Made by a program: the position numbers and the translations under genes
Notes under the pieces: model-generated
Told to the model about the DNA's origin: nothing
Seen by the model: only the letters and a program-made list of their open reading frames with translations
The model's database searches: none
Assembly: GCA_938010435.1 (NCBI GenBank)
Contig: CALLUS010000008.1
Location: 1 to 64,000, forward strand
Length of the DNA: 64,000 nt
Origin: an uncultured Rhizobiaceae group bacterium
GTDB lineage: Bacteria; Pseudomonadota; Alphaproteobacteria; Rhizobiales; Rhizobiaceae
Direction of reading: 5' to 3'
Shown: positions 1 to 64,000 of the stretch, in pieces
Layout of the letters: the number at the start of each line of letters is the position of its first letter
Numbering within the stretch: position 1 is the first letter of the stretch

Positions 1-3000
1 TATCGTAAACGCTGACACCGTCAGCGCATCACCGTCAGGATCAACATCATCAGATTCAACATCACCCGTCACAGCACCACCATCTTCGGTGCCGCTATAG
101 GCATTGTCCGTCGCAACTGGCGCGTCATTCTCAGGGGTTACGAAGAGAGTGAATGTGTTTGCAACAGCATCCGTATCGATTCCACTATTTGCAGTCCCAC
201 CATCATCTTGCACTTGGAATGTGAAACTCGAATAACTGGCGCCCGTCGTCGATGTATTATTCTCGCCTGCAAGTGGAACGAAAGTAAGATAGCCGCTTGT
301 AATATCAGCAGCCGAAATAGACTGGCCAGTAGACACATTTGAGGGCGGATTGACCCCATCATCGTAAATGATTGCTCCGTCAGACGGAAGAGTTGCAACA
401 ATCACGTTGAGAAGATTGTCGTCCGTGCCATCGATCGGATCTGTGAAACCAAAATCACTGGTGAGGAATGTATGTGTTCCGTCTTCTGCAATTGTGGTTG
501 AGCCGTCTGTTCCTTCAGGTGCATCGTTGATGCCGAGAACAGTTATGGTCACAGTCGCATCATTGGTCACACCATTGGCGTCAATAACTGTATAAGTGAA
601 CGTATCGTCCACAGTATCACCCGCTTGAAGCGCTTGCAAAGATGGTGCACTGGATGGATCATAGCTGTAGCTGCCGTCAGGATTGACAACAACCGTTGCA
701 CCTAGAGCAGATGTCGTGTCATGACTATCGACTGTTAGTCCAGCCACCGCATCGAAGGTGTTTTTTACGTCCGTATCGGATAGCGCAGATTCATAAAAGC
801 TAAGACCAGCTATCTCACCTTCGAACAGGCCGAAATCAGTCGCCCCGACATTGGCTCCATTTGCAGTTGTTCCAAGTCCGGCACCACTGCCACCATCCCA
901 ATCATTAAGATTGGGATCTTGTTGACTGGCAACCAAAATCCCATTCACATAAAGGCGAACTTCATCATTGGTTCCGCTCGCATCTTGGTCATACACGGCT
1001 GTGACCTGAATAAACTCATTGGCAATATTTGCAGCACCAATAATGTCGTTAAGGTCCGCCCGAAGAACAATCGTGTTACCGCTGTCGTTGAATTGAACCT
1101 GCACATGATCGATTGTGCCAACCCCTGTTCCAGCTGAATCAGACAAGGTAATGGACATGCCGTCACCGCCACCACCGGTTTCATATAGGATAGCACCATC
1201 ACCAGAAACGTAATCAGCAGGGTCGTATCTGAACCAAATGTCGAATGAAGCATCTGCATTACTGGGATTTCCAGCGAGAGTCTGTAAGGTTGACCCGACA
1301 GCACCTTCTGTTCCATCGAACACAAGAGTTTCAGTGATTCCCGGATATGTTGTGGCAGGGCTCGAATCTTGAGTGATACCACCGCTCCATGACAAATCAT
1401 GAGTTGCAACGCCGCCATTCCATGACCCTGCAGGCGCACCTGACAAATCAACCGTGTCATAGTCGAGTGTTGACGTCGGCAGAGTAGCTATGTCGTTGGT
1501 CAAAACACCGCTGGCCGCATCAACCGAAATCGCGGTATCTTCGTTTGTCGCACCCGTGTCATCAACTGGTACCGGGGGTGGAGTGAGAATAACAATTACA
1601 GTTGCCGTTTCTGTCACGCCGCCTGATGTCACCGTGTAAGTAAACGTATCATCAGTGACGAACGAACCAGCTGAAGGTGTGTATGTGATCGTGTTATCAG
1701 GATTGACGACTACTGTACCGGACGTCCCGTTGGTAGCAGTGACATTGGTTACCGTTCCTTCGAAATTGTCATTGCCCAACACATTGATGATTGTAGATGA
1801 GCCAGTGGAAACGGCCTTTATATCGTCAATTGTATCAACAACCGGAGTGACCAGAATATCGATTACGCTTGTATCCGTAGATACAGCGGTGCTTTCATTG
1901 TCATCTGTGACGATAGTAAGCGTCGCGGTGCCGTTATAGTCTGGCGTCGGACTGAAATAGAGGCCGTTCAAAGCCGCATTTACTTCTGCTTCAGTACCGG
2001 AAATCGTCAATGTATTCGTGCCATCGCCCGTGATGGTTGCAGTCACGCCTGAGGCTGCAAAGACCGCACCGTTTACCGCAGAAAGTGTAACCGTTAAATT
2101 ATCACTATCAGAGTCGCTCACAGTGATTTCATTGCCATTGGTCGCGTTAAACACGATGATCGTGTCTTCAGCCGTCGTTGTTTGCGGGATTGCTGTTCCA
2201 CCTGTCGTGGGAGCAGAAATCACGGGGGCTTGATTGACATCGGTAATCGTCGTCAAAACATCATCAAGTGTAGCATCGACTGAAGAGTTGGTGGCGTTGC
2301 TTAATTCAAGTCTAAAATCTTCCGAACCTTCAAAGTTGCTGTCATCAGTTGCATCCAATGAAAACGTGAGCGATGGATTGGTCGGCGTGCTGAACAGGAT
2401 ACGCGTGTCATTAGCCAATGTTCCGCTGTTAAACGAAACCTGAGTGAAGTTTGCGCCAGTACCATCGCTGATACCAATTGTTGCGCTGGCTCCGTTATTA
2501 TAGGTACCATTTGAAAGTGTTACATCATCGTATCTAAATTCGATCTCATTGCTGCCTTCACGCAACACGGCTTGAAATGTGATGGTTTCGCCAGCTGTGT
2601 TGTCGAAGAAAATAACGATATCATTATATTGAACAATAAGTTCGCGGGAACCTGGTGAACCTTGAACAAGAGTATAAACATCATCTGAATTGGCTTGCGC
2701 AACCCCTAATACATCCCAAAATGGTGCAATTGTCGGTGTGTTGTTTAACGTATTGCCGGTAGAAAAATCTTCATTGGTATAGGCCTCCGCCCCCCCAGGG
2801 TCACCGGCACCAAATGTCAGTGTCCCAAAGTCGTTAACGAATACGTCTGTGTAAGTCGTACCATAAAAATCGAAGTTAAAACCTAAATTTACCTGCGATG
2901 TGCCGAATGTATTGAGACCCAAAGCGGTTGCTGACGGATTTGTCGAAATGTCCTGAAAATTAGAACCTGCGAAAGTTTCAGCGACAGGTTGAAGTTCGCC

Positions 3001-6000
3001 TGAGTAAGTAAGAGTTGTACCATCAAAAGTGAAATTGGACGAACTATCCGCGGCACCCTGTACCGCGGACGCGAGATTCTCGTAATCCAAGGATGTCGTA
3101 TCAATATTAACCGCCGAAATATCAACGGAATAAGATGTCCCCGCACTGGGGATCGTATCAAGTGTGATGGTATATTGAGCTGCAGCGCCTTCCGCGACAC
3201 TTGTATCTCCGACTATCGACCAGATTGGTGCTTCGATGGTGATAGTGGCCGTGTCGGTGCTACCATCCACATCTTCCAAAAGGTAAGTGAACGTCTCGGT
3301 GCCTGATAGTGTAGGCGCACCCGTAAAGGTCAGCGTTCCATCAGCATTGAGCGTAACTGTACCAGCACCACTTCCCAATGAAATGGTTCCGCCAACAGAT
3401 ATGCTCTGACCATCCACTTGCAAAATTTGTGGACCACCATCGGGAACATCGTCATTGGCAATAGGGTTGATCACAGTTGCTTGGTTGGGTGCACCGAAAA
3501 ATGTATCGTCATTTGCAACAACTGGATCATCTATATTGTTGACCGTGAATGTGAGAGTTTCTGTGGCTGATGCGGCACTCAAAACAGCCACCCCATTTTC
3601 AGCATTCACTTCTGAAGAGATAGCGACCACATCTACTGTATATGTACCCAGTGCAACTGGTACTTCCAATTTCAAAGCGAGAAAATCGGTTGCAGCAATT
3701 GTAACCACACCGGAACCATCTGGAACTTGCGCAATACCACCTATGAAGAACGTAACGCCTGCCGGAATGTTGGAAAATTGATATTCAATGATTTCTTCCG
3801 AACCATCTGTGTCGATAGGCTGCGCATCTATCAACGGATTGACGTTGATCATAGCACCCGGACCAGCACTCCCCGCTGCGGTCGTCAGTGTTGGCACATC
3901 GGCCACTGCATCAAAGACAAAAGTAATGTCTTCACTGGCCGCTGACATTGATCCGTTTGCTTCAGTTGACGTAATTGTCAAAGACGCAACAACATCGGTA
4001 TCAGAATGACTGTCAGGGCTTGGCGGAATGAGCGAGATATTGGTGATATCCCAGTCATCGAGAAACGCCATATCGGTCAATCCGGTTGAAACGAAGACCT
4101 TGTCACCATCTGTGACTGTATAACCGTTTGGAATTTGAGAAATTCCATAGCGCAAAGTTTCTGATCCATCAGCGTCAGACTGTGTACCTGTCACGTCAAT
4201 TGTATTGGACTGAGTGTCTTCGTTAGTTGCGGTGCTGGCCAGACCGACGGGAACGTTTGGAGTGTCTGCAACGGCTTGAATGTTGATCGACGCATAAGAC
4301 GTGGAAAGGTTTCCATCATCATCTGACACAGTATAGTCGAAGAATTCTACACCGCTGTAATCTGCTATTGGAACGTAGTCGAATGAGCCATCAGCATACA
4401 ACGTGACAACTGCACCGCTTGGCATTGTGTGTGATATAGGAGTGGTCGTACCCACTGCATTGACCGGAATGGATATGCCATTACCGTCCAAGGCAGATAC
4501 AACCGTAATGGTATCCGCGGGTTGTGGATCGCTGTCGTTGCTTAACAAGCCTGTGGCAGCCGCAATTGTAAGTGACGTATCTTCTGTACCAACATAGACA
4601 TCGCGCACAGTCGTGGGTTCATTGAGGACAGTTCTAAATGTGACCGCCGTGTTGGCGATACCACTGGCAAATGCGCCGTCGAAGACCTGAACATCAATAG
4701 AACGCGGCGTGATATCTGTTGAAGTTGTGGTGAACCGAACTGATTGAATAGCTGTTTGATAGTCAACCGCGCTGGCGTCTCCAACAAGCGTCACCGTAAT
4801 TTCGCCTGGGACGCTTGTGTCGACCGTTCCGGTCAACCCAATGGCGGTGAGAACAGCAGTATCCAGTACCAATTGGTCACCAGCAACAGGATTGGTGAAA
4901 GTGATCGTCGCGTTGGTTGCCGTTCCCGCTTCATTAGTGACGACAATATCACCATCGGCAATTTCAACAGGAATCGGGCTTGCAGTGCCGAACAAGAACT
5001 CCGTTTGGTAATTGGAACCCGTTGCGCCAGATGAATCATTGTCATCAAGATCAATACCTGTTGCGAAGGCTGTATTTGGATTGGTGAATACAAGGTCACC
5101 ATCGCCATCGTGGTTGTAAAACGCATATGGAGTGCGGGTTTCGTAAACCATGGTTAGCTGATTCACCGAATTCCAAGAGTACTGAACCCAACTTTCTTCT
5201 TCACTGTTTTGGTCGATCGTACCAGTAGCACGAATATTCGTTCCATCATTGCTAACTTCCAAGTTGGTACCAGCTTGAACGGTGTACGATGATAAATCAG
5301 AGATAGCTGCAGATAATGTTTCGCGGGTGGTTACACTGCCCGTGCCAGTACCATCAATATCTGCGGTCGTAAGAGATACTTCACCGATGTTGGCTGCTGT
5401 GTTTGTTCCTGCCAGCAATATTTCCCAAACAATTGTAGCACTACCAATATTGCCGGTGTTTGAACCGCCAGCCACGGCACTTGTGTTGTGGATGTAAACT
5501 CGAAAGTCATCGAGCGTAGGATCGTCCGCATCACCATCATCATCATCACGCGTGCCGAAACCGACGAATATTTCTGTGGCATTGGTGACTGATGTTACTG
5601 TAGCGCGAACATCAACGGCAATCGTGCCGCCTGCTCCATCATCAATCAATCCCGCATTCGACCAAACGGCTACTGTCCCTGTTTCACCAACCGCTCCAAA
5701 CCCAGGAGCCCCTGCAGGTGTAAATTCATTCACGTATGTTACAGTCGGCGCATCAACGGTTCCCAATTCGAAAGCGGCAAGAACACCTTTGAACTCCATT
5801 GGTTCGAAAGCTTTGGCTTCGATTTCACCCTGAACAATTTCAAGATCCCAATCACCGCCAGCTTCTTCATTGCCTGTCAAATCATCAGATGCTGCGATGT
5901 CTGCGCCCGTGATCTGGGCCAGTTGTTCTGCAGCTGTACGGCCAACTTCACCAGCGCCGAAGTTACAGCCGTATATGAGAATATCGCCGCCTTCGCTGAG

Positions 6001-6516
6001 CGAAGCACCGATCTGTGTTAGTGCTTCCACGTGGGATGTGGTAATTGTATCGCCGGAGAGTTGACTGGAACCAAGATTCAAAAAACCTTGGCCGCCGTGA
6101 GAGAAGATATGGACGGCAGAAAGATCTTCGCGACCATCCAGAATATCTGCAATTTGCTCAACACCATCGGACTGCAGGTCCAAAATATGAACTTCCACAT
6201 CGGGATCTAAATCACCGAGTAATTCGCCAATATTTTCCACATTGCCATCAATGAAGACAACATCTTTGGACAAATCACGTTGGGGAGCGGGAACGTGACC
6301 TTCCTTTGCTATATCTTCAAGGACGGAGTTTGCCGCTTCATTGGCATCAGCTAAATCCGAGTGAGTGGCGCTTTCAACCATATCAGCTGCGGTTTCAACA
6401 CCAGCTGCGTCAAGCAATACGCGTGGCTCAAGGACCCGCATCAAAGGCTTGTCCGCCTGCGGTTCCATCACAGTCGTTTTGCTTCTTTTGAAGACTTTTC
6501 CAAGTGCAGAAAGCAT
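1..6516 (-). CDS. Giant LEPR-XLL / DUF4347 cadherin-repeat adhesin (3' end outside window)
   Basis: Open without a stop from ATG 6516-6514 to the window edge, at least 2172 residues. The N-terminus carries an LEPR-XLL motif (LEPRVLL, residues 29-35), typical of very large secreted proteins. Residues about 78-240 match DUF4347, with HIFSHGG (His140) and IYGCNFG (Cys184) in a caspase-like His/Cys arrangement. Then follow Asp/Thr-rich bacterial cadherin/VCBS-like repeats (words such as LTNDxD, ADGSFDYVP, NEDTxxT), a Calx-beta-like domain (about 1096-1409) interrupted by a nidogen-like block (about 1174-1374), and a LamG-like domain (about 1690-1910). There is no classical signal peptide, so type I export is likely. 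Expected role: calcium-binding surface adhesin or matrix protein. A perfect CtrA box lies 119 bp upstream. The domain reading is by eye; the C-terminal secretion signal is not visible. Confidence 0.9.
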   Translation of the reverse strand, partial: MLSALGKVFKRSKTTVMEPQADKPLMRVLEPRVLLDAAGVETAADMVESATHSDLADANEAANSVLEDIAKEGHVPAPQRDLSKDVVFIDGNVENIGELLGDLDPDVEVHILDLQSDGVEQIADILDGREDLSAVHIFSHGGQGFLNLGSSQLSGDTITTSHVEALTQIGASLSEGGDILIYGCNFGAGEVGRTAAEQLAQITGADIAASDDLTGNEEAGGDWDLEIVQGEIEAKAFEPMEFKGVLAAFELGTVDAPTVTYVNEFTPAGAPGFGAVGETGTVAVWSNAGLIDDGAGGTIAVDVRATVTSVTNATEIFVGFGTRDDDDGDADDPTLDDFRVYIHNTSAVAGGSNTGNIGSATIVWEILLAGTNTAANIGEVSLTTADIDGTGTGSVTTRETLSAAISDLSSYTVQAGTNLEVSNDGTNIRATGTIDQNSEEESWVQYSWNSVNQLTMVYETRTPYAFYNHDGDGDLVFTNPNTAFATGIDLDDNDSSGATGSNYQTEFLFGTASPIPVEIADGDIVVTNEAGTATNATITFTNPVAGDQLVLDTAVLTAIGLTGTVDTSVPGEITVTLVGDASAVDYQTAIQSVRFTTTSTDITPRSIDVQVFDGAFASGIANTAVTFRTVLNEPTTVRDVYVGTEDTSLTIAAATGLLSNDSDPQPADTITVVSALDGNGISIPVNAVGTTTPISHTMPSGAVVTLYADGSFDYVPIADYSGVEFFDYTVSDDDGNLSTSYASINIQAVADTPNVPVGLASTATNEDTQSNTIDVTGTQSDADGSETLRYGISQIPNGYTVTDGDKVFVSTGLTDMAFLDDWDITNISLIPPSPDSHSDTDVVASLTITSTEANGSMSAASEDITFVFDAVADVPTLTTAAGSAGPGAMINVNPLIDAQPIDTDGSEEIIEYQFSNIPAGVTFFIGGIAQVPDGSGVVTIAATDFLALKLEVPVALGTYTVDVVAISSEVNAENGVAVLSAASATETLTFTVNNIDDPVVANDDTFFGAPNQATVINPIANDDVPDGGPQILQVDGQSISVGGTISLGSGAGTVTLNADGTLTFTGAPTLSGTETFTYLLEDVDGSTDTATITIEAPIWSIVGDTSVAEGAAAQYTITLDTIPSAGTSYSVDISAVNIDTTSLDYENLASAVQGAADSSSNFTFDGTTLTYSGELQPVAETFAGSNFQDISTNPSATALGLNTFGTSQVNLGFNFDFYGTTYTDVFVNDFGTLTFGAGDPGGAEAYTNEDFSTGNTLNNTPTIAPFWDVLGVAQANSDDVYTLVQGSPGSRELIVQYNDIVIFFDNTAGETITFQAVLREGSNEIEFRYDDVTLSNGTYNNGASATIGISDGTGANFTQVSFNSGTLANDTRILFSTPTNPSLTFSLDATDDSNFEGSEDFRLELSNATNSSVDATLDDVLTTITDVNQAPVISAPTTGGTAIPQTTTAEDTIIVFNATNGNEITVSDSDSDNLTVTLSAVNGAVFAASGVTATITGDGTNTLTISGTEAEVNAALNGLYFSPTPDYNGTATLTIVTDDNESTAVSTDTSVIDILVTPVVDTIDDIKAVSTGSSTIINVLGNDNFEGTVTNVTATNGTSGTVVVNPDNTITYTPSAGSFVTDDTFTYTVTSGGVTETATVIVILTPPPVPVDDTGATNEDTAISVDAASGVLTNDIATLPTSTLDYDTVDLSGAPAGSWNGGVATHDLSWSGGITQDSSPATTYPGITETLVFDGTEGAVGSTLQTLAGNPSNADASFDIWFRYDPADYVSGDGAILYETGGGGDGMSITLSDSAGTGVGTIDHVQVQFNDSGNTIVLRADLNDIIGAANIANEFIQVTAVYDQDASGTNDEVRLYVNGILVASQQDPNLNDWDGGSGAGLGTTANGANVGATDFGLFEGEIAGLSFYESALSDTDVKNTFDAVAGLTVDSHDTTSALGATVVVNPDGSYSYDPSSAPSLQALQAGDTVDDTFTYTVIDANGVTNDATVTITVLGINDAPEGTDGSTTIAEDGTHTFLTSDFGFTDPIDGTDDNLLNVIVATLPSDGAIIYDDGVNPPSNVSTGQSISAADITSGYLTFVPLAGENNTSTTGASYSSFTFQVQDDGGTANSGIDTDAVANTFTLFVTPENDAPVATDNAYSGTEDGGAVTGDVESDDVDPDGDALTVSAFTI

Positions 6517-6634
6517 CGGCCACCCCTATACCGGTGACCGTTAATCAGCTTCGCGAAAGGCTGCTTTCAGAACACCATTGCTCACAAACTGATTCCCAGC
6601 AGAGATCAGAAAGTTAATTTTGCGGGTGGTATAG

Positions 6635-6649
6635 TTAACGTCACGTTAA
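6635..6649. promoter_or_regulatory. CtrA box upstream of the adhesin gene
   Basis: Perfect TTAA-N7-TTAA (TTAA at 6635-6638 and 6646-6649, spacer CGTCACG), the consensus of the alphaproteobacterial cell-cycle regulator CtrA. It lies 119 bp upstream of the adhesin start and about 270 bp from trhO. Two GANTC (CcrM) sites lie in the same gap at 6665-6669 and 6748-6752. GANTC is expected about once per 256 bp, so those two alone are not significant. Confidence 0.6.
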
Positions 6650-6759
6650 TTTACGCCATAAGCCGAGTCATTTGGTTAAGGAATGTCCCTTGCAACGAAA
6701 GGCATTTGAACAAAATTTAACAATTTCACAAACGACAACATGTTAACGATTCAATCAAT

Positions 6760-6840
6760 TTAACCGATATCCGGAAACAGATACCCGATTACGAGAGCAA
6801 CGATAATCACAAGCAAAAGATAAGCGTATCGGCGGTGCAT
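6760..6840 (-). CDS. Possible 26-residue single-pass membrane peptide
   Basis: In the 402-bp gap between the adhesin and trhO, the minus strand reads ATG (6840-6838) to TAA (6762-6760). It encodes a basic N-terminus (MHRRYAYLL) followed by one strongly hydrophobic segment (VIIVALVIGYLF) and a short PDIG tail. The layout is typical of small alphaproteobacterial membrane peptides. The ribosome binding site is weak (GAG about 10 nt upstream) and I recognise no family, so this may be chance. Confidence 0.35.
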   Translation of the reverse strand: MHRRYAYLLLVIIVALVIGYLFPDIG

Positions 6841-6918
6841 AGATGGAACTCAAATTTGAAATACAACTGACGATTAAGGCTTGCTGAAAGCTATAACAGA
6901 TTATACAGCCTGACTATC

Positions 6919-7938
6919 ATGACCGATACAACACAAAATACCATTTCTTCCAAGGTCGATGGCCCAATTTTTCGGGTCACTGCGCTCTATAAATTCGTGA
7001 CGCTGCCAAAGCCAGTGATCTATCGGAACGAGTTACTGGATGTTTGCAAAAGTAACGATGTGATGGGCACCGTTCTGCTGGCGCAAGAAGGCATAAATGG
7101 CACAATCGCGGGCAAAGCCAGCGGGATTGAGGCGGTTCTCGATTGGTTGCAAAGTCATGAACCGTTCTCAGAACTGGACTATAAGGATTCTTGGGCGAAT
7201 GAAGCCCCCTTCTACCGTATGAAGGTGCGCATGAAGAAAGAAATCGTGACGCTGGGTGTTGAAGGCATCGATCCCAGCCAACAGGCCGGAACCTATGTGA
7301 AGCCCGAAGACTGGAATGATCTCATTGCACAAGACGATGTGATCGTCGTTGATACGCGCAATGATTATGAAGTGGCAATCGGTACCTTCAAAGGCGCTGA
7401 AAACCCTGAAACGACGAGCTTTAGAGAACTTCCCCAATGGGTTGAAGACAAATTGGAAGCGCAACCGGATACCAAAATAGCGATGTTTTGTACGGGAGGC
7501 ATTCGCTGTGAAAAATCGACAGCCCTTTTGCGCACACGAGGTTATGACAATGTATTTCATCTCAAAGGTGGTATTTTAAAATATCTGGAACACGTACCCA
7601 AAGCCGAGAGCCTCTGGGAAGGAGAGTGTTTTGTTTTCGACCAAAGAGTTTCTGTGAAACACGGGCTTGAGCCTGGCGAATACGATATGTGCCACGGATG
7701 TCGGATGCCCATTCGAGAAGAAGACAAAGCACACCCAAACTACGCTGAAGGCATTTCATGCCATCATTGTCATGACAAAATGTCAGACTCTCAACGTGCT
7801 CGGTATGCCGAACGCCAAAAGCAGATCGAGCTGGCCAAATCACGCAACGAAAACCATATTGCCGCCGATGTACAAGCAGCGAAACAAATCAAACGCGCCG
7901 AGAAAGAAGAACAGCGCGAACGCAGTGGTAAAGGGTGA
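6919..7938 (+). CDS. trhO: tRNA uridine(34) hydroxylase TrhO (rhodanese family, YceA-like)
   Basis: The 339-residue length is typical of TrhO/YceA proteins, which use O2 to hydroxylate U34 of certain tRNAs on the way to 5-methoxy- or 5-oxyacetyl-uridine wobble bases. An N-terminal acylphosphatase-like fold (about 15-110) is followed by a rhodanese domain (about 125-225) with active-site loop CTGGIRCEKS (Cys191). Near the C-terminus are paired zinc-type cysteines (CHGCRMP and CHHC). The lysine- and arginine-rich tail fits RNA binding. It starts at ATG 6919. Its stop is one base from the convergent stop of the metallopeptidase gene. Confidence 0.93.
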   Translation: MTDTTQNTISSKVDGPIFRVTALYKFVTLPKPVIYRNELLDVCKSNDVMGTVLLAQEGINGTIAGKASGIEAVLDWLQSHEPFSELDYKDSWANEAPFYRMKVRMKKEIVTLGVEGIDPSQQAGTYVKPEDWNDLIAQDDVIVVDTRNDYEVAIGTFKGAENPETTSFRELPQWVEDKLEAQPDTKIAMFCTGGIRCEKSTALLRTRGYDNVFHLKGGILKYLEHVPKAESLWEGECFVFDQRVSVKHGLEPGEYDMCHGCRMPIREEDKAHPNYAEGISCHHCHDKMSDSQRARYAERQKQIELAKSRNENHIAADVQAAKQIKRAEKEEQRERSGKG

Positions 7939-7939
7939 C

Positions 7940-8521
7940 TTAAGGTCGACTGGATGTTTTCAGCTGTTTCGCACGCGTCCAAATATCCGAACCATCGTAC
8001 CAACTTTCAAAGTCCCAACGATAACTTTCCAGCACTTTGTTTGGAATAGGTCGCCTTGGATCACCACTCATTGAGTAAGCCATACCTTCTACAAACCATG
8101 TAGGTTTGTTTAGGAATACATTGAGTGAACCCAATCGTTCACTTTGCAAATGATGAATCAATTCATGACGAACGAAGTGCTGTTCCCATCCCTTTATTCT
8201 TATAACGATTCCAAAGGTTCCCACATGGTATGCCGCTGCATGATATTGTCCGAATGCATCGGAACATTGAAGGGTATGGCAAAAGATGAACCTCGGCGGC
8301 TTTGAAACTATCCCCACATTGCGGTTTACGAAGTCGATGGCTTCGTTTCGCAATTCTTCCGCCTGTTTCAGTTTACTCAAATCATCAATGCAAATGCTCG
8401 CCGTTGGACAGCTGACACCGAACATCTGAGGAATGAACACACGAGTTGGTTTGTAGAATGCCAACGCGGCCGTTGGGCAACCAACAATGAATATCAGCAA
8501 TGCAATTGCAAAATTTCTCAA
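7940..8521 (-). CDS. Exported HExxH (gluzincin-like) putative metallopeptidase
   Basis: 193 residues with a hydrophobic N-terminal export signal. Cleavage could follow AALA (about residue 21), or the FIVGC string could act as a lipobox. The motif HELIH (His119, Glu120, His123) is followed 22 residues later by FVEGMA (Glu145). This HExxH plus downstream Glu layout is that of gluzincin zinc metallopeptidases. Cysteines at 38, 44, 81 and 86 could form disulfides in the periplasm. The start is TTG, two bases after the stop of the lysE-type gene, so it is probably the last gene of the betC operon. I know no established role for such a protein in choline-sulfate metabolism, and the substrate is unknown. 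Confidence 0.75.
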   Translation of the reverse strand: MRNFAIALLIFIVGCPTAALAFYKPTRVFIPQMFGVSCPTASICIDDLSKLKQAEELRNEAIDFVNRNVGIVSKPPRFIFCHTLQCSDAFGQYHAAAYHVGTFGIVIRIKGWEQHFVRHELIHHLQSERLGSLNVFLNKPTWFVEGMAYSMSGDPRRPIPNKVLESYRWDFESWYDGSDIWTRAKQLKTSSRP

Positions 8522-8523
8522 AA

Positions 8524-9135
8524 TTATTTTTCAACCAATGCAAGTTTCAACCCAAGAAAACCAAATGCCCCTGCAAATGACCGTTTCATCCATTTCATGA
8601 TTTCGGGCTTGGAGATGATGTAATCTCGAGCCAATGCAGCGCACGCTCCATAGCTCACAAATACAACGAAAGTTAGAAACATGAATATCCCAACAAGCAG
8701 GAACATCAATGCTGTTGAGTTCGGCTGACTGATATCTACAAACTGCGGAAGAAACGCCAGAAAAAACAACGATAATTTTGGGTTCAAAACATTGATGAGC
8801 GTTCCGTTCACTGCAGTTTTTAGAAATGTTATCGGTTTGGTATCTTCGTCGATATCAAGCACCCCACCATCGCGAAGAATGCTCCAGGCCATATAAAGCA
8901 GATAGGCAACACCCATATATTTCACGATCTGAAACGCAATTGCACTTGTGTGAAAGATTGCAGCAAGACCGACAATGCTTGCCAATGCAGCAGGCACAAT
9001 TCCAAGTGTGCATCCAAAAGCAGCAGCAATGCTGGCTTGAAAACCACGCCCAAGCCCTACGGCCAATGTGTAAATCACGCCCGTTCCGGGCAGCAGTATA
9101 ACAACCATTGAGGTAAGCAAAAACTCAAAACTCAT
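8524..9135 (-). CDS. LysE/RhtB family amino-acid exporter
   Basis: About 203 residues with five to six hydrophobic segments. The opening FEFLLTSMVVILLPGTG is the hallmark N-terminus of LysE/RhtB translocators (PGP-like motif), and the mid-protein NPKLSLFFLAFLPQF is the second family signature. These inner-membrane carriers export amino acids and related small solutes. The start was set at ATG 9135 by family fit. ATG 9144 is also possible, because it overlaps the betA stop as ATGA, which suggests translational coupling. Operon context hints at export of a product of choline or betaine metabolism, but no substrate can be read from the sequence. Confidence 0.85.
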   Translation of the reverse strand: MSFEFLLTSMVVILLPGTGVIYTLAVGLGRGFQASIAAAFGCTLGIVPAALASIVGLAAIFHTSAIAFQIVKYMGVAYLLYMAWSILRDGGVLDIDEDTKPITFLKTAVNGTLINVLNPKLSLFFLAFLPQFVDISQPNSTALMFLLVGIFMFLTFVVFVSYGACAALARDYIISKPEIMKWMKRSFAGAFGFLGLKLALVEK

Positions 9136-9140
9136 ACCCA

Positions 9141-10826
9141 TCATCGATCGCTCGTTTCCCATCTTGGATTGATCCAAGCTTGTAAATTAGACTTTGGCAA
9201 TGGCGTCTTTCCCAGAATATGATCGGACGCTTTTTCCGCTGTCATGATTGCAGCTCCGTTCAAGTTGCCATTGGTGATGCGGGGGAAGATCGACGTGTCA
9301 ATAACACGCAAACCTTCAACACCGATTACACGACACTCAGGGTCCACCACAGCAAGCCGATCATCAGCCGCGCCCATTTTGGCTGTGCCACACGGATGAT
9401 ATGCACTTTCAGCATGTTCCCGAATATGGGCATCCAATTGTTCATCAGATTGAATCTTGTCTCCCGGCGAAATTTCCTTGCCACGGAATTCATCAAATGC
9501 AGCTTGACCAAAAATCTCGCGTGTCAAACGGATGCAGTGACGGAAATCTGCCCAGTCTTCATCATGGCTCATATAGTTGAATCGAATTTTCGGACTGGCT
9601 TTGACATCATTTGAAGCGAGACGAATGGTGCCACGCGATTTGGATCTCATGGGCCCCACGTGAGCTTGAAAACCGTGACCTTCTGCAGGGGCTTTACCAT
9701 CATAACGGATGGCCACGGGTAAAAAATGATATTGAATGTCGGGGTAATCTACCCCCGGTTTCGACCGCACGAAACCTGCGGATTCAAATTGGTTAGAAGC
9801 ACCAAGCCCCGTTTTGAAGAAAAGCCATTGCGCGCCAATCATCGCTTTGGAAAACAAATTGAGTTTTGAATAGAGCGTGATCGGTTGAATGCAAGCTTGC
9901 TGGATATACAGTTCCAGATGATCTTGCAGATTTCCACCCACCCCGGGCCGGTCTGCAAGCACTTCGATACCATGGTCTTTCAGATGACCGGCGGGGCCAA
10001 TGCCAGACAACATGAGCATTTTGGGTGTGTTGATGGAAGATGCAGCCAGCACGACCTCTTTGCGCGCACGCACACGTTCCACGCGGTCACCACGGGTGAT
10101 CTCCACGCCGACAGCTTTCTTGCCATCGAAGATCACTTTATTTGCAAAACATGACATCATGCGCAAATTTTCACGTTTGAGCGCAGGCTTCAAATAAGCA
10201 TTTGCTGCTGACCACCGTCGACCGTTGTGAACGGTTTGCTCCATCGGGCCGAAACCCTCCTGCTTCAGTCCATTATAATCATCGGTAATTTCAAACCCGG
10301 CCTGTTGACCAGCTTTAACGAATGCGTGAAACAACGGGTTTTCACGTGGGCCACGGCCCACATGCAATGGACCATCCGTTCCCCGCCCCTCGCCTTCAGC
10401 GCCACCATGGGAGGTTTCAGCACGCCGAAAATAAGGTTGAACATCTGAATAGGACCACCCTTTGGCGCCAACTTCGCTCCAATGGTCAAAATCTTTCGCA
10501 TGACCGCGCACATACACCATACCGTTGATAGAAGATGAACCACCAATCACCTTGCCACGTGGCGTAGCCATTTTCCGGTTGTTCATATTGGGTTCCGGTT
10601 CTGTGCCGAAACCCCAATCGTACATGGACATATTCATGGGGTAAGAAAGCGCCGCTGGCATTTGAATGAGTGGCCCCATATCCGTGCCACCATATTCCAA
10701 CACCAAAACATCATGTTTGCCATCTTCTGAAAGACGCGCTGCAGCCACAGAACCAGCCGAACCGGAACCGACAATCACGTAGTCAGCTTCTTGCACAAAT
10801 TCCAGATTTTCAATTCCGTGGCTCAA
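9141..10826 (-). CDS. betA: Choline dehydrogenase (GMC oxidoreductase)
   Basis: 561 residues. BetA oxidises choline to betaine aldehyde with FAD. The N-terminal dinucleotide-binding motif [14 protein letters not shown] is followed by the GMC signature [20 protein letters not shown] and the C-terminal block HPCGTAKMG with RVIDTSIFP and the N-G-N FAD loop. Strings such as [15 protein letters not shown] and the EPEPNMNNR region match rhizobial BetA. The start is TTG 10826, three bases after the GST stop, with AGGTGG about 10 nt upstream; no ATG fits the fold start. It lies downstream of betC, but betB and betI are not in this operon. Confidence in family is very high; choline specificity is supported by context. 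Confidence 0.93.
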
Positions 10827-10829
10827 AAA

Positions 10830-11477
10830 TCAATCCACCTGCAGAGAAGAATAATCAACCATCACATGGTCCGCATAAGCGGGACGCTCAGTCAATCGAT
10901 TGTAATAGGCGTCCAAATTTGGTGTTGGCACACGCGCAAAATCCAACGTGTAATAACGATAAAGCAAATGACCCACAATGATGTCCGCAAAACTGAGATG
11001 TTTTCCCGCCAGGAAATTTTTACCCGCCAAACGCTTGTCGAGCAATTTCATCAGTCTTCCAACGTTACTCACACTGACAGCAAAAGTGTTCATGTCGCGA
11101 TCAGCTTTCGGCGTACGCACCAATGTCCAGAAAATCTCATAGATCACACTACGTGACAAAGTACCCTTAGCCCATTCCGCCCATTGATCGAGGTCGGCGC
11201 GTCGGGTCAGATCGGATGGCCAAAACGCCTCATTGCCATAACGCGCTCCGAGGTAACGGGTGATGGCACAACTTTCAAACAGAGTGATGCTCCCGTCCTG
11301 TAAGGTCGGAACCAAACCCATAGGATTCATCGCAAGATATTCAGGTGTATCGGTTCCGCCAAATGCCCCGCCAACGTCAAAACGTTCGAACTTCAATCCT
11401 AATTCAGCAACTGCCCACATAACGGTTTGCACGTTGGAGGATGTTTTACGTCCATGAATAATGATCGTGTTTGTCAT
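10830..11477 (-). CDS. Glutathione S-transferase family protein
   Basis: 215 residues. An N-terminal thioredoxin-like domain (about 1-80) contains NPMGLVPTLQDG, the cis-proline loop, and LFESCAITRYL, the glutathione gamma-glutamyl contact (E-S). An all-alpha C-terminal domain ends with FADIIVGHLLYRY. The first helix start has TSSNVQ, suggesting a Ser-type active site. Its ATG overlaps the betC stop (ATGA), so it is translationally coupled to choline sulfatase. GST genes inside bet clusters are not required by the known pathway; detoxification of the reactive aldehyde is a guess. Confidence 0.9.
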   Translation of the reverse strand: MTNTIIIHGRKTSSNVQTVMWAVAELGLKFERFDVGGAFGGTDTPEYLAMNPMGLVPTLQDGSITLFESCAITRYLGARYGNEAFWPSDLTRRADLDQWAEWAKGTLSRSVIYEIFWTLVRTPKADRDMNTFAVSVSNVGRLMKLLDKRLAGKNFLAGKHLSFADIIVGHLLYRYYTLDFARVPTPNLDAYYNRLTERPAYADHVMVDYSSLQVD

Positions 11478-13006
11478 GTATTGCTGCCCTCAAAACGTGG
11501 GTAGCGGGCATCGCTTTCCAACACATTCAGGTCTTTGTGGTTTCGCATATAGCGTTCAGACGCCAGTTGCAGCGGTTGATAATCCCACGGATAATAATCG
11601 CCATTGCGCAGCGCTTCATAAACAAGAAGGCGCTGTCTTTGACTGGTCATCACACTTTCAGTGAACGCTTCAAAATCATACGCGCTATCAATATTCACCT
11701 TCATGGCTTCCAATTGCTCGGTATAGGCAAGGTCAGCTGCCAAATTATTTTTCTCCTGCGGATCATCTTCAAGGTTGAACAATTGATCCGGATCGGCCGG
11801 ACAGATGTTCAATTTGAACGCACCTTCGCGCAACATTATCATTGGTGAGATTGATCCCTCAGCTGCATACTCGGTGATGATCTGACGAGATTCGATGTCG
11901 CCTTCCATTGCAGGAACGAGTGATACTCCGTCCACATCATGGGGCACTTTTCCGCCCGCCAGATCGACCAGTGTCGGGAAGACATCCAGCGTAGAAGATG
12001 GTTCCTTGATCGTAGCGGGCTTGAAGCGATCCGGCGCGCAAATCATCAATGGCACGCGGGAAGAACCTTCGAAGAAACTCATTTTGAACCACAGCCCCTT
12101 TTCGCCGAGCATATCGCCGTGGTCGGACACGAACATCACGATCGTATCATCGATAAACTCGCACGCTTCCAGCGTTTCAAGAATGCTGCCGATGTTTTCA
12201 TCAATATAAGAAATATTACCAAAATACGCACGACGACTGTCGATGGTTTTCTGATCAGTTGTGTCAAAATTCTGCCAGTCGGACATATCCAGCAAACGTT
12301 GGGAATGCGGGTCGTGGTCCTCATAAGCGATTGTGCCTTCGTTCAATGACGGCATTTTATCTTCGGGATACATGTCCCAATATTTTTGCCTCGTCACGAA
12401 TGGGTCATGCGGGTGTGTGAAACTGACCGTCAGACAAAATGGTTTTGACCGGTCTTCGCGCGCGAATTGATGTAGAGCCTGTTTTGCAAAGAATGCAACC
12501 TCGTCATCATATTCAAGTTGGTTGGTGGTTTCTGCCACACCTGCCGTCGTGACTGACCCTAAATTGTGATACCACCAGTCAATGCGTTCGTCGGGTTTGG
12601 TCCAATCGGGTGTCCAACCAAAATCCGCCGGATAAACATCTGTTGTCGTGCGCTTTTCAAAGCCATGCAGCTGGTCAGGCCCAACGAAATGCATCTTGCC
12701 GGAAAGGGTCGTCGAATAACCCAGTTTACGTAAATGATGGGCAAAGGTGGGAATGCTGGACGGGAATTCAGCCGCATTGTCATAAACGCCCGTACGTGTT
12801 GGCAGAAGGCCCGACATAAAGCTCGCGCGGGACGGCGCGCACAGTGGAGAAGCACAATATGTATTGGCGAAGTTGATACCTTTTTCATAAAGCGTGTGAA
12901 GATTGGGCACATGCAAGAACTCTGCGGGGCCATCTTCTCCAAATAATGTGCCATTGCATTGATCCACCATGAAGATCAAAAAATTAGGTTGGTGTGTCTT
13001 GGCCAT
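11474..13006 (-). CDS. betC: Choline-sulfatase
   Basis: 510 residues from ATG 13006; an upstream in-frame start at 13048 would add 14 residues that do not fit the family. BetC hydrolyses choline-O-sulfate to choline and sulfate. The formylglycine motif is C-A-P-S-R (Cys56), and the metal-binding MVDQ near the N-terminus and VSDHGDMLGEKGLW are present. The strings YDNAAEFPSSIPTFAHHLRK, GKMHFVGPDQLHGF and DWWYHNLGSVT match rhizobial BetC closely, which supports choline sulfate over phosphonate esters. It is the first gene of the operon and is divergent from choX across a 153-bp promoter region. An anaerobic or formylglycine-generating partner is not in the window. Confidence 0.93.
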   Translation of the reverse strand: MAKTHQPNFLIFMVDQCNGTLFGEDGPAEFLHVPNLHTLYEKGINFANTYCASPLCAPSRASFMSGLLPTRTGVYDNAAEFPSSIPTFAHHLRKLGYSTTLSGKMHFVGPDQLHGFEKRTTTDVYPADFGWTPDWTKPDERIDWWYHNLGSVTTAGVAETTNQLEYDDEVAFFAKQALHQFAREDRSKPFCLTVSFTHPHDPFVTRQKYWDMYPEDKMPSLNEGTIAYEDHDPHSQRLLDMSDWQNFDTTDQKTIDSRRAYFGNISYIDENIGSILETLEACEFIDDTIVMFVSDHGDMLGEKGLWFKMSFFEGSSRVPLMICAPDRFKPATIKEPSSTLDVFPTLVDLAGGKVPHDVDGVSLVPAMEGDIESRQIITEYAAEGSISPMIMLREGAFKLNICPADPDQLFNLEDDPQEKNNLAADLAYTEQLEAMKVNIDSAYDFEAFTESVMTSQRQRLLVYEALRNGDYYPWDYQPLQLASERYMRNHKDLNVLESDARYPRFEGSNT

Positions 13007-13159
13007 ATAGAAGTTCCGGTTTTGCGGGCTTGCATAAATTTGTGCCACTTGTCGAAAAAATACTCGCTTTACACGTCCAAAGGCGCTTCAATGCGCGACA
13101 TGACAATAAATCAAGATGCACCACTATCGCACGAAAATTATCGCAGGAGGAATTCTTTT

Positions 13160-14107
13160 ATGAACCGCACAATCAAATCTCTCGTTCTGGCCTCAACTAT
13201 GGGCGCAATGCTTTCAACAGCCGCTTATGCTGCCGAAGCCGACAGTTGCAAACTCGTTCGTTTCTCTGATGTAGGCTGGACAGATATCACCGCCACTACA
13301 GCTGCAACATCTGAAGTGTTAAAGGCGCTGGGCTATGAAACTGATGTGAAAGTCTTGGCCGTTCCAGTGACATATCAAGCTTTGGCCAAAGGCGATGTTG
13401 ATATTTTCCTCGGCAACTGGATGCCGACTATGGAAGGCGATATCAAAAAATATCGCGATGAAGGTTCTGTCGAAACAGTGCGTGAAAATCTTGAAGGCGC
13501 CAAATATACATTGGCCGTCAACAAAGCAGCAAGCGATGCCGGCATCAAAACTTTTGCCGATATTGCCAAGTTGAAAGACAAGCTGGACGGCAAAATCTAC
13601 GGTATCGAACCGGGCAATGATGGCAACCGGTTGATTCAGGGCATGATCGATAAAGACGCTTTCGGCTTGAAAGGTTTTGAAGTGGTAGAATCTTCCGAAG
13701 CCGGCATGTTGGCACAAGCTACTCGCGCTTCTAAAAAAGGTGAACCTGTTGTTTTCCTTGGTTGGGAACCACACCCGATGAACGCAAATTTGGAGATGTC
13801 CTACCTTGAAGGCGGCGATGATTTCTTCGGCCCGAACCTCGGTGGTGCGACCGTCTATACAAACGTTCGTAAAAACTACGTAACCGAATGCGGCAACGTT
13901 GGTGCTTTACTGAAAAACCTGAAATTCTCCCTCGCCATGGAAAATGAAATCATGGGTGCGATTTTGAATGACAGCGAAGATCCGAACAAAGCAGCAGCCG
14001 CTTGGATGAAGAAAAACCCTGACATGGTTATGGGTTGGCTTGAAGGTGTCACCACTCAAGATGGTGGCGATGCGAAAGCCGCCGTAAAAACTGCTCTGGG
14101 GCTTTAA
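13160..14107 (+). CDS. choX: Choline ABC transporter, periplasmic choline-binding protein
   Basis: 315 residues beginning at ATG 13160 with a strong AGGAGG (13145-13150). A Sec signal peptide ends near AYA-AEAD (about residue 22-24). The mature part is a glycine-betaine/choline-type OpuAC fold with VGWTDITATTAATSEVL, LGNWMPTMEGD, and WEPHPMN, whose aromatic residues typically cage the quaternary ammonium group. Length and sequence match Sinorhizobium-type ChoX. It delivers choline (and acetylcholine) to ChoW/ChoV. It is first in choXWV, and a hairpin after the gene probably keeps its level above that of the permease genes. Confidence 0.95.
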   Translation: MNRTIKSLVLASTMGAMLSTAAYAAEADSCKLVRFSDVGWTDITATTAATSEVLKALGYETDVKVLAVPVTYQALAKGDVDIFLGNWMPTMEGDIKKYRDEGSVETVRENLEGAKYTLAVNKAASDAGIKTFADIAKLKDKLDGKIYGIEPGNDGNRLIQGMIDKDAFGLKGFEVVESSEAGMLAQATRASKKGEPVVFLGWEPHPMNANLEMSYLEGGDDFFGPNLGGATVYTNVRKNYVTECGNVGALLKNLKFSLAMENEIMGAILNDSEDPNKAAAAWMKKNPDMVMGWLEGVTTQDGGDAKAAVKTALGL

Positions 14108-14126
14108 CTCCACCGTTGAAAACTCG

Positions 14127-14156
14127 AAAGGGCCGGTCAAATGACCGGCCCTTTTT
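14127..14156 (+). terminator. Intercistronic terminator-like hairpin after choX
   Basis: A perfect 12-bp stem (14127-14138 with 14143-14154), loop AAAT, with the GC-rich core GGGCCGGTC, followed by a short T run. This is a textbook intrinsic terminator, yet choW starts only 31 bp beyond it in the same direction. It is best read as a partial terminator or 3' stabiliser within choXWV. Confidence 0.85.
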
Positions 14157-14186
14157 GTAGCATGATATGTGCGTAAGGGGACAAAG

Positions 14187-15023
14187 ATGGAATGGCTTGA
14201 AGACAACAAAATTCCAGTTGGCAAGTGGTCTAAAGCCGTTGTGGATTGGTTGACAGACAACGCAGCTTCTATTTTTAGCGCCATTGAAACTGTTCTTGAA
14301 ATTATCATCAAAGGCCTTCTTGCCGTTTTTCAATATCCCCCAGCATTTGTCGTTATAGCGATTGTTTGCGCGTTGGCGTGGTGGTTCAAACGTTCCGTTC
14401 CATTGGCCATTACTGTGGCCCTCGGCATGTTGTTCATCATCAACCAAGGCTATTGGGAAGAGACAACTGAAACCCTTACATTGGTTCTTGCATCTGCAAT
14501 TGTGTGTATGGCTATTGGTGTTCCCATAGGTATATTTCTAGCGCACCACCCCCGTGCTTATGCAATTGCGCGACCGGTTCTCGACCTCATGCAAACACTA
14601 CCGACTTTTGTTTATCTTATCCCAGCGATCATATTCTTCGGTCTTGGTATGGTGCCCGGTTTGGTGGCAACGGTCATCTTTGTGATCCCCGCCCCGATCC
14701 GGCTGACGCAGTTAGGAATTTCATCGACCCCCAAAGCCATGCTTGAAGCCGGGCAAGCCTTCGGTGCTTCATGGCAACAATTGCTCTGGAAAGTCGAATT
14801 GCCTTCCGCACTGCCGCAAATCATGGCAGGCCTGACACAAACTATTATGTTGTCACTTTCCATGGTGGTGATTGCAGCGCTCGTGGGCGCCGACGGGTTG
14901 GGCGTTCCCATCGTGCGCGCGTTGAACACGGTGAACACGGCACTGGGGTTTGAAGCCGGTTTCGTGATTGTGATTGTCGCCATATTGCTCGACCGGTTGT
15001 TGCGAGTGGGAGATGCCAAATGA
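14187..15023 (+). CDS. choW: Choline ABC transporter permease
   Basis: 278 residues from ATG 14187, with AAGGGG 6 nt upstream. An in-frame GTG at 14169 is a weaker start. After an amphipathic N-terminus (MEWLEDNKIPVGKW), about seven hydrophobic segments follow. The ProW/OpuAB-type permease loop reads PTFVYLIPAIIFFGLGMVPG and the EAA-like stretch is EAGQAFGASWQQLLWKVELPSA. It forms the inner-membrane channel for choline with ChoV. Its stop overlaps the choV start (ATGA). Confidence 0.94.
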   Translation: MEWLEDNKIPVGKWSKAVVDWLTDNAASIFSAIETVLEIIIKGLLAVFQYPPAFVVIAIVCALAWWFKRSVPLAITVALGMLFIINQGYWEETTETLTLVLASAIVCMAIGVPIGIFLAHHPRAYAIARPVLDLMQTLPTFVYLIPAIIFFGLGMVPGLVATVIFVIPAPIRLTQLGISSTPKAMLEAGQAFGASWQQLLWKVELPSALPQIMAGLTQTIMLSLSMVVIAALVGADGLGVPIVRALNTVNTALGFEAGFVIVIVAILLDRLLRVGDAK

Positions 15024-16105
15024 ACATTTCCAAGAAACCTATCGTCCAATTCAAGGACGTGGATATTATTTTCGGGTCCAACCCGAAATCTGCACTCGCG
15101 ATGGTTGATGCAGGTCAAACCCGTGAAGAAATCCAATCGGCCACCGGACAGGTTCTGGGCGTGGCCGGATGTACCCTCGATGTGAACCAAGGCGAAATCG
15201 TTGTTCTCATGGGTCTTTCAGGTTCCGGCAAATCCACACTTCTTCGCGCGGTGAACGGACTCAATCCTGTTATCCGCGGTGAAACGCTGGTGGCTATGGA
15301 TGACGACATGGCAACTTATACCAACCCCCAGTCGTGCGGCTCCAAAACCCTATGCGATCTGCGCATGCACCGCGTGGCAATGGTGTTCCAACAATTCGGC
15401 CTACTACCATGGCGGACCGTGCGTGAAAATGTTGGGTTTGGTTTGGAAATCGCCGGCATGAAAGCCGTAGAACGGGGTATTAAAATAGATGAACAGCTGG
15501 ACCTTGTGGGCCTCAATGATTGGGGCGACCGGCAAGTGGCTGAACTGTCGGGTGGAATGCAGCAACGTGTTGGTCTTGCCCGTGCCTTTGCAACCGACGC
15601 GCCTATCTTGCTTATGGATGAACCATTTTCGGCGCTCGACCCCCTTATTCGCGATAAGTTGCAAGACGATTTACTGGAACTTCAATCGCGTTTGAAACGT
15701 ACCATTATTTTCGTCAGCCATGATCTTGATGAAGCATTGAAAATCGGCAATCGCATCGCAATTATGGAAGGCGGGCGGATTATTCAGTTTGGCACCGCCC
15801 AAGAAATCATCCTCAATCCGGCTACAGATTATGTTGCCGAATTCGTGGCACACATGAACCCGCTTTCCGTTTTACGTGCTGCCGAGGTGGTGCAACGTCA
15901 AAACCTACCCGCCGACAAAAACGCTATTACAATTGGTTCGGCGCTTAAAAAAGGCACGTTCGCGATTGCTCCGATTGAGACGCCTCTAAAAATAATTATG
16001 AAGGCTCAAATCGAAACAGGGTTGCCTGTCTTGATTGAAGAGAATGGCACAGTTATCGGAACAATCAGTTCTGAGGATGCAGTTTCCGCATTGGTCAATC
16101 GTTGA
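15020..16105 (+). CDS. choV: Choline ABC transporter ATP-binding protein
   Basis: 361 residues. The ATPase domain has Walker A GLSGSGKST, Q-loop MVFQQFGLLPWRTV, signature LSGGMQQRVGLARAF, Walker B ILLMDEPFSAL and H-loop FVSHD. This is the ProV/OpuAA type, with an N-terminal extension and a C-terminal CBS-like region (about 290-361, APIETPLKIIMKAQ and GTVIGTIS) that in relatives senses ionic strength. Here only about one CBS unit is visible. It powers choline uptake with ChoX and ChoW, and its start codon overlaps the choW stop. Confidence 0.94.
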   Translation: MNISKKPIVQFKDVDIIFGSNPKSALAMVDAGQTREEIQSATGQVLGVAGCTLDVNQGEIVVLMGLSGSGKSTLLRAVNGLNPVIRGETLVAMDDDMATYTNPQSCGSKTLCDLRMHRVAMVFQQFGLLPWRTVRENVGFGLEIAGMKAVERGIKIDEQLDLVGLNDWGDRQVAELSGGMQQRVGLARAFATDAPILLMDEPFSALDPLIRDKLQDDLLELQSRLKRTIIFVSHDLDEALKIGNRIAIMEGGRIIQFGTAQEIILNPATDYVAEFVAHMNPLSVLRAAEVVQRQNLPADKNAITIGSALKKGTFAIAPIETPLKIIMKAQIETGLPVLIEENGTVIGTISSEDAVSALVNR

Positions 16106-16151
16106 ACGATAGCTTACATCCACCGTTCAACAGGTATTACATTTTTATAGC

Positions 16152-17111
16152 CTAATGCCGGCCACGAGGGATAACTTCATACCCCGCCTCTTCCGGTTCA
16201 TCGTCCACCAATAGAGCGGGAAACCCATCGGCTAGAATTTCAAGATCTGTGGCATCTTCCAAACGGCGGATAATGTTGGGCGACAATTCCCTTGCGCCGT
16301 ACCGCGCTTCACCATCTTTAAAAATATCGACCATTAATGGCGATAATTCCAATGGAACATTGTGACATTCTGCAATCTTCTGAAACAGACCTATATCTTT
16401 CGACACAAGGTCCATAGTGAACTCAATATCACGGCTGCCGTTTAGAATGATCTGTCCCTCGGTTTCCGCTGAAAATGAGGTGCCGGACGAAATTGTAATA
16501 GCTTCATAGGTGGTGGCCATATCAAGGCCGGCAGCCTTCATGGTGACCATGGCTTCACAAACCGACAACAAATTTGCAGTGGCCAGATAATTGGTCATCA
16601 CCTTCAAAATGGAGGCCGAACCGATTTCACCTGTGTGCAAAACGCGCCTTCCCAACGTGGTCAATAATGGCAACATGCGTTCAAAGGTCGGACGGTCACA
16701 ACCCGCAAAAATTGAAATATTACCTGTGGCCGCGCGATGACAACCACCTGACACAGGACACTCGATGGCAGCGCCGCCTTTGGCTTCGACAAGCTTTGCA
16801 AGGCGCTTCACTTCTTCCACATCGGTGGTCGACATCTCCGCCCAGATTTTACCTTCACTCATCCCTTCCAAAATTCCGTTTTTTTCTTCCATAACGGCAG
16901 AACATGCAGCAGGTGACGGGAGACAAGTGATAATGAGATCGCAACGTTCGGCTATGTCTTTGGGGCTATCAGCCCAATGGGCACCCTTGTCCAGAAATGG
17001 TTGAGCAGCAGTTTTGTCCAAATCATGAACGGTGGTGTTATATCCGTTGCGCACCAAACTACCAGCCAGTTTTGCGCCGGCATTTCCAAGACCGATAAAT
17101 CCAACTTTCAT
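16152..17111 (-). CDS. 3-hydroxyisobutyrate-dehydrogenase-family NAD(P)-dependent oxidoreductase
   Basis: 319 residues. The N-terminal Rossmann motif is GFIGLGNAGAKLAG. The substrate motif CPVSGGCHRAATGNISIFAGC (family pattern DxPVSGG) follows at about 120-140, and the catalytic-lysine helix reads KVMTNYL. The family oxidises beta-hydroxyacids (3-hydroxyisobutyrate, tartronate semialdehyde, 6-phosphogluconate relatives). The C-terminal tail ending VDDEPEEAGYEVIPRGRH is longer than usual. It lies 18 bp downstream of the enolase-superfamily gene on the same strand, so the two probably form one sugar- or hydroxy-acid pathway. The substrate is not assignable. Confidence 0.85.
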   Translation of the reverse strand: MKVGFIGLGNAGAKLAGSLVRNGYNTTVHDLDKTAAQPFLDKGAHWADSPKDIAERCDLIITCLPSPAACSAVMEEKNGILEGMSEGKIWAEMSTTDVEEVKRLAKLVEAKGGAAIECPVSGGCHRAATGNISIFAGCDRPTFERMLPLLTTLGRRVLHTGEIGSASILKVMTNYLATANLLSVCEAMVTMKAAGLDMATTYEAITISSGTSFSAETEGQIILNGSRDIEFTMDLVSKDIGLFQKIAECHNVPLELSPLMVDIFKDGEARYGARELSPNIIRRLEDATDLEILADGFPALLVDDEPEEAGYEVIPRGRH

Positions 17112-17129
17112 ATAAATAACTCCGAGAGA

Positions 17130-18350
17130 TCAGCCACCCGCAAAGCGGTTTTCGCTGGCATAATTGTAAGGTTCGTCTTGCATTTCCAAATGTAGCCGTT
17201 CCCCCGTATACGGGTTCGCACGCGCTACATCTTCGTTCAGTTCATAACCCAAACCCGGACGTTTTGAGGGAATGACATGACCATCTTCCCATTCAATTTT
17301 ACGATCCAAAAGCTCTTCGTGGAAACCGCCAAATTGTTGGATGGATTCCAGAATAAGGAAATTTGGCGTTGAAGCTGCAAATTGAATGTTGGCAAGCGCT
17401 TCAATGGGGCCACAATAAAGATGTGGTGCAACTTGCGCATAATACGTCTCGGCAATTGCCGCGATTTTTTTTGCTTCCCAAATGCCGCCTACGCGACCAA
17501 GCGCAGGTTGCAAAATAGAAGCCGCACCCGTGCTCAAAACACGTGCAAATTCGTATTTGGTGGTCAACCGTTCACCCGTCGCTATCGGCACTTTAGATAC
17601 TGCTGCCACTTTTGCCATCTCCTCTGGCATTTCTGGTGGAGTCGGCTCCTCAAACCAAAGTGGTTCGTAAGGGGCCAAGCGTTGGGCCATACGAATGGCG
17701 CCTGAGGTGGTGAACTGACCATGGGTCCCGAATAAAAGATCAACGCGTGTTCCTACAGCCTCACGAATAGCTTTGCAGAAACGCTCTGATCTTTCCAAAT
17801 CCACCATTGCGGGTTGGTGTGGATCATTGACCGTGTAAGGCCCAGCCGGATCAAATTTCAGCGCTGTGAAACCCTGCTCCACATATTCAACGGCGCGCTC
17901 TGCGGACAGATCAGCATCATTGTAAAATGTTGCCGGATCTTGGTTTTCATCTGGATACAGGTAAGTGTACGAACGGACACGCGGATTCACCAAACCACCG
18001 ATTAGCTCATAAACCGGACGATCTAGCGCTTTACCGACAATATCCCAACACGCCATCTCAACCGCAGAATATGCGCCCATAACAGTCGGGTCAGGCCGTT
18101 GAGAAAAGCCTGAAGAATGGAAGAGTCTGAACATACGCTCGATATCTGATGGAGCCATACCGACGCAATATCGTTGGAACAAATCTTCTGCTGCCGCACA
18201 TTGAACCTTCGGGCCGATACTGCCTCCATATATTTCTCCGTAACCCACAATGCCATTGTCAGTAGTGACTTTCACAAACATGAAATACCGCCCACCATAT
18301 CCTGGCGGAGGGTTGCCGACGATGAAGGTTTCAATGTCTTTCAGTTTCAT
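17130..18350 (-). CDS. Mandelate racemase / muconate lactonizing enzyme family protein
   Basis: 406 residues with the two-domain enolase-superfamily layout: N-terminal capping domain (1-130) and TIM barrel. Visible residues are K-F-D in TALKFD (the KxK/KxD position), FGTHGQ, metal ligands WFEEPTPPE and ATGERLTTKYEF, and the barrel-7 histidine in VAPHLYCGP. The position that normally reads QPD before the GG of strand 6 reads QPALGRVGG, so the Asp of the usual His-Asp dyad seems to be missing. Relatives dehydrate or isomerise sugar acids. It is paired with the adjacent dehydrogenase and is probably its upstream enzyme. The reaction is unknown. Confidence 0.82.
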   Translation of the reverse strand: MKLKDIETFIVGNPPPGYGGRYFMFVKVTTDNGIVGYGEIYGGSIGPKVQCAAAEDLFQRYCVGMAPSDIERMFRLFHSSGFSQRPDPTVMGAYSAVEMACWDIVGKALDRPVYELIGGLVNPRVRSYTYLYPDENQDPATFYNDADLSAERAVEYVEQGFTALKFDPAGPYTVNDPHQPAMVDLERSERFCKAIREAVGTRVDLLFGTHGQFTTSGAIRMAQRLAPYEPLWFEEPTPPEMPEEMAKVAAVSKVPIATGERLTTKYEFARVLSTGAASILQPALGRVGGIWEAKKIAAIAETYYAQVAPHLYCGPIEALANIQFAASTPNFLILESIQQFGGFHEELLDRKIEWEDGHVIPSKRPGLGYELNEDVARANPYTGERLHLEMQDEPYNYASENRFAGG

Positions 18351-18523
18351 GGAAATTTCCGGCTAATCAGTTATTCATCGCCAATAGATCATCATTCTTT
18401 TTCCTCACTGCAAAGGGCCATTTACGCCTTTGCACGGCGATTTCCTGATATATGAACCGTTCAAAGTGCTGACACCTCAACTTTTAAACAGACCCCAAAA
18501 ATAAATTTCGCAACCCTTGTTGG

Positions 18524-18538
18524 TTAACAAATCGTTAA
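18524..18538. promoter_or_regulatory. CtrA box immediately upstream of the GNAT gene
   Basis: Perfect TTAA-N7-TTAA (TTAA at 18524-18527 and 18535-18538). It ends only 13 bp before the GNAT start codon and lies 174 bp upstream of the divergent enolase-family gene. That closeness fits repression, or a nearly leaderless transcript, better than classical activation of the GNAT gene. The rest of the 201-bp gap shows no clear structure. Confidence 0.55.
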
Positions 18539-18551
18539 CTAGACTTACAGA

Positions 18552-19058
18552 ATGAGCATTTTAACCATCGAATCACGACGTGCGACTTCAGCAGATTCAT
18601 TTGGAATTTCTGCAGTTCATGACGCGTCTTGGCGTCAAGCTTATACGGGCATGATTCCCCATAAAGCACTTAATACGATGATCCGTCGTCGCGACCCACG
18701 CTGGTGGACGCGTGCTATAAAACACTCAACCCGCATTCTGGTTCTTGAAACGATGGGGCAAGTGGTTGGTTATGCCACACTGGGGCCCAACCGTATTGAT
18801 GAGTTGCCACAAGACGGTGAAGTCTATGAACTCTATCTCCTGCCAGAATATCAAGGCGTGGGACTTGGTAAAAAACTGTTTCTGGAAGCTCGTGAAGAAC
18901 TTCTGCACTTGGGTATGAAGAATGCAGTCGTTTGGGTGTTGGAAGACAACGAGCCTGCTGTACAATTTTACAAGAATGCAGGCGGCACCGTCGTTGCTGA
19001 AGGCAGCGAGACGTTTAACGGTACAACCTTGAACAAACTGGCCTTCGTCTGGTTTTAA
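18552..19058 (+). CDS. GNAT family N-acetyltransferase
   Basis: 168 residues. Core acetyl-CoA motif LPEYQGVGLGKKL (Q/R-x-x-G-x-G) at about 96-108, preceded by EVYELYLL (strand beta4) and followed by VVWVLEDNEPAVQFYKNAGG, the conserved end of the fold. The start is fixed by the beta1 segment IESRRATSAD. The substrate is unknown, with small-molecule or protein amines possible. It is a single gene with a CtrA box over its promoter. Confidence 0.9.
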   Translation: MSILTIESRRATSADSFGISAVHDASWRQAYTGMIPHKALNTMIRRRDPRWWTRAIKHSTRILVLETMGQVVGYATLGPNRIDELPQDGEVYELYLLPEYQGVGLGKKLFLEAREELLHLGMKNAVVWVLEDNEPAVQFYKNAGGTVVAEGSETFNGTTLNKLAFVWF

Positions 19059-19186
19059 GACGGCTTTAAATCCAATAAATTGAAACTGTCATAATGTGAT
19101 TCAACGAAGTCTCAGTTGACGCATATAGAATTTGGCTGATGAGAGGCGATATACGCTAGTTGGTGACGATTTGCGCTTCACCAAAT

Positions 19187-19486
19187 CTATAACATCCGAA
19201 AGACAGTGGGGCGTATAGTATCGTTGATGAAGATACGCAGGAACATAATTCCGAACAGAAGCACGATTGGAGAAATATCAATCGAACCTAGATTTGGCAT
19301 GATACGACGAATGCGGCCCAAAAGTGGCTCTGTTGCATCATGAACAAATTGGCCGACGGCACGCACGAACGGATTGCTCGGGTTTACCACGTTGAACGCA
19401 TACAGCCATGACAACACGACAGAGGCGATTACAATCCACCAATACAATCCCAGAATGGAATCGATGAGCCAAAAAACTGCCGACAT
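19187..19486 (-). CDS. YggT family integral membrane protein
   Basis: 99 residues with two hydrophobic segments (about 5-30 and 72-92) separated by the conserved YggT loop NPFVRAVGQFVHDATEPLLGRIRR, then the family end PIVLLFGIMFLR. YggT proteins (Ycf19-like) are inner-membrane proteins linked to division, shape or osmotic tolerance in various bacteria. It is a single gene with no operon partner. The 128-bp gap beyond its stop, toward the GNAT gene, contains nothing I can recognise. Confidence 0.92.
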   Translation of the reverse strand: MSAVFWLIDSILGLYWWIVIASVVLSWLYAFNVVNPSNPFVRAVGQFVHDATEPLLGRIRRIMPNLGSIDISPIVLLFGIMFLRIFINDTIRPTVFRML

Positions 19487-19581
19487 TGTTTAGTCTCCAA
19501 ACCTATGCGCGGAATACGCTGTTTGAATGGATTTATGCGCTGCGCGGCTCAACCTCAAGGGCTGGTTTACGAAAAGGTGAA

Positions 19582-20214
19582 TCAGATTTCCACAAGCCTG
19601 TCATCAAGTTCGCTATTTTGCCCCTTAACAGGCGGAAAATTCGCCGCCAATAAGTCACCAGCTTGATCAATCGCCTTCAAATAACCCGCAGCCAACTCGC
19701 CTTTGGCTGCGTGTTGCGTCAATGTGGCCACCATCTCATTCCATTCATCTTGTGCCACTTTGGAATTGATACCCTCATCAGCCACCACTTCCGCATAGCG
19801 CTCTGCGAGAGACACAAAAATGAGAATGCCTGATCTATCTGAAGTCGCATGAATGCCGTGGGCCAAAAACTGTCGTACTGCGTTTCCAGAAGCACGACGA
19901 TACCCCAAAGATTTGGGAACGAACAACAGACGCCATTCCGGAAAAAAGTGGAACGCAAGAAGAAAGCTCGTCAACGACGCCACAAGAGCAAGAGCCAGTT
20001 CAATGGCGCGAATGTCCGGTAAAACCAGAGCAACGATCACCCCCAGAACAAGCGACCAAACCCCCGCCATAAAGCCCGATACAAAAAAGTAGTCATCGCT
20101 TTGATGGGCGACAACCGCATAAATTTCACCACTGGTTTTTTTCTCAGCCAAACGTATGGCAGCTGTAATATCCTCGTGGTCTCGTGCAGACAAATTGTGA
20201 GTGTTTTGTTCCAT
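19582..20214 (-). CDS. TPM-domain membrane protein
   Basis: 210 residues from ATG 20214, which overlaps the stop of the upstream gene (TGATG). The N-terminal TPM-like segment reads AAIRLAEKKTSGEIYAVVAHQSDDY. Two membrane helices follow (about 45-67 and 72-95), and then a soluble part with FLAHGIHATSDRSGILIFVSLAERYAEVVAD, the second half of the TPM fold. The TPM domain is thus split by the membrane hairpin, as in one known subgroup. It is third in the lemA-TPM-TPM operon. A function in envelope maintenance is inferred from family context. Confidence 0.85.
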   Translation of the reverse strand: MEQNTHNLSARDHEDITAAIRLAEKKTSGEIYAVVAHQSDDYFFVSGFMAGVWSLVLGVIVALVLPDIRAIELALALVASLTSFLLAFHFFPEWRLLFVPKSLGYRRASGNAVRQFLAHGIHATSDRSGILIFVSLAERYAEVVADEGINSKVAQDEWNEMVATLTQHAAKGELAAGYLKAIDQAGDLLAANFPPVKGQNSELDDRLVEI

Positions 20215-21095
20215 CACCAACTTCCCGAAGAGCCACCGCCGCCGAAGCCACCGCCGCCTCCACCAAATCCACCACCGCTACCAAAGCCGCCGCTGCTGCC
20301 GCTGCCCCATGTGTTACCACCAACATAACGACCACGGGAATCACGTCTACGTTTGCGTTTCGGTGCATTGGGGCCGGCATCCATACCCAACCAACGATAA
20401 TGGCCAGGTTTGATTTCACGACCAAGCTTACGAACCAACCAACTGGAGATCGCGCTTCCAAAGATTAGGAATATCCAAATACCAGCAATGAAATAGATAC
20501 CCCATTTATCATCGTTATTGCGTTTGCTTCTGCGCGATTTTTTACGCGGTCTGGCACGGGTTTCCCATTGCTTCAAACCTGAAGCATCAGTTGCCAGAAC
20601 GTTTACGATTGAGCTGACACCACGCTTGATGCCACCGGAAAAATCTTTCGAGCGGAAAGCAGGGGCCACTTCGTTGCGTATAATGTAGCTGGCAATCGCA
20701 TCTGTCAGCTTACCCTCAAGGCCGTAACCAACTTCGATGCGCATTTTGCGGTCATTTTTAGCAATCAGAAACAGAACGCCATTGTTCTTTTCTTTTTCAC
20801 CTAACGCCCATTTTCGCGCAACGCCCAAGGAATATTGTTCGAGATTGGCACCCTTCAAAGACGGGATCGTCAGCACCACAACCTGATCGCCCGTTTTCTC
20901 TTCAAGAGTTGCTAGCACTCCATTGATAAAGATTTTTTCACTGGACGAAATCATTCCGGCGTTGTCGACCACTCTACCCGATAGAATCGGATAGTCAGAT
21001 GCATTCTGCGCGTGGCCAACTGACGCGAAAAACGCGATCAAAAAAATCAGACAAATTGCGAGTGTTTCGCGCAGATATGAAAGGAGTAAATTCAA
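20214..21095 (-). CDS. Exported TPM-domain protein with glycine-rich tail (YgcG-like)
   Basis: 293 residues. Signal peptide ends near GHAQ-NAS. The TPM domain (about 30-160) contains VVDNAGMISSSE, TGDQVVVLTIPSL and GYGLEGKLTDA, the family landmarks. A transmembrane helix (about 203-222) is followed by a basic linker and a tail of some 30 residues made almost only of Gly, Ser, Phe and Trp. This signal-TPM-TM-Gly-rich layout is standard for YgcG proteins. The start is TTG 21095, with no convincing Shine-Dalgarno and no usable ATG upstream of the signal peptide. It lies 13 bp after the lemA stop. Confidence 0.88.
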   Translation of the reverse strand: MNLLLSYLRETLAICLIFLIAFFASVGHAQNASDYPILSGRVVDNAGMISSSEKIFINGVLATLEEKTGDQVVVLTIPSLKGANLEQYSLGVARKWALGEKEKNNGVLFLIAKNDRKMRIEVGYGLEGKLTDAIASYIIRNEVAPAFRSKDFSGGIKRGVSSIVNVLATDASGLKQWETRARPRKKSRRSKRNNDDKWGIYFIAGIWIFLIFGSAISSWLVRKLGREIKPGHYRWLGMDAGPNAPKRKRRRDSRGRYVGGNTWGSGSSGGFGSGGGFGGGGGGFGGGGSSGSW

Positions 21096-21108
21096 AACTG
21101 CAAATCGA

Positions 21109-21750
21109 TCAATTGAATTTCACTTGAGGGTTCACTGTCTCTTCTGGTGCGACATCAAATTCCGGTAGTGGATCATTGTCCGAATACATAAGGCTTCGCC
21201 ACCAGCGACCAGGGATTGTTTTCAACTCAGTGTTATAAAGACGCACCGCCTCGATATAATCCATTCGAGCTACACCAATGCGGTTTTCAGTCCCCTCCAA
21301 TTGAGATTGAAGTGTGAGGAAATTTTGACCAGATTTAATTTCAGGGTACCGTTCAACGGTTACCAACAAGCGAGACAATGCGCCAGACAAAGCGTTTTGA
21401 TTTTCGGTAAAAGCTTTTACAGCAGCAGGATTGGTCAACATATCGGGTGACAAAGTGACGGAGGACGCTTTGGCGCGTGCCTCAACAACGGCGGTCAGTA
21501 CATCTTTTTCTTGCGCGGCAAAACCTTTTACCGTTTCCACCAGGTTGGGAATAAGATCCGCTCGGCGTTTGTATTGGTTTAACACTTGTGACCATTTTGC
21601 CTTGGCATTCTCTTCATAGGTCGGGATGTTGTTGATCCCGCATGCCGACAAAAATGAAGCAATCAGAACGAGAATCATCGCCCGCAACAAATGAGTGGGT
21701 GATATGGATTTAAAAATAGACTGCGTGTTCAATTGAGCCTCCGTCGGCAT
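21109..21750 (-). CDS. LemA family lipoprotein
   Basis: 213 residues. The N-terminus carries a lipobox (SFLSAC, Cys about 37), so the protein is probably lipid-anchored in the envelope. The LemA core follows: KAKWSQVLNQYKRRADLIPNLVETV, FAAQEKDVLTAVVEARAKA, LSRLLVTVERYPEIKS and NRIGVARMDYIEAVRLYN. These form the helical bundle with a conserved Tyr/Asn pattern. LemA proteins regularly neighbour TPM/YgcG genes, as here. Their biochemical role is unsettled. Confidence 0.93.
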   Translation of the reverse strand: MPTEAQLNTQSIFKSISPTHLLRAMILVLIASFLSACGINNIPTYEENAKAKWSQVLNQYKRRADLIPNLVETVKGFAAQEKDVLTAVVEARAKASSVTLSPDMLTNPAAVKAFTENQNALSGALSRLLVTVERYPEIKSGQNFLTLQSQLEGTENRIGVARMDYIEAVRLYNTELKTIPGRWWRSLMYSDNDPLPEFDVAPEETVNPQVKFN

Positions 21751-21835
21751 TGTTAAAAAACCGGTGGCAATATCCTCGGTTATGGTGTGAACATATATGC
21801 CTCAACTGTTTTATGCCAGAGACGGCTCTCCCGAC

Positions 21836-22711
21836 ATGAACAACAAAAAGCCAGCCATCATTGTGATCTCCAGCCACGTGGCACGGGGCACTGTTGGCAA
21901 TCGTGCTGCAGGATTTGCGTTGGAAGTTTTGGGCTTCCCGGTATGGATTGTGCCCACGGTTACCCTCCCTTGGCATCCGGGTCATTTCGCAACGGCTGGC
22001 ACAGGCCATCGCATTGTACCACGCATCGAAGATTTCACATTCACTTTGGAGGACCTAGCAGGGTCCCCATGGATTGGTGAAGTGGGTGCGGTTTTATCCG
22101 GCTATTTGGGTGAAGCGGCACAAGCGCAACCCGTTGCGGATTTGGTGAAAGCGGTGAAAGCCAAGAATCCGAATGCAACCTATGCTTTGGACCCAGTGAC
22201 CGGAGACAATGGCCGTCTTTATGTGTCGGAAGAACAAGCCGTTGCCATTCGTGACATCCTGCTTCCATTGGCCGATGTGACAACACCCAACCCGTTTGAA
22301 TTGGGACTGTTGGCGCAGACTGGTATAATTTCGACAAATGAAGACCTCGTAGCAGCGGCCAAAAACCTACCGACAAGCACAGTGCTGGTGACCTCCGCAC
22401 ACGCCATGATGAAGGGCAGTATTGCGAACCTTTTGGTGGAGGGTTCATCTGTTAACTTGGCAGAACATCGATTGGTCGATGGCCCACTCAACGGTTTGGG
22501 CGACCTTACCGCCGCGCTCTTTCTTGGCAACAAATTGCAATTGGGCGATTCAAACAAAGCCCTGCAAAAAACATCGGCGTCCGTTTACGAAGCCATGTCC
22601 GTTGCAGCACATCACGGATCTGACGAACTAAAACTGGAAAGCAGTTTAGGCAGTTTGGTAAAACCGAAGACTGTGGTTGAAAGTCGAAAGTTACTCATTC
22701 GAACGAAGTGA
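21836..22711 (+). CDS. pdxY: Pyridoxal kinase
   Basis: 291 residues from ATG 21836; an in-frame ATG at 21797 would add 13 residues. PdxY/PdxK-type ribokinase-fold enzymes phosphorylate pyridoxal to PLP. The opening IVISSHVARGTVGNRAA, the switch region TVTLPWHPGHF, the dinucleotide-type LDPVTGDNGRLYV and the catalytic GLGDLTAALFLG (anion hole plus Asp base) are all present. The end overlaps the convergent MFS gene by 17 bp. It sits apart from other vitamin B6 genes. Confidence 0.9.
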   Translation: MNNKKPAIIVISSHVARGTVGNRAAGFALEVLGFPVWIVPTVTLPWHPGHFATAGTGHRIVPRIEDFTFTLEDLAGSPWIGEVGAVLSGYLGEAAQAQPVADLVKAVKAKNPNATYALDPVTGDNGRLYVSEEQAVAIRDILLPLADVTTPNPFELGLLAQTGIISTNEDLVAAAKNLPTSTVLVTSAHAMMKGSIANLLVEGSSVNLAEHRLVDGPLNGLGDLTAALFLGNKLQLGDSNKALQKTSASVYEAMSVAAHHGSDELKLESSLGSLVKPKTVVESRKLLIRTK

Positions 22712-23882
22712 TTTTTGCATCTCTTCGACGCGCCAAAAATATATGCCTAACCATTCCCAACACATAGCAGGTGATCGCTCCAGCGATTAAACCGTTTATG
22801 TCGAAACTGGCCAGCAACACGAGAAACAGTGGAGTGCCCAACGTATTTCCTAAGTTTCCCATCTGCGCCATGGCACCGTTTGCAAGCGCCTGATTTTCTG
22901 AACGTGAGTTCAATTGAGGAATAGCTGCAAAGCTCGCGCCTTGGACAAGGCCCAAAGCTGCGAACAAAAGGATTGAGATATAGGTCAACCCGACGCCAAC
23001 CCACACCATACAAACGATGCCAGCCGACATCGCAAACCCCACTATCACCACATCAACGGCCTTGTACTTGGGCAACAACCACTTGCCCATCACCAACGAC
23101 ACAACAATGCTCACGATTGGCATCATACCCGCAACAAGTGCTCTTTCACGCATGTCCACCAAAGTTGGCAACACTGTCAGAAGAGAAACGAATGTAAGAG
23201 TGTAGAACAGCCAACCGATCGCAGGTGCAGAAATATACGGTGAACTATAAGCATGGATATGTTCGCGCAGAACGTTTGCAACGTTAAGTTCAACGGCTGC
23301 CGCTTTGGTTTCCCCCGTAGGCAAACGTGCGAATAACAAGATAGCTGTAAGCAACATTACAGTCCCATGAATGACGAATATCGCCTTCACCCCGTAAGTT
23401 TCCGAAAACGGAATACCAAACCAAGCCATAATGGCAAATGCAACACCGAAAAATGTACTCCAGAGTGTCATTGCAAAGCCACGCTGATCGTCAGAACTGA
23501 TAAGCGCAATAAGTGTCGGCGCAGCCACAACAATAATGAGGTGTGAGACACCTTCTATAAACCGGCTTGCCAACATCAATTCAAATGAGAGAGGCAGAGT
23601 TTGAACACATGAAATTACACCGCCTAGAACCAAAGCAAACACGATAAGGCGTTTGTATCCGACCCGCGCCACAAGAAGCCCTGCAAAGAGGCCAAAAACA
23701 ATCCCTAAAAAACCGATTAACGACACCAAAAGACCAGATTCCGGCCCAAGATCTGGATAGAGCTTTTGAATACCTGAAAACAGAACAGCAATTTTAGCGA
23801 ACTGCGTTGCAGCACCCAAACCCGCAATCCATAACAAGAAAATCAACGTGTATGATGATTTAGAATCGATGGAAGTTTTCAT
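22695..23882 (-). CDS. MFS transporter
   Basis: 395 residues with about 12 hydrophobic segments. The motif-A-like loop GLLVARVGYKRL lies between helices 2 and 3, and RFIEGVSHLIIV resembles helix 4 of the DHA-type drug or sugar exporters. It starts at ATG 23882; a TTG two codons upstream is less likely. The last 17 bp overlap pdxY. No substrate can be assigned. Confidence 0.88.
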   Translation of the reverse strand: MKTSIDSKSSYTLIFLLWIAGLGAATQFAKIAVLFSGIQKLYPDLGPESGLLVSLIGFLGIVFGLFAGLLVARVGYKRLIVFALVLGGVISCVQTLPLSFELMLASRFIEGVSHLIIVVAAPTLIALISSDDQRGFAMTLWSTFFGVAFAIMAWFGIPFSETYGVKAIFVIHGTVMLLTAILLFARLPTGETKAAAVELNVANVLREHIHAYSSPYISAPAIGWLFYTLTFVSLLTVLPTLVDMRERALVAGMMPIVSIVVSLVMGKWLLPKYKAVDVVIVGFAMSAGIVCMVWVGVGLTYISILLFAALGLVQGASFAAIPQLNSRSENQALANGAMAQMGNLGNTLGTPLFLVLLASFDINGLIAGAITCYVLGMVRHIFLARRRDAKITSFE

Positions 23883-23992
23883 ATCCAAACTGATATTGCC
23901 TTACGCCAAAGCGCACCACTTAGTTTTGTTGGCAAGCGCGATTTATATCGGCGCGCCCTCAATGATGGCCCAGAATATCGGCGATTTCTAAA

Positions 23993-25288
23993 TCAACCCG
24001 TGGTCACACGCTCAATATCTGCGCCGACTGCCGACAATTTGTCTTCCAGCAATTCGAAGCCTCGATCCAGATGATAAACACGGCTCACTTCGGTTTCACC
24101 ATCAGCAACAAGGCCAGCAATGATGAGCGACATTGAAGCACGCAGGTCAGTGGCCATAACTGGCGCACCGGAAAGGCGTTCAACGCCGGTGATCGTTGCT
24201 GTTTGACCATCAATTGCGATGTTCGCACCAAGACGTGCGAGTTCCTGCACATGCATGAAACGATTTTCAAAGATCGTTTCCGTCACATGGCTCACACCTT
24301 TGGCGCGTGTCACCAACGCCATATATTGCGCTTGCAGATCAGTTGGAAAGCCGGGGAAAGGGTCAGTCGTAAAATCAATCGGCTGAATGTCGCCACTGGT
24401 TCGGTGAATGCGAACACCGTCATTGACTTGTTCTATACCTGTCCCCGTGAGCTCCAACACATCAAGCGCGTTTTGCAACAACGCACCTTGAGCGTTTTTC
24501 AGCAACACATCTCCACCCGTCATTGCGACACAAACCGCAAAGGTTCCGGTTTCAATACGATCAGGTAGAACTTCATGTGTCGCGCCATGCAAAGAAGTCA
24601 CACCTTCAATGGTGATAGTTGATGTTCCGTGGCCCGAGATTTTTGCCCCCATGGCATTTAAGCAATTCGCCACATCTACACATTCCGGCTCGCGGGCTGC
24701 GTTTTCAATCACCGTCGTACCATTCGCCATACTGGCAGCCATCAACATCACATGGGTTGCGCCCACGGAGACTTTTGGGAATGTATAATGTCCACCTTGC
24801 AAACCACCCTTTGGAGCTTTTGCGTTTACATAACCAGCTTCAATGTCGATTTCGACACCCAGCGCTTCTAAGCTTTCGATGAATAAATCAATAGGTCGAG
24901 TGCCGATCGCGCAACCACCCGGCAGAGAGACACGCGCCACACCACAACGAGCCAAAAGCGGGCCAATGACCCAAAAGCTCGCACGCATTTTGCGCACAAG
25001 ATCATAAGGGGCTGTGGTGTCCACAATTTCACTGGCTTGAAATTCAATGCGGCGACCGGTCATCGACGTATCGCCGGGACGTTTGCCCTTCACGCGGTAA
25101 TCCACGCCGTGGTTAGACAGAATGCTTTGCAACGCTTCCACATCAGCCAAACGGGGCATATTTTCAAGTATCACAGGTTCGCTGGTCAACATTGACGCAA
25201 TCATCAATGGCAGCGCTGCGTTTTTCGCACCTGAAATTGGAATTGTTCCGTTCAACTGGCCGTTGCCGCGAATAAGGATCTTGTCCAT
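23993..25288 (-). CDS. murA: UDP-N-acetylglucosamine 1-carboxyvinyltransferase
   Basis: 431 residues, full length. MurA transfers enolpyruvate from PEP to UDP-GlcNAc, the first committed step of peptidoglycan synthesis, in the cytoplasm. The PEP-binding catalytic Cys126 in GGCAIGTRP (fosfomycin target) is present, so the enzyme should be fosfomycin-sensitive in principle. SGAKNAALP near the N-terminus and [12 protein letters not shown] with VFENRF-type motif (IFENRFMHV) in the second half complete the EPSP-synthase fold. A short hairpin precedes the gene. Confidence 0.97.
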
Positions 25289-25316
25289 AAAATTATTCCT
25301 CTAAGTCTTCACTTCA

Positions 25317-25336
25317 ATCTTCCGAAAGCGGAAGAT
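25317..25336 (-). promoter_or_regulatory. 8-bp hairpin in the murA leader
   Basis: Perfect inverted repeat: 25317-25324 pairs with 25329-25336 around a four-base loop, centred about 38 bp upstream of the murA ATG on the minus strand. No T run follows, so it is not an intrinsic terminator. It could influence translation or stability, or be the end of the upstream small gene's transcript. Confidence 0.4.
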
Positions 25337-25499
25337 GTGCACAAGTCTAGCCTTGCGCCTACCGATGATAAATCCATCGTAAGGGCGCTGGTGCACCTGT
25401 CATGTCTCGAATTGGCATTGCCATACCCCAACCACGGAAATAAGCCAAGAATTGGATGTGGACAGGATTAATTTTGAAAATTCTGTACGTCGAATTGTT

Positions 25500-25664
25500 T
25501 TAGTTCTCGTTAGGCTGTGGCGTATTTTCATCTGCCTGTTTTGCGGCCACCTTATCACTGCGCAAAGCACGGGATTTCTGCTTACGGCGCTGTAAATTGG
25601 CACGTAATGCTTCTTTCATGCGTTTATCGCGGGCTTCGATGTGGGATTGTCTGTCTTTCGTCAC
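25500..25664 (-). CDS. Small basic protein, 54 residues, function unknown
   Basis: GTG 25664 to TAA 25500. The sequence is strongly charged: MTKDRQSHIEARDKRMKEAL, a helix rich in Lys/Arg (RANLQRRKQKSRALRSDK), and an acidic-polar tail ending in PQPNEN. It resembles small conserved alphaproteobacterial proteins of this charge pattern found near cell-wall and housekeeping genes. The frame is free of stops and clearly distinct from chance. It lies 211 bp upstream of murA on the same strand. No function is proposed. Confidence 0.65.
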   Translation of the reverse strand: MTKDRQSHIEARDKRMKEALRANLQRRKQKSRALRSDKVAAKQADENTPQPNEN

Positions 25665-25793
25665 GGTTCAAATTTCACAATTGTTTCAGTAGTTTTCATA
25701 ATACCAATATCTAACGAGCGCTTGACGCTTGCAAGGGGCAAAACAGTGTGGCAATAGCCTTGCGTCCGGCCAAATAACATAGCCTGACCAGAT

Positions 25794-25868
25794 GCTGTTG
25801 TAGCTCAGGGGTAGAGCACGTCATTGGTAATGACGAGGTCGGTGGTTCAATTCCACTCAACAGCACCA
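25794..25868 (+). tRNA. tRNA-Thr (anticodon GGT)
   Basis: 75 nt with the CCA encoded. The acceptor stem GCTGTTG pairs with CAACAGC (discriminator A). The D-arm is GCTC-AGGGGTA-GAGC. The anticodon stem CGTCA/TGACG encloses loop TTGGTAA, giving anticodon GGT. The T-arm GGTGG-TTCAATT-CCACT closes with one wobble pair. A single gene with no neighbouring tRNA and no sign of integration at its 3' end. Confidence 0.97.
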
Positions 25869-25925
25869 TTAATTTCCAAAATAAACATATTTGAAACTGT
25901 CTGCAAAAGCTTCGGCTAATTGCCG

Positions 25926-26849
25926 TTAGCAGCTAGAGGTGCATAAGATTTGTTCGTCTTCCTGGTCGATGGGCACATTTGGATCAGTAATGCCATCGTT
26001 GTCATCATCGAACGGATCAATAGGAAGTTCGAATTCGCGTTGACCACTTTCAAAACCACCTGGTTCCACATCTGCAAAATTCACAGGCGGTCCATTGGGT
26101 TCTGAACGGAGGAAGAAATTCAAATAATCGAGCATGTCTTTGGTCAATTTGAAGGGCCCTATTGGAGCTGCCCCCGCAGATGGCACAAAAACCGCATAAC
26201 TTGGACGCACCAATGTAATGCTACCTGCAGAATTGGAGACACGAATGATGCCAGCATTGTCGAGTGTATTGCCACCTGCCCGAGGACCTCGCAAAACTGT
26301 TATACTTGCACCGGTTGGATTTGCGCCAACCGTACTAATACCCGCCAATCCCGCCAGTGCGATAGCATCTTCGCCAACAATGCCTTCAAAGAAAGTTCCG
26401 CGAATGCCAATAGTGGCAGATGGTGTGGAAACCGACGCGTTGGTTGGGTTTGCCTTACCAATATTGCCGCTCATGAAACGGAAAGCGCCTTTGGCTACTT
26501 TCGCGCTCACTTGCCCTTGAGACGTGGTGGGATCATAAACAAATTTATCGATAGTCAGCGATGCGTTTTGGCCGACTGTAAATGTCGTTCGGTCCAACAA
26601 TAAAATTTGCAGCGCACTGTCTTCTTTGGTCAGCACTTTGTCTTGCAGATTTATAGCGTCTCGCACTTGCGCTTTGCGGCTTGCACCCGATGTGGTGACA
26701 AAAACTTTACCGCGCACGGCTGAACTTGTGCCAATTTTTGGTGCAGCCCAGACAGTCGCAGAAAAGAATGTTGCAACAAGAGCAAATGACACAGTTGATG
26801 CACCCAATGTGCGATTGATTTTCGATGGAGTGTGGGAATTCATTTTCAT
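25926..26849 (-). CDS. FecR-domain exported protein
   Basis: 307 residues from ATG 26849, with GAGG 9 nt upstream; an earlier TTG would overlap the previous gene. A long Sec signal peptide ends near VWA-APKIG. The FecR domain (about 60-170) reads KVLTKEDSALQILLLDRTTFTVGQNASLTIDKF and then ATIGIRGTFFEG, a family landmark. Here it is a free periplasmic FecR without an anti-sigma transmembrane part, so it is not a classical sigma regulator. The tail is Asp/Glu rich (DPFDDDNDGITDP, a calcium-loop-like string). It is co-transcribed with the barrel gene upstream (17 bp gap) and divergent from the CHASE2 cyclase. Confidence 0.88.
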   Translation of the reverse strand: MKMNSHTPSKINRTLGASTVSFALVATFFSATVWAAPKIGTSSAVRGKVFVTTSGASRKAQVRDAINLQDKVLTKEDSALQILLLDRTTFTVGQNASLTIDKFVYDPTTSQGQVSAKVAKGAFRFMSGNIGKANPTNASVSTPSATIGIRGTFFEGIVGEDAIALAGLAGISTVGANPTGASITVLRGPRAGGNTLDNAGIIRVSNSAGSITLVRPSYAVFVPSAGAAPIGPFKLTKDMLDYLNFFLRSEPNGPPVNFADVEPGGFESGQREFELPIDPFDDDNDGITDPNVPIDQEDEQILCTSSC

Positions 26850-26866
26850 ATCGATTTCCTCACCAC

Positions 26867-28192
26867 TCAAAATGAAATTCGTTTGGTGAACAGAATATCA
26901 CCAGATACATTGTTGTAATCACGCAAAGACACGTTCGAATTGTTGTTGGTGTAAGAAACGCCGACTTGCAAAACGATGTCGGAAATTGCTTCCGGCAGTT
27001 CCACATCAAAGTTTGCAAAAAGCGTTTCTAGCGGAGCACCAACTGCGGCTCGTGCGAAAAAACGCCGGTCTTCACGTGCTTCAGTGAATGAATAGAAATT
27101 ATCCGGTTCTTCGTACTCACGATCGGTGTATTGGGTCTGCAAAGACAGGAACCGCCCTTTTCCAAGCAAAGTCAACGAGCGCGCCTGCACGCCTGCGCTT
27201 TTGTAAGAATAGCCGTCGAAATCTGCATCCTTGTCAGCATAAAGGCCTGTTAGTGTAAATTTCTGTTTGTCAGTTGGTCTCCACTGCAAACCGACAGAGC
27301 CAGACTTCAACCAGCCATCCCGCTGATTTCCCACTGCACTAAACGATGTAGCTTCATAGTTTTCGTAAGCCGCGCGACCATGGATCAGAAGCTCAACTTG
27401 GGAAGATAATGTGTAAGAGAGTTTCGCTCCGCCACCAAATTGGGTGCGGAAACGATCATGTTGAAGATAAGATACGCTGCCAAAAGCATACGGCGACACT
27501 ATTAAATTGGGGCCATGGAATGCCGCACCAACCTTTGCGCTAGACGTAATTAGGTCCGTCTGATCCACATCGAAAAACTCATTGAACTGGGTATTGGTTT
27601 CAGCAAACAGAAAGTTACCAGAACTTCCAATATCCAGTTCTGCGCGAAACTTAGCACCGCCAGTCACGGCCGCATCACTCTCTTCTTCATTTGCAGAGGC
27701 AATTGCTGCTCCTGCATCGTCATCCCCTACAAAGGCTGGATTGCTGTCATAGCGCGCACCAAGGGAAAACCGGGCAAACATGCGAAGTGATTTTGTTCTG
27801 TTTTTAGCCAGCGCCAAATAACGCACCCGATCTCGTTCCTGTTGTGAGGGCAGGTCGCGGTTTTCGAGCAAGCGTAATTCGCGTTTTGCACCTTCTAAGT
27901 CACCCAAACGATAGAGAACCACACCGTAGAACAAACGCGCTGAATCCCAATCAGGTTCGAGCAAAACCATGCGTTCCAAAGCAGCTGCAGCTTGTTGCAG
28001 ACGACCTGATGCAACTTCTTGGCGAGCATATTGCAGATTGAGTTGAAGATTATCCGGCTGCGCCAAAATCTGATCAAATGTCACCGTTTGCGCACTGACG
28101 GATGTGGCGCAGATGAAGACAGTTGCTGCAAGCGCAAGTTTTTGAAATTTGGACTTTATCCCAACAGACCGCAATTTCGGGTTTTTTCTCAT
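26867..28192 (-). CDS. TPR plus outer-membrane beta-barrel protein
   Basis: 441 residues. A signal peptide ends at SVSA-QTV. TPR-like helices follow (about 40-130): LNLQYARQEVASGRLQQAAAALERMVLLEPDWDSARLFYGVVLYRLGDLEGAKREL. The remaining 300 residues alternate polar and aromatic residues as in a 14-strand-type barrel, ending in KRISF with the terminal aromatic recognised by the BAM machinery. The layout resembles the surface-lipoprotein-assembly-modulator (Slam/DUF560-like) architecture, but identity is not certain. It is the first gene of the operon with the FecR protein and starts 75 bp from the centre of a CRP site. Confidence 0.82.
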   Translation of the reverse strand: MRKNPKLRSVGIKSKFQKLALAATVFICATSVSAQTVTFDQILAQPDNLQLNLQYARQEVASGRLQQAAAALERMVLLEPDWDSARLFYGVVLYRLGDLEGAKRELRLLENRDLPSQQERDRVRYLALAKNRTKSLRMFARFSLGARYDSNPAFVGDDDAGAAIASANEEESDAAVTGGAKFRAELDIGSSGNFLFAETNTQFNEFFDVDQTDLITSSAKVGAAFHGPNLIVSPYAFGSVSYLQHDRFRTQFGGGAKLSYTLSSQVELLIHGRAAYENYEATSFSAVGNQRDGWLKSGSVGLQWRPTDKQKFTLTGLYADKDADFDGYSYKSAGVQARSLTLLGKGRFLSLQTQYTDREYEEPDNFYSFTEAREDRRFFARAAVGAPLETLFANFDVELPEAISDIVLQVGVSYTNNNSNVSLRDYNNVSGDILFTKRISF

Positions 28193-28259
28193 CGTGTTGG
28201 TTCCCTGCCAGCGCTACGCGAAACTTAGATTGTGTTACGCTGAACACCAATGCAGTGTG

Positions 28260-28275
28260 TGTGAGGAATCTCACA
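28260..28275. promoter_or_regulatory. Perfect CRP-type operator in the divergent cyclase/barrel promoter
   Basis: TGTGA (28260-28264), six-base spacer, TCACA (28271-28275), exactly the consensus read by CRP-family proteins. Its centre is 40 bp from the CHASE2 cyclase ATG (28308) and 75 bp from the barrel ATG (28192). A -10-like TATTTT at 28285-28290 would put the operator over the cyclase -35. On the other strand, -10-like words near 28229-28237 would put it close to -42. The geometry therefore suggests repression of the cyclase and activation of barrel/fecR; the promoters themselves are inferred. A second dyad (GTGTT-N6-AACAC, 28232-28247) lies beside it. Confidence 0.7.
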
Positions 28276-28307
28276 GCAACCACATATTTTATGTCATTTA
28301 GTCAATT

Positions 28308-30548
28308 ATGCGCCTTTTAAGCAACAAATCAGTGGTTATTTGGCTGTTTGGGCTTTCCGTTGCGTCATTCATTTGGCTATTGTCAATCATCCCTTCACAG
28401 CCACTTAGACCTTTCAACACGATGGTGTTTGACACTTATCAGGTGATGAAGCCTCGCCCGTGGGGTGGCTCAGATGTGGTTATTGTTGATCTGGATGAGA
28501 CCTCAATTAAGCGTGTGGGACAGTGGCCATGGCCACGCAACATCGTGGCGAACCTCACCAAAAAACTGGGCGATTTGGATGCGGCAGCTATCGTGTTTGA
28601 TATGGTGTTTGCTGAAGAAGACAGGACTTCTCCTCTCAAAGCAATTAAAGGGCTAACCAAAGCAGGTGCGCGGATACAACTTCCTGAAAAAATAGACATG
28701 CTGGACAATGATGCGGTTTTGGCCAGCGTTTTTAAACGATTTCCCGTGGTGACCGGGTTTATATTTTCCGATGATGGAACAGATATTCCGCCCTCTCCCA
28801 AAGCGGGCACCGGGCAAAGCGGAACCATGCCTTCTTCATTTATGAAACGTGACGTTATGGCGACCCGCAATTTGCCTACACTAGATGAGGCGGCGTCTGG
28901 CATAGGGACTTTCAATTTCGCCTCATCTGATCAACGTGATACAGTGGTGCGTAAGGTACCTTTGATGCAAGGGGTTGATGGGAATTTCCATCCCACTTTA
29001 GCTGCTGAAGCTTTGCGCGTGGTGCAAGGAGCGGGCGGGTTTAAAATTAAGTCCAGTGATGGAAGTGGCGAACTCTCAGGTGGAAAAATAACGCTCGTAT
29101 CTTTGCAGATTGGCGCATTGGAAATTCCAACCAATGGAGACGGTGCTATGGAGATTTATCACTCTTCGCCTGAATCAAAGCCAACGGTTTCTGCCAAAGC
29201 GATTTTGTTTCCATCTGAATTTGGCTGGACCAACGAAAAACTTTCCAATGCCTTTGCCAACCATATTGTTTTAATTGGCACCTCTGCAGCAGGCCTGTTG
29301 GATTTACGCGCAACACCGCTCAGCCCAGTTGTCGCTGGTGTCACCGTTCATGCAGATATTCTCGATCAAATCATCACGGGCACTTTTATCAACCGTCCCG
29401 ACTATGCGCAGGGTTTAGAACTGACAACGGCTATTTTTCTAACCCTATTGTTGCTCGTCTTCCTGCCAAAATTAAACGCAACCGGTGATGCTCTGCTCGC
29501 CAGTCTGTTGATTGCCCTTGTGATTTTCGCAGGTTGGTATGCGTTCACAAGCCACCAATTGTTGTTCAGCCCTGTCTTGCCTATCCTGTCACTTCTGGCA
29601 GCTTACGGAGCGGGTGTTGGCGCTGATCTTTTGATTACAGAAAAAGAAAGCAAGTTTGTTCGTGATGCATTCAGCCACTACCTCTCACCCGCCATGGTGA
29701 GCCGCCTTGCTGAAAACCCGGAAGCTTTGAAACTGGGTGGTGAAGACAAAGAGCTGACACTTTTGTTTTGTGATATTCGTGGTTTCACATCTTTGTCCGA
29801 AGGTCTCGATCCAACAGAGCTGACAGAACTGTTGAACGATTTTCTCACTCCCATGACAGATGCATTGATGAAGGAAGGTGCGACAATCGACAAATATATG
29901 GGCGACGCCATAATGGCTTTTTGGAACGCGCCTATTGATCAGGAAGACCACCGAGAACGAGCTGTTCGCGGCTTGATGGCCATGCGCCATGAACTTGTGA
30001 AGCTGAATAAAAAAGCCAATCGTCCAATCGAAATCGGCATTGGCTTGAACAGCGGGCCTTGTTGTGTGGGTAATTTGGGGTCCGCACAACGTTTCAACTA
30101 TTCAGCCATTGGCGATGCGGTAAATGTGGCTTCACGGATTGAAGGACTGACCAAACAATATGGTCTCGACAATTTGCTGGCTGCTGAAACCCTAAATGAC
30201 ATCAATGATTACGCTGTTTTAGAAATTGATCGTGTAGGCGTGGTCGGGCGCAAAGAACCGCTTACTGTGTTCACGATTGTTGGTCAAAACGATTTGAGAA
30301 GCAATCGGCAATTCCTAAAACTGACCGAACAACATGCTGATATGTTGGATGCATATCGCGTTGGAGATATTGAACAAGCTTTAGTTTATATGGCACGCGC
30401 CAATCGTAGTGCTGATGAGCTTTCTCTATCTGAACACATTCCACCCTTGCGCAAACTTTACGCATTGTACGGGGAGCGTTTTGCAAGTTTCCGTGAAACG
30501 GGCGTGCCTGAAAATTGGGACGGTGTTTATCGATCTACTTCGAAATAG
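28308..30548 (+). CDS. CHASE2-domain membrane adenylate cyclase (class III)
   Basis: 746 residues. An N-terminal membrane helix (about 8-28) leads to a periplasmic CHASE2 domain (about 35-350: VVIVDLDETSIKRVGQWPWPRNI, VFDMVFAEED, IVLIGTSAAGLLDLRATPLSP, GVTVHADILDQI). Three membrane helices follow (about 368-445) and then a class III cyclase domain (about 470-640). Metal aspartates are in FCDIRGFTSL (Asp489) and MGDAIMAFW. IGDAVNVASR carries the Asp typical of adenylate specificity and the Asn/Arg transition-state pair. It should make cAMP in response to an envelope signal. It is divergent from fecR/barrel with a perfect CRP operator between them. Confidence 0.95.
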   Translation: MRLLSNKSVVIWLFGLSVASFIWLLSIIPSQPLRPFNTMVFDTYQVMKPRPWGGSDVVIVDLDETSIKRVGQWPWPRNIVANLTKKLGDLDAAAIVFDMVFAEEDRTSPLKAIKGLTKAGARIQLPEKIDMLDNDAVLASVFKRFPVVTGFIFSDDGTDIPPSPKAGTGQSGTMPSSFMKRDVMATRNLPTLDEAASGIGTFNFASSDQRDTVVRKVPLMQGVDGNFHPTLAAEALRVVQGAGGFKIKSSDGSGELSGGKITLVSLQIGALEIPTNGDGAMEIYHSSPESKPTVSAKAILFPSEFGWTNEKLSNAFANHIVLIGTSAAGLLDLRATPLSPVVAGVTVHADILDQIITGTFINRPDYAQGLELTTAIFLTLLLLVFLPKLNATGDALLASLLIALVIFAGWYAFTSHQLLFSPVLPILSLLAAYGAGVGADLLITEKESKFVRDAFSHYLSPAMVSRLAENPEALKLGGEDKELTLLFCDIRGFTSLSEGLDPTELTELLNDFLTPMTDALMKEGATIDKYMGDAIMAFWNAPIDQEDHRERAVRGLMAMRHELVKLNKKANRPIEIGIGLNSGPCCVGNLGSAQRFNYSAIGDAVNVASRIEGLTKQYGLDNLLAAETLNDINDYAVLEIDRVGVVGRKEPLTVFTIVGQNDLRSNRQFLKLTEQHADMLDAYRVGDIEQALVYMARANRSADELSLSEHIPPLRKLYALYGERFASFRETGVPENWDGVYRSTSK

Positions 30549-30699
30549 ACTTCCAATAACAACACTAATTTTACTCAGATTCACAATTCGTGATCACATC
30601 CGCCCCATTTATAACCCTATTGGGGAACCAATTTGATCGCCAAGCATTTTAGGTGGGACGCTGCATTTCTGTTTGCGGCCAACAATAAGGATTGAAACC

Positions 30700-30951
30700 A
30701 TGACAAAAACAATAGTCGCAATCGCAGCTGTACTCATGTTGACCGCGTGTAACGCCACACAGCGTGGTGCAGCAGTGGGTGCAGGCGTTGGTGCTGCTGG
30801 CGGCGCAATTGTCACCGGCACTCCCGGCGGTGCCGCAATTGGTGCAGCCGCTGGTGGTCTCGCAGGCGCCCTTATTGGTCGCGCTACAGAAGACGGCAAA
30901 TGCCGTTATCGCAACCGCCGCACGGGCCGCGTCTATATTGAAGATTGCTAA
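30700..30951 (+). CDS. Glycine-zipper lipoprotein
   Basis: 83 residues from ATG 30700 (AAGGA upstream). A lipobox (LMLTAC) gives a lipid anchor at about Cys17. The body is a glycine zipper of small residues (GAAVGAGVGAAGGAIV, GGAAIGAAAGGLAGALIG) followed by the basic end CRYRNRRTGRVYIEDC. It resembles small alphaproteobacterial envelope lipoproteins of the glycine-zipper (17 kDa antigen/SlyB-like) type. It is a single gene followed by a long hairpin. Confidence 0.8.
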   Translation: MTKTIVAIAAVLMLTACNATQRGAAVGAGVGAAGGAIVTGTPGGAAIGAAAGGLAGALIGRATEDGKCRYRNRRTGRVYIEDC

Positions 30952-30962
30952 ACACACTCAAA

Positions 30963-31001
30963 CTCACTTCGGGCAGATAGAAAAATTATCCCCGAAGTGA
31001 G
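30963..31001. terminator. Long inverted repeat after the glycine-zipper gene
   Basis: A perfect 11-bp stem (30963-30973 with 30991-31001) encloses an inner GATA/TATC pairing around GAAAAAT. Only a weak T run follows (GTTTCC), so it may be a transcript-end stabiliser or poor terminator. It separates the lipoprotein gene from the CtrA-boxed promoter at 31021. Confidence 0.55.
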
Positions 31002-31020
31002 GTTTCCCCTGCCCAACTCC

Positions 31021-31035
31021 TTAATTTTATCTTAA
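31021..31035. promoter_or_regulatory. CtrA box upstream of the membrane/ClpP-like pair
   Basis: Perfect TTAA-N7-TTAA (31021-31024 and 31032-31035), ending 45 bp before the start codon of the downstream gene. This is a classical activator distance if the transcription start lies about 10-15 bp upstream of the ATG. Confidence 0.6.
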
Positions 31036-31080
31036 TCTCCCCACAGCTTGTCATGTAACGCGTATTCAGGTGGGTAAAAT

Positions 31081-32403
31081 ATGTCTCGAGATCTTCGTAG
31101 GGCCCAAACGGGTCTTGAAACCATTACAGGTGCCACACTGGCCATTTTAGCATTGGCGTCGGGGGTCTACACATACCTTGGTGTGCGAGAGCTCTTAAAC
31201 GGCTCAGCTACGGTCGTTTTCTTGGGCGCGGTCATTTATTCCGTTGCCGTATCAGTGGGTATATTTGGCTTCTGGTCTTACTTGATGCGGTTTATGCCGC
31301 ATGTGAAATCCGGGGACGGACGACGTTATCTTTATCTGGCAATGGTTATCGGTTCTGCAATGATTGTTGCGATGTCGTCCTGGCTGAACGCCGCCGCTTT
31401 GGCGGGTGGGGCCGCGTTGGAACAACATCTGGCCAACACCACAGAGCAATACCAACAAAAATTAGAACAAGCCCACGACAACGCGCTGGCAGCACAAAGC
31501 TTGTTGCCGGACATACAATTGGCATCGCAACGGTTTTCGCGACTTTCCAGCGAAGAGGCTGCAACAGGCGTTCTAACAGGTACATCCGGTAGCGGCACAG
31601 TCGTTCAGTTGTTAAGCCAAATGTCGACACAATTGACGGGTCTATCACAGGAAATTATTGCGTCTCGCGACCCTACAAAGGAAAGTTTTGTAGAAGGCGG
31701 AAAACGGCTTGCTGCTATGCGGAAACTGGTGTCCTCACCCGGTCCTGTCGATGCCCGCGCCAATGCATTTGCAGAAGAAGCGGTCGCGCTTTCAGGAACA
31801 ATCGCCGCACTCCAACAAACCTCCATCGCGCCTGCCGTAAAACGTGCAGCTGATGACCTTGGACGTTCATTCATCGCGCCGGTTGCTGACAGCAACAATG
31901 CGGATTTGGCAAGCCGTCAAGATGATGTGGTCAGCCGTGTAGAGAAATCTGTCAAAGCACAAAGTGTAGCCTTATCGGCAGCTGCCGATGAAATCCTATC
32001 ACGACCGGCGGTAGAATCTGTGCGCTTCACCCCCTTATCTTCACCCGAAGCTGTTTTGCGTTACGCCTCGGACTTCCTGCCTTCTTGGGCTGGCGCTATT
32101 TCCATTGACTTGTTGCCAGCAGTGATGATTTTCATCCTTTGCATTGTCCAAGCCGCTGTGCGCAAAGAAGACGGCGTCGACCTTGGTGCAAACGAAGTGA
32201 CGGCCAGCGAAATGATCCGCGCCGTGCGTTTGTATAAGCAATTGAGTGCGCTCAAAGCTGACGAGCCAGTGGACACGACGCCACCCGACGGCGATCGCAA
32301 AACTGAAGACATGAATGTACAGCACGCTTTTGAACAGGAGTTGTCGTCAGATCCAAAAATCACGCCACTAACGACACCCCAAGCTGCTCCTGCAAAAAGC
32401 TAA
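31081..32403 (+). CDS. Unknown four-helix membrane protein with coiled-coil periplasmic or cytoplasmic domain
   Basis: 440 residues, family not recognised. Three hydrophobic segments lie at about 18-41, 46-68 and 86-106. A roughly 220-residue soluble region follows, dominated by Ala/Gln/Glu/Ser helices (HLANTTEQYQQKLEQAHDNALAAQ, ALSGTIAALQQTSIAPAVKRAA) with heptad-like pattern. A fourth segment is at about 336-358 (IDLLPAVMIFILCIVQAAV). The C-terminus is charged and proline-rich. The layout suggests a scaffold or a sensor of the envelope. It has a CtrA box upstream and lies nine bp before the ClpP-like gene, so the two are likely co-expressed. Confidence 0.75.
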   Translation: MSRDLRRAQTGLETITGATLAILALASGVYTYLGVRELLNGSATVVFLGAVIYSVAVSVGIFGFWSYLMRFMPHVKSGDGRRYLYLAMVIGSAMIVAMSSWLNAAALAGGAALEQHLANTTEQYQQKLEQAHDNALAAQSLLPDIQLASQRFSRLSSEEAATGVLTGTSGSGTVVQLLSQMSTQLTGLSQEIIASRDPTKESFVEGGKRLAAMRKLVSSPGPVDARANAFAEEAVALSGTIAALQQTSIAPAVKRAADDLGRSFIAPVADSNNADLASRQDDVVSRVEKSVKAQSVALSAAADEILSRPAVESVRFTPLSSPEAVLRYASDFLPSWAGAISIDLLPAVMIFILCIVQAAVRKEDGVDLGANEVTASEMIRAVRLYKQLSALKADEPVDTTPPDGDRKTEDMNVQHAFEQELSSDPKITPLTTPQAAPAKS

Positions 32404-32412
32404 CAGAAGAAC

Positions 32413-33300
32413 ATGGAACACACACCTGCGCAGCGCCCCCTGTCTTGGATTGTCTCCACGATACAGGATGGCCGGTTTTTAAAAGTCGTGTTTTTGGGAA
32501 TGCTCGGGTTGTCAGCCGGCGCAGTGTTGCAAGATTTTCGCGAAATGGTTGCCAATGCTCCAGTCGATTTACCCGGCGCCAGCCGAACAACCCCTACCCC
32601 ATTGGAACTGCCCAAGCCAGGTGATCAAACGCGCCCATATTTTCCAAAAACAATGCCTGTGGGACCAGGGTTGAAAAAACCAAACTTGCCGGGATATTTT
32701 GGCCCTCTCGACAGCGAAACTATGGCCGGGCCGCTGCAATTTCATTTTGGCGAAGATGACAAAGCAACCGCAATCGGAACAATTGATGCGGGAGCCGCAG
32801 CACGATTTACTGCATTTTTGAAAAACCATGATCGTCAGATCACAGAACTTTACCTCCATTCCCCCGGTGGTTCAGTAACAGACGCTTTGTCACTCTCCCG
32901 TCAAGTTCGTAATGCTGGCATCAGCACCCGAGTGCCGGATCACGCATATTGTGCGTCGGCATGTCCATTGGTTTTAGCAGGCGGGCTCTTCCGTTCAGCA
33001 GGGCAGCAAGCCTTCATTGGTGTACATCAAGCTTATACTTTGCCCACGGCAGTGGGGAGCCTCCATCGCGGAATGGCTGACGCCCAAATCATTTCTGCTG
33101 CCTGCCAACAATTGTTGGTCGATATGGGCGTTGATTTAAACGTATGGGTCAAGGCTTTGGAAACTCCACCTCAGAGCCTGTATTTTTTCACGCCTGACGA
33201 GTTGACGAGGTATCAACTTGCAAACAAACGTCAAAGAACCAGCAAGCCAAAATTTCGAAGTGTTCTTAATAATGTAAACAATCTGGAACCAACAGAGTAG
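32413..33300 (+). CDS. Membrane-anchored ClpP/crotonase-fold protein (COG3904-like)
   Basis: 295 residues. A single N-terminal hydrophobic segment (about 22-41) anchors the protein, leaving the remainder outside the cytoplasm. The ClpP-like core shows LYLHSPGGSVTDALSLSRQVR, then AYCASACPLVLAGG with nucleophile-position Ser182, and GVHQ with His205, a Ser-His spacing close to ClpP (23 versus 25). An Asp third residue is not obvious. Two cysteines (180, 184) flank the Ser. Proteins of this kind are annotated as putative periplasmic proteases without proven substrates. It follows the unknown membrane protein by nine bp and is probably under the same CtrA-boxed promoter. Confidence 0.8.
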   Translation: MEHTPAQRPLSWIVSTIQDGRFLKVVFLGMLGLSAGAVLQDFREMVANAPVDLPGASRTTPTPLELPKPGDQTRPYFPKTMPVGPGLKKPNLPGYFGPLDSETMAGPLQFHFGEDDKATAIGTIDAGAAARFTAFLKNHDRQITELYLHSPGGSVTDALSLSRQVRNAGISTRVPDHAYCASACPLVLAGGLFRSAGQQAFIGVHQAYTLPTAVGSLHRGMADAQIISAACQQLLVDMGVDLNVWVKALETPPQSLYFFTPDELTRYQLANKRQRTSKPKFRSVLNNVNNLEPTE

Positions 33301-33387
33301 CCTATTGAAAATCAAAGGGTTTTTCGATATTTTGGAACTCTCAGGGTAGAATTTTTGATCGTGAGGCGGATAGGCTGGAACTGAAAT

Positions 33388-34086
33388 ATGGATACGCTGG
33401 ATGAATTCCCTCTTCTGAAAGGGATGAACAACGAACAGCTTAAACAGTTTGGTGACCGGTGTTTATGGCGCAACTATGAGGCTGGCGAAACCATTATCGA
33501 CCATCAGGAACTATCAAAGGAAATTCGGTTTATTTCCCATGGAACAGTGCGTGCTTTGGTGCGCATGATTGAAGGGCGCGAAGTGATCCTAAATGATCAC
33601 GGGCAAGGCGACTTCTTCGGACATTTGGCGGCCATAGATGATGGCCCGCGCTCGGCCAGTATATTAGCGATCTCCAATTGCCGTATCTGCATAATGCCAA
33701 AAAGCGTGTTTCAGGAAATTGTAACAACCGTTCCAGAAATTGCGTGGCGCGTTATGAACCATCTGGCCAACGATATTCGACGTTTGTCGCACCGGCTATC
33801 TGAATTCAGCTTTCTCAAAGCAAAACATAGGCTCTATGCCGAGTTGCTGCGTCTATCTCGCCCGCGCACGAACGGCCCTTCTTCATCTCATGGCCACCAT
33901 AGAATTATCAGTCCCGCTCCGCTTCAAAGCGATATTGCCGACCGCATTTCCAGCCGCCGTGAAATCGTTTCCCGCGACATGAAAGAGTTGGAGCGTTTGG
34001 GGATTCTGGAGCGCACGCGTGGTGGTTTAGTTATCCTGCAACCAGACACATTGACCAACATGGCCGCAGAAGGCTGGGCTTCTTAA
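33388..34086 (+). CDS. Crp/Fnr-family transcriptional regulator with altered cNMP pocket
   Basis: 232 residues. Cyclic-nucleotide-binding beta-roll at about 8-115, dimer helix at about 120-145, winged helix at about 165-225. Aligned by eye to E. coli CRP, the phosphate-binding cassette keeps GDFFG and PRSAS (Arg82/Ser83 positions) but has His where CRP has Glu72 (GHL instead of GEL). The recognition helix SRREIVSRDMKELE keeps the Arg180, Glu181 and Arg185 equivalents that read TGTGA half-sites. It could bind the operator at 28260, perhaps responding to another ligand. There are no Cys residues of an Fnr-type iron-sulfur cluster. It is a single gene 87 bp downstream of the ClpP-like gene. Confidence 0.88.
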   Translation: MDTLDEFPLLKGMNNEQLKQFGDRCLWRNYEAGETIIDHQELSKEIRFISHGTVRALVRMIEGREVILNDHGQGDFFGHLAAIDDGPRSASILAISNCRICIMPKSVFQEIVTTVPEIAWRVMNHLANDIRRLSHRLSEFSFLKAKHRLYAELLRLSRPRTNGPSSSHGHHRIISPAPLQSDIADRISSRREIVSRDMKELERLGILERTRGGLVILQPDTLTNMAAEGWAS

Positions 34087-34230
34087 ACTGCGTACTAACT
34101 CTCACAAAAGAACTGATTGACCTCGATAAAGACGTAAGCATGTATTGTGTTGTTGCAGCTCGTGTTGACCTAAAGTGCGGCGATTCTGGTTCACTCCAGA
34201 AGAACAAATTGAATTGGGAGACGGTAAAAC

Positions 34231-36228
34231 ATGCTGAGAAAAATTGTTTTGGGTGTTGTCATGCTGGCCATTATAATGGTCGCCGTTGGCGCGTGGATAT
34301 ATCGCCCCATCGCAGCAACCCATCCCGCGTTGGTGAAAGCCGATATGCCACCGATTATTCCATTACGGGAATTCTATGCAAACACAGAAGCCCGATGGCG
34401 CTATCAACTTTCACCCGATGGAAAGAACCTGAGTTGGCTGGAATCAAAGTGGTTCAAGCCTGCTCTATGGGTAAAACCACTGGAAGGTGATAGCCGCAAG
34501 ACGTTCCACACAGATGATGAAGTGCGCTGGTATGCTTGGTCTGCCGACAGTCGTTACCTCATTTATCAGGCAGATCGCGATGGATGGGAAAACGATGTAC
34601 TTGTGTCAATCGACACCCAATCTCCCGATGCAAAACCGCGCTCCTATGATATGGGCAAAGACGTGAAATCGCTTCTTATTCAAGTACCAGATGCAGCAGA
34701 AGACAACATCATTATCGCGCATAATGGTCGTGACCGCCGACGTTTCGACCTTTATCAGTTGAACCTCGAAAGTGGCGTGACAACACCTCTTGGACAAGCA
34801 CAAGAACGCGGCATCTATTGGCATCTTTCCCGCGATGGAGATGTTTATGCCCGCACCCGCTACTACGACAAAGCGAAATGGGCGTTCGAACTTGATCTCG
34901 GTGGCCTTTGGAAACCTGTTGTGCGTGGTGACTTTGGTGACCATTTCATACCACTGGGCACTTGGGACAAGAACGATACTCTTTATGCACTTTCCAATAT
35001 GGGTCGCGATAAACAGGCACTAGTCAAATTCAACATCCGACACCAGCGCGAAACTGTCCTCAACATTAAAGACAATGTTGATATATCAGGCGTTTTGATG
35101 GATCGCGAGACAGGCGAACCTCAAGTGATTTTCTCGCATCCCGGCCACCAAAAGCTGGATGTTTTAGATCCTGAACTTGCTATTCTTATATCCAAAATTA
35201 AACGACCAGAAGGCTCAAATCTGAACTTTCATACAATCACCAACGATCAATCAAAAATTCTGTTTTCAGTTGAAGAGGCTGATGGAGGATTTGAAACCCG
35301 AATGATCGAGAGTAAGAGTGGGAAAGTCACTGAAATTTCCAAGCCGGAAATTGCAAAGTTTCGCGAGCGTCTGTCACTTGTGGAACTCGTCACCATCAAA
35401 GCGCGTGACGGCTTGGATATCCCAGTTTATCTGTCACAACCAAAAGGCGTAGAGGGGCCCGCACCCATGGTTATTATGATCCATGGCGGACCAATTGCAC
35501 GGGTATTCGGCGGATGGAATAGCTTTCGACAGATGTTGAACAATCGCGGCTACGCTGTCCTTGATGTGAATTATCGCGGTTCAAATGGTTATGGTCGGAC
35601 CTTTCGAAATGCAGCTTATAACGCTGTGTCACGAGAAATGGACGATGACATTTCCGATGCCCGCGCTTGGGCTGTGGAGCAAGGTATCGCTGACCCCAAA
35701 AAGATTGCCGTTTTTGGCGGATCGTTCGGCGGTCTCAAAGTATTGACCGCGATGACCCGTAATCCTGACCTATATGCTGCCGGAGTGGATGTGAACGGGA
35801 TTAGCGATTTGGTGTCCATGCGAAGCGAGATACCGCCATATTGGGAAGGTTGGGATTATTGGTACGACAAGAATTTGGGGAATCCTGAAAACCCTAAGGA
35901 ACGTGATATCATTAAAGATCGCTCCCCTCTCACCCACGCTGACAAACTTGCAGCTCCGTTGATGATCATTCAGGGCAGCAATGATGTTCGCGTTATTCGC
36001 AGCCAGTCGGACCGAATGGTGAAAGCCTTGCGCGAAACCGGAAAGCCCGTTGAATATATTTTACTGGAAGGCGCAGGTCACCAATTTCGCAGTTGGGGAT
36101 GGAAAACCCGTATGAAGACTTATCGCAAAATTGAACGTTTTTTGGCCCAACATTTAGGCGGGCGTGCCGATGGTTTTGACTATGCCTTGTTCGGTGCGCA
36201 AGTCTTGCCCAAAGGGATTGGACGCTAA
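34231..36228 (+). CDS. S9 family peptidase (prolyl oligopeptidase/acylaminoacyl peptidase type)
   Basis: 665 residues. An N-terminal signal or anchor helix (residues 4-25) places it outside the cytoplasmic membrane. A beta-propeller-like region (about 50-370) has repeated blocks such as RWRYQLSPDGKNLSWL. A C-terminal alpha/beta-hydrolase domain carries Ser498 (GGSFGG), Asp585 (GSNDVRV) and His617 (GAGHQF), a full catalytic triad, with the oxyanion region MIHGGP. It probably cleaves short proline- or acyl-containing peptides. GGGAGACGG-like purine-rich sequence lies just upstream of ATG 34231. Single gene. Confidence 0.93.
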   Translation: MLRKIVLGVVMLAIIMVAVGAWIYRPIAATHPALVKADMPPIIPLREFYANTEARWRYQLSPDGKNLSWLESKWFKPALWVKPLEGDSRKTFHTDDEVRWYAWSADSRYLIYQADRDGWENDVLVSIDTQSPDAKPRSYDMGKDVKSLLIQVPDAAEDNIIIAHNGRDRRRFDLYQLNLESGVTTPLGQAQERGIYWHLSRDGDVYARTRYYDKAKWAFELDLGGLWKPVVRGDFGDHFIPLGTWDKNDTLYALSNMGRDKQALVKFNIRHQRETVLNIKDNVDISGVLMDRETGEPQVIFSHPGHQKLDVLDPELAILISKIKRPEGSNLNFHTITNDQSKILFSVEEADGGFETRMIESKSGKVTEISKPEIAKFRERLSLVELVTIKARDGLDIPVYLSQPKGVEGPAPMVIMIHGGPIARVFGGWNSFRQMLNNRGYAVLDVNYRGSNGYGRTFRNAAYNAVSREMDDDISDARAWAVEQGIADPKKIAVFGGSFGGLKVLTAMTRNPDLYAAGVDVNGISDLVSMRSEIPPYWEGWDYWYDKNLGNPENPKERDIIKDRSPLTHADKLAAPLMIIQGSNDVRVIRSQSDRMVKALRETGKPVEYILLEGAGHQFRSWGWKTRMKTYRKIERFLAQHLGGRADGFDYALFGAQVLPKGIGR

Positions 36229-36264
36229 ATTTTGAGTATTTGCGATGTATTGTCTTTGGGCAGT

Positions 36265-37698
36265 CTAATCTTCTTTGAACGCACGTTCAAAGGAATCCGT
36301 TAGTGGTTTGGTTAAATATTCCAAGAACGTGCGATCGCCGGTTTCGATATATGTTTCTACAGGCATACCGGGGAAAATTTGCTCCGTGGTAAGACCTTCC
36401 GGCAATTTATCGGAGATTTTCAAACGGGCCGTGTAATAAGGTTCGTTGTTTGAAGGGTCCACCAAACGGTCAGCAGACACATAGCTGACTATTGCTGGAA
36501 CCTCAGGGGTTATGCGCGTGTTCAATGTGGAGAAACGCAGGTTCGCTGATTGGCCAACAGTGACCACATCCACATCTTGTGGGGAGAGACGCGCTTCCAC
36601 AATAAGTTCACCACCGGTTGGTAAAAGTACCACCAAATCTTCACCCGGACGCACAACACTACCCGGTGTGTTCTTGGACAAGTTGACCACCACTCCGTCC
36701 GATGGTGCACGCACCACAACACGGCTCATGATAGCCTCGGCATTGGCGATTTGTTCTTGAGTATCGGCAATTTGACGGCGAACATCATTGAGCGCTGTCA
36801 CAGCAGTTTCGGCGCGTTCCGTTTGCAAGCGCAGTTGACGTTGTTTGGCACCGACAATGCTGGTCTTGGCTTCGCCGACACTAGCCAATAAACCACCGAT
36901 ACGACCTTCAAGCTCAGAGCGGTTACGTTCCAAACGCAAAACTTCAGAACGGTTGGTCAACTGCCGTTTTAGCAGGCCGCGTTTAACTTTGATTTCATCT
37001 GACAAAACAGCAATTTGATCTTCAGTGGATTTCATCTGCGAATTAAAACCACCGATCTGCTCTTCCAATGCAGCAATTTGCTGCCCCAGAATTCGACCAT
37101 CCGTCAGATAGCGCTCACGGCGTTTGTTGAACTCACTGGTTTGTTCGCGAAGATCGTTCTCAAGACCGTTCTTCGCAGCCAATGCTCGCAATTCTTTTGA
37201 AATCGCAAACTCTGTATCATCCCGTTCTGCCTGCAACCTTTCAGCGCGCGCTTGCGACGCCACCAATGATTTTACAAAACGGTTGCGGTTGGATTCGGCT
37301 TGTGTTGGATCAATTTTCAGAAGTGCCTGACCTTTCGTGATCTTGTCTCCTTCTTTGACAAGTATCTCTTGTATGATTCCTCCTTCAAAGTGTTGCACTT
37401 TCAAATTTTGACCGCTGGCCGCGATCACACCGGGTGCAATAGCTGCGCCGGACAGAGGTGCTTTGGCAGCCCAAGACCCGAAGCCAAACAGAAACAAACC
37501 AATCACCACAATGCCGAAAATAGCCGGCTTTGCTATACCCGTCTTAACTTTGCTTGCCCAATTGGCACCATCGTTCATGGCCGGCCCGCTATTAGAGTTG
37601 TTCATGTTTGCCATAAGTTGGGCGTGTTCAGGATTTCCGGGAATGGCCTGTGACGCAGGAATTTTTCTTGTCTGTATACGACCGAGTTCATTCGCCAT
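36265..37698 (-). CDS. prsE: Type I secretion membrane fusion protein (HlyD/PrsE family)
   Basis: 477 residues. An N-terminal cytoplasmic segment of about 50 residues is followed by one membrane helix (about 57-78), a lipoyl-like half-domain ([31 protein letters not shown]), long coiled-coil hairpins (about 140-310), the second lipoyl half ([13 protein letters not shown]) and a beta-barrel end with [18 protein letters not shown]. This is the adaptor that joins an inner-membrane ABC exporter to TolC. It begins two bases after the stop of the ABC gene. The outer-membrane TolC partner is not in the window. The symbol follows rhizobial usage. Confidence 0.92.
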
Positions 37699-37699
37699 C

Positions 37700-39439
37700 T
37701 TAATTCACCTTCACAGGAGGTTGTTGTCCAGCTTGAACGGCTTTGGCCGCATTGGCCTGTGCTCTGCGTTTTTCACGCATCTCTTTCAACGCTTGAACAA
37801 ATTTTTCGCGAGTACCATAGAAGTCCACCTTGCCGCGATGAAGTCGCAAAATTTTATCCACATCGTTGAGGATTTGTTTGCGCTGGGTGATGACAATCAC
37901 TGTTGTTCCAGATTGGCGTGCAACACGGAAAGCACGTTGCAATGCCACCTCACCATCATCATCAAGATTGGCATTGGGTTCGTCCAAGACCATGATCTCC
38001 GGATCTCCATAAAAAGCCCGTGCCAAGGCGATGCGTTGTTTTTGACCGCCAGAAAGACCAAGCCCACCGGGGCCGACACGCGTGTCGTAGCCTTGGGGTA
38101 AGTTTTGAATGAGCTCGTGCACTTGTGCCTTTTGAGCGGCGGCATGCACTGCCGTGTCGTCAGGTTGTAAAGACAGGCGCGCAATATTCTCCGCAATGGT
38201 TCCCGGCAGCAATTCAACGTCTTGTCCAAGGTAACCGATATGCTGCCCCAACTGTAGGGTATGCCAGTTTTGAATATCCGTTCCATCAACACGCACTGTG
38301 CCGGCATTTGGGAATTGCGCTCCCACCAAGAGGCGCGCCATTGTGGATTTTCCCGAGCCGGATGGTCCCACAATACCCACCACATCACCTGCATTCACCG
38401 CAAATGAAATACGGTTTAGAATCGGCTCACGTGACATGCCACCGGGTGCCATAACCAATGCCGCCTCAACCGTGATGTTTCCCGTCGGTTTTGGCATAGA
38501 TATTTTTTCAGCTTCATCACCGGCTTGTTCAAGTGCCGCAGTAAGGCTTTTCCATGACCGCCAAGACGCTACATATTGCTTCCACCCGCCAATAACTTGG
38601 TCGATTGGCTGCAGACCGCGACCAGAGATAATGGATGAAGCGAAAATCATACCTGCAGTCATTTCGCCACGTAAAACCAGCAACGCACCCACGCCCAGAA
38701 TTGCGATTTGAAGCCCCATACGGATGGTTTTGGAAAAGCCTGAGAGAACCGCATTTCGGGTATCAACACTGCCCTGTGCCAACATAGAATCCGCATTGAA
38801 GTGTCCCCAAATGCTGATGCCATTTCCGGTCATGCCCATAGCGCGAAGAGATTCTGAATTGCGTGCAATCGACTGTGCAGTTGCAAAAGCCGCACCCTGT
38901 CGTTTGGATGCGGTCTCTGATGGAATTTTCGTCATCACCTGATTGAGAATAGCAATCGCAAACAAAACGACTGCCCCTGCAACCGTGATGTAAAACAGTG
39001 TTGGGTGAATGAAATACAAAATACCGATGAAGAGTGGCGCAAATGGCAAATCAAGCAAAGCAAAAACGGCACGTGACGCAATGAACCCGCGCACGGCTGC
39101 CAGGTCACGAACCGGTTGCACATTGGCTTCACCAAGGCGGCTGCTCATCATGGCCACGCGCATGGTATCTGCACCCAATTGAACTTCAAGTTTTGCAGCA
39201 GCGCGCGCTGCAACAATTGCGCGAATAGCTTCCAACAAACCAAGCACCACCAATGCGGCAACAGCAATGATGGACAAAAACCTTAAAGTGTCCATGCTTT
39301 GGCTGGGCAAAACACGATCGTAAATCTGCAACATGTAAAGTGGCATCGTGAGCAGTAGCACATTCACAATAAGTGAAAAAATACCCAACAGAATTAAAAT
39401 ACCGCGAAACTGAGCGCGCGCAGCTTTAAGACTTTTCAT
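37700..39439 (-). CDS. prsD: Type I secretion ABC transporter permease/ATPase (PrsD/PrtD type)
   Basis: 579 residues. A six-helix transmembrane domain (about 20-300) lacks an N-terminal C39 peptidase, so substrates keep a C-terminal signal. The ATPase domain has Walker [10 protein letters not shown], signature [15 protein letters not shown] and Walker [12 protein letters not shown]. It resembles PrsD/PrtD exporters of RTX proteins, glycanases and adhesins. It is in an operon with the adaptor gene, and the giant adhesin at 1-6516 is a plausible, unproven substrate. An inverted repeat lies 43 bp upstream. Confidence 0.94.
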
Positions 39440-39481
39440 AAACAGCCCTCTTTAGAAGTTATGCATTGGCAAAACCAAACG

Positions 39482-39506
39482 CCGTAAAATCTACTCCATT
39501 TTACGG
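39482..39506. promoter_or_regulatory. Inverted repeat upstream of prsD
   Basis: Perfect 9-bp arms CCGTAAAAT / ATTTTACGG around a 7-base loop, 43-67 bp upstream of the prsD start. No T run follows on either strand, so an operator is more likely than a terminator. The rest of the 128-bp gap to the aminotransferase stop shows nothing else. Confidence 0.45.
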
Positions 39507-39567
39507 GCCCTGTTTAGGTTTTATACAGCAAACGTTTAGGGGCGATTAAGGCGCGCGGAATGTGGCG

Positions 39568-40731
39568 TCACAGTGTATTTATGCATTCCACCAAACAGCT
39601 GGTGGCTGTCGCAATCTGTTTGAGATCGCGCAAATAGCAAATGCGCAGGTATTCCGCGCCACCTGTGTAAAAACCAGTGCCGGGGGCAACACCAACGCCC
39701 GCTTCATCAATCAATCTCATGGCAAGTTTCTTACTGTCCGGAAATCCATCAATTTTTAAAAACATATAGAAAGCGCCATCAGGCACCGCCAAACGAACTT
39801 TACCAGTGGACCGCAATCCATCGCAAATAACATCCCTATTTTGACGGGCACGTGATTGCTGCATTGCTATAAAATCTTCACCGCCTTCTAACGCCGCGAC
39901 CGCACCCCGCTGAATAAAACTAGCCACACCAGATGTGGAATATTGTATCAAATTTTCGATCACTTGGCCCAATTCAGGTGGCGCAGAAATCCAACCTGCA
40001 CGCCAACCTGTCATAGCCCAATTTTTAGAAAATGTGTTGACGAAGATCACACGATCATCGTCCTCAATCACATCATAAAATGATGGTGCACGTTCGGCCT
40101 CATAAACAAAACGAGAATAGACTTCATCAGCCAAGACCCAGATGCAATGCTGTCTTGCGAATTCTAAAATCTCGCGCAGTTGATCAGTTGATGCTAGCCA
40201 GCCCGTAGGGTTGGAAGGCGAATTGATAAATATGACACGGGTTTTCGAGGTGACTGCTGCAAACAATTTTTGCAGGTCGAGCGACCAGCCGTTTTCGCTG
40301 AAATCAAGTTCCACATGTACCGGCGATCCGCCGACCACTTGTGTTGCCGCATGAATGTTTGGCCAGCACGGAGTGGTCATAATGACCTCATCGCCGGCTT
40401 CCACTAAGGCTTGCAACGATAGTTGAATCGACTGCATTCCCGACCCCGTAACAAAGAACCGTTCTGGTTGATTAACGATTCCATAAATGCGCGAGTGATA
40501 ATCAGCCAAAGCTTGCCTGAGTTCTGGAATGCCCCGTTGCCAGGTGTAAAACGTTTCGCCGTTGGCCAAAGATGCGTTGGCTGCATCAACGATAAATTGT
40601 GGCGTGGGCAAATCGCCTTCACCGACCCAAAGCGGAATAAGACCTTCTTTATCCCGCGCATGGTTCATGATCGCGACGATATCGCTTTCATCAAGATTTC
40701 GGGCAGTGGCGCTAACCTGACCTAAGAGCAT
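39568..40731 (-). CDS. PLP-dependent aminotransferase, class I/II
   Basis: 387 residues. The fold type I motifs are NSPSNPTGW (about 170-178) and VNTFSKNWAMTGWRAGW with the PLP lysine at about 236. The aspartate that contacts the PLP nitrogen is in ADEVYSRF. The sequence is closest to the AspC/AlaA-like group of broad-specificity aspartate or aromatic aminotransferases. The amino donor and acceptor cannot be read from the sequence. Single gene. Confidence 0.88.
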   Translation of the reverse strand: MLLGQVSATARNLDESDIVAIMNHARDKEGLIPLWVGEGDLPTPQFIVDAANASLANGETFYTWQRGIPELRQALADYHSRIYGIVNQPERFFVTGSGMQSIQLSLQALVEAGDEVIMTTPCWPNIHAATQVVGGSPVHVELDFSENGWSLDLQKLFAAVTSKTRVIFINSPSNPTGWLASTDQLREILEFARQHCIWVLADEVYSRFVYEAERAPSFYDVIEDDDRVIFVNTFSKNWAMTGWRAGWISAPPELGQVIENLIQYSTSGVASFIQRGAVAALEGGEDFIAMQQSRARQNRDVICDGLRSTGKVRLAVPDGAFYMFLKIDGFPDSKKLAMRLIDEAGVGVAPGTGFYTGGAEYLRICYLRDLKQIATATSCLVECINTL

Positions 40732-40814
40732 CCCAAAGTTCCAACTTTAATTGCTGTAACCTTTGCCATACGCGGGACGGATAAATTCCGGCAAGCGAAA
40801 TTTGAATAAGACAT

Positions 40815-40844
40815 AAAAAAAACCCCGTTGGTTTCCCAACGAGG
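40815..40844 (-). terminator. Intrinsic terminator of mscL
   Basis: On the minus strand a 9-bp stem (CCTCGTTGG with CCAACGGGG, one G-U pair) and loop GAAA are followed by eight Ts (A run 40815-40822 on the plus strand). It lies 25 bp past the mscL stop and is a strong factor-independent terminator. Confidence 0.92.
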
Positions 40845-40868
40845 CTTTCAATTTAAATCGCTAAAAGC

Positions 40869-41288
40869 TTATTTTTTCAAAGCGTCGCGAATTTCTGTCA
40901 ACAGAACGATATCTGCGGCAGGTGCTGCAGGTTCTGCTGCTGCTTCTTCTGCTTCAGAAGCTGCTTTGATTTTGTTCACGTAGCGCACCAGCATGAAGAT
41001 AATGAATGCGATGATGATGAAGTTGATCACAACAGTAATAAAGCTACCGTAAGCAAGAACAGCGCCTTGTTCTTTCGCAGCCTCAAGAGAAGTTGCAGTC
41101 ACACCTTCACCCAAACCGATGAAGTAGTTTGAGAAGTCGAGGCCACCGAAAATAGCGCCCACGATTGGCATAATGATGTCGCCAACCAGCGACGCAGTAA
41201 TAAGTGCGAATGCACCACCGATGATTACACCAACGGCAAGATCCATCACATTGCCCTTGGCAATAAAGTCTTTAAATTCACTCAGCAT
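40869..41288 (-). CDS. mscL: Large-conductance mechanosensitive channel MscL
   Basis: 139 residues. The N-terminus [23 protein letters not shown] is the amphipathic helix and pore-lining TM1 of MscL, then [17 protein letters not shown]2 is [18 protein letters not shown], with an acidic/alanine C-terminal bundle. It opens under membrane tension to release solutes on hypo-osmotic shock, which fits with choline/betaine uptake elsewhere in the window. It has its own terminator and a CtrA box about 105 bp upstream. Confidence 0.97.
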
Positions 41289-41392
41289 TTCATTTGTCTC
41301 CCTCTAGAGAACCCGTTTTAAAATAAAGGCTGTGTTCACCACATGGTTCAAACATTGGAAAATCCCCGCCTTGATGGTCGCATAACACATGG

Positions 41393-41407
41393 TTAACGTA
41401 ACGTTAA
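41393..41407. promoter_or_regulatory. CtrA box between mscL and the hybrid kinase
   Basis: Perfect TTAA-N7-TTAA (41393-41396 and 41404-41407, spacer CGTAACG), 105 bp from the mscL start and 113 bp from the kinase start. Two GANTC sites (41437-41441 and 41511-41515) lie between it and the kinase. Either gene, or both, could be the target. Confidence 0.55.
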
Positions 41408-41519
41408 GTGTTATTTTCGCTAAAGTTTATGTCTTAGATTCCCCAACATAAGCACTAGCTGGACAGTTTATAGCGCGTATGGTGAGTTAAGGCCAGTCTG
41501 CAGCCGTTGGGAGTCAAGC

Positions 41520-44500
41520 ATGCAGGGTTGGGGCATTGTTCTTGCCGCTATCGCTTATCTGTTGTTTTTATTTGTGGTGGCCAGTTATGGCGATCGCAAA
41601 CGTTCGCATGACCGCAGATTAAAGGCACGTCCAGCCATCTATGCTCTCTCGCTTGCGATCTATTGCACGTCGTGGACGTTCTTCGGATCGGTTGGGTTGG
41701 CAACCACCAGCGGGTTCGATTTTTTGGCAATCTATGTTGGCCCTGTATTGATGATTACGTTCGGCTATCCGCTGTACAGCCATATCATTCGTGTTGCGAA
41801 ATCAGAACGTATTACGTCGATTGCCGATTTCATTGCTTCCCGTTACGGCAAAAGCACCAGCGTGGGCGCACTCGCGGCCGTGATAGCGGTTCTGGGAATT
41901 GTTCCTTATATAGCGCTTCAGTTGAAAGCTATTTCAACAACCGTCGACACCATGCTGACCCGTTATGAGCCAGCTTTGTCTGCGGTGCGGGCACCATCGA
42001 TTGATACATCTTTATATGTATCAGTCGCTTTGGCCCTATTCACCATTTTGTTTGGAACACGCCATGCGGATGCGACAGAGCACCAAGACGGATTGATGTT
42101 GGCGGTTGCCACAGAGTCTATCGTGAAGCTGATTGCGTTTTTGGCAGCCGGTCTGTTTGTCACGTTTTACCTCTTTGATGGGGTTGGCGACATGATCATG
42201 CAATCTCAGGGGTCGGAGTTTGTACAGGAGTCATTTTATGCGGGGATCGACCCGACAAAATTTGCCGTATTCACCCTTTTGAGCACCTGCGCATTTCTGC
42301 TTCTTCCACGACAGTTTCATGTGGGAGTGGTGGAGAACCATTCGCAAGCAGACCTTCGGACTGCGCGATGGATGTTTCCGCTCTATCTCATCTTGATCAA
42401 TTTGTTTGTGATGCCTGTGGCTGTGGGTGGCATGTTGACATTTGGTTCCAGCGTGAACGCCGACAATTATGTTCTTGCACTACCGTTGCAAAACGATGCC
42501 ATGGCAATGTCATTGCTTGTCTTTGTTGGCGGACTTTCTGCTGCAACTGCGATGGTGATCGTGGCTTGTGTTGCTTTGGCTATTATGATTTCGAACAACA
42601 TCGTTCTGCCGTTAATTTTGCGTCAGCAGAACTCACGTCACATCCGTGATATGGCGCCCATTTTGTTGAACATTCGCCGCACATCGATCTTCATCATTTT
42701 AGCCATGGCTTATGCTTATCTTTTGGTCTCAGGTAATTCAGCTGCACTTGCTTCGTTTGGTTTATTATCTTTTGCAGCGGTTGCGCAATTTGCACCGGCT
42801 TTTGTTGGTGGTTTGTTTTGGCGCAATGCCACGTCACGCGGCGCACTTTGGGGCATGACGGCTGGATTCTGTGTCTGGCTATACACACTGTTCTTACCAA
42901 CAATTCTTGATCCATCCTCCCCAATTTTGCTTGAAGGCCCAGCGTCTATTTACGCCCTGCGTCCTCAAGCGTTATTTGGTGTTGATGCTGCACCTTTGCA
43001 TCATGGTGTGTTCTTCAGTTTACTTGTCAATTCAGCGGTCTACATTTTGGCTTCTTTGAGCCGACGTCCGTTGGCGATTGAACGCATGCAAGCCAATACA
43101 TTCTGGTATTGGGGGCGACGTGATGGAAATAATTTGGTCCGTGATGGACGTGCCATAACCGTTGCAGAACTTCGGGGAACAATTGCGAATTACTTAGGTC
43201 ATGAGCGCAGCGACCGTTCGTTCAAACAGTTCTATATAAACAAAGGTTTTACGTACAACGCACGTGAATTAGCCGATGATGAAGTGATCACATTCTCGGA
43301 ACAGCTCTTGGCAAGCGCTATCGGCGCGGCTTCATCGCGCCTTGTGCTGTCATTGCTGTTGCAAAAGCATGAACCTGCGGGCGAAACGACAATACAACTC
43401 TTGGATGATGCGTCTGAAGCGTTGCAATACAATCGCGATCTTCTGCAAACGGCATTGGATCAGGTTGAACAAGGCATTTGTGTTTTCGACAGAGAGTTCA
43501 AATTATCCAGTTGGAACAGACAGTTTAGGGTCTTGCTCAATTTACCAGCTGAAATGGGACGTGTTGGAATTGCGCTCAATCAATTATCTGATGCGATTTT
43601 GGAAAGGTTAGATCACACCCAAAATCTACCAGTCGATTTAAGTAAGCAAATGCTGACCAGTCAAAAACCATTCTTACTGCACTTGGCTGAATCAAACCGC
43701 ATTCTGGAAGTGCACACAAACTCCGTGCCCGATGGCGGATTGGTGATTTCGTGGAATGACATGACTGAACGCACCACTGCTGCGGAAGCTTTAAAAGAAG
43801 CCAATGAAACTTTGGAAAGGCGCGTGCGCGAACGGACGGAAGAGCTCACACAATTGAACGGAGACCTTGCCCGTGCGCGAGAAGCGGCGGAAGCAGCCAA
43901 CATTGGTAAAACAAAATTTCTAGCAGCTGTTGGCCATGATATTCTGCAACCACTCAACGCCGCACGACTTTACGCATCCAGTCTGGCGGAACAATTAGAC
44001 GACAGTCCAAAGAGCAAACTCGCCAATAATGTTGATGATGCTTTAGAAAGTGTGGAAGACATATTGGGCTCAGTGCTCGCTATATCGCGTTTGGATTCAG
44101 GGGCTCTGAATCCTAATGTTACAGTGTTTGAAGTCGCCAAATTATTGCAGAAACTTCAAGTGGAATTTCAACCCATCGCTGAAAACAAAGGGTTGGAATT
44201 CCGGATAGTGAACAACGACTTCCAAATCCGTTCAGATTACAGTTTGTTGCGCCGGCTGCTGCAAAACCTTGTCTCTAATGCGATTAAATATACGAAAAAA
44301 GGCAGTGTCGTTTTGGATGCACGCGTGGTGCGAACCCAACTTGTATTTGAAGTGCGTGACACCGGATCAGGCATTCAACCAAAAGACCGGGATGCCATTT
44401 TTGAAGAATTCAAACGCTTGGAAGCAGGCAAACGCGCAGCACCAGGCCTTGGCCTTGGCCTTTCCATCGTTCAACGTTTGTCAGAAACTTTGGATCATGA

Positions 44501-45026
44501 GGTGCGTTTTGACTCTCAAGTGGATAAAGGTTCAACATTTTATGTCACAGTTCCCCTCGAAATTGGCAGGTTAAAAACTGCAGAAAAGACCGAGCAGCCC
44601 AAACGCACCAATGACAATCTAAACGGACAATTGGTCTATTGTATCGACAATGAAAAATTGATTTTGGACGGCATGAAAACGCTGTTGAGTGGTTGGGGGT
44701 GCAAAGTTGTTTGTTTTGAACATTCCTCTGAACTGTTGAAAGCGATTGGCGACGCTATGCCTGCCGTTCTGATTGCGGATTATCATCTCAACAATGAAGA
44801 CGGGTTGGACGTCATTTCCAAAGCCCGTTTGAAGTCTCAAGAAGAATTCTTAGCGGTGCTGTTGACCGCAGATCGTAGTGCAGCTGTGCGTAATGCTGCA
44901 AAAGCTGTTGATGTGACGTTGATGAACAAGCCGCTTAAACCAGCAGCATTGCGTGCCTTGTTGACGCGGCTTTCAAAAATTGATCAAGCAAAGAAAGTTG
45001 GAAAAAATCCTGTCGCGGCGGAGTAG
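41520..45026 (+). CDS. Hybrid sensor histidine kinase with sodium/solute-symporter (SSS) sensor domain
   Basis: 1168 residues. The N-terminal half (about 1-520) has about 12-13 membrane helices in the SSS/proline-permease pattern (PLYSHIIRVAKSERITSIADFIASRYGKS). A PAS-like domain (about 640-760, LDQVEQGICVFDREFKLSSWNRQF) and a coiled-coil lead to the HisKA motif AAVGHDILQPLNAARLYASSL (His806), an HATPase domain (NLVSNAIKY, DTGSGIQ, GLGLGLSIV) and a C-terminal receiver (phospho-acceptor Asp1087 in IADYHL). Its topology matches CbrA/ErcS-type kinases. It is convergent with a LuxR-type response regulator, 15 bp apart at their stops, likely its partner. Confidence 0.95.
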   Translation: MQGWGIVLAAIAYLLFLFVVASYGDRKRSHDRRLKARPAIYALSLAIYCTSWTFFGSVGLATTSGFDFLAIYVGPVLMITFGYPLYSHIIRVAKSERITSIADFIASRYGKSTSVGALAAVIAVLGIVPYIALQLKAISTTVDTMLTRYEPALSAVRAPSIDTSLYVSVALALFTILFGTRHADATEHQDGLMLAVATESIVKLIAFLAAGLFVTFYLFDGVGDMIMQSQGSEFVQESFYAGIDPTKFAVFTLLSTCAFLLLPRQFHVGVVENHSQADLRTARWMFPLYLILINLFVMPVAVGGMLTFGSSVNADNYVLALPLQNDAMAMSLLVFVGGLSAATAMVIVACVALAIMISNNIVLPLILRQQNSRHIRDMAPILLNIRRTSIFIILAMAYAYLLVSGNSAALASFGLLSFAAVAQFAPAFVGGLFWRNATSRGALWGMTAGFCVWLYTLFLPTILDPSSPILLEGPASIYALRPQALFGVDAAPLHHGVFFSLLVNSAVYILASLSRRPLAIERMQANTFWYWGRRDGNNLVRDGRAITVAELRGTIANYLGHERSDRSFKQFYINKGFTYNARELADDEVITFSEQLLASAIGAASSRLVLSLLLQKHEPAGETTIQLLDDASEALQYNRDLLQTALDQVEQGICVFDREFKLSSWNRQFRVLLNLPAEMGRVGIALNQLSDAILERLDHTQNLPVDLSKQMLTSQKPFLLHLAESNRILEVHTNSVPDGGLVISWNDMTERTTAAEALKEANETLERRVRERTEELTQLNGDLARAREAAEAANIGKTKFLAAVGHDILQPLNAARLYASSLAEQLDDSPKSKLANNVDDALESVEDILGSVLAISRLDSGALNPNVTVFEVAKLLQKLQVEFQPIAENKGLEFRIVNNDFQIRSDYSLLRRLLQNLVSNAIKYTKKGSVVLDARVVRTQLVFEVRDTGSGIQPKDRDAIFEEFKRLEAGKRAAPGLGLGLSIVQRLSETLDHEVRFDSQVDKGSTFYVTVPLEIGRLKTAEKTEQPKRTNDNLNGQLVYCIDNEKLILDGMKTLLSGWGCKVVCFEHSSELLKAIGDAMPAVLIADYHLNNEDGLDVISKARLKSQEEFLAVLLTADRSAAVRNAAKAVDVTLMNKPLKPAALRALLTRLSKIDQAKKVGKNPVAAE

Positions 45027-45041
45027 ATGTTTCGTGAAACT

Positions 45042-45740
45042 CTAAAGTGAATTGTGTGGACTGACGGCATCGGACCCTAATTTATTAACTGCAATCACGG
45101 CTTGTGTACGACTGTCGACGCCAAGCTTTTGCAATACAGCAGAGACGTGGGCCTTCACCGTAGCTTCGGAGACTGTGAGTTCATAAGCAATTTGTTTGTT
45201 CAACAATCCTTGGGAAATCATGGACAACACGCGGGTTTGTTGCGGTGTGAGTGTCGCTAAACGATTGATCAAATCAGCGATTTCCGGATCAGATTCCGCA
45301 GACAATTCCACATCATCGGGCTTCCACACATCACCACGCAATACGCTGGTAATGGCTTCACGAATTGTTTCTATACCCGCTGATTTAGGCACAAAACCTG
45401 ATGCGCCTAACTCCAAAGCGCGCTGAATTGTGGCTGGATCATCACTTGCAGATACGATGACAACCGGAAGAAGCGCATGTTCTGCACGTAAAGATAAAAG
45501 CCCTGAAAACCCGCTGACACCTGGCATGGACAAATCAAGCAAGACAAGATCAGTTTCAGGGTTTTCGGCTAAAATAACCTGCAGTTGCTTGAAATTGCCT
45601 GCTTCAAGAATCTCTACAGGACCAATGCCCTGCATACCCGCATCAAGACCGCCTTCCAGCGCCTGACGCATAGCACCGCGAAACAGCGGATGATCATCCA
45701 CTATTACCAAACTGGCGACCGGTGCAGCAGTTGGGCTCAT
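45042..45740 (-). CDS. NarL/LuxR-family response regulator
   Basis: 232 residues. Receiver domain (about 8-130) with acidic pair DD in IVDDHPLF, phospho-acceptor Asp69 (LVLLDLSMPG), the conserved Ser/Thr (VSASD) and Lys (VPKSAG). The C-terminal LuxR helix-turn-helix reads LTPQQTRVLSMISQGLLNKQIAYELTVSEATVKAHVSAVLQKLGV. It probably takes phosphate from the neighbouring hybrid kinase. It is divergent from the small membrane protein/symporter pair, whose genes are the most obvious targets. Confidence 0.94.
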   Translation of the reverse strand: MSPTAAPVASLVIVDDHPLFRGAMRQALEGGLDAGMQGIGPVEILEAGNFKQLQVILAENPETDLVLLDLSMPGVSGFSGLLSLRAEHALLPVVIVSASDDPATIQRALELGASGFVPKSAGIETIREAITSVLRGDVWKPDDVELSAESDPEIADLINRLATLTPQQTRVLSMISQGLLNKQIAYELTVSEATVKAHVSAVLQKLGVDSRTQAVIAVNKLGSDAVSPHNSL

Positions 45741-45948
45741 CTCATTTTTCCCCTTGTCTTAAAGACTGTGATAATTGGTATAAAGTTTGAGCAATTGAGT
45801 CCATGGGACATTGGTCGGAGGGACCATCTATCATAGGGTCAACGCCTAAACTGCATTGAACAAACCAATGTTAGTGTTGCGCTTTGCTAAAAAGCGCGGC
45901 AAATCTTCCCAATACGTTGCATCTGACAGATTTGACTTTGGATTTTAT

Positions 45949-46236
45949 ATGCGCCTGTTTCAACGAATACGAATTAGCTGGTGGCAAAAGAGCAGACTAC
46001 TGTCTCTGTGCGGCATTGCAATTGTCGTAGCGTTATTGTTGCTCGTATCCTTTGCATTGAGCAGTCCGCCGACAAGCGAAAGCTTTGGTCGCTTAAATGC
46101 TCTTATGATGTCCATCATTCCACTCTTAGTAGTGTTTGCAATTGCAGTGTTTGCGCGGGTGAGTGAATACATCAACCTTCGTTCGGGCGGACAAACTGCG
46201 CAGCAAGAAAGCAATTCTCAGGCAGGCCGAGAATGA
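45949..46236 (+). CDS. Small membrane protein preceding a sodium/solute symporter (DUF4212-like position)
   Basis: 95 residues from ATG 45949; upstream in-frame starts at 45868 (ATG) or 45856 (TTG) would add up to 31 residues and cannot be excluded, since no good ribosome site marks any of them. Two hydrophobic segments (about 17-38 and 53-70) with WWQKSRLLSL before the first, matching the layout of the small subunit (DUF4212) that accompanies VC_2705-type symporters. Sequence similarity to that family is weak by eye. Its stop overlaps the symporter start (ATGA). Confidence 0.65.
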   Translation: MRLFQRIRISWWQKSRLLSLCGIAIVVALLLLVSFALSSPPTSESFGRLNALMMSIIPLLVVFAIAVFARVSEYINLRSGGQTAQQESNSQAGRE

Positions 46237-47852
46237 GCCTCGCTGATCACATTTCAAGAAACGAGAAACGCCTCGATTCCAACCGGGTTGTCACCATCCT
46301 TTGGCTTGGCAGTGTTGCTTTCGCTTTGGCTTATTTATCTTTGGTGTTGTTGAACCGGCTTGGATTGCCAATTGAGATGGCCGTATCCATTATCTGCATT
46401 TGTATGATTGTTGCAGCACTGACATGTGGTTGGTTCGGCAGAACAATGACGAGTCGCATTTTCTTTTTTTCAAACAGAATGACTGGTGTTGCACCTTCCG
46501 GATTCAGTGGCTGCACCGATTGGTTCAGCGGAGGGTTTCTCGGCCTTCTATTGGTGATTGGTTCTGCAGACCGTTTGATCCTTGCACCCTCCGTAATGAT
46601 CGGGATGTTATTATGCACCATCCTGTTTGCCACAGCTTTCCAAAGATCAAACATTTCCACCGTTCCAGGCTTTATGACGATGCGTTATGGAAAACGCCGA
46701 GTGGGCTTCGTCGCGTTGGTATTTGTTACTTTCATTTTGAGTTTGCTGCTGATCACTGAAGCTCGTGTCGCCTCTCAATTGATTTCCGCAATGGTCGATC
46801 TCCCCTCCTCACAAGCATTGATTGTGGTGATGGTTCTCATAGCCTTGCCCACATTGATTGGTGGTTGGTTGGCATTGATCATCATGAACGCAATCATTGT
46901 GATCTGGATTTTGATTTGCGTCCTCCTGCCCGCCACAATTTCCGGATTTTTCTCAGGGTTTTTGTTGAACGTAATTTCCTATCAAGGGACACTTAATCCA
47001 CTCGACAATTTGGGGTTGGTTGAGCTCATTGGGATGGATAGTCTTGGACTGCACTCCAACGGTATTTTGCACGTTGCACTTGCTGCTTTGGTTTTGAGCT
47101 GCGGATTTGCTTGTTTGCCCCATGCTTTGTCCCGTCTCACCCTTAGCTTTCACCACGTCACCGTGCTTGAAAGTTTGGGATGGAGCGCACTTTCCGGTTT
47201 CTTGATCTTGAGTGCTTTTCCGCTCTCAATAGGTTTGCTTGCGATTGGTGGAAATGCTGGTGAACTTTCCGTTGCACTTTCTAAACAACCCATTTTGCAA
47301 ATGCTCCCTGTTCTCGCATTATTGTTGGCTGCTGTGAACGCTGCCGCTGTTACCGTGTTTGCCTTGTCCAGCGCAATCGTTCGTTTATTGCGTCGGACGA
47401 GAAATCTAGATCCGGGGGAGCGCACCATGTTTGGCACTCGCGCATTATGTGTTTTGATATGCGTTGGACTCATTTTTCTGCTTCAGGAATATTCACCCCA
47501 AATCGGCCCATTGTTCTTAGCTGCAATTTGCACCTCAGCAGGTGCTCTTTTTGCACCACTGACGGTTGCTGTATGGGCATCGCGTATCTCTTCCTGGGGC
47601 ATTGCGACGGCCATGGTATTTGGTGGTGGCACCACGATACTCCTCATTGCAGCCGACTATACTTCGAAATTTGCGACTGGATCAGACAATTTCCTTTCTC
47701 CATTTTCGGGCTTTCCGCCGATATATGCTGCAGGGATTGGTATGTTCATTGGCATTGTCATTTTGGGCGCGGGGCGCGTGTTCGCGTTGGCAACAAAATC
47801 AGCTCATGATGATGTGCTTGACGAATTGCGCCTATTGAGGCGGGAGGCTTAA
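46233..47852 (+). CDS. Sodium/solute symporter family protein
   Basis: 539 residues with about 13 hydrophobic segments. SSS-like landmarks are GFSGCTDWFSGG near helix 2, STVPGFMTMRYGKRRVGF (SLDGF/F-R-Y-G-type loop) and PHALSRLTLSFHHV (the conserved P-H... region of helix 7-8). It resembles the VC_2705 subgroup, where a small partner subunit is required, and that partner gene overlaps it here. Substrates of relatives are short-chain acids. It may be controlled by the adjacent response regulator. Family-level confidence is good, substrate unknown. Confidence 0.8.
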   Translation: MSLADHISRNEKRLDSNRVVTILWLGSVAFALAYLSLVLLNRLGLPIEMAVSIICICMIVAALTCGWFGRTMTSRIFFFSNRMTGVAPSGFSGCTDWFSGGFLGLLLVIGSADRLILAPSVMIGMLLCTILFATAFQRSNISTVPGFMTMRYGKRRVGFVALVFVTFILSLLLITEARVASQLISAMVDLPSSQALIVVMVLIALPTLIGGWLALIIMNAIIVIWILICVLLPATISGFFSGFLLNVISYQGTLNPLDNLGLVELIGMDSLGLHSNGILHVALAALVLSCGFACLPHALSRLTLSFHHVTVLESLGWSALSGFLILSAFPLSIGLLAIGGNAGELSVALSKQPILQMLPVLALLLAAVNAAAVTVFALSSAIVRLLRRTRNLDPGERTMFGTRALCVLICVGLIFLLQEYSPQIGPLFLAAICTSAGALFAPLTVAVWASRISSWGIATAMVFGGGTTILLIAADYTSKFATGSDNFLSPFSGFPPIYAAGIGMFIGIVILGAGRVFALATKSAHDDVLDELRLLRREA

Positions 47853-47859
47853 GGTTCGT

Positions 47860-48840
47860 ATGCCACCCCCATTTTCAATCGACCCAAACGTGTTTTCGGA
47901 TGAAGCCATTGATGCGGAAACACGGGATTTCAATGAAAGTATAATCGCTCTTCAGGCCGAAGCCGACGACATGTGGACGAAAACACCTGCTCAAATTCGC
48001 CAAGCCCGACTTGATGGTGGCGGGCCGTTTCCTATTGAAGCGACAGAACCCACTGCTGAAGCCAAAATGATTAAGAGTGTTCATGACCAATCTGTTGGAC
48101 TGCGTATTTTCAAACCAAAGACGGGGTCTGCACGGGGTACATATCTACACATTCATGGCGGTGGTTGGGCACTTGGCACAACAGACGGACAAGATGAACG
48201 CTTGCAAGAGATCGCAGACAATTGTGGATTGAATTGCGTTTCGGTCGATTACCGCCTTGCACCGGAACACCCCTACCCCGCCGGCCCCAATGATTGCGAA
48301 GCCGCGGCCTTGTGGTTGATCCGAGGAGACCATGATCTCAGCACCGAGACCCTCGCAATTGGTGGAGAGAGTGCTGGTGCCCATCTATCCGTTGTGACGA
48401 TGTTGCGGTTGCGCAGAGTATTGGGCATCTGCCCTTTTCATGGTGCCAACCTCACGGCGGGAGTTTACGACCTCGGACAAAGTCCGAGTGCGAGAAACTG
48501 GGGCCCACTCAAACTGATTTTAAACACCCGTGACATGCAAATGTTTACTGCCGGGTATTTACAGAATGGTGAAAATATGCGCGATGATGACATCTCGCCA
48601 TTCTTTGCCGGTTTAAAAGGTATGCCTCCAGCTTTGTTTTCTGTTGGTACAAAAGACCTTTTGCTTGATGATAGTCTGCTGATGGCTAGTCGCTGGCATA
48701 GTCAAAACGGCAACGCAGAACTCCACATAACACCCGGTGGTTGTCATGTGTTCCAAAGTTTTCGACACTTGAAAATCGCTAAAGTCAGCAACGCACTTAT
48801 TGATGCCTTTCTTAATTCAATTGGACCAGAAAGCACATGA
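47860..48840 (+). CDS. Alpha/beta-hydrolase of the hormone-sensitive-lipase (HSL) family
   Basis: 326 residues. The HSL oxyanion motif HIHGGGWALG (about 96-105) and nucleophile motif GGESAGAHLS (Ser at about 168) define the family. The Asp lies in VGTKDLLLDD and the His in GGCHVF. These esterases hydrolyse short- to medium-chain esters. It begins 8 bp after the symporter stop and overlaps the hotdog gene (ATGA), so it belongs to the same operon. A role in degrading the symporter substrate is inferred. Confidence 0.9.
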   Translation: MPPPFSIDPNVFSDEAIDAETRDFNESIIALQAEADDMWTKTPAQIRQARLDGGGPFPIEATEPTAEAKMIKSVHDQSVGLRIFKPKTGSARGTYLHIHGGGWALGTTDGQDERLQEIADNCGLNCVSVDYRLAPEHPYPAGPNDCEAAALWLIRGDHDLSTETLAIGGESAGAHLSVVTMLRLRRVLGICPFHGANLTAGVYDLGQSPSARNWGPLKLILNTRDMQMFTAGYLQNGENMRDDDISPFFAGLKGMPPALFSVGTKDLLLDDSLLMASRWHSQNGNAELHITPGGCHVFQSFRHLKIAKVSNALIDAFLNSIGPEST

Positions 48841-49661
48841 GTTTTGGAATCATCACCCATAAAAGCTTCGTCAACTCTTGGGAATGTGACGAGAACGTTC
48901 ATCTCAATGTTCAATTTTATTGGAAGCGTTTCGATCAAGCTGCAGAAATTTTCCAACACAGTGAAGGTTTAAAACAACAACGTTGGACCAGCCGCCATGT
49001 GCGCTATCACGCCGAACTTGGCATGAGTGCAAATACACTGGTGCGATCAGCATGTGTTGCAGATTCTAACAGTTTGGTTCACCAACTTTATGGTGCAGGT
49101 GGAGAGGTTTTATCTGCCTCCGCAGTTGACCAATTTGCAGACCCATTTGAAGCACCAAACGCTCAGGTTAAAACTGTACCCGATGCAGCTCTTCCACGAA
49201 GCTTACAGACTGAGCCACTTCTGGTAGAAAATACCAAAGATATACTAGAGGATCATAACGGGGTTCTTAGCCACCTTTCCAAAATCACTCCAAGTGAATG
49301 CGATGGTGATGGCACATTGCTGGACGAAAATCACATCAGCAGATTTAGCGATGCAGCTGGTCATTTTTGGCATCACATGGGCATTGACCGTTCGTGGATG
49401 CAGAAACAAAATCTGGGTAGTGTGGCCGTGGAAATGATGGCTACACGCCATGCTTTACCAAAGGCGGGCATGATCACCGAGATAACCAGTTGGATTGATC
49501 AGGTAAACGAAAAAACGTTTTCATTTCGCCATCAGGTGCACGATCGCGTGTCGAAAAACGTACTTTACAGTGGAGCCGTTACCGCCCTTATGATGGATTT
49601 GACAACCCGCAAGGCGATTGTTCTGCCCAACTCATTTCGCGAGAAAGTGCAGAGCGCTTAA
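48837..49661 (+). CDS. Tandem hotdog-fold thioesterase family protein
   Basis: 274 residues. The N-terminal hotdog (about 5-120) begins TWECDENVHLNVQFY-like text (WECDENVHLNVQFYWKRFD), the 4-hydroxybenzoyl-CoA thioesterase pattern with the Asp at its usual site. The C-terminal half (about 165-265) repeats a hotdog-like pattern (GSVAVEMMATRHALP). The double-hotdog layout matches acyl-CoA thioesterases fused to or neighbouring carnitine dehydrogenases. The start overlaps the esterase stop. The end overlaps the next convergent gene by 4 bp. Confidence 0.75.
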   Translation: MSFGIITHKSFVNSWECDENVHLNVQFYWKRFDQAAEIFQHSEGLKQQRWTSRHVRYHAELGMSANTLVRSACVADSNSLVHQLYGAGGEVLSASAVDQFADPFEAPNAQVKTVPDAALPRSLQTEPLLVENTKDILEDHNGVLSHLSKITPSECDGDGTLLDENHISRFSDAAGHFWHHMGIDRSWMQKQNLGSVAVEMMATRHALPKAGMITEITSWIDQVNEKTFSFRHQVHDRVSKNVLYSGAVTALMMDLTTRKAIVLPNSFREKVQSA

Positions 49662-50071
49662 TTCGGATTCAGTTCATCCTTCAGATCATCAAATACATCA
49701 GAGAAACGGCGTATGGCTTTATCCATAAAGTCCATTGCTTTATCTATTTCCCGCTGCTCTTCCGGTTTGGTTTCAGAAGATTTATCTTGACTTGATTTGC
49801 TGGTTGCTGCTTCCAAGGTTTTGAGGCGTTGTTCCAAATGATCGATGCGATTGGACAAGTCTTCGGTTTCAGAAATCCAAGCCTGACGTTCTTCCGCCGC
49901 CAAACTGCAAATCATATTGCCGTCCCTTTCACGACAATAAGAGATTGCGCCCGTTCGATGATCTATACGCACCGTGCCATCGGACAATTTGGTTATGGAA
50001 TATCGTTCCGCAGCAAAGCTTTGGGAAGCGAGCGTAACGGTCACGAGGAAGACAAAGACGATAGATTTCAT
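49658..50071 (-). CDS. Exported coiled-coil protein of unknown function
   Basis: 137 residues. Signal peptide ends at SFA-AERYS. A short beta-rich segment (YSITKLSDGTVRIDHRTGAISYC) and two cysteines (about 47 and 55) are followed by a helix-rich coiled-coil (about 65-90, DLSNRIDHLEQRLKTLEA) and a charged C-terminal helix. This is common in alphaproteobacteria as an unnamed periplasmic protein. I do not recognise a family. Confidence 0.7.
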   Translation of the reverse strand: MKSIVFVFLVTVTLASQSFAAERYSITKLSDGTVRIDHRTGAISYCRERDGNMICSLAAEERQAWISETEDLSNRIDHLEQRLKTLEAATSKSSQDKSSETKPEEQREIDKAMDFMDKAIRRFSDVFDDLKDELNPN

Positions 50072-50225
50072 ACACTCACTCCCAGAGTATTGGAGACTTC
50101 GGCATATTCCTGACCGCTTTACCGATCACAGCGCACAAGACATTGTTCTGTGCGTCTGTTCTTTAATCACTATTTGTGGCAACACGCGGCCATAATGGCA
50201 AATTGCAACGAGCAGATATTCCACG

Positions 50226-50576
50226 ATGACAAATTCAATCATTTATAAGATAACGCCTGAAGACGCTTGGCAAGCCGCAAGAGCCAATGGTATTTTTGAA
50301 GGCGCGCCGATTGACTTAGCAGATGGTTACATCCATTTTTCCACTGCTGAACAAGCGCGGGAAACGGCTGCAAAACATTTTACAAACCAAGATAATTTAC
50401 TGCTGGTAGCTATTGATGCGACCGCTTTGGGCGACGCATTGAAATGGGAACCGTCACGTGGCGGTGCCTTGTTCCCTCATCTATATGCAACACTGTCGAT
50501 GGATGTTGTACTGTGGGAAAAACCCATGCCGCTTGATGAAAACGGTGTACATCAAATGCCCTTTGAAGGCGCATAA
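50226..50576 (+). CDS. DUF952 domain protein
   Basis: 116 residues. The family landmarks IYKITPEDAWQAA, ADGYIHFSTAEQARETAAKHF, LLVAIDA and WEPSRGGALFPHLYATL are all present. DUF952 proteins adopt a small ART-like fold whose function is unknown. It starts 3 bp before pyrD, and the pair form one transcript. Confidence 0.93.
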   Translation: MTNSIIYKITPEDAWQAARANGIFEGAPIDLADGYIHFSTAEQARETAAKHFTNQDNLLLVAIDATALGDALKWEPSRGGALFPHLYATLSMDVVLWEKPMPLDENGVHQMPFEGA

Positions 50577-50579
50577 TCC

Positions 50580-51665
50580 ATGAGCCTGTATTCCAAAATT
50601 GGTAGAGAGCTTTTTTTCAAACTTGATGCCGAACGAGCCCATGGACTTTCCATAAGAGGGTTGCAGTCCGGTTTACATCCACGGTTTGATGCTGCTTTCG
50701 ACCAGCGTTTGGCCGTAGAAATCGCTGATTTGGAATTTACAAACCCATTGGGAATGGCCGCAGGTTATGACAAAAATGGCGATGTACCGGATGCTCTGTT
50801 GGCCTTGGGCTTTGGGCATACTGAAGTTGGAACGGTTACCCCTTTGCCTCAGCCGGGCAACCCAAAGCCACGTATATTTCGGTTGAAAGAAGACGAAGCT
50901 GTCATCAACCGACTTGGCTTCAACTCGAAAGGCCACGCAGCAGCATTAGCGCAATTGAAAAAGCGGAATGCACGAAGCGGGATTGTCGGCATCAACATTG
51001 GTGCAAATAAAACCAGCATCGATTTCGGCGCTGACTATGTCAAAGGTATTGAGGTTTTCGGTGCAATTGCTGATTACTTCACCATCAATATCTCATCACC
51101 CAACACTCCAGGTTTACGGGCGTTACAGGGAGCCGATCCGCTGGCTGATTTACTTCGGCGGGTCGACGAAGCCGTTAATGCAACCGGACGCATAACACCT
51201 GTATTTTTGAAAATCGCCCCCGATTTAAGCGAAACGGAGATTGACGATATTGCAAAAGCGGTCTCGAAATCTAACGTTGATGCTATCATTGTTTCCAACA
51301 CCACCCTGTCTCGCATTGGCTTGAAGAGCGGTTCTATCACACAAGAAGCTGGTGGATTGTCCGGTGCACCATTGTTTGAACGATCCACAATTGTGTTGGC
51401 CAAGATCTACGCACGGCTTGAAGGCAAAATTCCTTTGGTGGGTGTCGGTGGCGTACACAGCTTTGAAACTGCATGGCAGAAGATTGAAGCTGGCGCTTCT
51501 TTGGTACAGCTCTACACTGGGTTAATTTACGAAGGGCCGACGCTTCCAAAGACTATTTTATCCGGCATGAGCAAACAACTTGATCAGGAAGGATTATCTT
51601 CCATCAATGATGTTTGCGGTAGGAGCAACGACGATTGGGCTAAGCGGGACTTGCTTGAGGCCTGA
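50580..51665 (+). CDS. pyrD: Dihydroorotate dehydrogenase (quinone), class 2
   Basis: 361 residues. Class 2 PyrD oxidises dihydroorotate to orotate at the inner membrane, passing electrons to ubiquinone. The N-terminal membrane-associating helices (about 5-40) mark class 2. The catalytic Ser is in INISSPNTPGLR. FMN-binding NPLGMAAGYDKNGD, VGINIGANK and the phosphate-binding GVGGVHSFETA are present. It is co-transcribed with the DUF952 gene. Its end overlaps the convergent MATE gene by 26 bp. Confidence 0.96.
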   Translation: MSLYSKIGRELFFKLDAERAHGLSIRGLQSGLHPRFDAAFDQRLAVEIADLEFTNPLGMAAGYDKNGDVPDALLALGFGHTEVGTVTPLPQPGNPKPRIFRLKEDEAVINRLGFNSKGHAAALAQLKKRNARSGIVGINIGANKTSIDFGADYVKGIEVFGAIADYFTINISSPNTPGLRALQGADPLADLLRRVDEAVNATGRITPVFLKIAPDLSETEIDDIAKAVSKSNVDAIIVSNTTLSRIGLKSGSITQEAGGLSGAPLFERSTIVLAKIYARLEGKIPLVGVGGVHSFETAWQKIEAGASLVQLYTGLIYEGPTLPKTILSGMSKQLDQEGLSSINDVCGRSNDDWAKRDLLEA

Positions 51666-53001
51666 ACGTTTCATCTGCTTTGAATTTCAATCGTCGATAA
51701 AGCGTTATACCCCGCATACCAATAAAGACTTCAAGCGCCAGCCACAAACCATGGTTGCCAAAATATGGCACGGCAAAAAACCAAACAATTAGATAAGCGA
51801 TTAAAGACACTAACATCATATCGCGTATGTCTTTCGACCACGTAGCGCCAATAAACACCCCATCCATCTGAAAAGCGACAACGCCAAACAATGCGGTTAA
51901 GGCCGCCCATGGCAAATACTCATAGGCCAGTTGACGCACAGCTTCGTTGACCACCAGAAAATCAATTGCACCTTTGCCAAATGCAAAATAAATCACCGTC
52001 GCCAGCACCGCAAGAACGAAACCCCAAAACAAACAGAGTTGGACAGATTTATCGAAGGCAGGGCGATAGCGAGCCCCGACTGCCCGTCCCGCCAATTGTT
52101 CAGCAGCTGTTGCAAAACCATCTAGAAAATATCCGGACACCATGAAAAAGTTCATCAATACGGCGTTCGCGGCCAATGTGTTCTCATCGAATTTCGCGCC
52201 TTGAGCTGCAAAAAATGCAAATGCAAAAAACAGCACGAATGAACGGATCATAATGTCACGGTTCACGCCCAACAGTCGTTGAAGCGCCAGTGGATTCATC
52301 AGTGTTTTCATATCGGGAAAACTATCACCACGATAATGGCGATAGGCAATGACCAACCCAAAGACAGTAGCAATACCCTCAGCGATAACTGTTGCCCATG
52401 CCACACCCTCGATACCCCATCCAAAATAAAGACCCAGCAACAGGGACAGAACGATGTTAGACCCGCTTAAAACGACTTGAATAAACAGGCCCAAACGGGC
52501 GCGTGCCTGCCCTAAAATCCAACCTAAAATAGCATAGTTCAGTAAGGACAATGGAGTGGCTAGAACACGAATGGAAAAATAGGTGCTTGTAGCCGTTCCC
52601 ACTTCCCCCTTAATCCCCATGGCCCAAACACCTAGGTTCAAGATGAGTGGAGAAAGTACGACTACAAGAATGCCAATGAGAACGGACAATACAAGTGCAC
52701 GAACCAAAACAACTTTCTGTTCATTTGTATCACCAGCGCCCATAGCTTGGGCGACTAATCCAGTGGTGCTGGACCGTAAGAAATTGAATGTGGTGAAAAT
52801 AATATCGAAGAGGATTGCACCAATAGCCAAACCGCCCAATGCAGCCGCACTGCCCAACTGGCCGATCACGCCCGTGTCCACAATGCCAAGAAGCGGCGTT
52901 GTTAGGTATGCAAGAGTCGTCGGCCAAGCAATGGCCAACACCATACCGTTATCGACGTCGAAAGGCTTTTCCGTGTTAGGTAAGTTTGCCGTTTCAACCA
53001 C
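51640..53001 (-). CDS. MATE family efflux transporter (DinF-like)
   Basis: 453 residues with 12 hydrophobic segments. The opening PTTLAYLTTPLLGIVDTGVIGQLGS and IGAILFDIIFTTFNFLRSSTTGLVAQAMGAGD are the MATE helix 1-2 signatures. It belongs to the DinF-type branch, which exports cationic or oxidative-stress-related compounds with sodium or protons. The start is GTG 53001, overlapping the small DUF6460-like gene by 8 bp. An internal ATG (M20) is possible but would cut helix 1. Confidence 0.9.
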   Translation of the reverse strand: MVETANLPNTEKPFDVDNGMVLAIAWPTTLAYLTTPLLGIVDTGVIGQLGSAAALGGLAIGAILFDIIFTTFNFLRSSTTGLVAQAMGAGDTNEQKVVLVRALVLSVLIGILVVVLSPLILNLGVWAMGIKGEVGTATSTYFSIRVLATPLSLLNYAILGWILGQARARLGLFIQVVLSGSNIVLSLLLGLYFGWGIEGVAWATVIAEGIATVFGLVIAYRHYRGDSFPDMKTLMNPLALQRLLGVNRDIMIRSFVLFFAFAFFAAQGAKFDENTLAANAVLMNFFMVSGYFLDGFATAAEQLAGRAVGARYRPAFDKSVQLCLFWGFVLAVLATVIYFAFGKGAIDFLVVNEAVRQLAYEYLPWAALTALFGVVAFQMDGVFIGATWSKDIRDMMLVSLIAYLIVWFFAVPYFGNHGLWLALEVFIGMRGITLYRRLKFKADETFRPQASPA

Positions 53002-53269
53002 GTGGAGACCGGATGTTCAGAACTCTCAAAACTAAGAATACCGGCACAACAATAGCTGCACCAAGTAACAGGTACTCGAGAGAATTGGTGATTGCATCGA
53101 ACCCCAAATTCCAAAGGCGTGTAAAGAAATTCAAAATACCATTGTATATATCACGCGGCGCCCAACCGATCGTGCTCATAACCACACCAACAATAAGCGA
53201 AATGACAGCCAGTTTAATGAACACCCTAATTGGGGAATCACCTAAAAATCGTGTAACAGCGTTGCTCAT
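52994..53269 (-). CDS. DUF6460-like small membrane protein
   Basis: 91 residues from ATG 53269 with GGAG 5-9 nt upstream. The N-terminus SNAVTRFLGDSPIRVFIKLAVISLIVGVVMSTIGW, then PRDIYNGILNF, and a second membrane helix (about 64-83) match the small alphaproteobacterial family I associate with DUF6460. Function unknown. It overlaps the MATE start by 8 bp. Confidence 0.8.
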   Translation of the reverse strand: MSNAVTRFLGDSPIRVFIKLAVISLIVGVVMSTIGWAPRDIYNGILNFFTRLWNLGFDAITNSLEYLLLGAAIVVPVFLVLRVLNIRSPRG

Positions 53270-53348
53270 TCTGACTCCAAATATCTGCTTGTTTGTTGTC
53301 ACAACATAGGTGCCAGATTACACCCAATCAACGAAATAGCGTTGTTTG

Positions 53349-53819
53349 TTAAAAAGTGGCTATGGCTGCAACCAACAGTGAAACCATGACAATACCCGTG
53401 ACCAGCATGCGCAATTTTACAAACCACTCTTGCATTACATCTGTGCACCATGCTCCGTAGTCCCAGATGCCCTGTGCAAAAAATAGTACGACAAGAATGA
53501 TAAAGCTGACGGGTTCATTTGCAAAAACAGCTACCCAACCGATCATAGCTGGCAAAATAGACAAGGCAAAAACCTGGGTAGCTGAGCGCCCTTCGGCACG
53601 CGTGAGAGCCACACCCCAACGAATTCCGCCTGTGAATGATAAAATTATTGCGCCATACATGGCCAATGCCATTCCAGCCAATCCAAATTGAGAAAACCCG
53701 GAAGGTGCAATGATCAATATAATTGTAAGGCCGATAAACGGGATTGTCCCGCAAAGAGACAGCAACCACGCCATGCATTTCGATTTATCTGAAATGTCGC
53801 CATAATCTGATTCAGACAT
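53349..53819 (-). CDS. DUF3429 domain membrane protein
   Basis: 156 residues with five hydrophobic segments. The family pattern is visible in GTIPFIGLTIILI, YGAIILSFTGGIRWGVALT, SILPAMIGWVAVF and DYGAWC. Function unknown. It stops 2 bp from the TIGR02186 gene and likely belongs to the same minus-strand operon. Confidence 0.88.
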   Translation of the reverse strand: MSESDYGDISDKSKCMAWLLSLCGTIPFIGLTIILIIAPSGFSQFGLAGMALAMYGAIILSFTGGIRWGVALTRAEGRSATQVFALSILPAMIGWVAVFANEPVSFIILVVLFFAQGIWDYGAWCTDVMQEWFVKLRMLVTGIVMVSLLVAAIATF

Positions 53820-53821
53820 AC

Positions 53822-54592
53822 TTAGTCTTTCTTGAAAATAACGCTTGCCAACCAGCCTGTGAACATCGCTATCAGAACAGCCAGAATGCCATAAATTAAA
53901 CCGTGATTGTGGGCCAATTCATACGCCTGTTGTTCAAATCCCTTTTTACGCACTTGAAGAGTGGTGAATTGGGAAGCGATAAATTTTCCGCCATCGAACA
54001 AATAGGCATGGGCCAAATGGCGGCCAATAGGGACATTCGCCGGAACAGACAAAGTTGCTTTGAATAGTGTTGGTGTCAAAAATTCTATTCCACCAATATC
54101 GACGAGATATAGCCCTTTGCTGATCTTCAAACGCACCAAAGAGTTTCTAAACTCTTTTGTCTGTTCATCGCTTAAATTTTGACCGATCGGAACAAGGTTC
54201 AAATTGTCCAAACCTACTTCCAAAATCTTCAGATTTTCAGCATCAGAAATTTGATCAACAGGGCGCGTGGCTGCCATTGTATAAGACGAAGGCACGTCAG
54301 AAAATTGTTCTGACAGGCCATTCACCCAAATACCAAATTTGTGTTCTTTACGACGAACTGTGGTGAAATCCGTTGGCCCCTCAAGGGAAATGACGAGGTC
54401 ATATTTGCCATTTGCCAAACGCTCTTGGTTACCATTTTCAATAGAACCGAATACAACAACTTCAGTGCCGTCAAAACTAGACGTGATGCCAACGGTTTCA
54501 TTGGACAATCCGATTTGAACACTGGGTTTTGTTTGGGCCCCGGAAAGCGTCGGCAATAAAAACAAAAATAAGGTGACGATGACGCGCAACAT
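53822..54592 (-). CDS. TIGR02186 family exported membrane protein
   Basis: 256 residues. A signal peptide (TLSGAQT) is followed by a beta-rich periplasmic domain with GLSNETVGITSSFDGTEVVVFGSI, VISLEGPTDFTTVRRKEHKFGIWVN, then a C-terminal membrane helix (GILAVLIAMFTGWLASVIF). Members of this family usually sit beside a TauE/SafE gene, as here (the start overlaps its stop, TAATG). A role as partner of the permease is likely, but the exported substrate is not known. Confidence 0.87.
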   Translation of the reverse strand: MLRVIVTLFLFLLPTLSGAQTKPSVQIGLSNETVGITSSFDGTEVVVFGSIENGNQERLANGKYDLVISLEGPTDFTTVRRKEHKFGIWVNGLSEQFSDVPSSYTMAATRPVDQISDAENLKILEVGLDNLNLVPIGQNLSDEQTKEFRNSLVRLKISKGLYLVDIGGIEFLTPTLFKATLSVPANVPIGRHLAHAYLFDGGKFIASQFTTLQVRKKGFEQQAYELAHNHGLIYGILAVLIAMFTGWLASVIFKKD

Positions 54593-55515
54593 TAATGGCC
54601 TCCTCCTTCACCCAAGGAGAACAGTTCGGTTGGCACTGTGACAAGATCCCATCCCAAACGAATACAAACAGCCAGAACGATCAGACCCAGTAAGGCACGC
54701 AATTGTTCGCCGCGCAATTTTTGTCCGGCTCTTGCGCCAAACTGCGCTCCGATCACACCACCAACCATCAAGATTAAAGCCAATACGATATCAACGGTTT
54801 GGTTGGTTGCTGACTGCGCAATGGTTGTGAACATGGTCACGAACATGATTTGGAATAGCGAGGTGCCGATGACCACATTGGTGGGCACACGCAAGATATA
54901 AATCATCGCCGGTACCATGATGAAACCACCGCCCACACCCATAATGGACGCCAACACACCCACCAGAAAACCAAGAACAAGAACTGGAATAACACTGAGA
55001 TAGAGTTGCGAACGATGAAATCTCACTTTGAATGGCAGTTTAGCAATCCATGTCTGCTGTGTCGGCAAAGCTGCAGGTGTTGCATCCGGATTGCGGCTTT
55101 TGCGCAAGGCATTCAAGCTTTCAACAAGCATAAGAGAACCAATGGTTCCCAGAAACACCACATACAAAATAGAAATTATGAGATCGAGCTGCCCCGCTTC
55201 CCGCAGCGAGGAGAACAGTACAACGCCCACTCCCGATCCAGTAATACCGCCAATCAAAAGGACAATGCCGAGTTTTATATCAAGTGTGCCCTTTCGCAAG
55301 TGCACCAAGGCCCCAGAGAAAGAAGAAGCGACAATTTGGTTGGCTTCGGTTGCCACGGCAACTGCCGGAGGAATATTGTAGAAAATCAACAGTGGCGTCA
55401 TCAAAAAGCCACCGCCAACGCCGAACATACCTGACAGAAACCCCACACCTGCGCCCATGCTGAAAAGCACAAGAACATTGACCGACATTTCGGCGATAGG
55501 AAGGTAAAGGTTCAC
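54592..55515 (-). CDS. Sulfite exporter TauE/SafE (TSUP) family permease
   Basis: 307 residues with about eight hydrophobic segments. The two TSUP repeats have GAGVGFLSGMFGVGGGFLMTPLL and GFLVGVLASIMGVGGGFIMVPAMI, the duplicated signature. It probably exports sulfite or organosulfonate. The start is GTG 55515, consistent with the conserved N-terminus NLYLPIAEMSVN. It heads the minus-strand group TauE - TIGR02186 - DUF3429. The 189-bp gap upstream contains a CCGTTT/AAACGG dyad without T run. Confidence 0.9.
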   Translation of the reverse strand: MNLYLPIAEMSVNVLVLFSMGAGVGFLSGMFGVGGGFLMTPLLIFYNIPPAVAVATEANQIVASSFSGALVHLRKGTLDIKLGIVLLIGGITGSGVGVVLFSSLREAGQLDLIISILYVVFLGTIGSLMLVESLNALRKSRNPDATPAALPTQQTWIAKLPFKVRFHRSQLYLSVIPVLVLGFLVGVLASIMGVGGGFIMVPAMIYILRVPTNVVIGTSLFQIMFVTMFTTIAQSATNQTVDIVLALILMVGGVIGAQFGARAGQKLRGEQLRALLGLIVLAVCIRLGWDLVTVPTELFSLGEGGGH

Positions 55516-55704
55516 AGCGACAAACCGTTGACATTTTTATTGGTTAGTGAACGTTAAAAGGACAGGTTAATCCTACAAACGTGCGCGCTACATGCGCTTG
55601 TGATAGCCGTGTGTCAAACAGTTTGCCGCCGTTTATGGGTCCAAACGGCTTGAATCTTTTGGAACAGTTGGAATTTCGCGCTAATTCCGACGAAATTACA
55701 GAAA

Positions 55705-58700
55705 TCAAGTTTGTAAACCGAGTGCTGAGAGAAGTTTTCCATCCACCTTACCTGTGACAGGAATGCCTGCTGAACGTTGGAATTCACGGATGGCGTTGCG
55801 GGTTTTAGGGCCCATCACGCCATCTGGTGTTCCAACTTCAAACCCACGGCTGTTCAACATTGCTTGCGCTTTTTGAACAAGACCCTGTGCGCCATCGGCC
55901 GCAGATTTAGCACCACCAGACCCACTGCCCAACCATGATTTGGGTGCCGTCACCCTGTTGGCCTCTTCGACCAGTTTCTTTGGCTTCCATCCGTTGACCA
56001 CTTCGCGTGCTGCATCGAGATCATCAGGGTCCATTGCATTAGCAACTTCATCACGTTTTTTAGAGGCGTCAGTGTCGCCGGTTTTGGCCGCGAGTGCGAA
56101 CCACTTGTAGGATTCTTTCAAGTTCTGAGGAACACCTTGACCTTGGCCATAGAGAATACCCAAGTTGAACTGGCTGTCTTTGATACCAAGATCAGCAGCT
56201 TGCTGAAACCATGTTACCGCAGTGTCAATATCTGCTTTCTTTTCCGGCGGATTGCCCATGGCATTGATCACCGCCAGATTATGCATAGCACGAGCATTGC
56301 CCTGAGCGGCGGCCTTTGAATACCAATCACTGGCCACGCTAAGGTCACGTTTTACACCAATGCCTTTTTCATAAAGACTGCCAATAGAATATTGAGCAGG
56401 TGCGAAACCCTGATTGGCTGCAACTTCAAACCATTTCGCAGATTCACCCATATTGCGTTTTGTGTCTTTACCATCGGAATAACGGATACCCAATTGGAAT
56501 AACGCTTTTGAATCACCACTAGAAGCTGCTGCAACCAATGCTGCAGGCCCTGCATTGGATGGCACATCCACCTGACCCTCAGTTGCAGGTGTTTCAACGT
56601 CAACAGGTTCTTCTGTATTGTTTTCAATAGGAGCAGATGCCTGAACAGCATCGCCTTCCGGGGCGGCGTTGGTATCAGCAGGTGATTTATCTTCTAAAAC
56701 ACTCTCTGCTTTGTCTATCACTTCGCTAACCGTATTTTCGACACCATCACCGACGGAACGAACCACACGATTTGCGCCGTCAACCACGCCTCCTCCAATA
56801 TTGGCCGCTTCGTCGACGACACCATCCAAGGTACCTTCAACTGATGATGCAGTGCCATCTACAGTTTGTTCAATGGCTGGACTATTCAATTGTGCTACCG
56901 GCGTTTCATCGCCGCCTGCAAACATGGAATAGCCTTTAAGTGCAACGATCGCCAGCAACAAAGCTGCAGCTGTCATCACCACAGGTTTGCGCAACCGATC
57001 AATATTCAATCCGGAAAGAACACCGCCGGCTTTACTTTTCAAACCATCAAGCTTCGGTTTTGCGGATTTCCCAGCAGACTTTGTTTCTTCGCGAACGGCA
57101 TTCATTTCAGCCGTGGTTGCTTGCAACGCCCGGCGTGCAGCTGAGACAGCGTCTGTACGCATTTCATCAGTTGGCACTGCATCATCAAGAGACCCGGCAG
57201 CAGCACCCAGATTCGCTTTGGTTGCATCCAATTTAGCTGTGGCTTGTTGAACCAGTTTTTCAATATCTGGTGCGCCAGAGCCCGGTTCAAGTGGGCTATG
57301 GTCTTCCATTGTTTCAGGCTGCAAAGGAAGCGCAGCTTCAATATGATCAGTTGGATCAACCGAAGGGGCTTCAACGAAGCCTGTTTCCACAGCGGCACGT
57401 TGGATAGCACCCATATCTTCGGAAACAGTATCGGCCAAACCATCAGCCGCAAAAGCCGACATATCCGATTGGGTTTCCGGTTGCAATTGATGTGCAGCAA
57501 CTGTTGCTGCGGGTGAAACAAATGTGGCCTCACGTGTTTCGGCGACCTGAGCAATTGACCCTTCTATTGTGTTGAGACGATCAATCACATGGTTCAATGT
57601 TGAATGAACTTCACTGACAGTTTGCGCGTTGTTGGCATTTCCAGCTTCGGACACAGCCTGCAAGGATTGCAGATCCGCTGAAAGGGCTGAAATAATTTGG
57701 CCCGCTTCGCTGGATGATCCCATCATGGAGACAGCTTGCTGTGCAGCTTGTTGGGCGGCTTCCAGAGAAAAGCTTTGATTTTCAACCAACTGATTTTCGA
57801 TTTGACCCAGACGCGCTTCCATTGGTGCGAAATCAACATTAATCTCGCCTGTTGCAACACCTTCTGGCTGTTTGTTCATCGTGCGAATAATTTGACCGAT
57901 CTGAGCCTCCAGATTGGACATTTGAGCTGCTGTTGAATTGACGTTGGCAGCCTCTTCCACACGCGCATAAAGCTGTTGGATTTGCGCTTCGATCGTCTCC
58001 ACGCCAGCATGAGGCTGCAAGGACTGCTGCTCAATACGATCTGACAAACGCTGAATTTGTTCTTCAAGCTGTTGAGTTTGTATTTGACCGGCATTGTGTT
58101 CCATTTGTGTGGTCAACGTGCGCAATTGTTCTTCGATCACGCCAATATCCGGTGCCGCAAACATGGCGCTTGCACCACCAAGGTCGCCATTTTCCGCGTA
58201 TTTCTCGAATGACCCAAGGCGTTCCGTCAAACCGTCAATGCGAACAGCAAGTTGTTCAAATTCAGCCGCGTTATCACGCTGGGAAATCATATCAATTGTG
58301 CGGCCGAGTTCAGACATACGTGCCTCAACACGATCAACCGCAGTCAGATCCACTTCAGGCGCTTTATTGCCAGAATTGGAGACTGCCACCAAACCGCGTG
58401 CAATTTCATCCATACGGGCTTCAAGAGCACCCAAATCCTCAGCTGTAAGTCCAGCCCCAACCGCGGCCGGCTGTTGTGCCATTTGAGCGAATGCCTCGAT
58501 TTTAGCCGACATATCTTGCAAACGTTCTTCCAAGCGGGACATGGCCAAAGTCTGAGGAAGGTCTTCTACAGACATGCGGAGCGTATCGAGTTGTGTTGTG
58601 AGATTTTCCACAGCAGGAGCAATTGAATTGCCGGATTGCAAAGACATTTGATCGATGCCTTGGGCCAGCGCGTCAATGCGCGCGGAGACTATTCCAACCT

Positions 58701-59571
58701 GATTGTTGGTGGCCTGATGAATTTCATCACGCACACTGGTCATAGAATTGTTCACTTGTTCCATGCTGCCCTGCATGGCGTCTGTGCTATGTTGAATATC
58801 TTCTGCGATATTGCTGCGTAGATCTTTCGTCAGGTTGTCGCGTAGAGATTCTAGCTCATTCTGCAAACGATCAAACGCTTCTTCATCTACGTGCGACCCA
58901 TTTTGCATGTCCGCCACAGCTTTCGCGATGCGATCTATTTCTTCCTGAGGTACGTCTTGTTTGACAGCAATTGGTTTTTCAACATGCTGACGAATCTCGG
59001 CCATTTCAGCTTTCAGTTCCGCCAATGCGTCAGCGATGGAATCGCGCGCGGCAGTTTGAACACTTTCTTGCAATGCAGTTTGTTGCGCATTTTGATTTGG
59101 CACGCCCATGGTCATTTGTGGCGCTGCCTTGCGCAACATTTGTTGGCGTTGAGCAATTTCAGCAGTTGCAGAATTTATATTTGGCGCGAAACCTTGGTGT
59201 CCATGTCCAGTTGCTATGTCTTGCATTGGGGGATTCGGATGGGCAGGTGCCATAATCTGGCTGGACAGACGTGCAATTTCTTCTTGTAGAAGATTAAGTT
59301 GTGCTGAATTTGAGGTGGGCTGAGGTGCCGTTTGTTGGTTTTGACCCGCAAATGTAGCTTGATGCATCGGGTGATTCGGATGTTGAGCCATTGCAAACGT
59401 CGGTGTTTGAGGTGCAGCAGAGGGTTGATTCATGGCACTAGCGTTGAGCCTCTGTTCAATTGAATCGACTGCCCGTTTGATATTCATCAAACGCTCGTCA
59501 CTCATTGAAATACCAGTGTTCATAACGTTTTGCGGTGTTTGTCCGTACAGTCCTGAATAGGCTTGACGCAT
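55705..59571 (-). CDS. podJ: PodJ-like polar localization protein (coiled-coil, TM, Sel1 repeats, PG-binding)
   Basis: 1288 residues from ATG 59571, chosen for its good ribosome site (GGAAG 5-9 nt upstream); ATG 59649 would add 26 residues. A cytoplasmic part of about 860 residues is rich in coiled coils (repeated LEERL, LDTLR, RIDALAQ, MEHNAGQIQTQQLEEQIQRL) and Gln/Ala linkers. One membrane helix follows (about 861-883, PVVMTAAALLLAIVALKGY). The periplasmic part has about five Sel1/TPR repeats (about 1010-1190, LGIRYSDGKD, AQYSIGSLYEKGIG) and a C-terminal peptidoglycan-binding domain (about 1228-1287, DGVMGPKTRNAIREF). This order is that of PodJ, which organises one cell pole in Caulobacter and rhizobia. 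Confidence 0.85.
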   Translation of the reverse strand: MRQAYSGLYGQTPQNVMNTGISMSDERLMNIKRAVDSIEQRLNASAMNQPSAAPQTPTFAMAQHPNHPMHQATFAGQNQQTAPQPTSNSAQLNLLQEEIARLSSQIMAPAHPNPPMQDIATGHGHQGFAPNINSATAEIAQRQQMLRKAAPQMTMGVPNQNAQQTALQESVQTAARDSIADALAELKAEMAEIRQHVEKPIAVKQDVPQEEIDRIAKAVADMQNGSHVDEEAFDRLQNELESLRDNLTKDLRSNIAEDIQHSTDAMQGSMEQVNNSMTSVRDEIHQATNNQVGIVSARIDALAQGIDQMSLQSGNSIAPAVENLTTQLDTLRMSVEDLPQTLAMSRLEERLQDMSAKIEAFAQMAQQPAAVGAGLTAEDLGALEARMDEIARGLVAVSNSGNKAPEVDLTAVDRVEARMSELGRTIDMISQRDNAAEFEQLAVRIDGLTERLGSFEKYAENGDLGGASAMFAAPDIGVIEEQLRTLTTQMEHNAGQIQTQQLEEQIQRLSDRIEQQSLQPHAGVETIEAQIQQLYARVEEAANVNSTAAQMSNLEAQIGQIIRTMNKQPEGVATGEINVDFAPMEARLGQIENQLVENQSFSLEAAQQAAQQAVSMMGSSSEAGQIISALSADLQSLQAVSEAGNANNAQTVSEVHSTLNHVIDRLNTIEGSIAQVAETREATFVSPAATVAAHQLQPETQSDMSAFAADGLADTVSEDMGAIQRAAVETGFVEAPSVDPTDHIEAALPLQPETMEDHSPLEPGSGAPDIEKLVQQATAKLDATKANLGAAAGSLDDAVPTDEMRTDAVSAARRALQATTAEMNAVREETKSAGKSAKPKLDGLKSKAGGVLSGLNIDRLRKPVVMTAAALLLAIVALKGYSMFAGGDETPVAQLNSPAIEQTVDGTASSVEGTLDGVVDEAANIGGGVVDGANRVVRSVGDGVENTVSEVIDKAESVLEDKSPADTNAAPEGDAVQASAPIENNTEEPVDVETPATEGQVDVPSNAGPAALVAAASSGDSKALFQLGIRYSDGKDTKRNMGESAKWFEVAANQGFAPAQYSIGSLYEKGIGVKRDLSVASDWYSKAAAQGNARAMHNLAVINAMGNPPEKKADIDTAVTWFQQAADLGIKDSQFNLGILYGQGQGVPQNLKESYKWFALAAKTGDTDASKKRDEVANAMDPDDLDAAREVVNGWKPKKLVEEANRVTAPKSWLGSGSGGAKSAADGAQGLVQKAQAMLNSRGFEVGTPDGVMGPKTRNAIREFQRSAGIPVTGKVDGKLLSALGLQT

Positions 59572-59895
59572 TGTACTCTTCCGTTCCCGGGTCACTTTAT
59601 TAGGTGTGACCAAAAGTTTATTGGCTTGCGAACAGACAGAATCCTGCATGCCGCTTAACCCGCACTTTCTTCAAACATGGTAAACAGCGCGTTAACTCTG
59701 GTTAATTGTTAGGTTTAGGTAGGGAGAAAGCCCTTCCAGTTGACCAAACGTAAAGTATGGTAGATATTGATCGGAATGGGCTATTTGACTCTGCATTCTT
59801 AAATTTGCAGAAGACTAGGATATGAAATCAAGTTGTGAAAAGAACCTTCCCAGTGCCCCGGATGTGTGATTTATCACTTCAGAAACTCTAGAGAT

Positions 59896-60306
59896 ATGAA
59901 TAATAGCGAAACACAGGAAATATTGGGCGACCCTTCTCATTCAAAGGAGGCGGCATTGGGCATGGTATATAAAATTGGCGATCTGGCACGTGAGTTCGAT
60001 GTAACTTTGCGCGCATTACGTTTTTACGAAGACCGTGGGTTGGTTACTCCGGCACGTTCTGGCACGACCCGTTTGTACAGCGAAGAGGACCGTGAACGTC
60101 TTCGCATTGCATTATTTTGTAAGCGTATCGGTTTGTCTTTGGGCGAAATTGGCGAAATGCTCGACCTTCATGAAATTGAAGGCACAGGCTCGTCGCTGGA
60201 CAAAATCCGTAACGTTTATAGCTCACAATTGAAGAGCTTGCGTGTGCAACAACAAGAGACAGAAAAAACGATCTCAGATCTCGAAGCTGCGATCAACCGC
60301 CTGTAA
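59896..60306 (+). CDS. MerR-family transcriptional regulator
   Basis: 136 residues from ATG 59896; a GTG 30 bp upstream is in frame but less likely. The N-terminal winged-helix reads YKIGDLAREFDVTLRALRFYEDRGLVTPARSGTTRLY, the MerR pattern, followed by the RLRIALFCKRIGLSLGEIGEML helix and a coiled-coil dimer tail. No metal-binding cysteines or effector domain are visible. This short type often controls acyl-CoA dehydrogenase operons in alphaproteobacteria, and the downstream genes fit. A GTGAT/ATCAC dyad lies just upstream (59866-59877). Confidence 0.92.
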   Translation: MNNSETQEILGDPSHSKEAALGMVYKIGDLAREFDVTLRALRFYEDRGLVTPARSGTTRLYSEEDRERLRIALFCKRIGLSLGEIGEMLDLHEIEGTGSSLDKIRNVYSSQLKSLRVQQQETEKTISDLEAAINRL

Positions 60307-60649
60307 TACGTCCAAGGTCTCTTAGCACAGTTTAGCCAGCAAACGCACAGCGTACGTTTGTTGGGCTTTGTCCTATTGCGGTGAAACGTGTTTCTACTCT
60401 TCTTAAATTTAAAGTCTTTTCTAAGAGTAGCAAATTGCAGTTAGCGCATATTTCAATATCATCACTTGATTGACGTTTACGCAAACGTAAGAATTGTAGA
60501 CATATTACCAATTTGCGTTATTGTATTTTTTTATAATCAATTCCACTCTATTTCGAGTAGGATAAAAATCGACTGCGATACTGTTTTTGGCGGTCGAAAA
60601 TGAAAACAGATCGGGTCTGCAATGCAGGCCTACGCGAGGAGATCTAAGA
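60307..60649. promoter_or_regulatory. Regulatory gap between merR and the acyl-CoA dehydrogenase operon, with MerR-type dyad
   Basis: 343 bp without a gene. It holds a perfect dyad ACGTTT-ACGC-AAACGT (60473-60488) starting inside a TTGACG word (60470-60475) that could be a -35, a layout usual for MerR activators, with AT-rich sequence some 20 bp later. A second dyad CAAACG-N9-CGTTTG lies at 60340-60360, and a related CAAACGT word occurs upstream of merR at 59745-59751. The gap ends in a strong GAGGAG ribosome site for the dehydrogenase. Confidence 0.55.
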
Positions 60650-62443
60650 ATGCCAAGCTACGCGGCCCCCGTCAAAGAAACGATGTTTCTGCTGAATGAT
60701 GTTTTGAACATCGAAAAATACAACAATCTGGAAGGTTTTGCTGATGCAACACCAGATCTGATTGAAGCCATCTTAGACGGAGCTGGTAAAATGGCGGAAG
60801 AAGTTTTGCAACCGCTTAATCAGATTGGCGACAGTGAAGGATGCGTGCGGAACGATGATGGTTCCGTTAAAACACCAACAGGTTTTAAAGCTGCATACGA
60901 TCAATATTCTGAAAGCGGCTGGGGGGCTTTGCCCTTTCCAGAAGAATTTGGTGGGCAAAATCTACCTGCGACCATCAATGCGTGTGTGGCTGAATATGTC
61001 TCCTCTGCCAATATGGCGTTTGGCATGTATCCCGGCCTGACTTCTGGCGCGGTTGCCGCCCTTTTGGAACATGCTTCTGAAGAGCAAAAGAAAACCTATG
61101 TTCCAAAAATGATTTCCGGCGAATGGTCCGGCACCATGAACCTGACCGAGCCGCATTGTGGTACAGATCTTGGGATGTTGCGTTCAAAGGCTGTGCGTCA
61201 AGAGGATGGCTCTTTCAAAATTTCGGGCCAAAAAATCTTTATCTCCGCCGGTGAACACGACCTGACTTCCAACATCATCCACCTAGTGATCGCCCGTATC
61301 GAAGGCGCGCCTGAAGGCGTTGATGGGATTTCACTCTTTATTGTTCCAAAATTCGTTCTGGATGCTGACGGAAACCCAGGCGAACGCAATGGCGTTGTGT
61401 GCGGTTCTCTTGAAGAAAAAATGGGCATTCACGGCAACTCAACCACCGTTCTCAACTATGATGATGCGACCGGTTATTTGGTTGGTACTGAAAACCGTGG
61501 TTTGAAAGCCATGTTTGTAATGATGAACGAAGCGCGTCTCGGCGTTGGTGTTCAAGGTTTGGCACAGTCTGAAGTCGCTTATCAAAACGCTGTGACTTAT
61601 GCGAAAGATCGAATTCAAGGTCGTTCGATTTCCGGTGTGAAAGAACCCGAGAAAAAAGCTGATCCAATTATCGTGCATCCAGATGTGCGCCGCGTTTTGA
61701 TGACCATTAAAAGTTTCAACGAAGCGGCACGTGCACTTGTGATGTGGACTGCTTTGAAGGGCGACATTACCCGTCGTTCTGACAACGAGGAAGACAAGCA
61801 AGCAGCGGACGATATGATGGAGCTACTAACTCCAATCGTCAAAGGCGTGATCACTGACAAAGGTTTCGACAACACAGTCATGGCCCAACAAATGTATGGT
61901 GGCCACGGCTATGTCGCTGAATGGGGCATGGAGCAATTTGTGCGCGATGCCCGCATCGCCATGATCTATGAAGGTGCCAACGGCATTCAGGCGCTTGATC
62001 TGGTTGGCCGCAAATTGCCAAGCAAGGGCGGCCGTGCGGTTCAGGCTTACTTTAAAGAAGTGGGTTCGTTCTGCTCCGCTCACAAAGACAATGACGACAT
62101 GAAGCCTTTCGTTGAGCCGCTTTCAAAAGCACTCACCGATCTTCAAACAGCCACCATGTGGTTGATGCAAAACGGTATGGCTAACCCCGACAATGCGGGT
62201 GCCGCTTCCACCGATTACATGCATTTGTTTGGTCTTGTGGCCTTCGGTCACATGTGGGGTCTTATGGCTGTTGCAGCTCTTGAAAAAATTGCTTCGGGCG
62301 ATGGCGACAAAGAATTCTATGAGAAAAAACTGGTCACAGGAAAATTCTTCATGGAACGCGTGATGCCAGAACACATGGCCCACCTTGCCCGCATCCAAAC
62401 GGGTGCCGAAACCATGATGACCCTGAACGCAGAGGCATTCTAA
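60650..62443 (+). CDS. Acyl-CoA dehydrogenase with C-terminal extension (FadE/DmdC-like)
   Basis: 597 residues from ATG 60650 (GAGGAG upstream). The N-terminal helix domain carries PSYAAPVKETMFLLNDVL, then middle-domain FAD motifs MNLTEPHCGTDLG and KIFISAGEH, and the catalytic Glu441 in YEGANGIQALDL. The roughly 130-residue C-terminal extension is that of the large FadE-like/DmdC group. Members oxidise fatty acyl-CoAs or 3-methylmercaptopropionyl-CoA; only context (MerR, second dehydrogenase) suggests fatty acids, so DmdC cannot be excluded. First gene of the operon. Confidence 0.92.
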   Translation: MPSYAAPVKETMFLLNDVLNIEKYNNLEGFADATPDLIEAILDGAGKMAEEVLQPLNQIGDSEGCVRNDDGSVKTPTGFKAAYDQYSESGWGALPFPEEFGGQNLPATINACVAEYVSSANMAFGMYPGLTSGAVAALLEHASEEQKKTYVPKMISGEWSGTMNLTEPHCGTDLGMLRSKAVRQEDGSFKISGQKIFISAGEHDLTSNIIHLVIARIEGAPEGVDGISLFIVPKFVLDADGNPGERNGVVCGSLEEKMGIHGNSTTVLNYDDATGYLVGTENRGLKAMFVMMNEARLGVGVQGLAQSEVAYQNAVTYAKDRIQGRSISGVKEPEKKADPIIVHPDVRRVLMTIKSFNEAARALVMWTALKGDITRRSDNEEDKQAADDMMELLTPIVKGVITDKGFDNTVMAQQMYGGHGYVAEWGMEQFVRDARIAMIYEGANGIQALDLVGRKLPSKGGRAVQAYFKEVGSFCSAHKDNDDMKPFVEPLSKALTDLQTATMWLMQNGMANPDNAGAASTDYMHLFGLVAFGHMWGLMAVAALEKIASGDGDKEFYEKKLVTGKFFMERVMPEHMAHLARIQTGAETMMTLNAEAF

Positions 62444-62463
62444 AGCCCATACCGGAGCAAAGC

Positions 62464-63636
62464 ATGACCCTGCCCACCGAGGCCCTTGATATCTCAACTC
62501 CCACATGGCGCTCTGATGAAGAGGTCGTCATGGTGGAGGATATGACCAACCGTTTCATGAGCGATGAGGTGCTGCCGCATTATGATCGTTTTGAGAAACA
62601 GGAAATGGTGGATCGCGACGTTTGGGAAAAAGCAGGCGAAGCCGGATTGCTCTGCGCCTCCATGCCTGAAGCATACGGTGGCGCTGACGGCACCTATGCC
62701 CATGAGGCTGTGATTGCAGAGGCTATCGGACACGTAGGTGTCGACGGATTTGGCCTTGCGCTGCATAATTCTATCGTCGCGCCCTACATTTTGCATTACG
62801 GCTCGGAAGAGCAAAAACAAAAATGGTTGCCACGCATGGCATCCGGTGAACTGATTGGTGCAATTGCCATGACAGAACCCGGTGCAGGTTCTGATCTGCA
62901 AGGCGTCAAAACCACAGCTGTTAAGGACGGCAATCACTATAAGATCAACGGGTCCAAAACATTCATCACAAATGGCCAACACGCCAACATTATCATCGTG
63001 GTGGTGAAGACAGATCCGTCGCTGGGCGCTAAAGGCACATCGCTTGTTGTCCTTGAAACGGACGGGATTGAAGGCTTTGAACGCGGACGCAACCTCGACA
63101 AAGTGGGTTTCAAAGCGAACGACACATCGGAACTGTTTTTCAACGATGTGCGTGTGCCAACATCCAATCTGTTGGGTGCAGAGGAAGGTCGTGGTTTCTA
63201 TCAACTGATGGAACAATTGCCGCAAGAACGATTGTTGATTGCCAATCAAGCGATTTGTGCCATTGAACGCGCTTTGGCTTTGACCATTGATTATGTGAAA
63301 GAGCGCAAGGCATTTGGAAACCGTATTATTGACTTTCAAAACACCCAATTCAAACTAGCCGAAATGAAAACTGAAGCGAGTATTGCACGGGTGTTTGTTG
63401 ACCATTGTGTTGAACAACATCTCAAAGGTGCATTGGACGCAACAACTGCATCTATGGCAAAATATTGGGTCACTGACCTGCAATGCAAAGTGATGGACGA
63501 GTGCGTTCAACTGCATGGTGGGTATGGCTATATGAATGAATATCCGATCGCCCGCATGTTTCGCGATGCCCGCGTGCAACGCATTTACGGCGGCACAAAT
63601 GAGATCATGAAAGTTTTAATCTCGCGGAGCTTATAG
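62464..63636 (+). CDS. Acyl-CoA dehydrogenase (isovaleryl/long-chain type)
   Basis: 390 residues. FAD motifs [14 protein letters not shown] and [10 protein letters not shown]-terminal [23 protein letters not shown]. The usual catalytic Glu of medium-chain enzymes (YEGT) is replaced by Gly (YGGT), while PQERLLIA carries Glu255 at the position used as base by isovaleryl-CoA and long-chain dehydrogenases. So the enzyme should be active, on branched or long acyl-CoAs. It starts 20 bp after the preceding gene in the same operon. Confidence 0.93.
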
Positions 63637-63638
63637 TT

Positions 63639-64000
63639 TTGGAAGTAGCAGCATTCACCCGTGATATGGCGCCGCCTTCCGCCCGTTGGATGGGGATGGA
63701 TTTAATTGAACATGATGCCGAGCGCATGTTCACACGCGTGTCGTTTGAACCCAACAGCGACATGATCAATTTTGGTGGCGTGATCCAAGGTGGGTTTCTG
63801 GGTGCCATGATGGATGATGCCATGGGGTTTAACACCTTCATTTCACTCGGAATGAAATTTGCCATGGCGACGATTGATCTGCACACTCAATTTTTGAAAG
63901 CCGTTCCATTCGGACCGATTACCTGTGACACGCAGGTCACGAAAGCGGGCAAATCGATTGTGTTCACCGAAGCCAAGCTTTTCATTGGTGCAAATGACCT
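63639..64000 (+). CDS. PaaI-like hotdog thioesterase, 3' truncated by the window
   Basis: At least 120 residues from TTG 63639 (GGAG 9 nt upstream; ATG 63666 is the alternative). Hotdog landmarks: MINFGGVIQGGFLGAMMDDAMGF (the H/N-GG-VxxGG-xxxxxxD pattern of PaaI thioesterases) and TIDLHTQFLKAVPFG. It likely hydrolyses acyl- or aryl-CoA. It starts two bases after the dehydrogenase stop, so it is in the same operon. The stop lies beyond base 64000. Confidence 0.85.
   Translation, partial: MEVAAFTRDMAPPSARWMGMDLIEHDAERMFTRVSFEPNSDMINFGGVIQGGFLGAMMDDAMGFNTFISLGMKFAMATIDLHTQFLKAVPFGPITCDTQVTKAGKSIVFTEAKLFIGAND

Follow-up and report, generated by a model that had tools for sequence, protein, structure and literature searches.

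Does the palindrome lying between the gene of a membrane adenylate cyclase and two divergently transcribed envelope genes act as an operator for a Crp-family protein, and, if so, in which direction would cAMP act on the cyclase that makes it? We addressed this question for a stretch of 64,000 nucleotides from an uncultured Rhizobiaceae bacterium (hereafter the window), using the rest of its genome and related genomes for comparison. The locus comprises the following features.

25926-26870, minus strand: FecR-domain protein, after the barrel gene (Pfam FecR, 2.9e-9)
26867-28192, minus strand: TPR and SlipAM-type outer-membrane barrel protein, divergent from the cyclase (Pfam SlipAM, 1.4e-12; TPR_19, 9.5e-7)
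28260-28275, palindromic, no strand assigned: CRP-type operator TGTGA-N6-TCACA, an exact match whose ten bases are invariant in the relatives G008 and G013
28308-30548, plus strand: CHASE2 class III adenylate cyclase of 746 aa (Pfam CHASE2, 7.6e-49; Guanylate_cyc, 1.3e-19)
33388-34086, plus strand: Crp-family regulator, C8 type (Pfam cNMP_binding and HTH_Crp_2)

The reading that we prefer, to which we give a probability of about 0.5 as a whole, is that positions 28260-28275 would be a working CRP-type operator common to two divergent promoters, bound at high cAMP by a Crp-family protein with E. coli-like recognition residues. Bound Crp would most likely activate the cyclase promoter from a class II position centred at about -41, with a transcript starting on the cyclase ATG or directly beside it (leaderless), and the CHASE2 cyclase would thereby amplify its own cAMP signal, while the same Crp dimer would probably co-control the barrel/FecR promoter on the other side. 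Within this model we infer the binding, the identity of the Crp protein, the sign of the regulation and a leaderless cyclase transcript. The operator in the divergent cyclase/envelope promoter region is itself probably real, and it is well supported because its footprint is conserved and because it recurs at two other loci of the genus.

The gene assignments agree with the surroundings given to the site in the preliminary description, as the list of open reading frames and the Pfam domains place it between a CHASE2 cyclase and divergent barrel and FecR genes. The product of 28308-30548 carries both the CHASE2 domain and the class III cyclase domain that characterise CHASE2 adenylate cyclases, and its cyclase domain matches solved adenylate cyclases (best match 6fht, 2.9e-40). 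On the other strand, the listed FecR frame and the end of the barrel gene overlap by 4 nt. A tRNA gene is found at 25794-25865, just past the 3' end of the FecR gene.

We then asked how much the presence of the site says. The word TGTGAGGAATCTCACA at 28260-28275 matches all ten fixed bases of TGTGA-N6-TCACA and is the single exact occurrence in the window, in agreement with the preliminary description, which had seen it once in the places scanned; it is separated by 32 nt from the cyclase ATG and by 67 nt from the divergent barrel gene. The chance expectation per window, put at about 0.06 in the preliminary description, was about right, being 0.11 from dinucleotide shuffles and 0.07 from half-site frequencies. 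At least one exact match occurred in 11 of 100 shuffles of the window, and the lone exact operator is weak evidence, by itself not significant. Allowing up to one mismatch gave three sites in all against 3.22 expected by chance. The two one-mismatch words lie at 54826-54841 and 58597-58612. In the whole genome (3.57 Mb), we found 11 exact operator words and none of the reversed control pattern, about 4 being expected if the half-site frequencies of the window apply genome-wide; across 15 genomes of the genus there were 72 operator words and 18 of the reversed control. Placement relative to genes covered 62 of these 72 perfect sites, the other 10 being those of G002, G004, G005, G010 and G014. 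By the simple ORF rule used for this placement, 8 of the 11 sites of the own genome fall within genes and 3 are intergenic, the site at 28260-28275 among them; the rule is crude, as the transpeptidase site of G008 falls within an extended ORF.

Conservation in orthologous intergenic regions, by which the preliminary description had wanted its site to be judged, holds in the close clade and gives out beyond it. Within the genus, 8 further genomes have full-length cyclase orthologues with at least 51% identity; G005 was excluded as its match was a 3' fragment alone (residues 530-746). The closest relatives, G008 (85% identity) and G013 (84%), likewise have a perfect operator at -48 relative to the cyclase ATG; it is missing or degenerate in the 6 more distant of the 8 orthologues. 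G012 has just a degenerate palindrome (8 of 10 bases) at -20, and in G001, G003, G006, G009 and G010 the stretch between -500 and +100 relative to the cyclase start contained no operator with up to two mismatches. Two of these genomes without the cyclase operator, G001 and G006, still carry a Crp orthologue about 3 kb from the cyclase. A wider survey took the best 80 of 569 relatives, and 5 of these 80 cyclase loci had too little upstream sequence. A perfect operator was found at 2 of the 75 usable loci, which we take to be G008 and G013, and an 8-of-10 match at 5 of the 75, which we read as background. Wide conservation of the cyclase operator is therefore rejected, and the distribution points to a local gain or a local survival. 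Among the same best 80 of 569 loci, relatives of the barrel and FecR genes are directly divergent from the cyclase at 8, three of which are the counterparts of G001, G008 and G013; others have relatives of the barrel, FecR or Crp genes nearby.

The three-species alignment of the intergenic region resolves into islands separated by spacers, as follows.

28224-28237, minus strand: barrel-side island, candidate -10 region (TAACAC, 22 nt from the operator core), 13 of 14 columns invariant
28238-28247: spacer of constant length, 0 of 10 columns invariant
28248-28277, no strand assigned: island containing the operator, 28 of 30 columns invariant
28278-28287: spacer of constant length, 4 of 10 columns invariant
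28288-28304, plus strand: island TTTATGTCATTTAGTCA, candidate cyclase -10 region, 17 of 17 columns invariant

Such a pattern would be expected of a promoter-operator-promoter unit. All ten fixed bases of the operator are invariant compared with 65 of the 105 other columns, and ten out of ten at that background rate corresponds to p ~0.008 when columns are treated as independent. We regard this conservation, in a footprint known from three closely related sequences only, as stronger evidence for the putative operator than its mere presence. A short ORF, 28291-28320 (ATG TCA TTT AGT CAA ...), overlaps the cyclase start out of frame. Its first codons lie within the 17/17 island, and a leader peptide is an alternative cause of the conservation there.

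We also looked at the other intergenic operators of the genome, and results showed that all three recur, perfect, in both G008 and G013. The second lies upstream of a gene for a YkuD L,D-transpeptidase (loci L004, L184 and L173). This transpeptidase operator, L004:1501-1516 in the own genome (C5:190911), is followed by a TAAAYT hexamer at a gap of 21 (the gap being the number of nucleotides after the operator core), and is kept in G008 and G013. The third is beside a LysE-family gene, before a candidate small RNA (loci L089, L182 and L049).

L089:1384-1504 (own contig C14, about 137483-137611), minus strand: candidate terminator-ended small RNA, core CGTCGATCGCCCCTGAACG

Searching the 15 genus genomes for this core with at most one mismatch recovered it in 7, and a perfect operator was located 82-94 nt upstream in 7 of 7, a count that is not fully independent as the core was derived from loci found by their operator and a diverged copy lacking an operator would escape the search. 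The aligned candidates form two predicted stems, one with an intrinsic-terminator-like end, and 13 of 25 predicted pairs have changed on both sides with pairing kept, which supports the two stems. No Rfam family matched at gathering score for the two loci tried, and over three loci there were two weak sub-threshold matches. A covariance model of the RNA reached E <= 0.001 in 3 of 297 genomes drawn evenly from the order, one of them the own genome, which is the only genus member shown with a match in that search. The two other matches (29.4 and 29 bits) were read as chance terminator matches, and no operator with up to two mismatches occurs in the 300 nt upstream of either. Across the small RNA and transpeptidase sites, variation in the operator is confined to its inner six bases and the outer ten are fixed, which fits CRP-type recognition. 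The genus thus appears to use TGTGA-N6-TCACA elsewhere, at a limited number of promoters, with the one of the candidate small RNA among them.

Promoter geometry bears on the sign of the regulation. Class II activation by CRP places the centre of the site at about -41.5, which equals a spacing of 20-21 nt from operator to -10 element. We searched for -10 elements as weighted matches to TATAAT, with weights of our own choice. Within gaps of 18-22, 8 of the 10 small RNA and transpeptidase promoters, which are orthologues at two loci and not independent cases, have their highest-scoring hexamer at gap 20 or 21; of the two exceptions, G001 ties at 19 and 20, and in G007 gap 18 scores highest. Over the same range on the cyclase side, TTTAGT (28297-28302) is best at gap 21 in all three species, and on the barrel side gap 22 is best in two species and gap 20 in one. 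Extending the range to gaps 0-34 makes the picture less clear-cut, with gap 7 (mean 3.7) above gap 21 (mean 3.5) on the cyclase side, which is AT-rich and has hexamers besides TTTAGT that score as high, and with gap 25 best on the barrel side (3.5). The stretch 28100-28420 gave no canonical sigma-70 promoter, a result of little weight as 0.6 would be expected by chance. The cyclase side, with a spacing like that of the small RNA and transpeptidase promoters, looks class II activated, and possibly leaderless, since with gap 21 the transcript would start at or beside the cyclase ATG. By eye, no Shine-Dalgarno sequence was seen before this ATG.

The preliminary description had drawn a different conclusion, in which Crp-cAMP sits over the -35 of the cyclase, represses it, and activates the barrel and FecR genes from about -42. 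This model is possible but doubtful. On the barrel side, TAACAC is conserved at a constant 22 nt from the operator, but it fits less well than the cyclase side, being 1-2 bases off the usual small RNA/transpeptidase spacing and scoring 2.8 compared with 3.5 for TTTAGT. On the cyclase side, hexamers at gaps 7, 9 and 16 would place the operator over the -35 or the spacer, yet most of the gap-7 hexamer falls within the poorly conserved spacer, where 4 of 10 columns are invariant. A position over the -35 is also the one that class II activation uses. The sign proposed for the cyclase is not well supported, the spacing to the conserved -10-like hexamer matching that at the small RNA and transpeptidase loci, and neither is the activating sign assigned to the envelope genes. 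We consider positive feedback more likely than feedback repression. There is a precedent for a Crp-induced cyclase gene in S. meliloti, where cyaF2 is described as a probable direct target of the Crp-family regulator Clr in the consulted portions of PMC5498481.

Which Crp protein would read the operator? A protein search with the C8-type regulator of the window returned two paralogues in the genome, of C4 type (45% identity) and C5 type (33%). A family search also placed a fourth HTH_Crp_2 protein (C11) over the cut-off and two more below it; the alignment took C8, C4 and C5. Each of them has the equivalents of CAP R180, E181 and R185, the residues given for CAP-DNA contact in the consulted part of PMC10127613. 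The preliminary description had named the protein of 33388-34086, along with the other CRP proteins of the genome, for binding assays with and without cAMP. The DNA-reading residues of this protein are indeed kept, in a CRP-like recognition helix (RRE..SR), but cAMP-dependent binding by it is doubtful, as His replaces the pocket Glu72. In its phosphate-binding cassette the Gly, Arg and Ser are retained and Glu is His in the own genome (G000), G008 and G013, so that it departs from the Gly-Glu ... Arg-Ser pattern of cAMP receptors. The C8-type proteins of G001, G003, G006, G009 and G012 have the pocket Glu, as do the aligned C4- and C5-type proteins, and among the eight C8-type proteins aligned the change to His is confined to the three species with the cyclase operator. 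At the equivalent of Thr127, the own genome has Leu in C8 and C4 and Ile in C5, so that the full E. coli pocket is absent from all three. G007 has the small RNA preceded by an operator and no C8-type Crp among its matches, which suggests that the C4-type protein can probably use the operator; G006 shows the opposite pattern, but this genome is only 77% complete. C4 is the better candidate for a cAMP-dependent binder. A variant of the preferred model, in which a cAMP-responsive Crp drives the leaderless cyclase from the class II operator and C8 recognises this operator too, independently of cAMP, and by competing sets the threshold, making a self-amplifying switch with a modulator, seems unlikely.

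Readings without a Crp protein, or without an operator, fare less well still. It is quite unlikely that the palindrome serves another transcription factor, for instance one reading TGTGAG-N4-CTCACA; the inner G and C are conserved here and so is the flanking GCAGTG, but the small RNA and transpeptidase sites fix TGTGA and TCACA and let the inner positions vary, and the genome has Crp paralogues with a matching helix. That the word is a chance match within a promoter region conserved for something else is very unlikely. It would be in line with the matches in shuffled windows, with the 8 coding sites among 11 by the ORF rule, and with the absence of the operator in 5 of the 8 full-length orthologues and its degenerate form in one, but it would leave ten of ten fixed bases invariant, within a 28/30 island between spacers at 0/10 and 4/10, as a coincidence. 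Most improbable is an RNA hairpin in a leader transcript, since, although all three species preserve the 6-bp stem TGTGAG/CTCACA (change-free, which leaves covariation silent either way), the ten bases are found again at other promoters, where their distance to -10-like hexamers is fixed, and 28100-28420 holds no terminator-like site, a weak point with 0.4 expected by chance.

The preferred reading, a CRP-type operator with positive feedback on the cyclase, can be set beside known systems. E. coli CRP has the same ten-base operator TGTGA-N6-TCACA, and its R180, E181 and R185 are conserved in the Crp proteins of this genome. In E. coli, the cyclase gene cyaA is controlled by its own product through negative feedback. 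Here, on the contrary, the cyclase is a membrane CHASE2 class III enzyme, the envelope partners are different and the geometry favours activation. The closest likeness is to the S. meliloti circuit of CHASE2 cyclases, NsrA, the FecR protein SMc02177 and Clr, alike in kind as it also joins CHASE2 cyclases, a barrel, a FecR protein and a Crp-family regulator, as described in the consulted portions of PMC5498481 and PMC13001267; there, the outer-membrane barrel NsrA is reported to be needed for signal perception. Judged by its components, the module resembles CyaD1/FecR/NsrA/Clr with a different operator. The Clr core given in the consulted part of PMC10127613, GTNNCNNNNGNNAC, does not match the operator, and a Clr-box identity of 28260-28275 was rejected; the same source describes a Clr without the E181 equivalent, unlike the Crp of the window and its two paralogues, which keep it. 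This core occurs at 19 places in the window compared with 11.6 expected (1 of 100 shuffles reaches 19), none of them at the operator. The Clr-controlled cyclase named in the consulted accounts is cyaF2, not a CHASE2 cyclase. A cluster in Campylobacterota likewise has a CHASE2 cyclase beside FecR and TPR genes, proposed to form one pathway, but belongs to another phylum, includes a phosphodiesterase and has no operator described in the consulted portions of PMC9239204. The portions consulted of the literature on CHASE2 adenylate cyclases, Crp and promoters describe no such operator, and a literature search on TGTGA sites in Alphaproteobacteria gave no hits.

Where CHASE2 cyclases have barrel and FecR partners, they are believed to be sensors of extracellular signals, and whether cAMP feeds back on the synthesis of its own sensor decides between a graded and a switch-like response. 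With a textbook operator replacing the Clr-box of S. meliloti, this locus would offer a compact test of such feedback.
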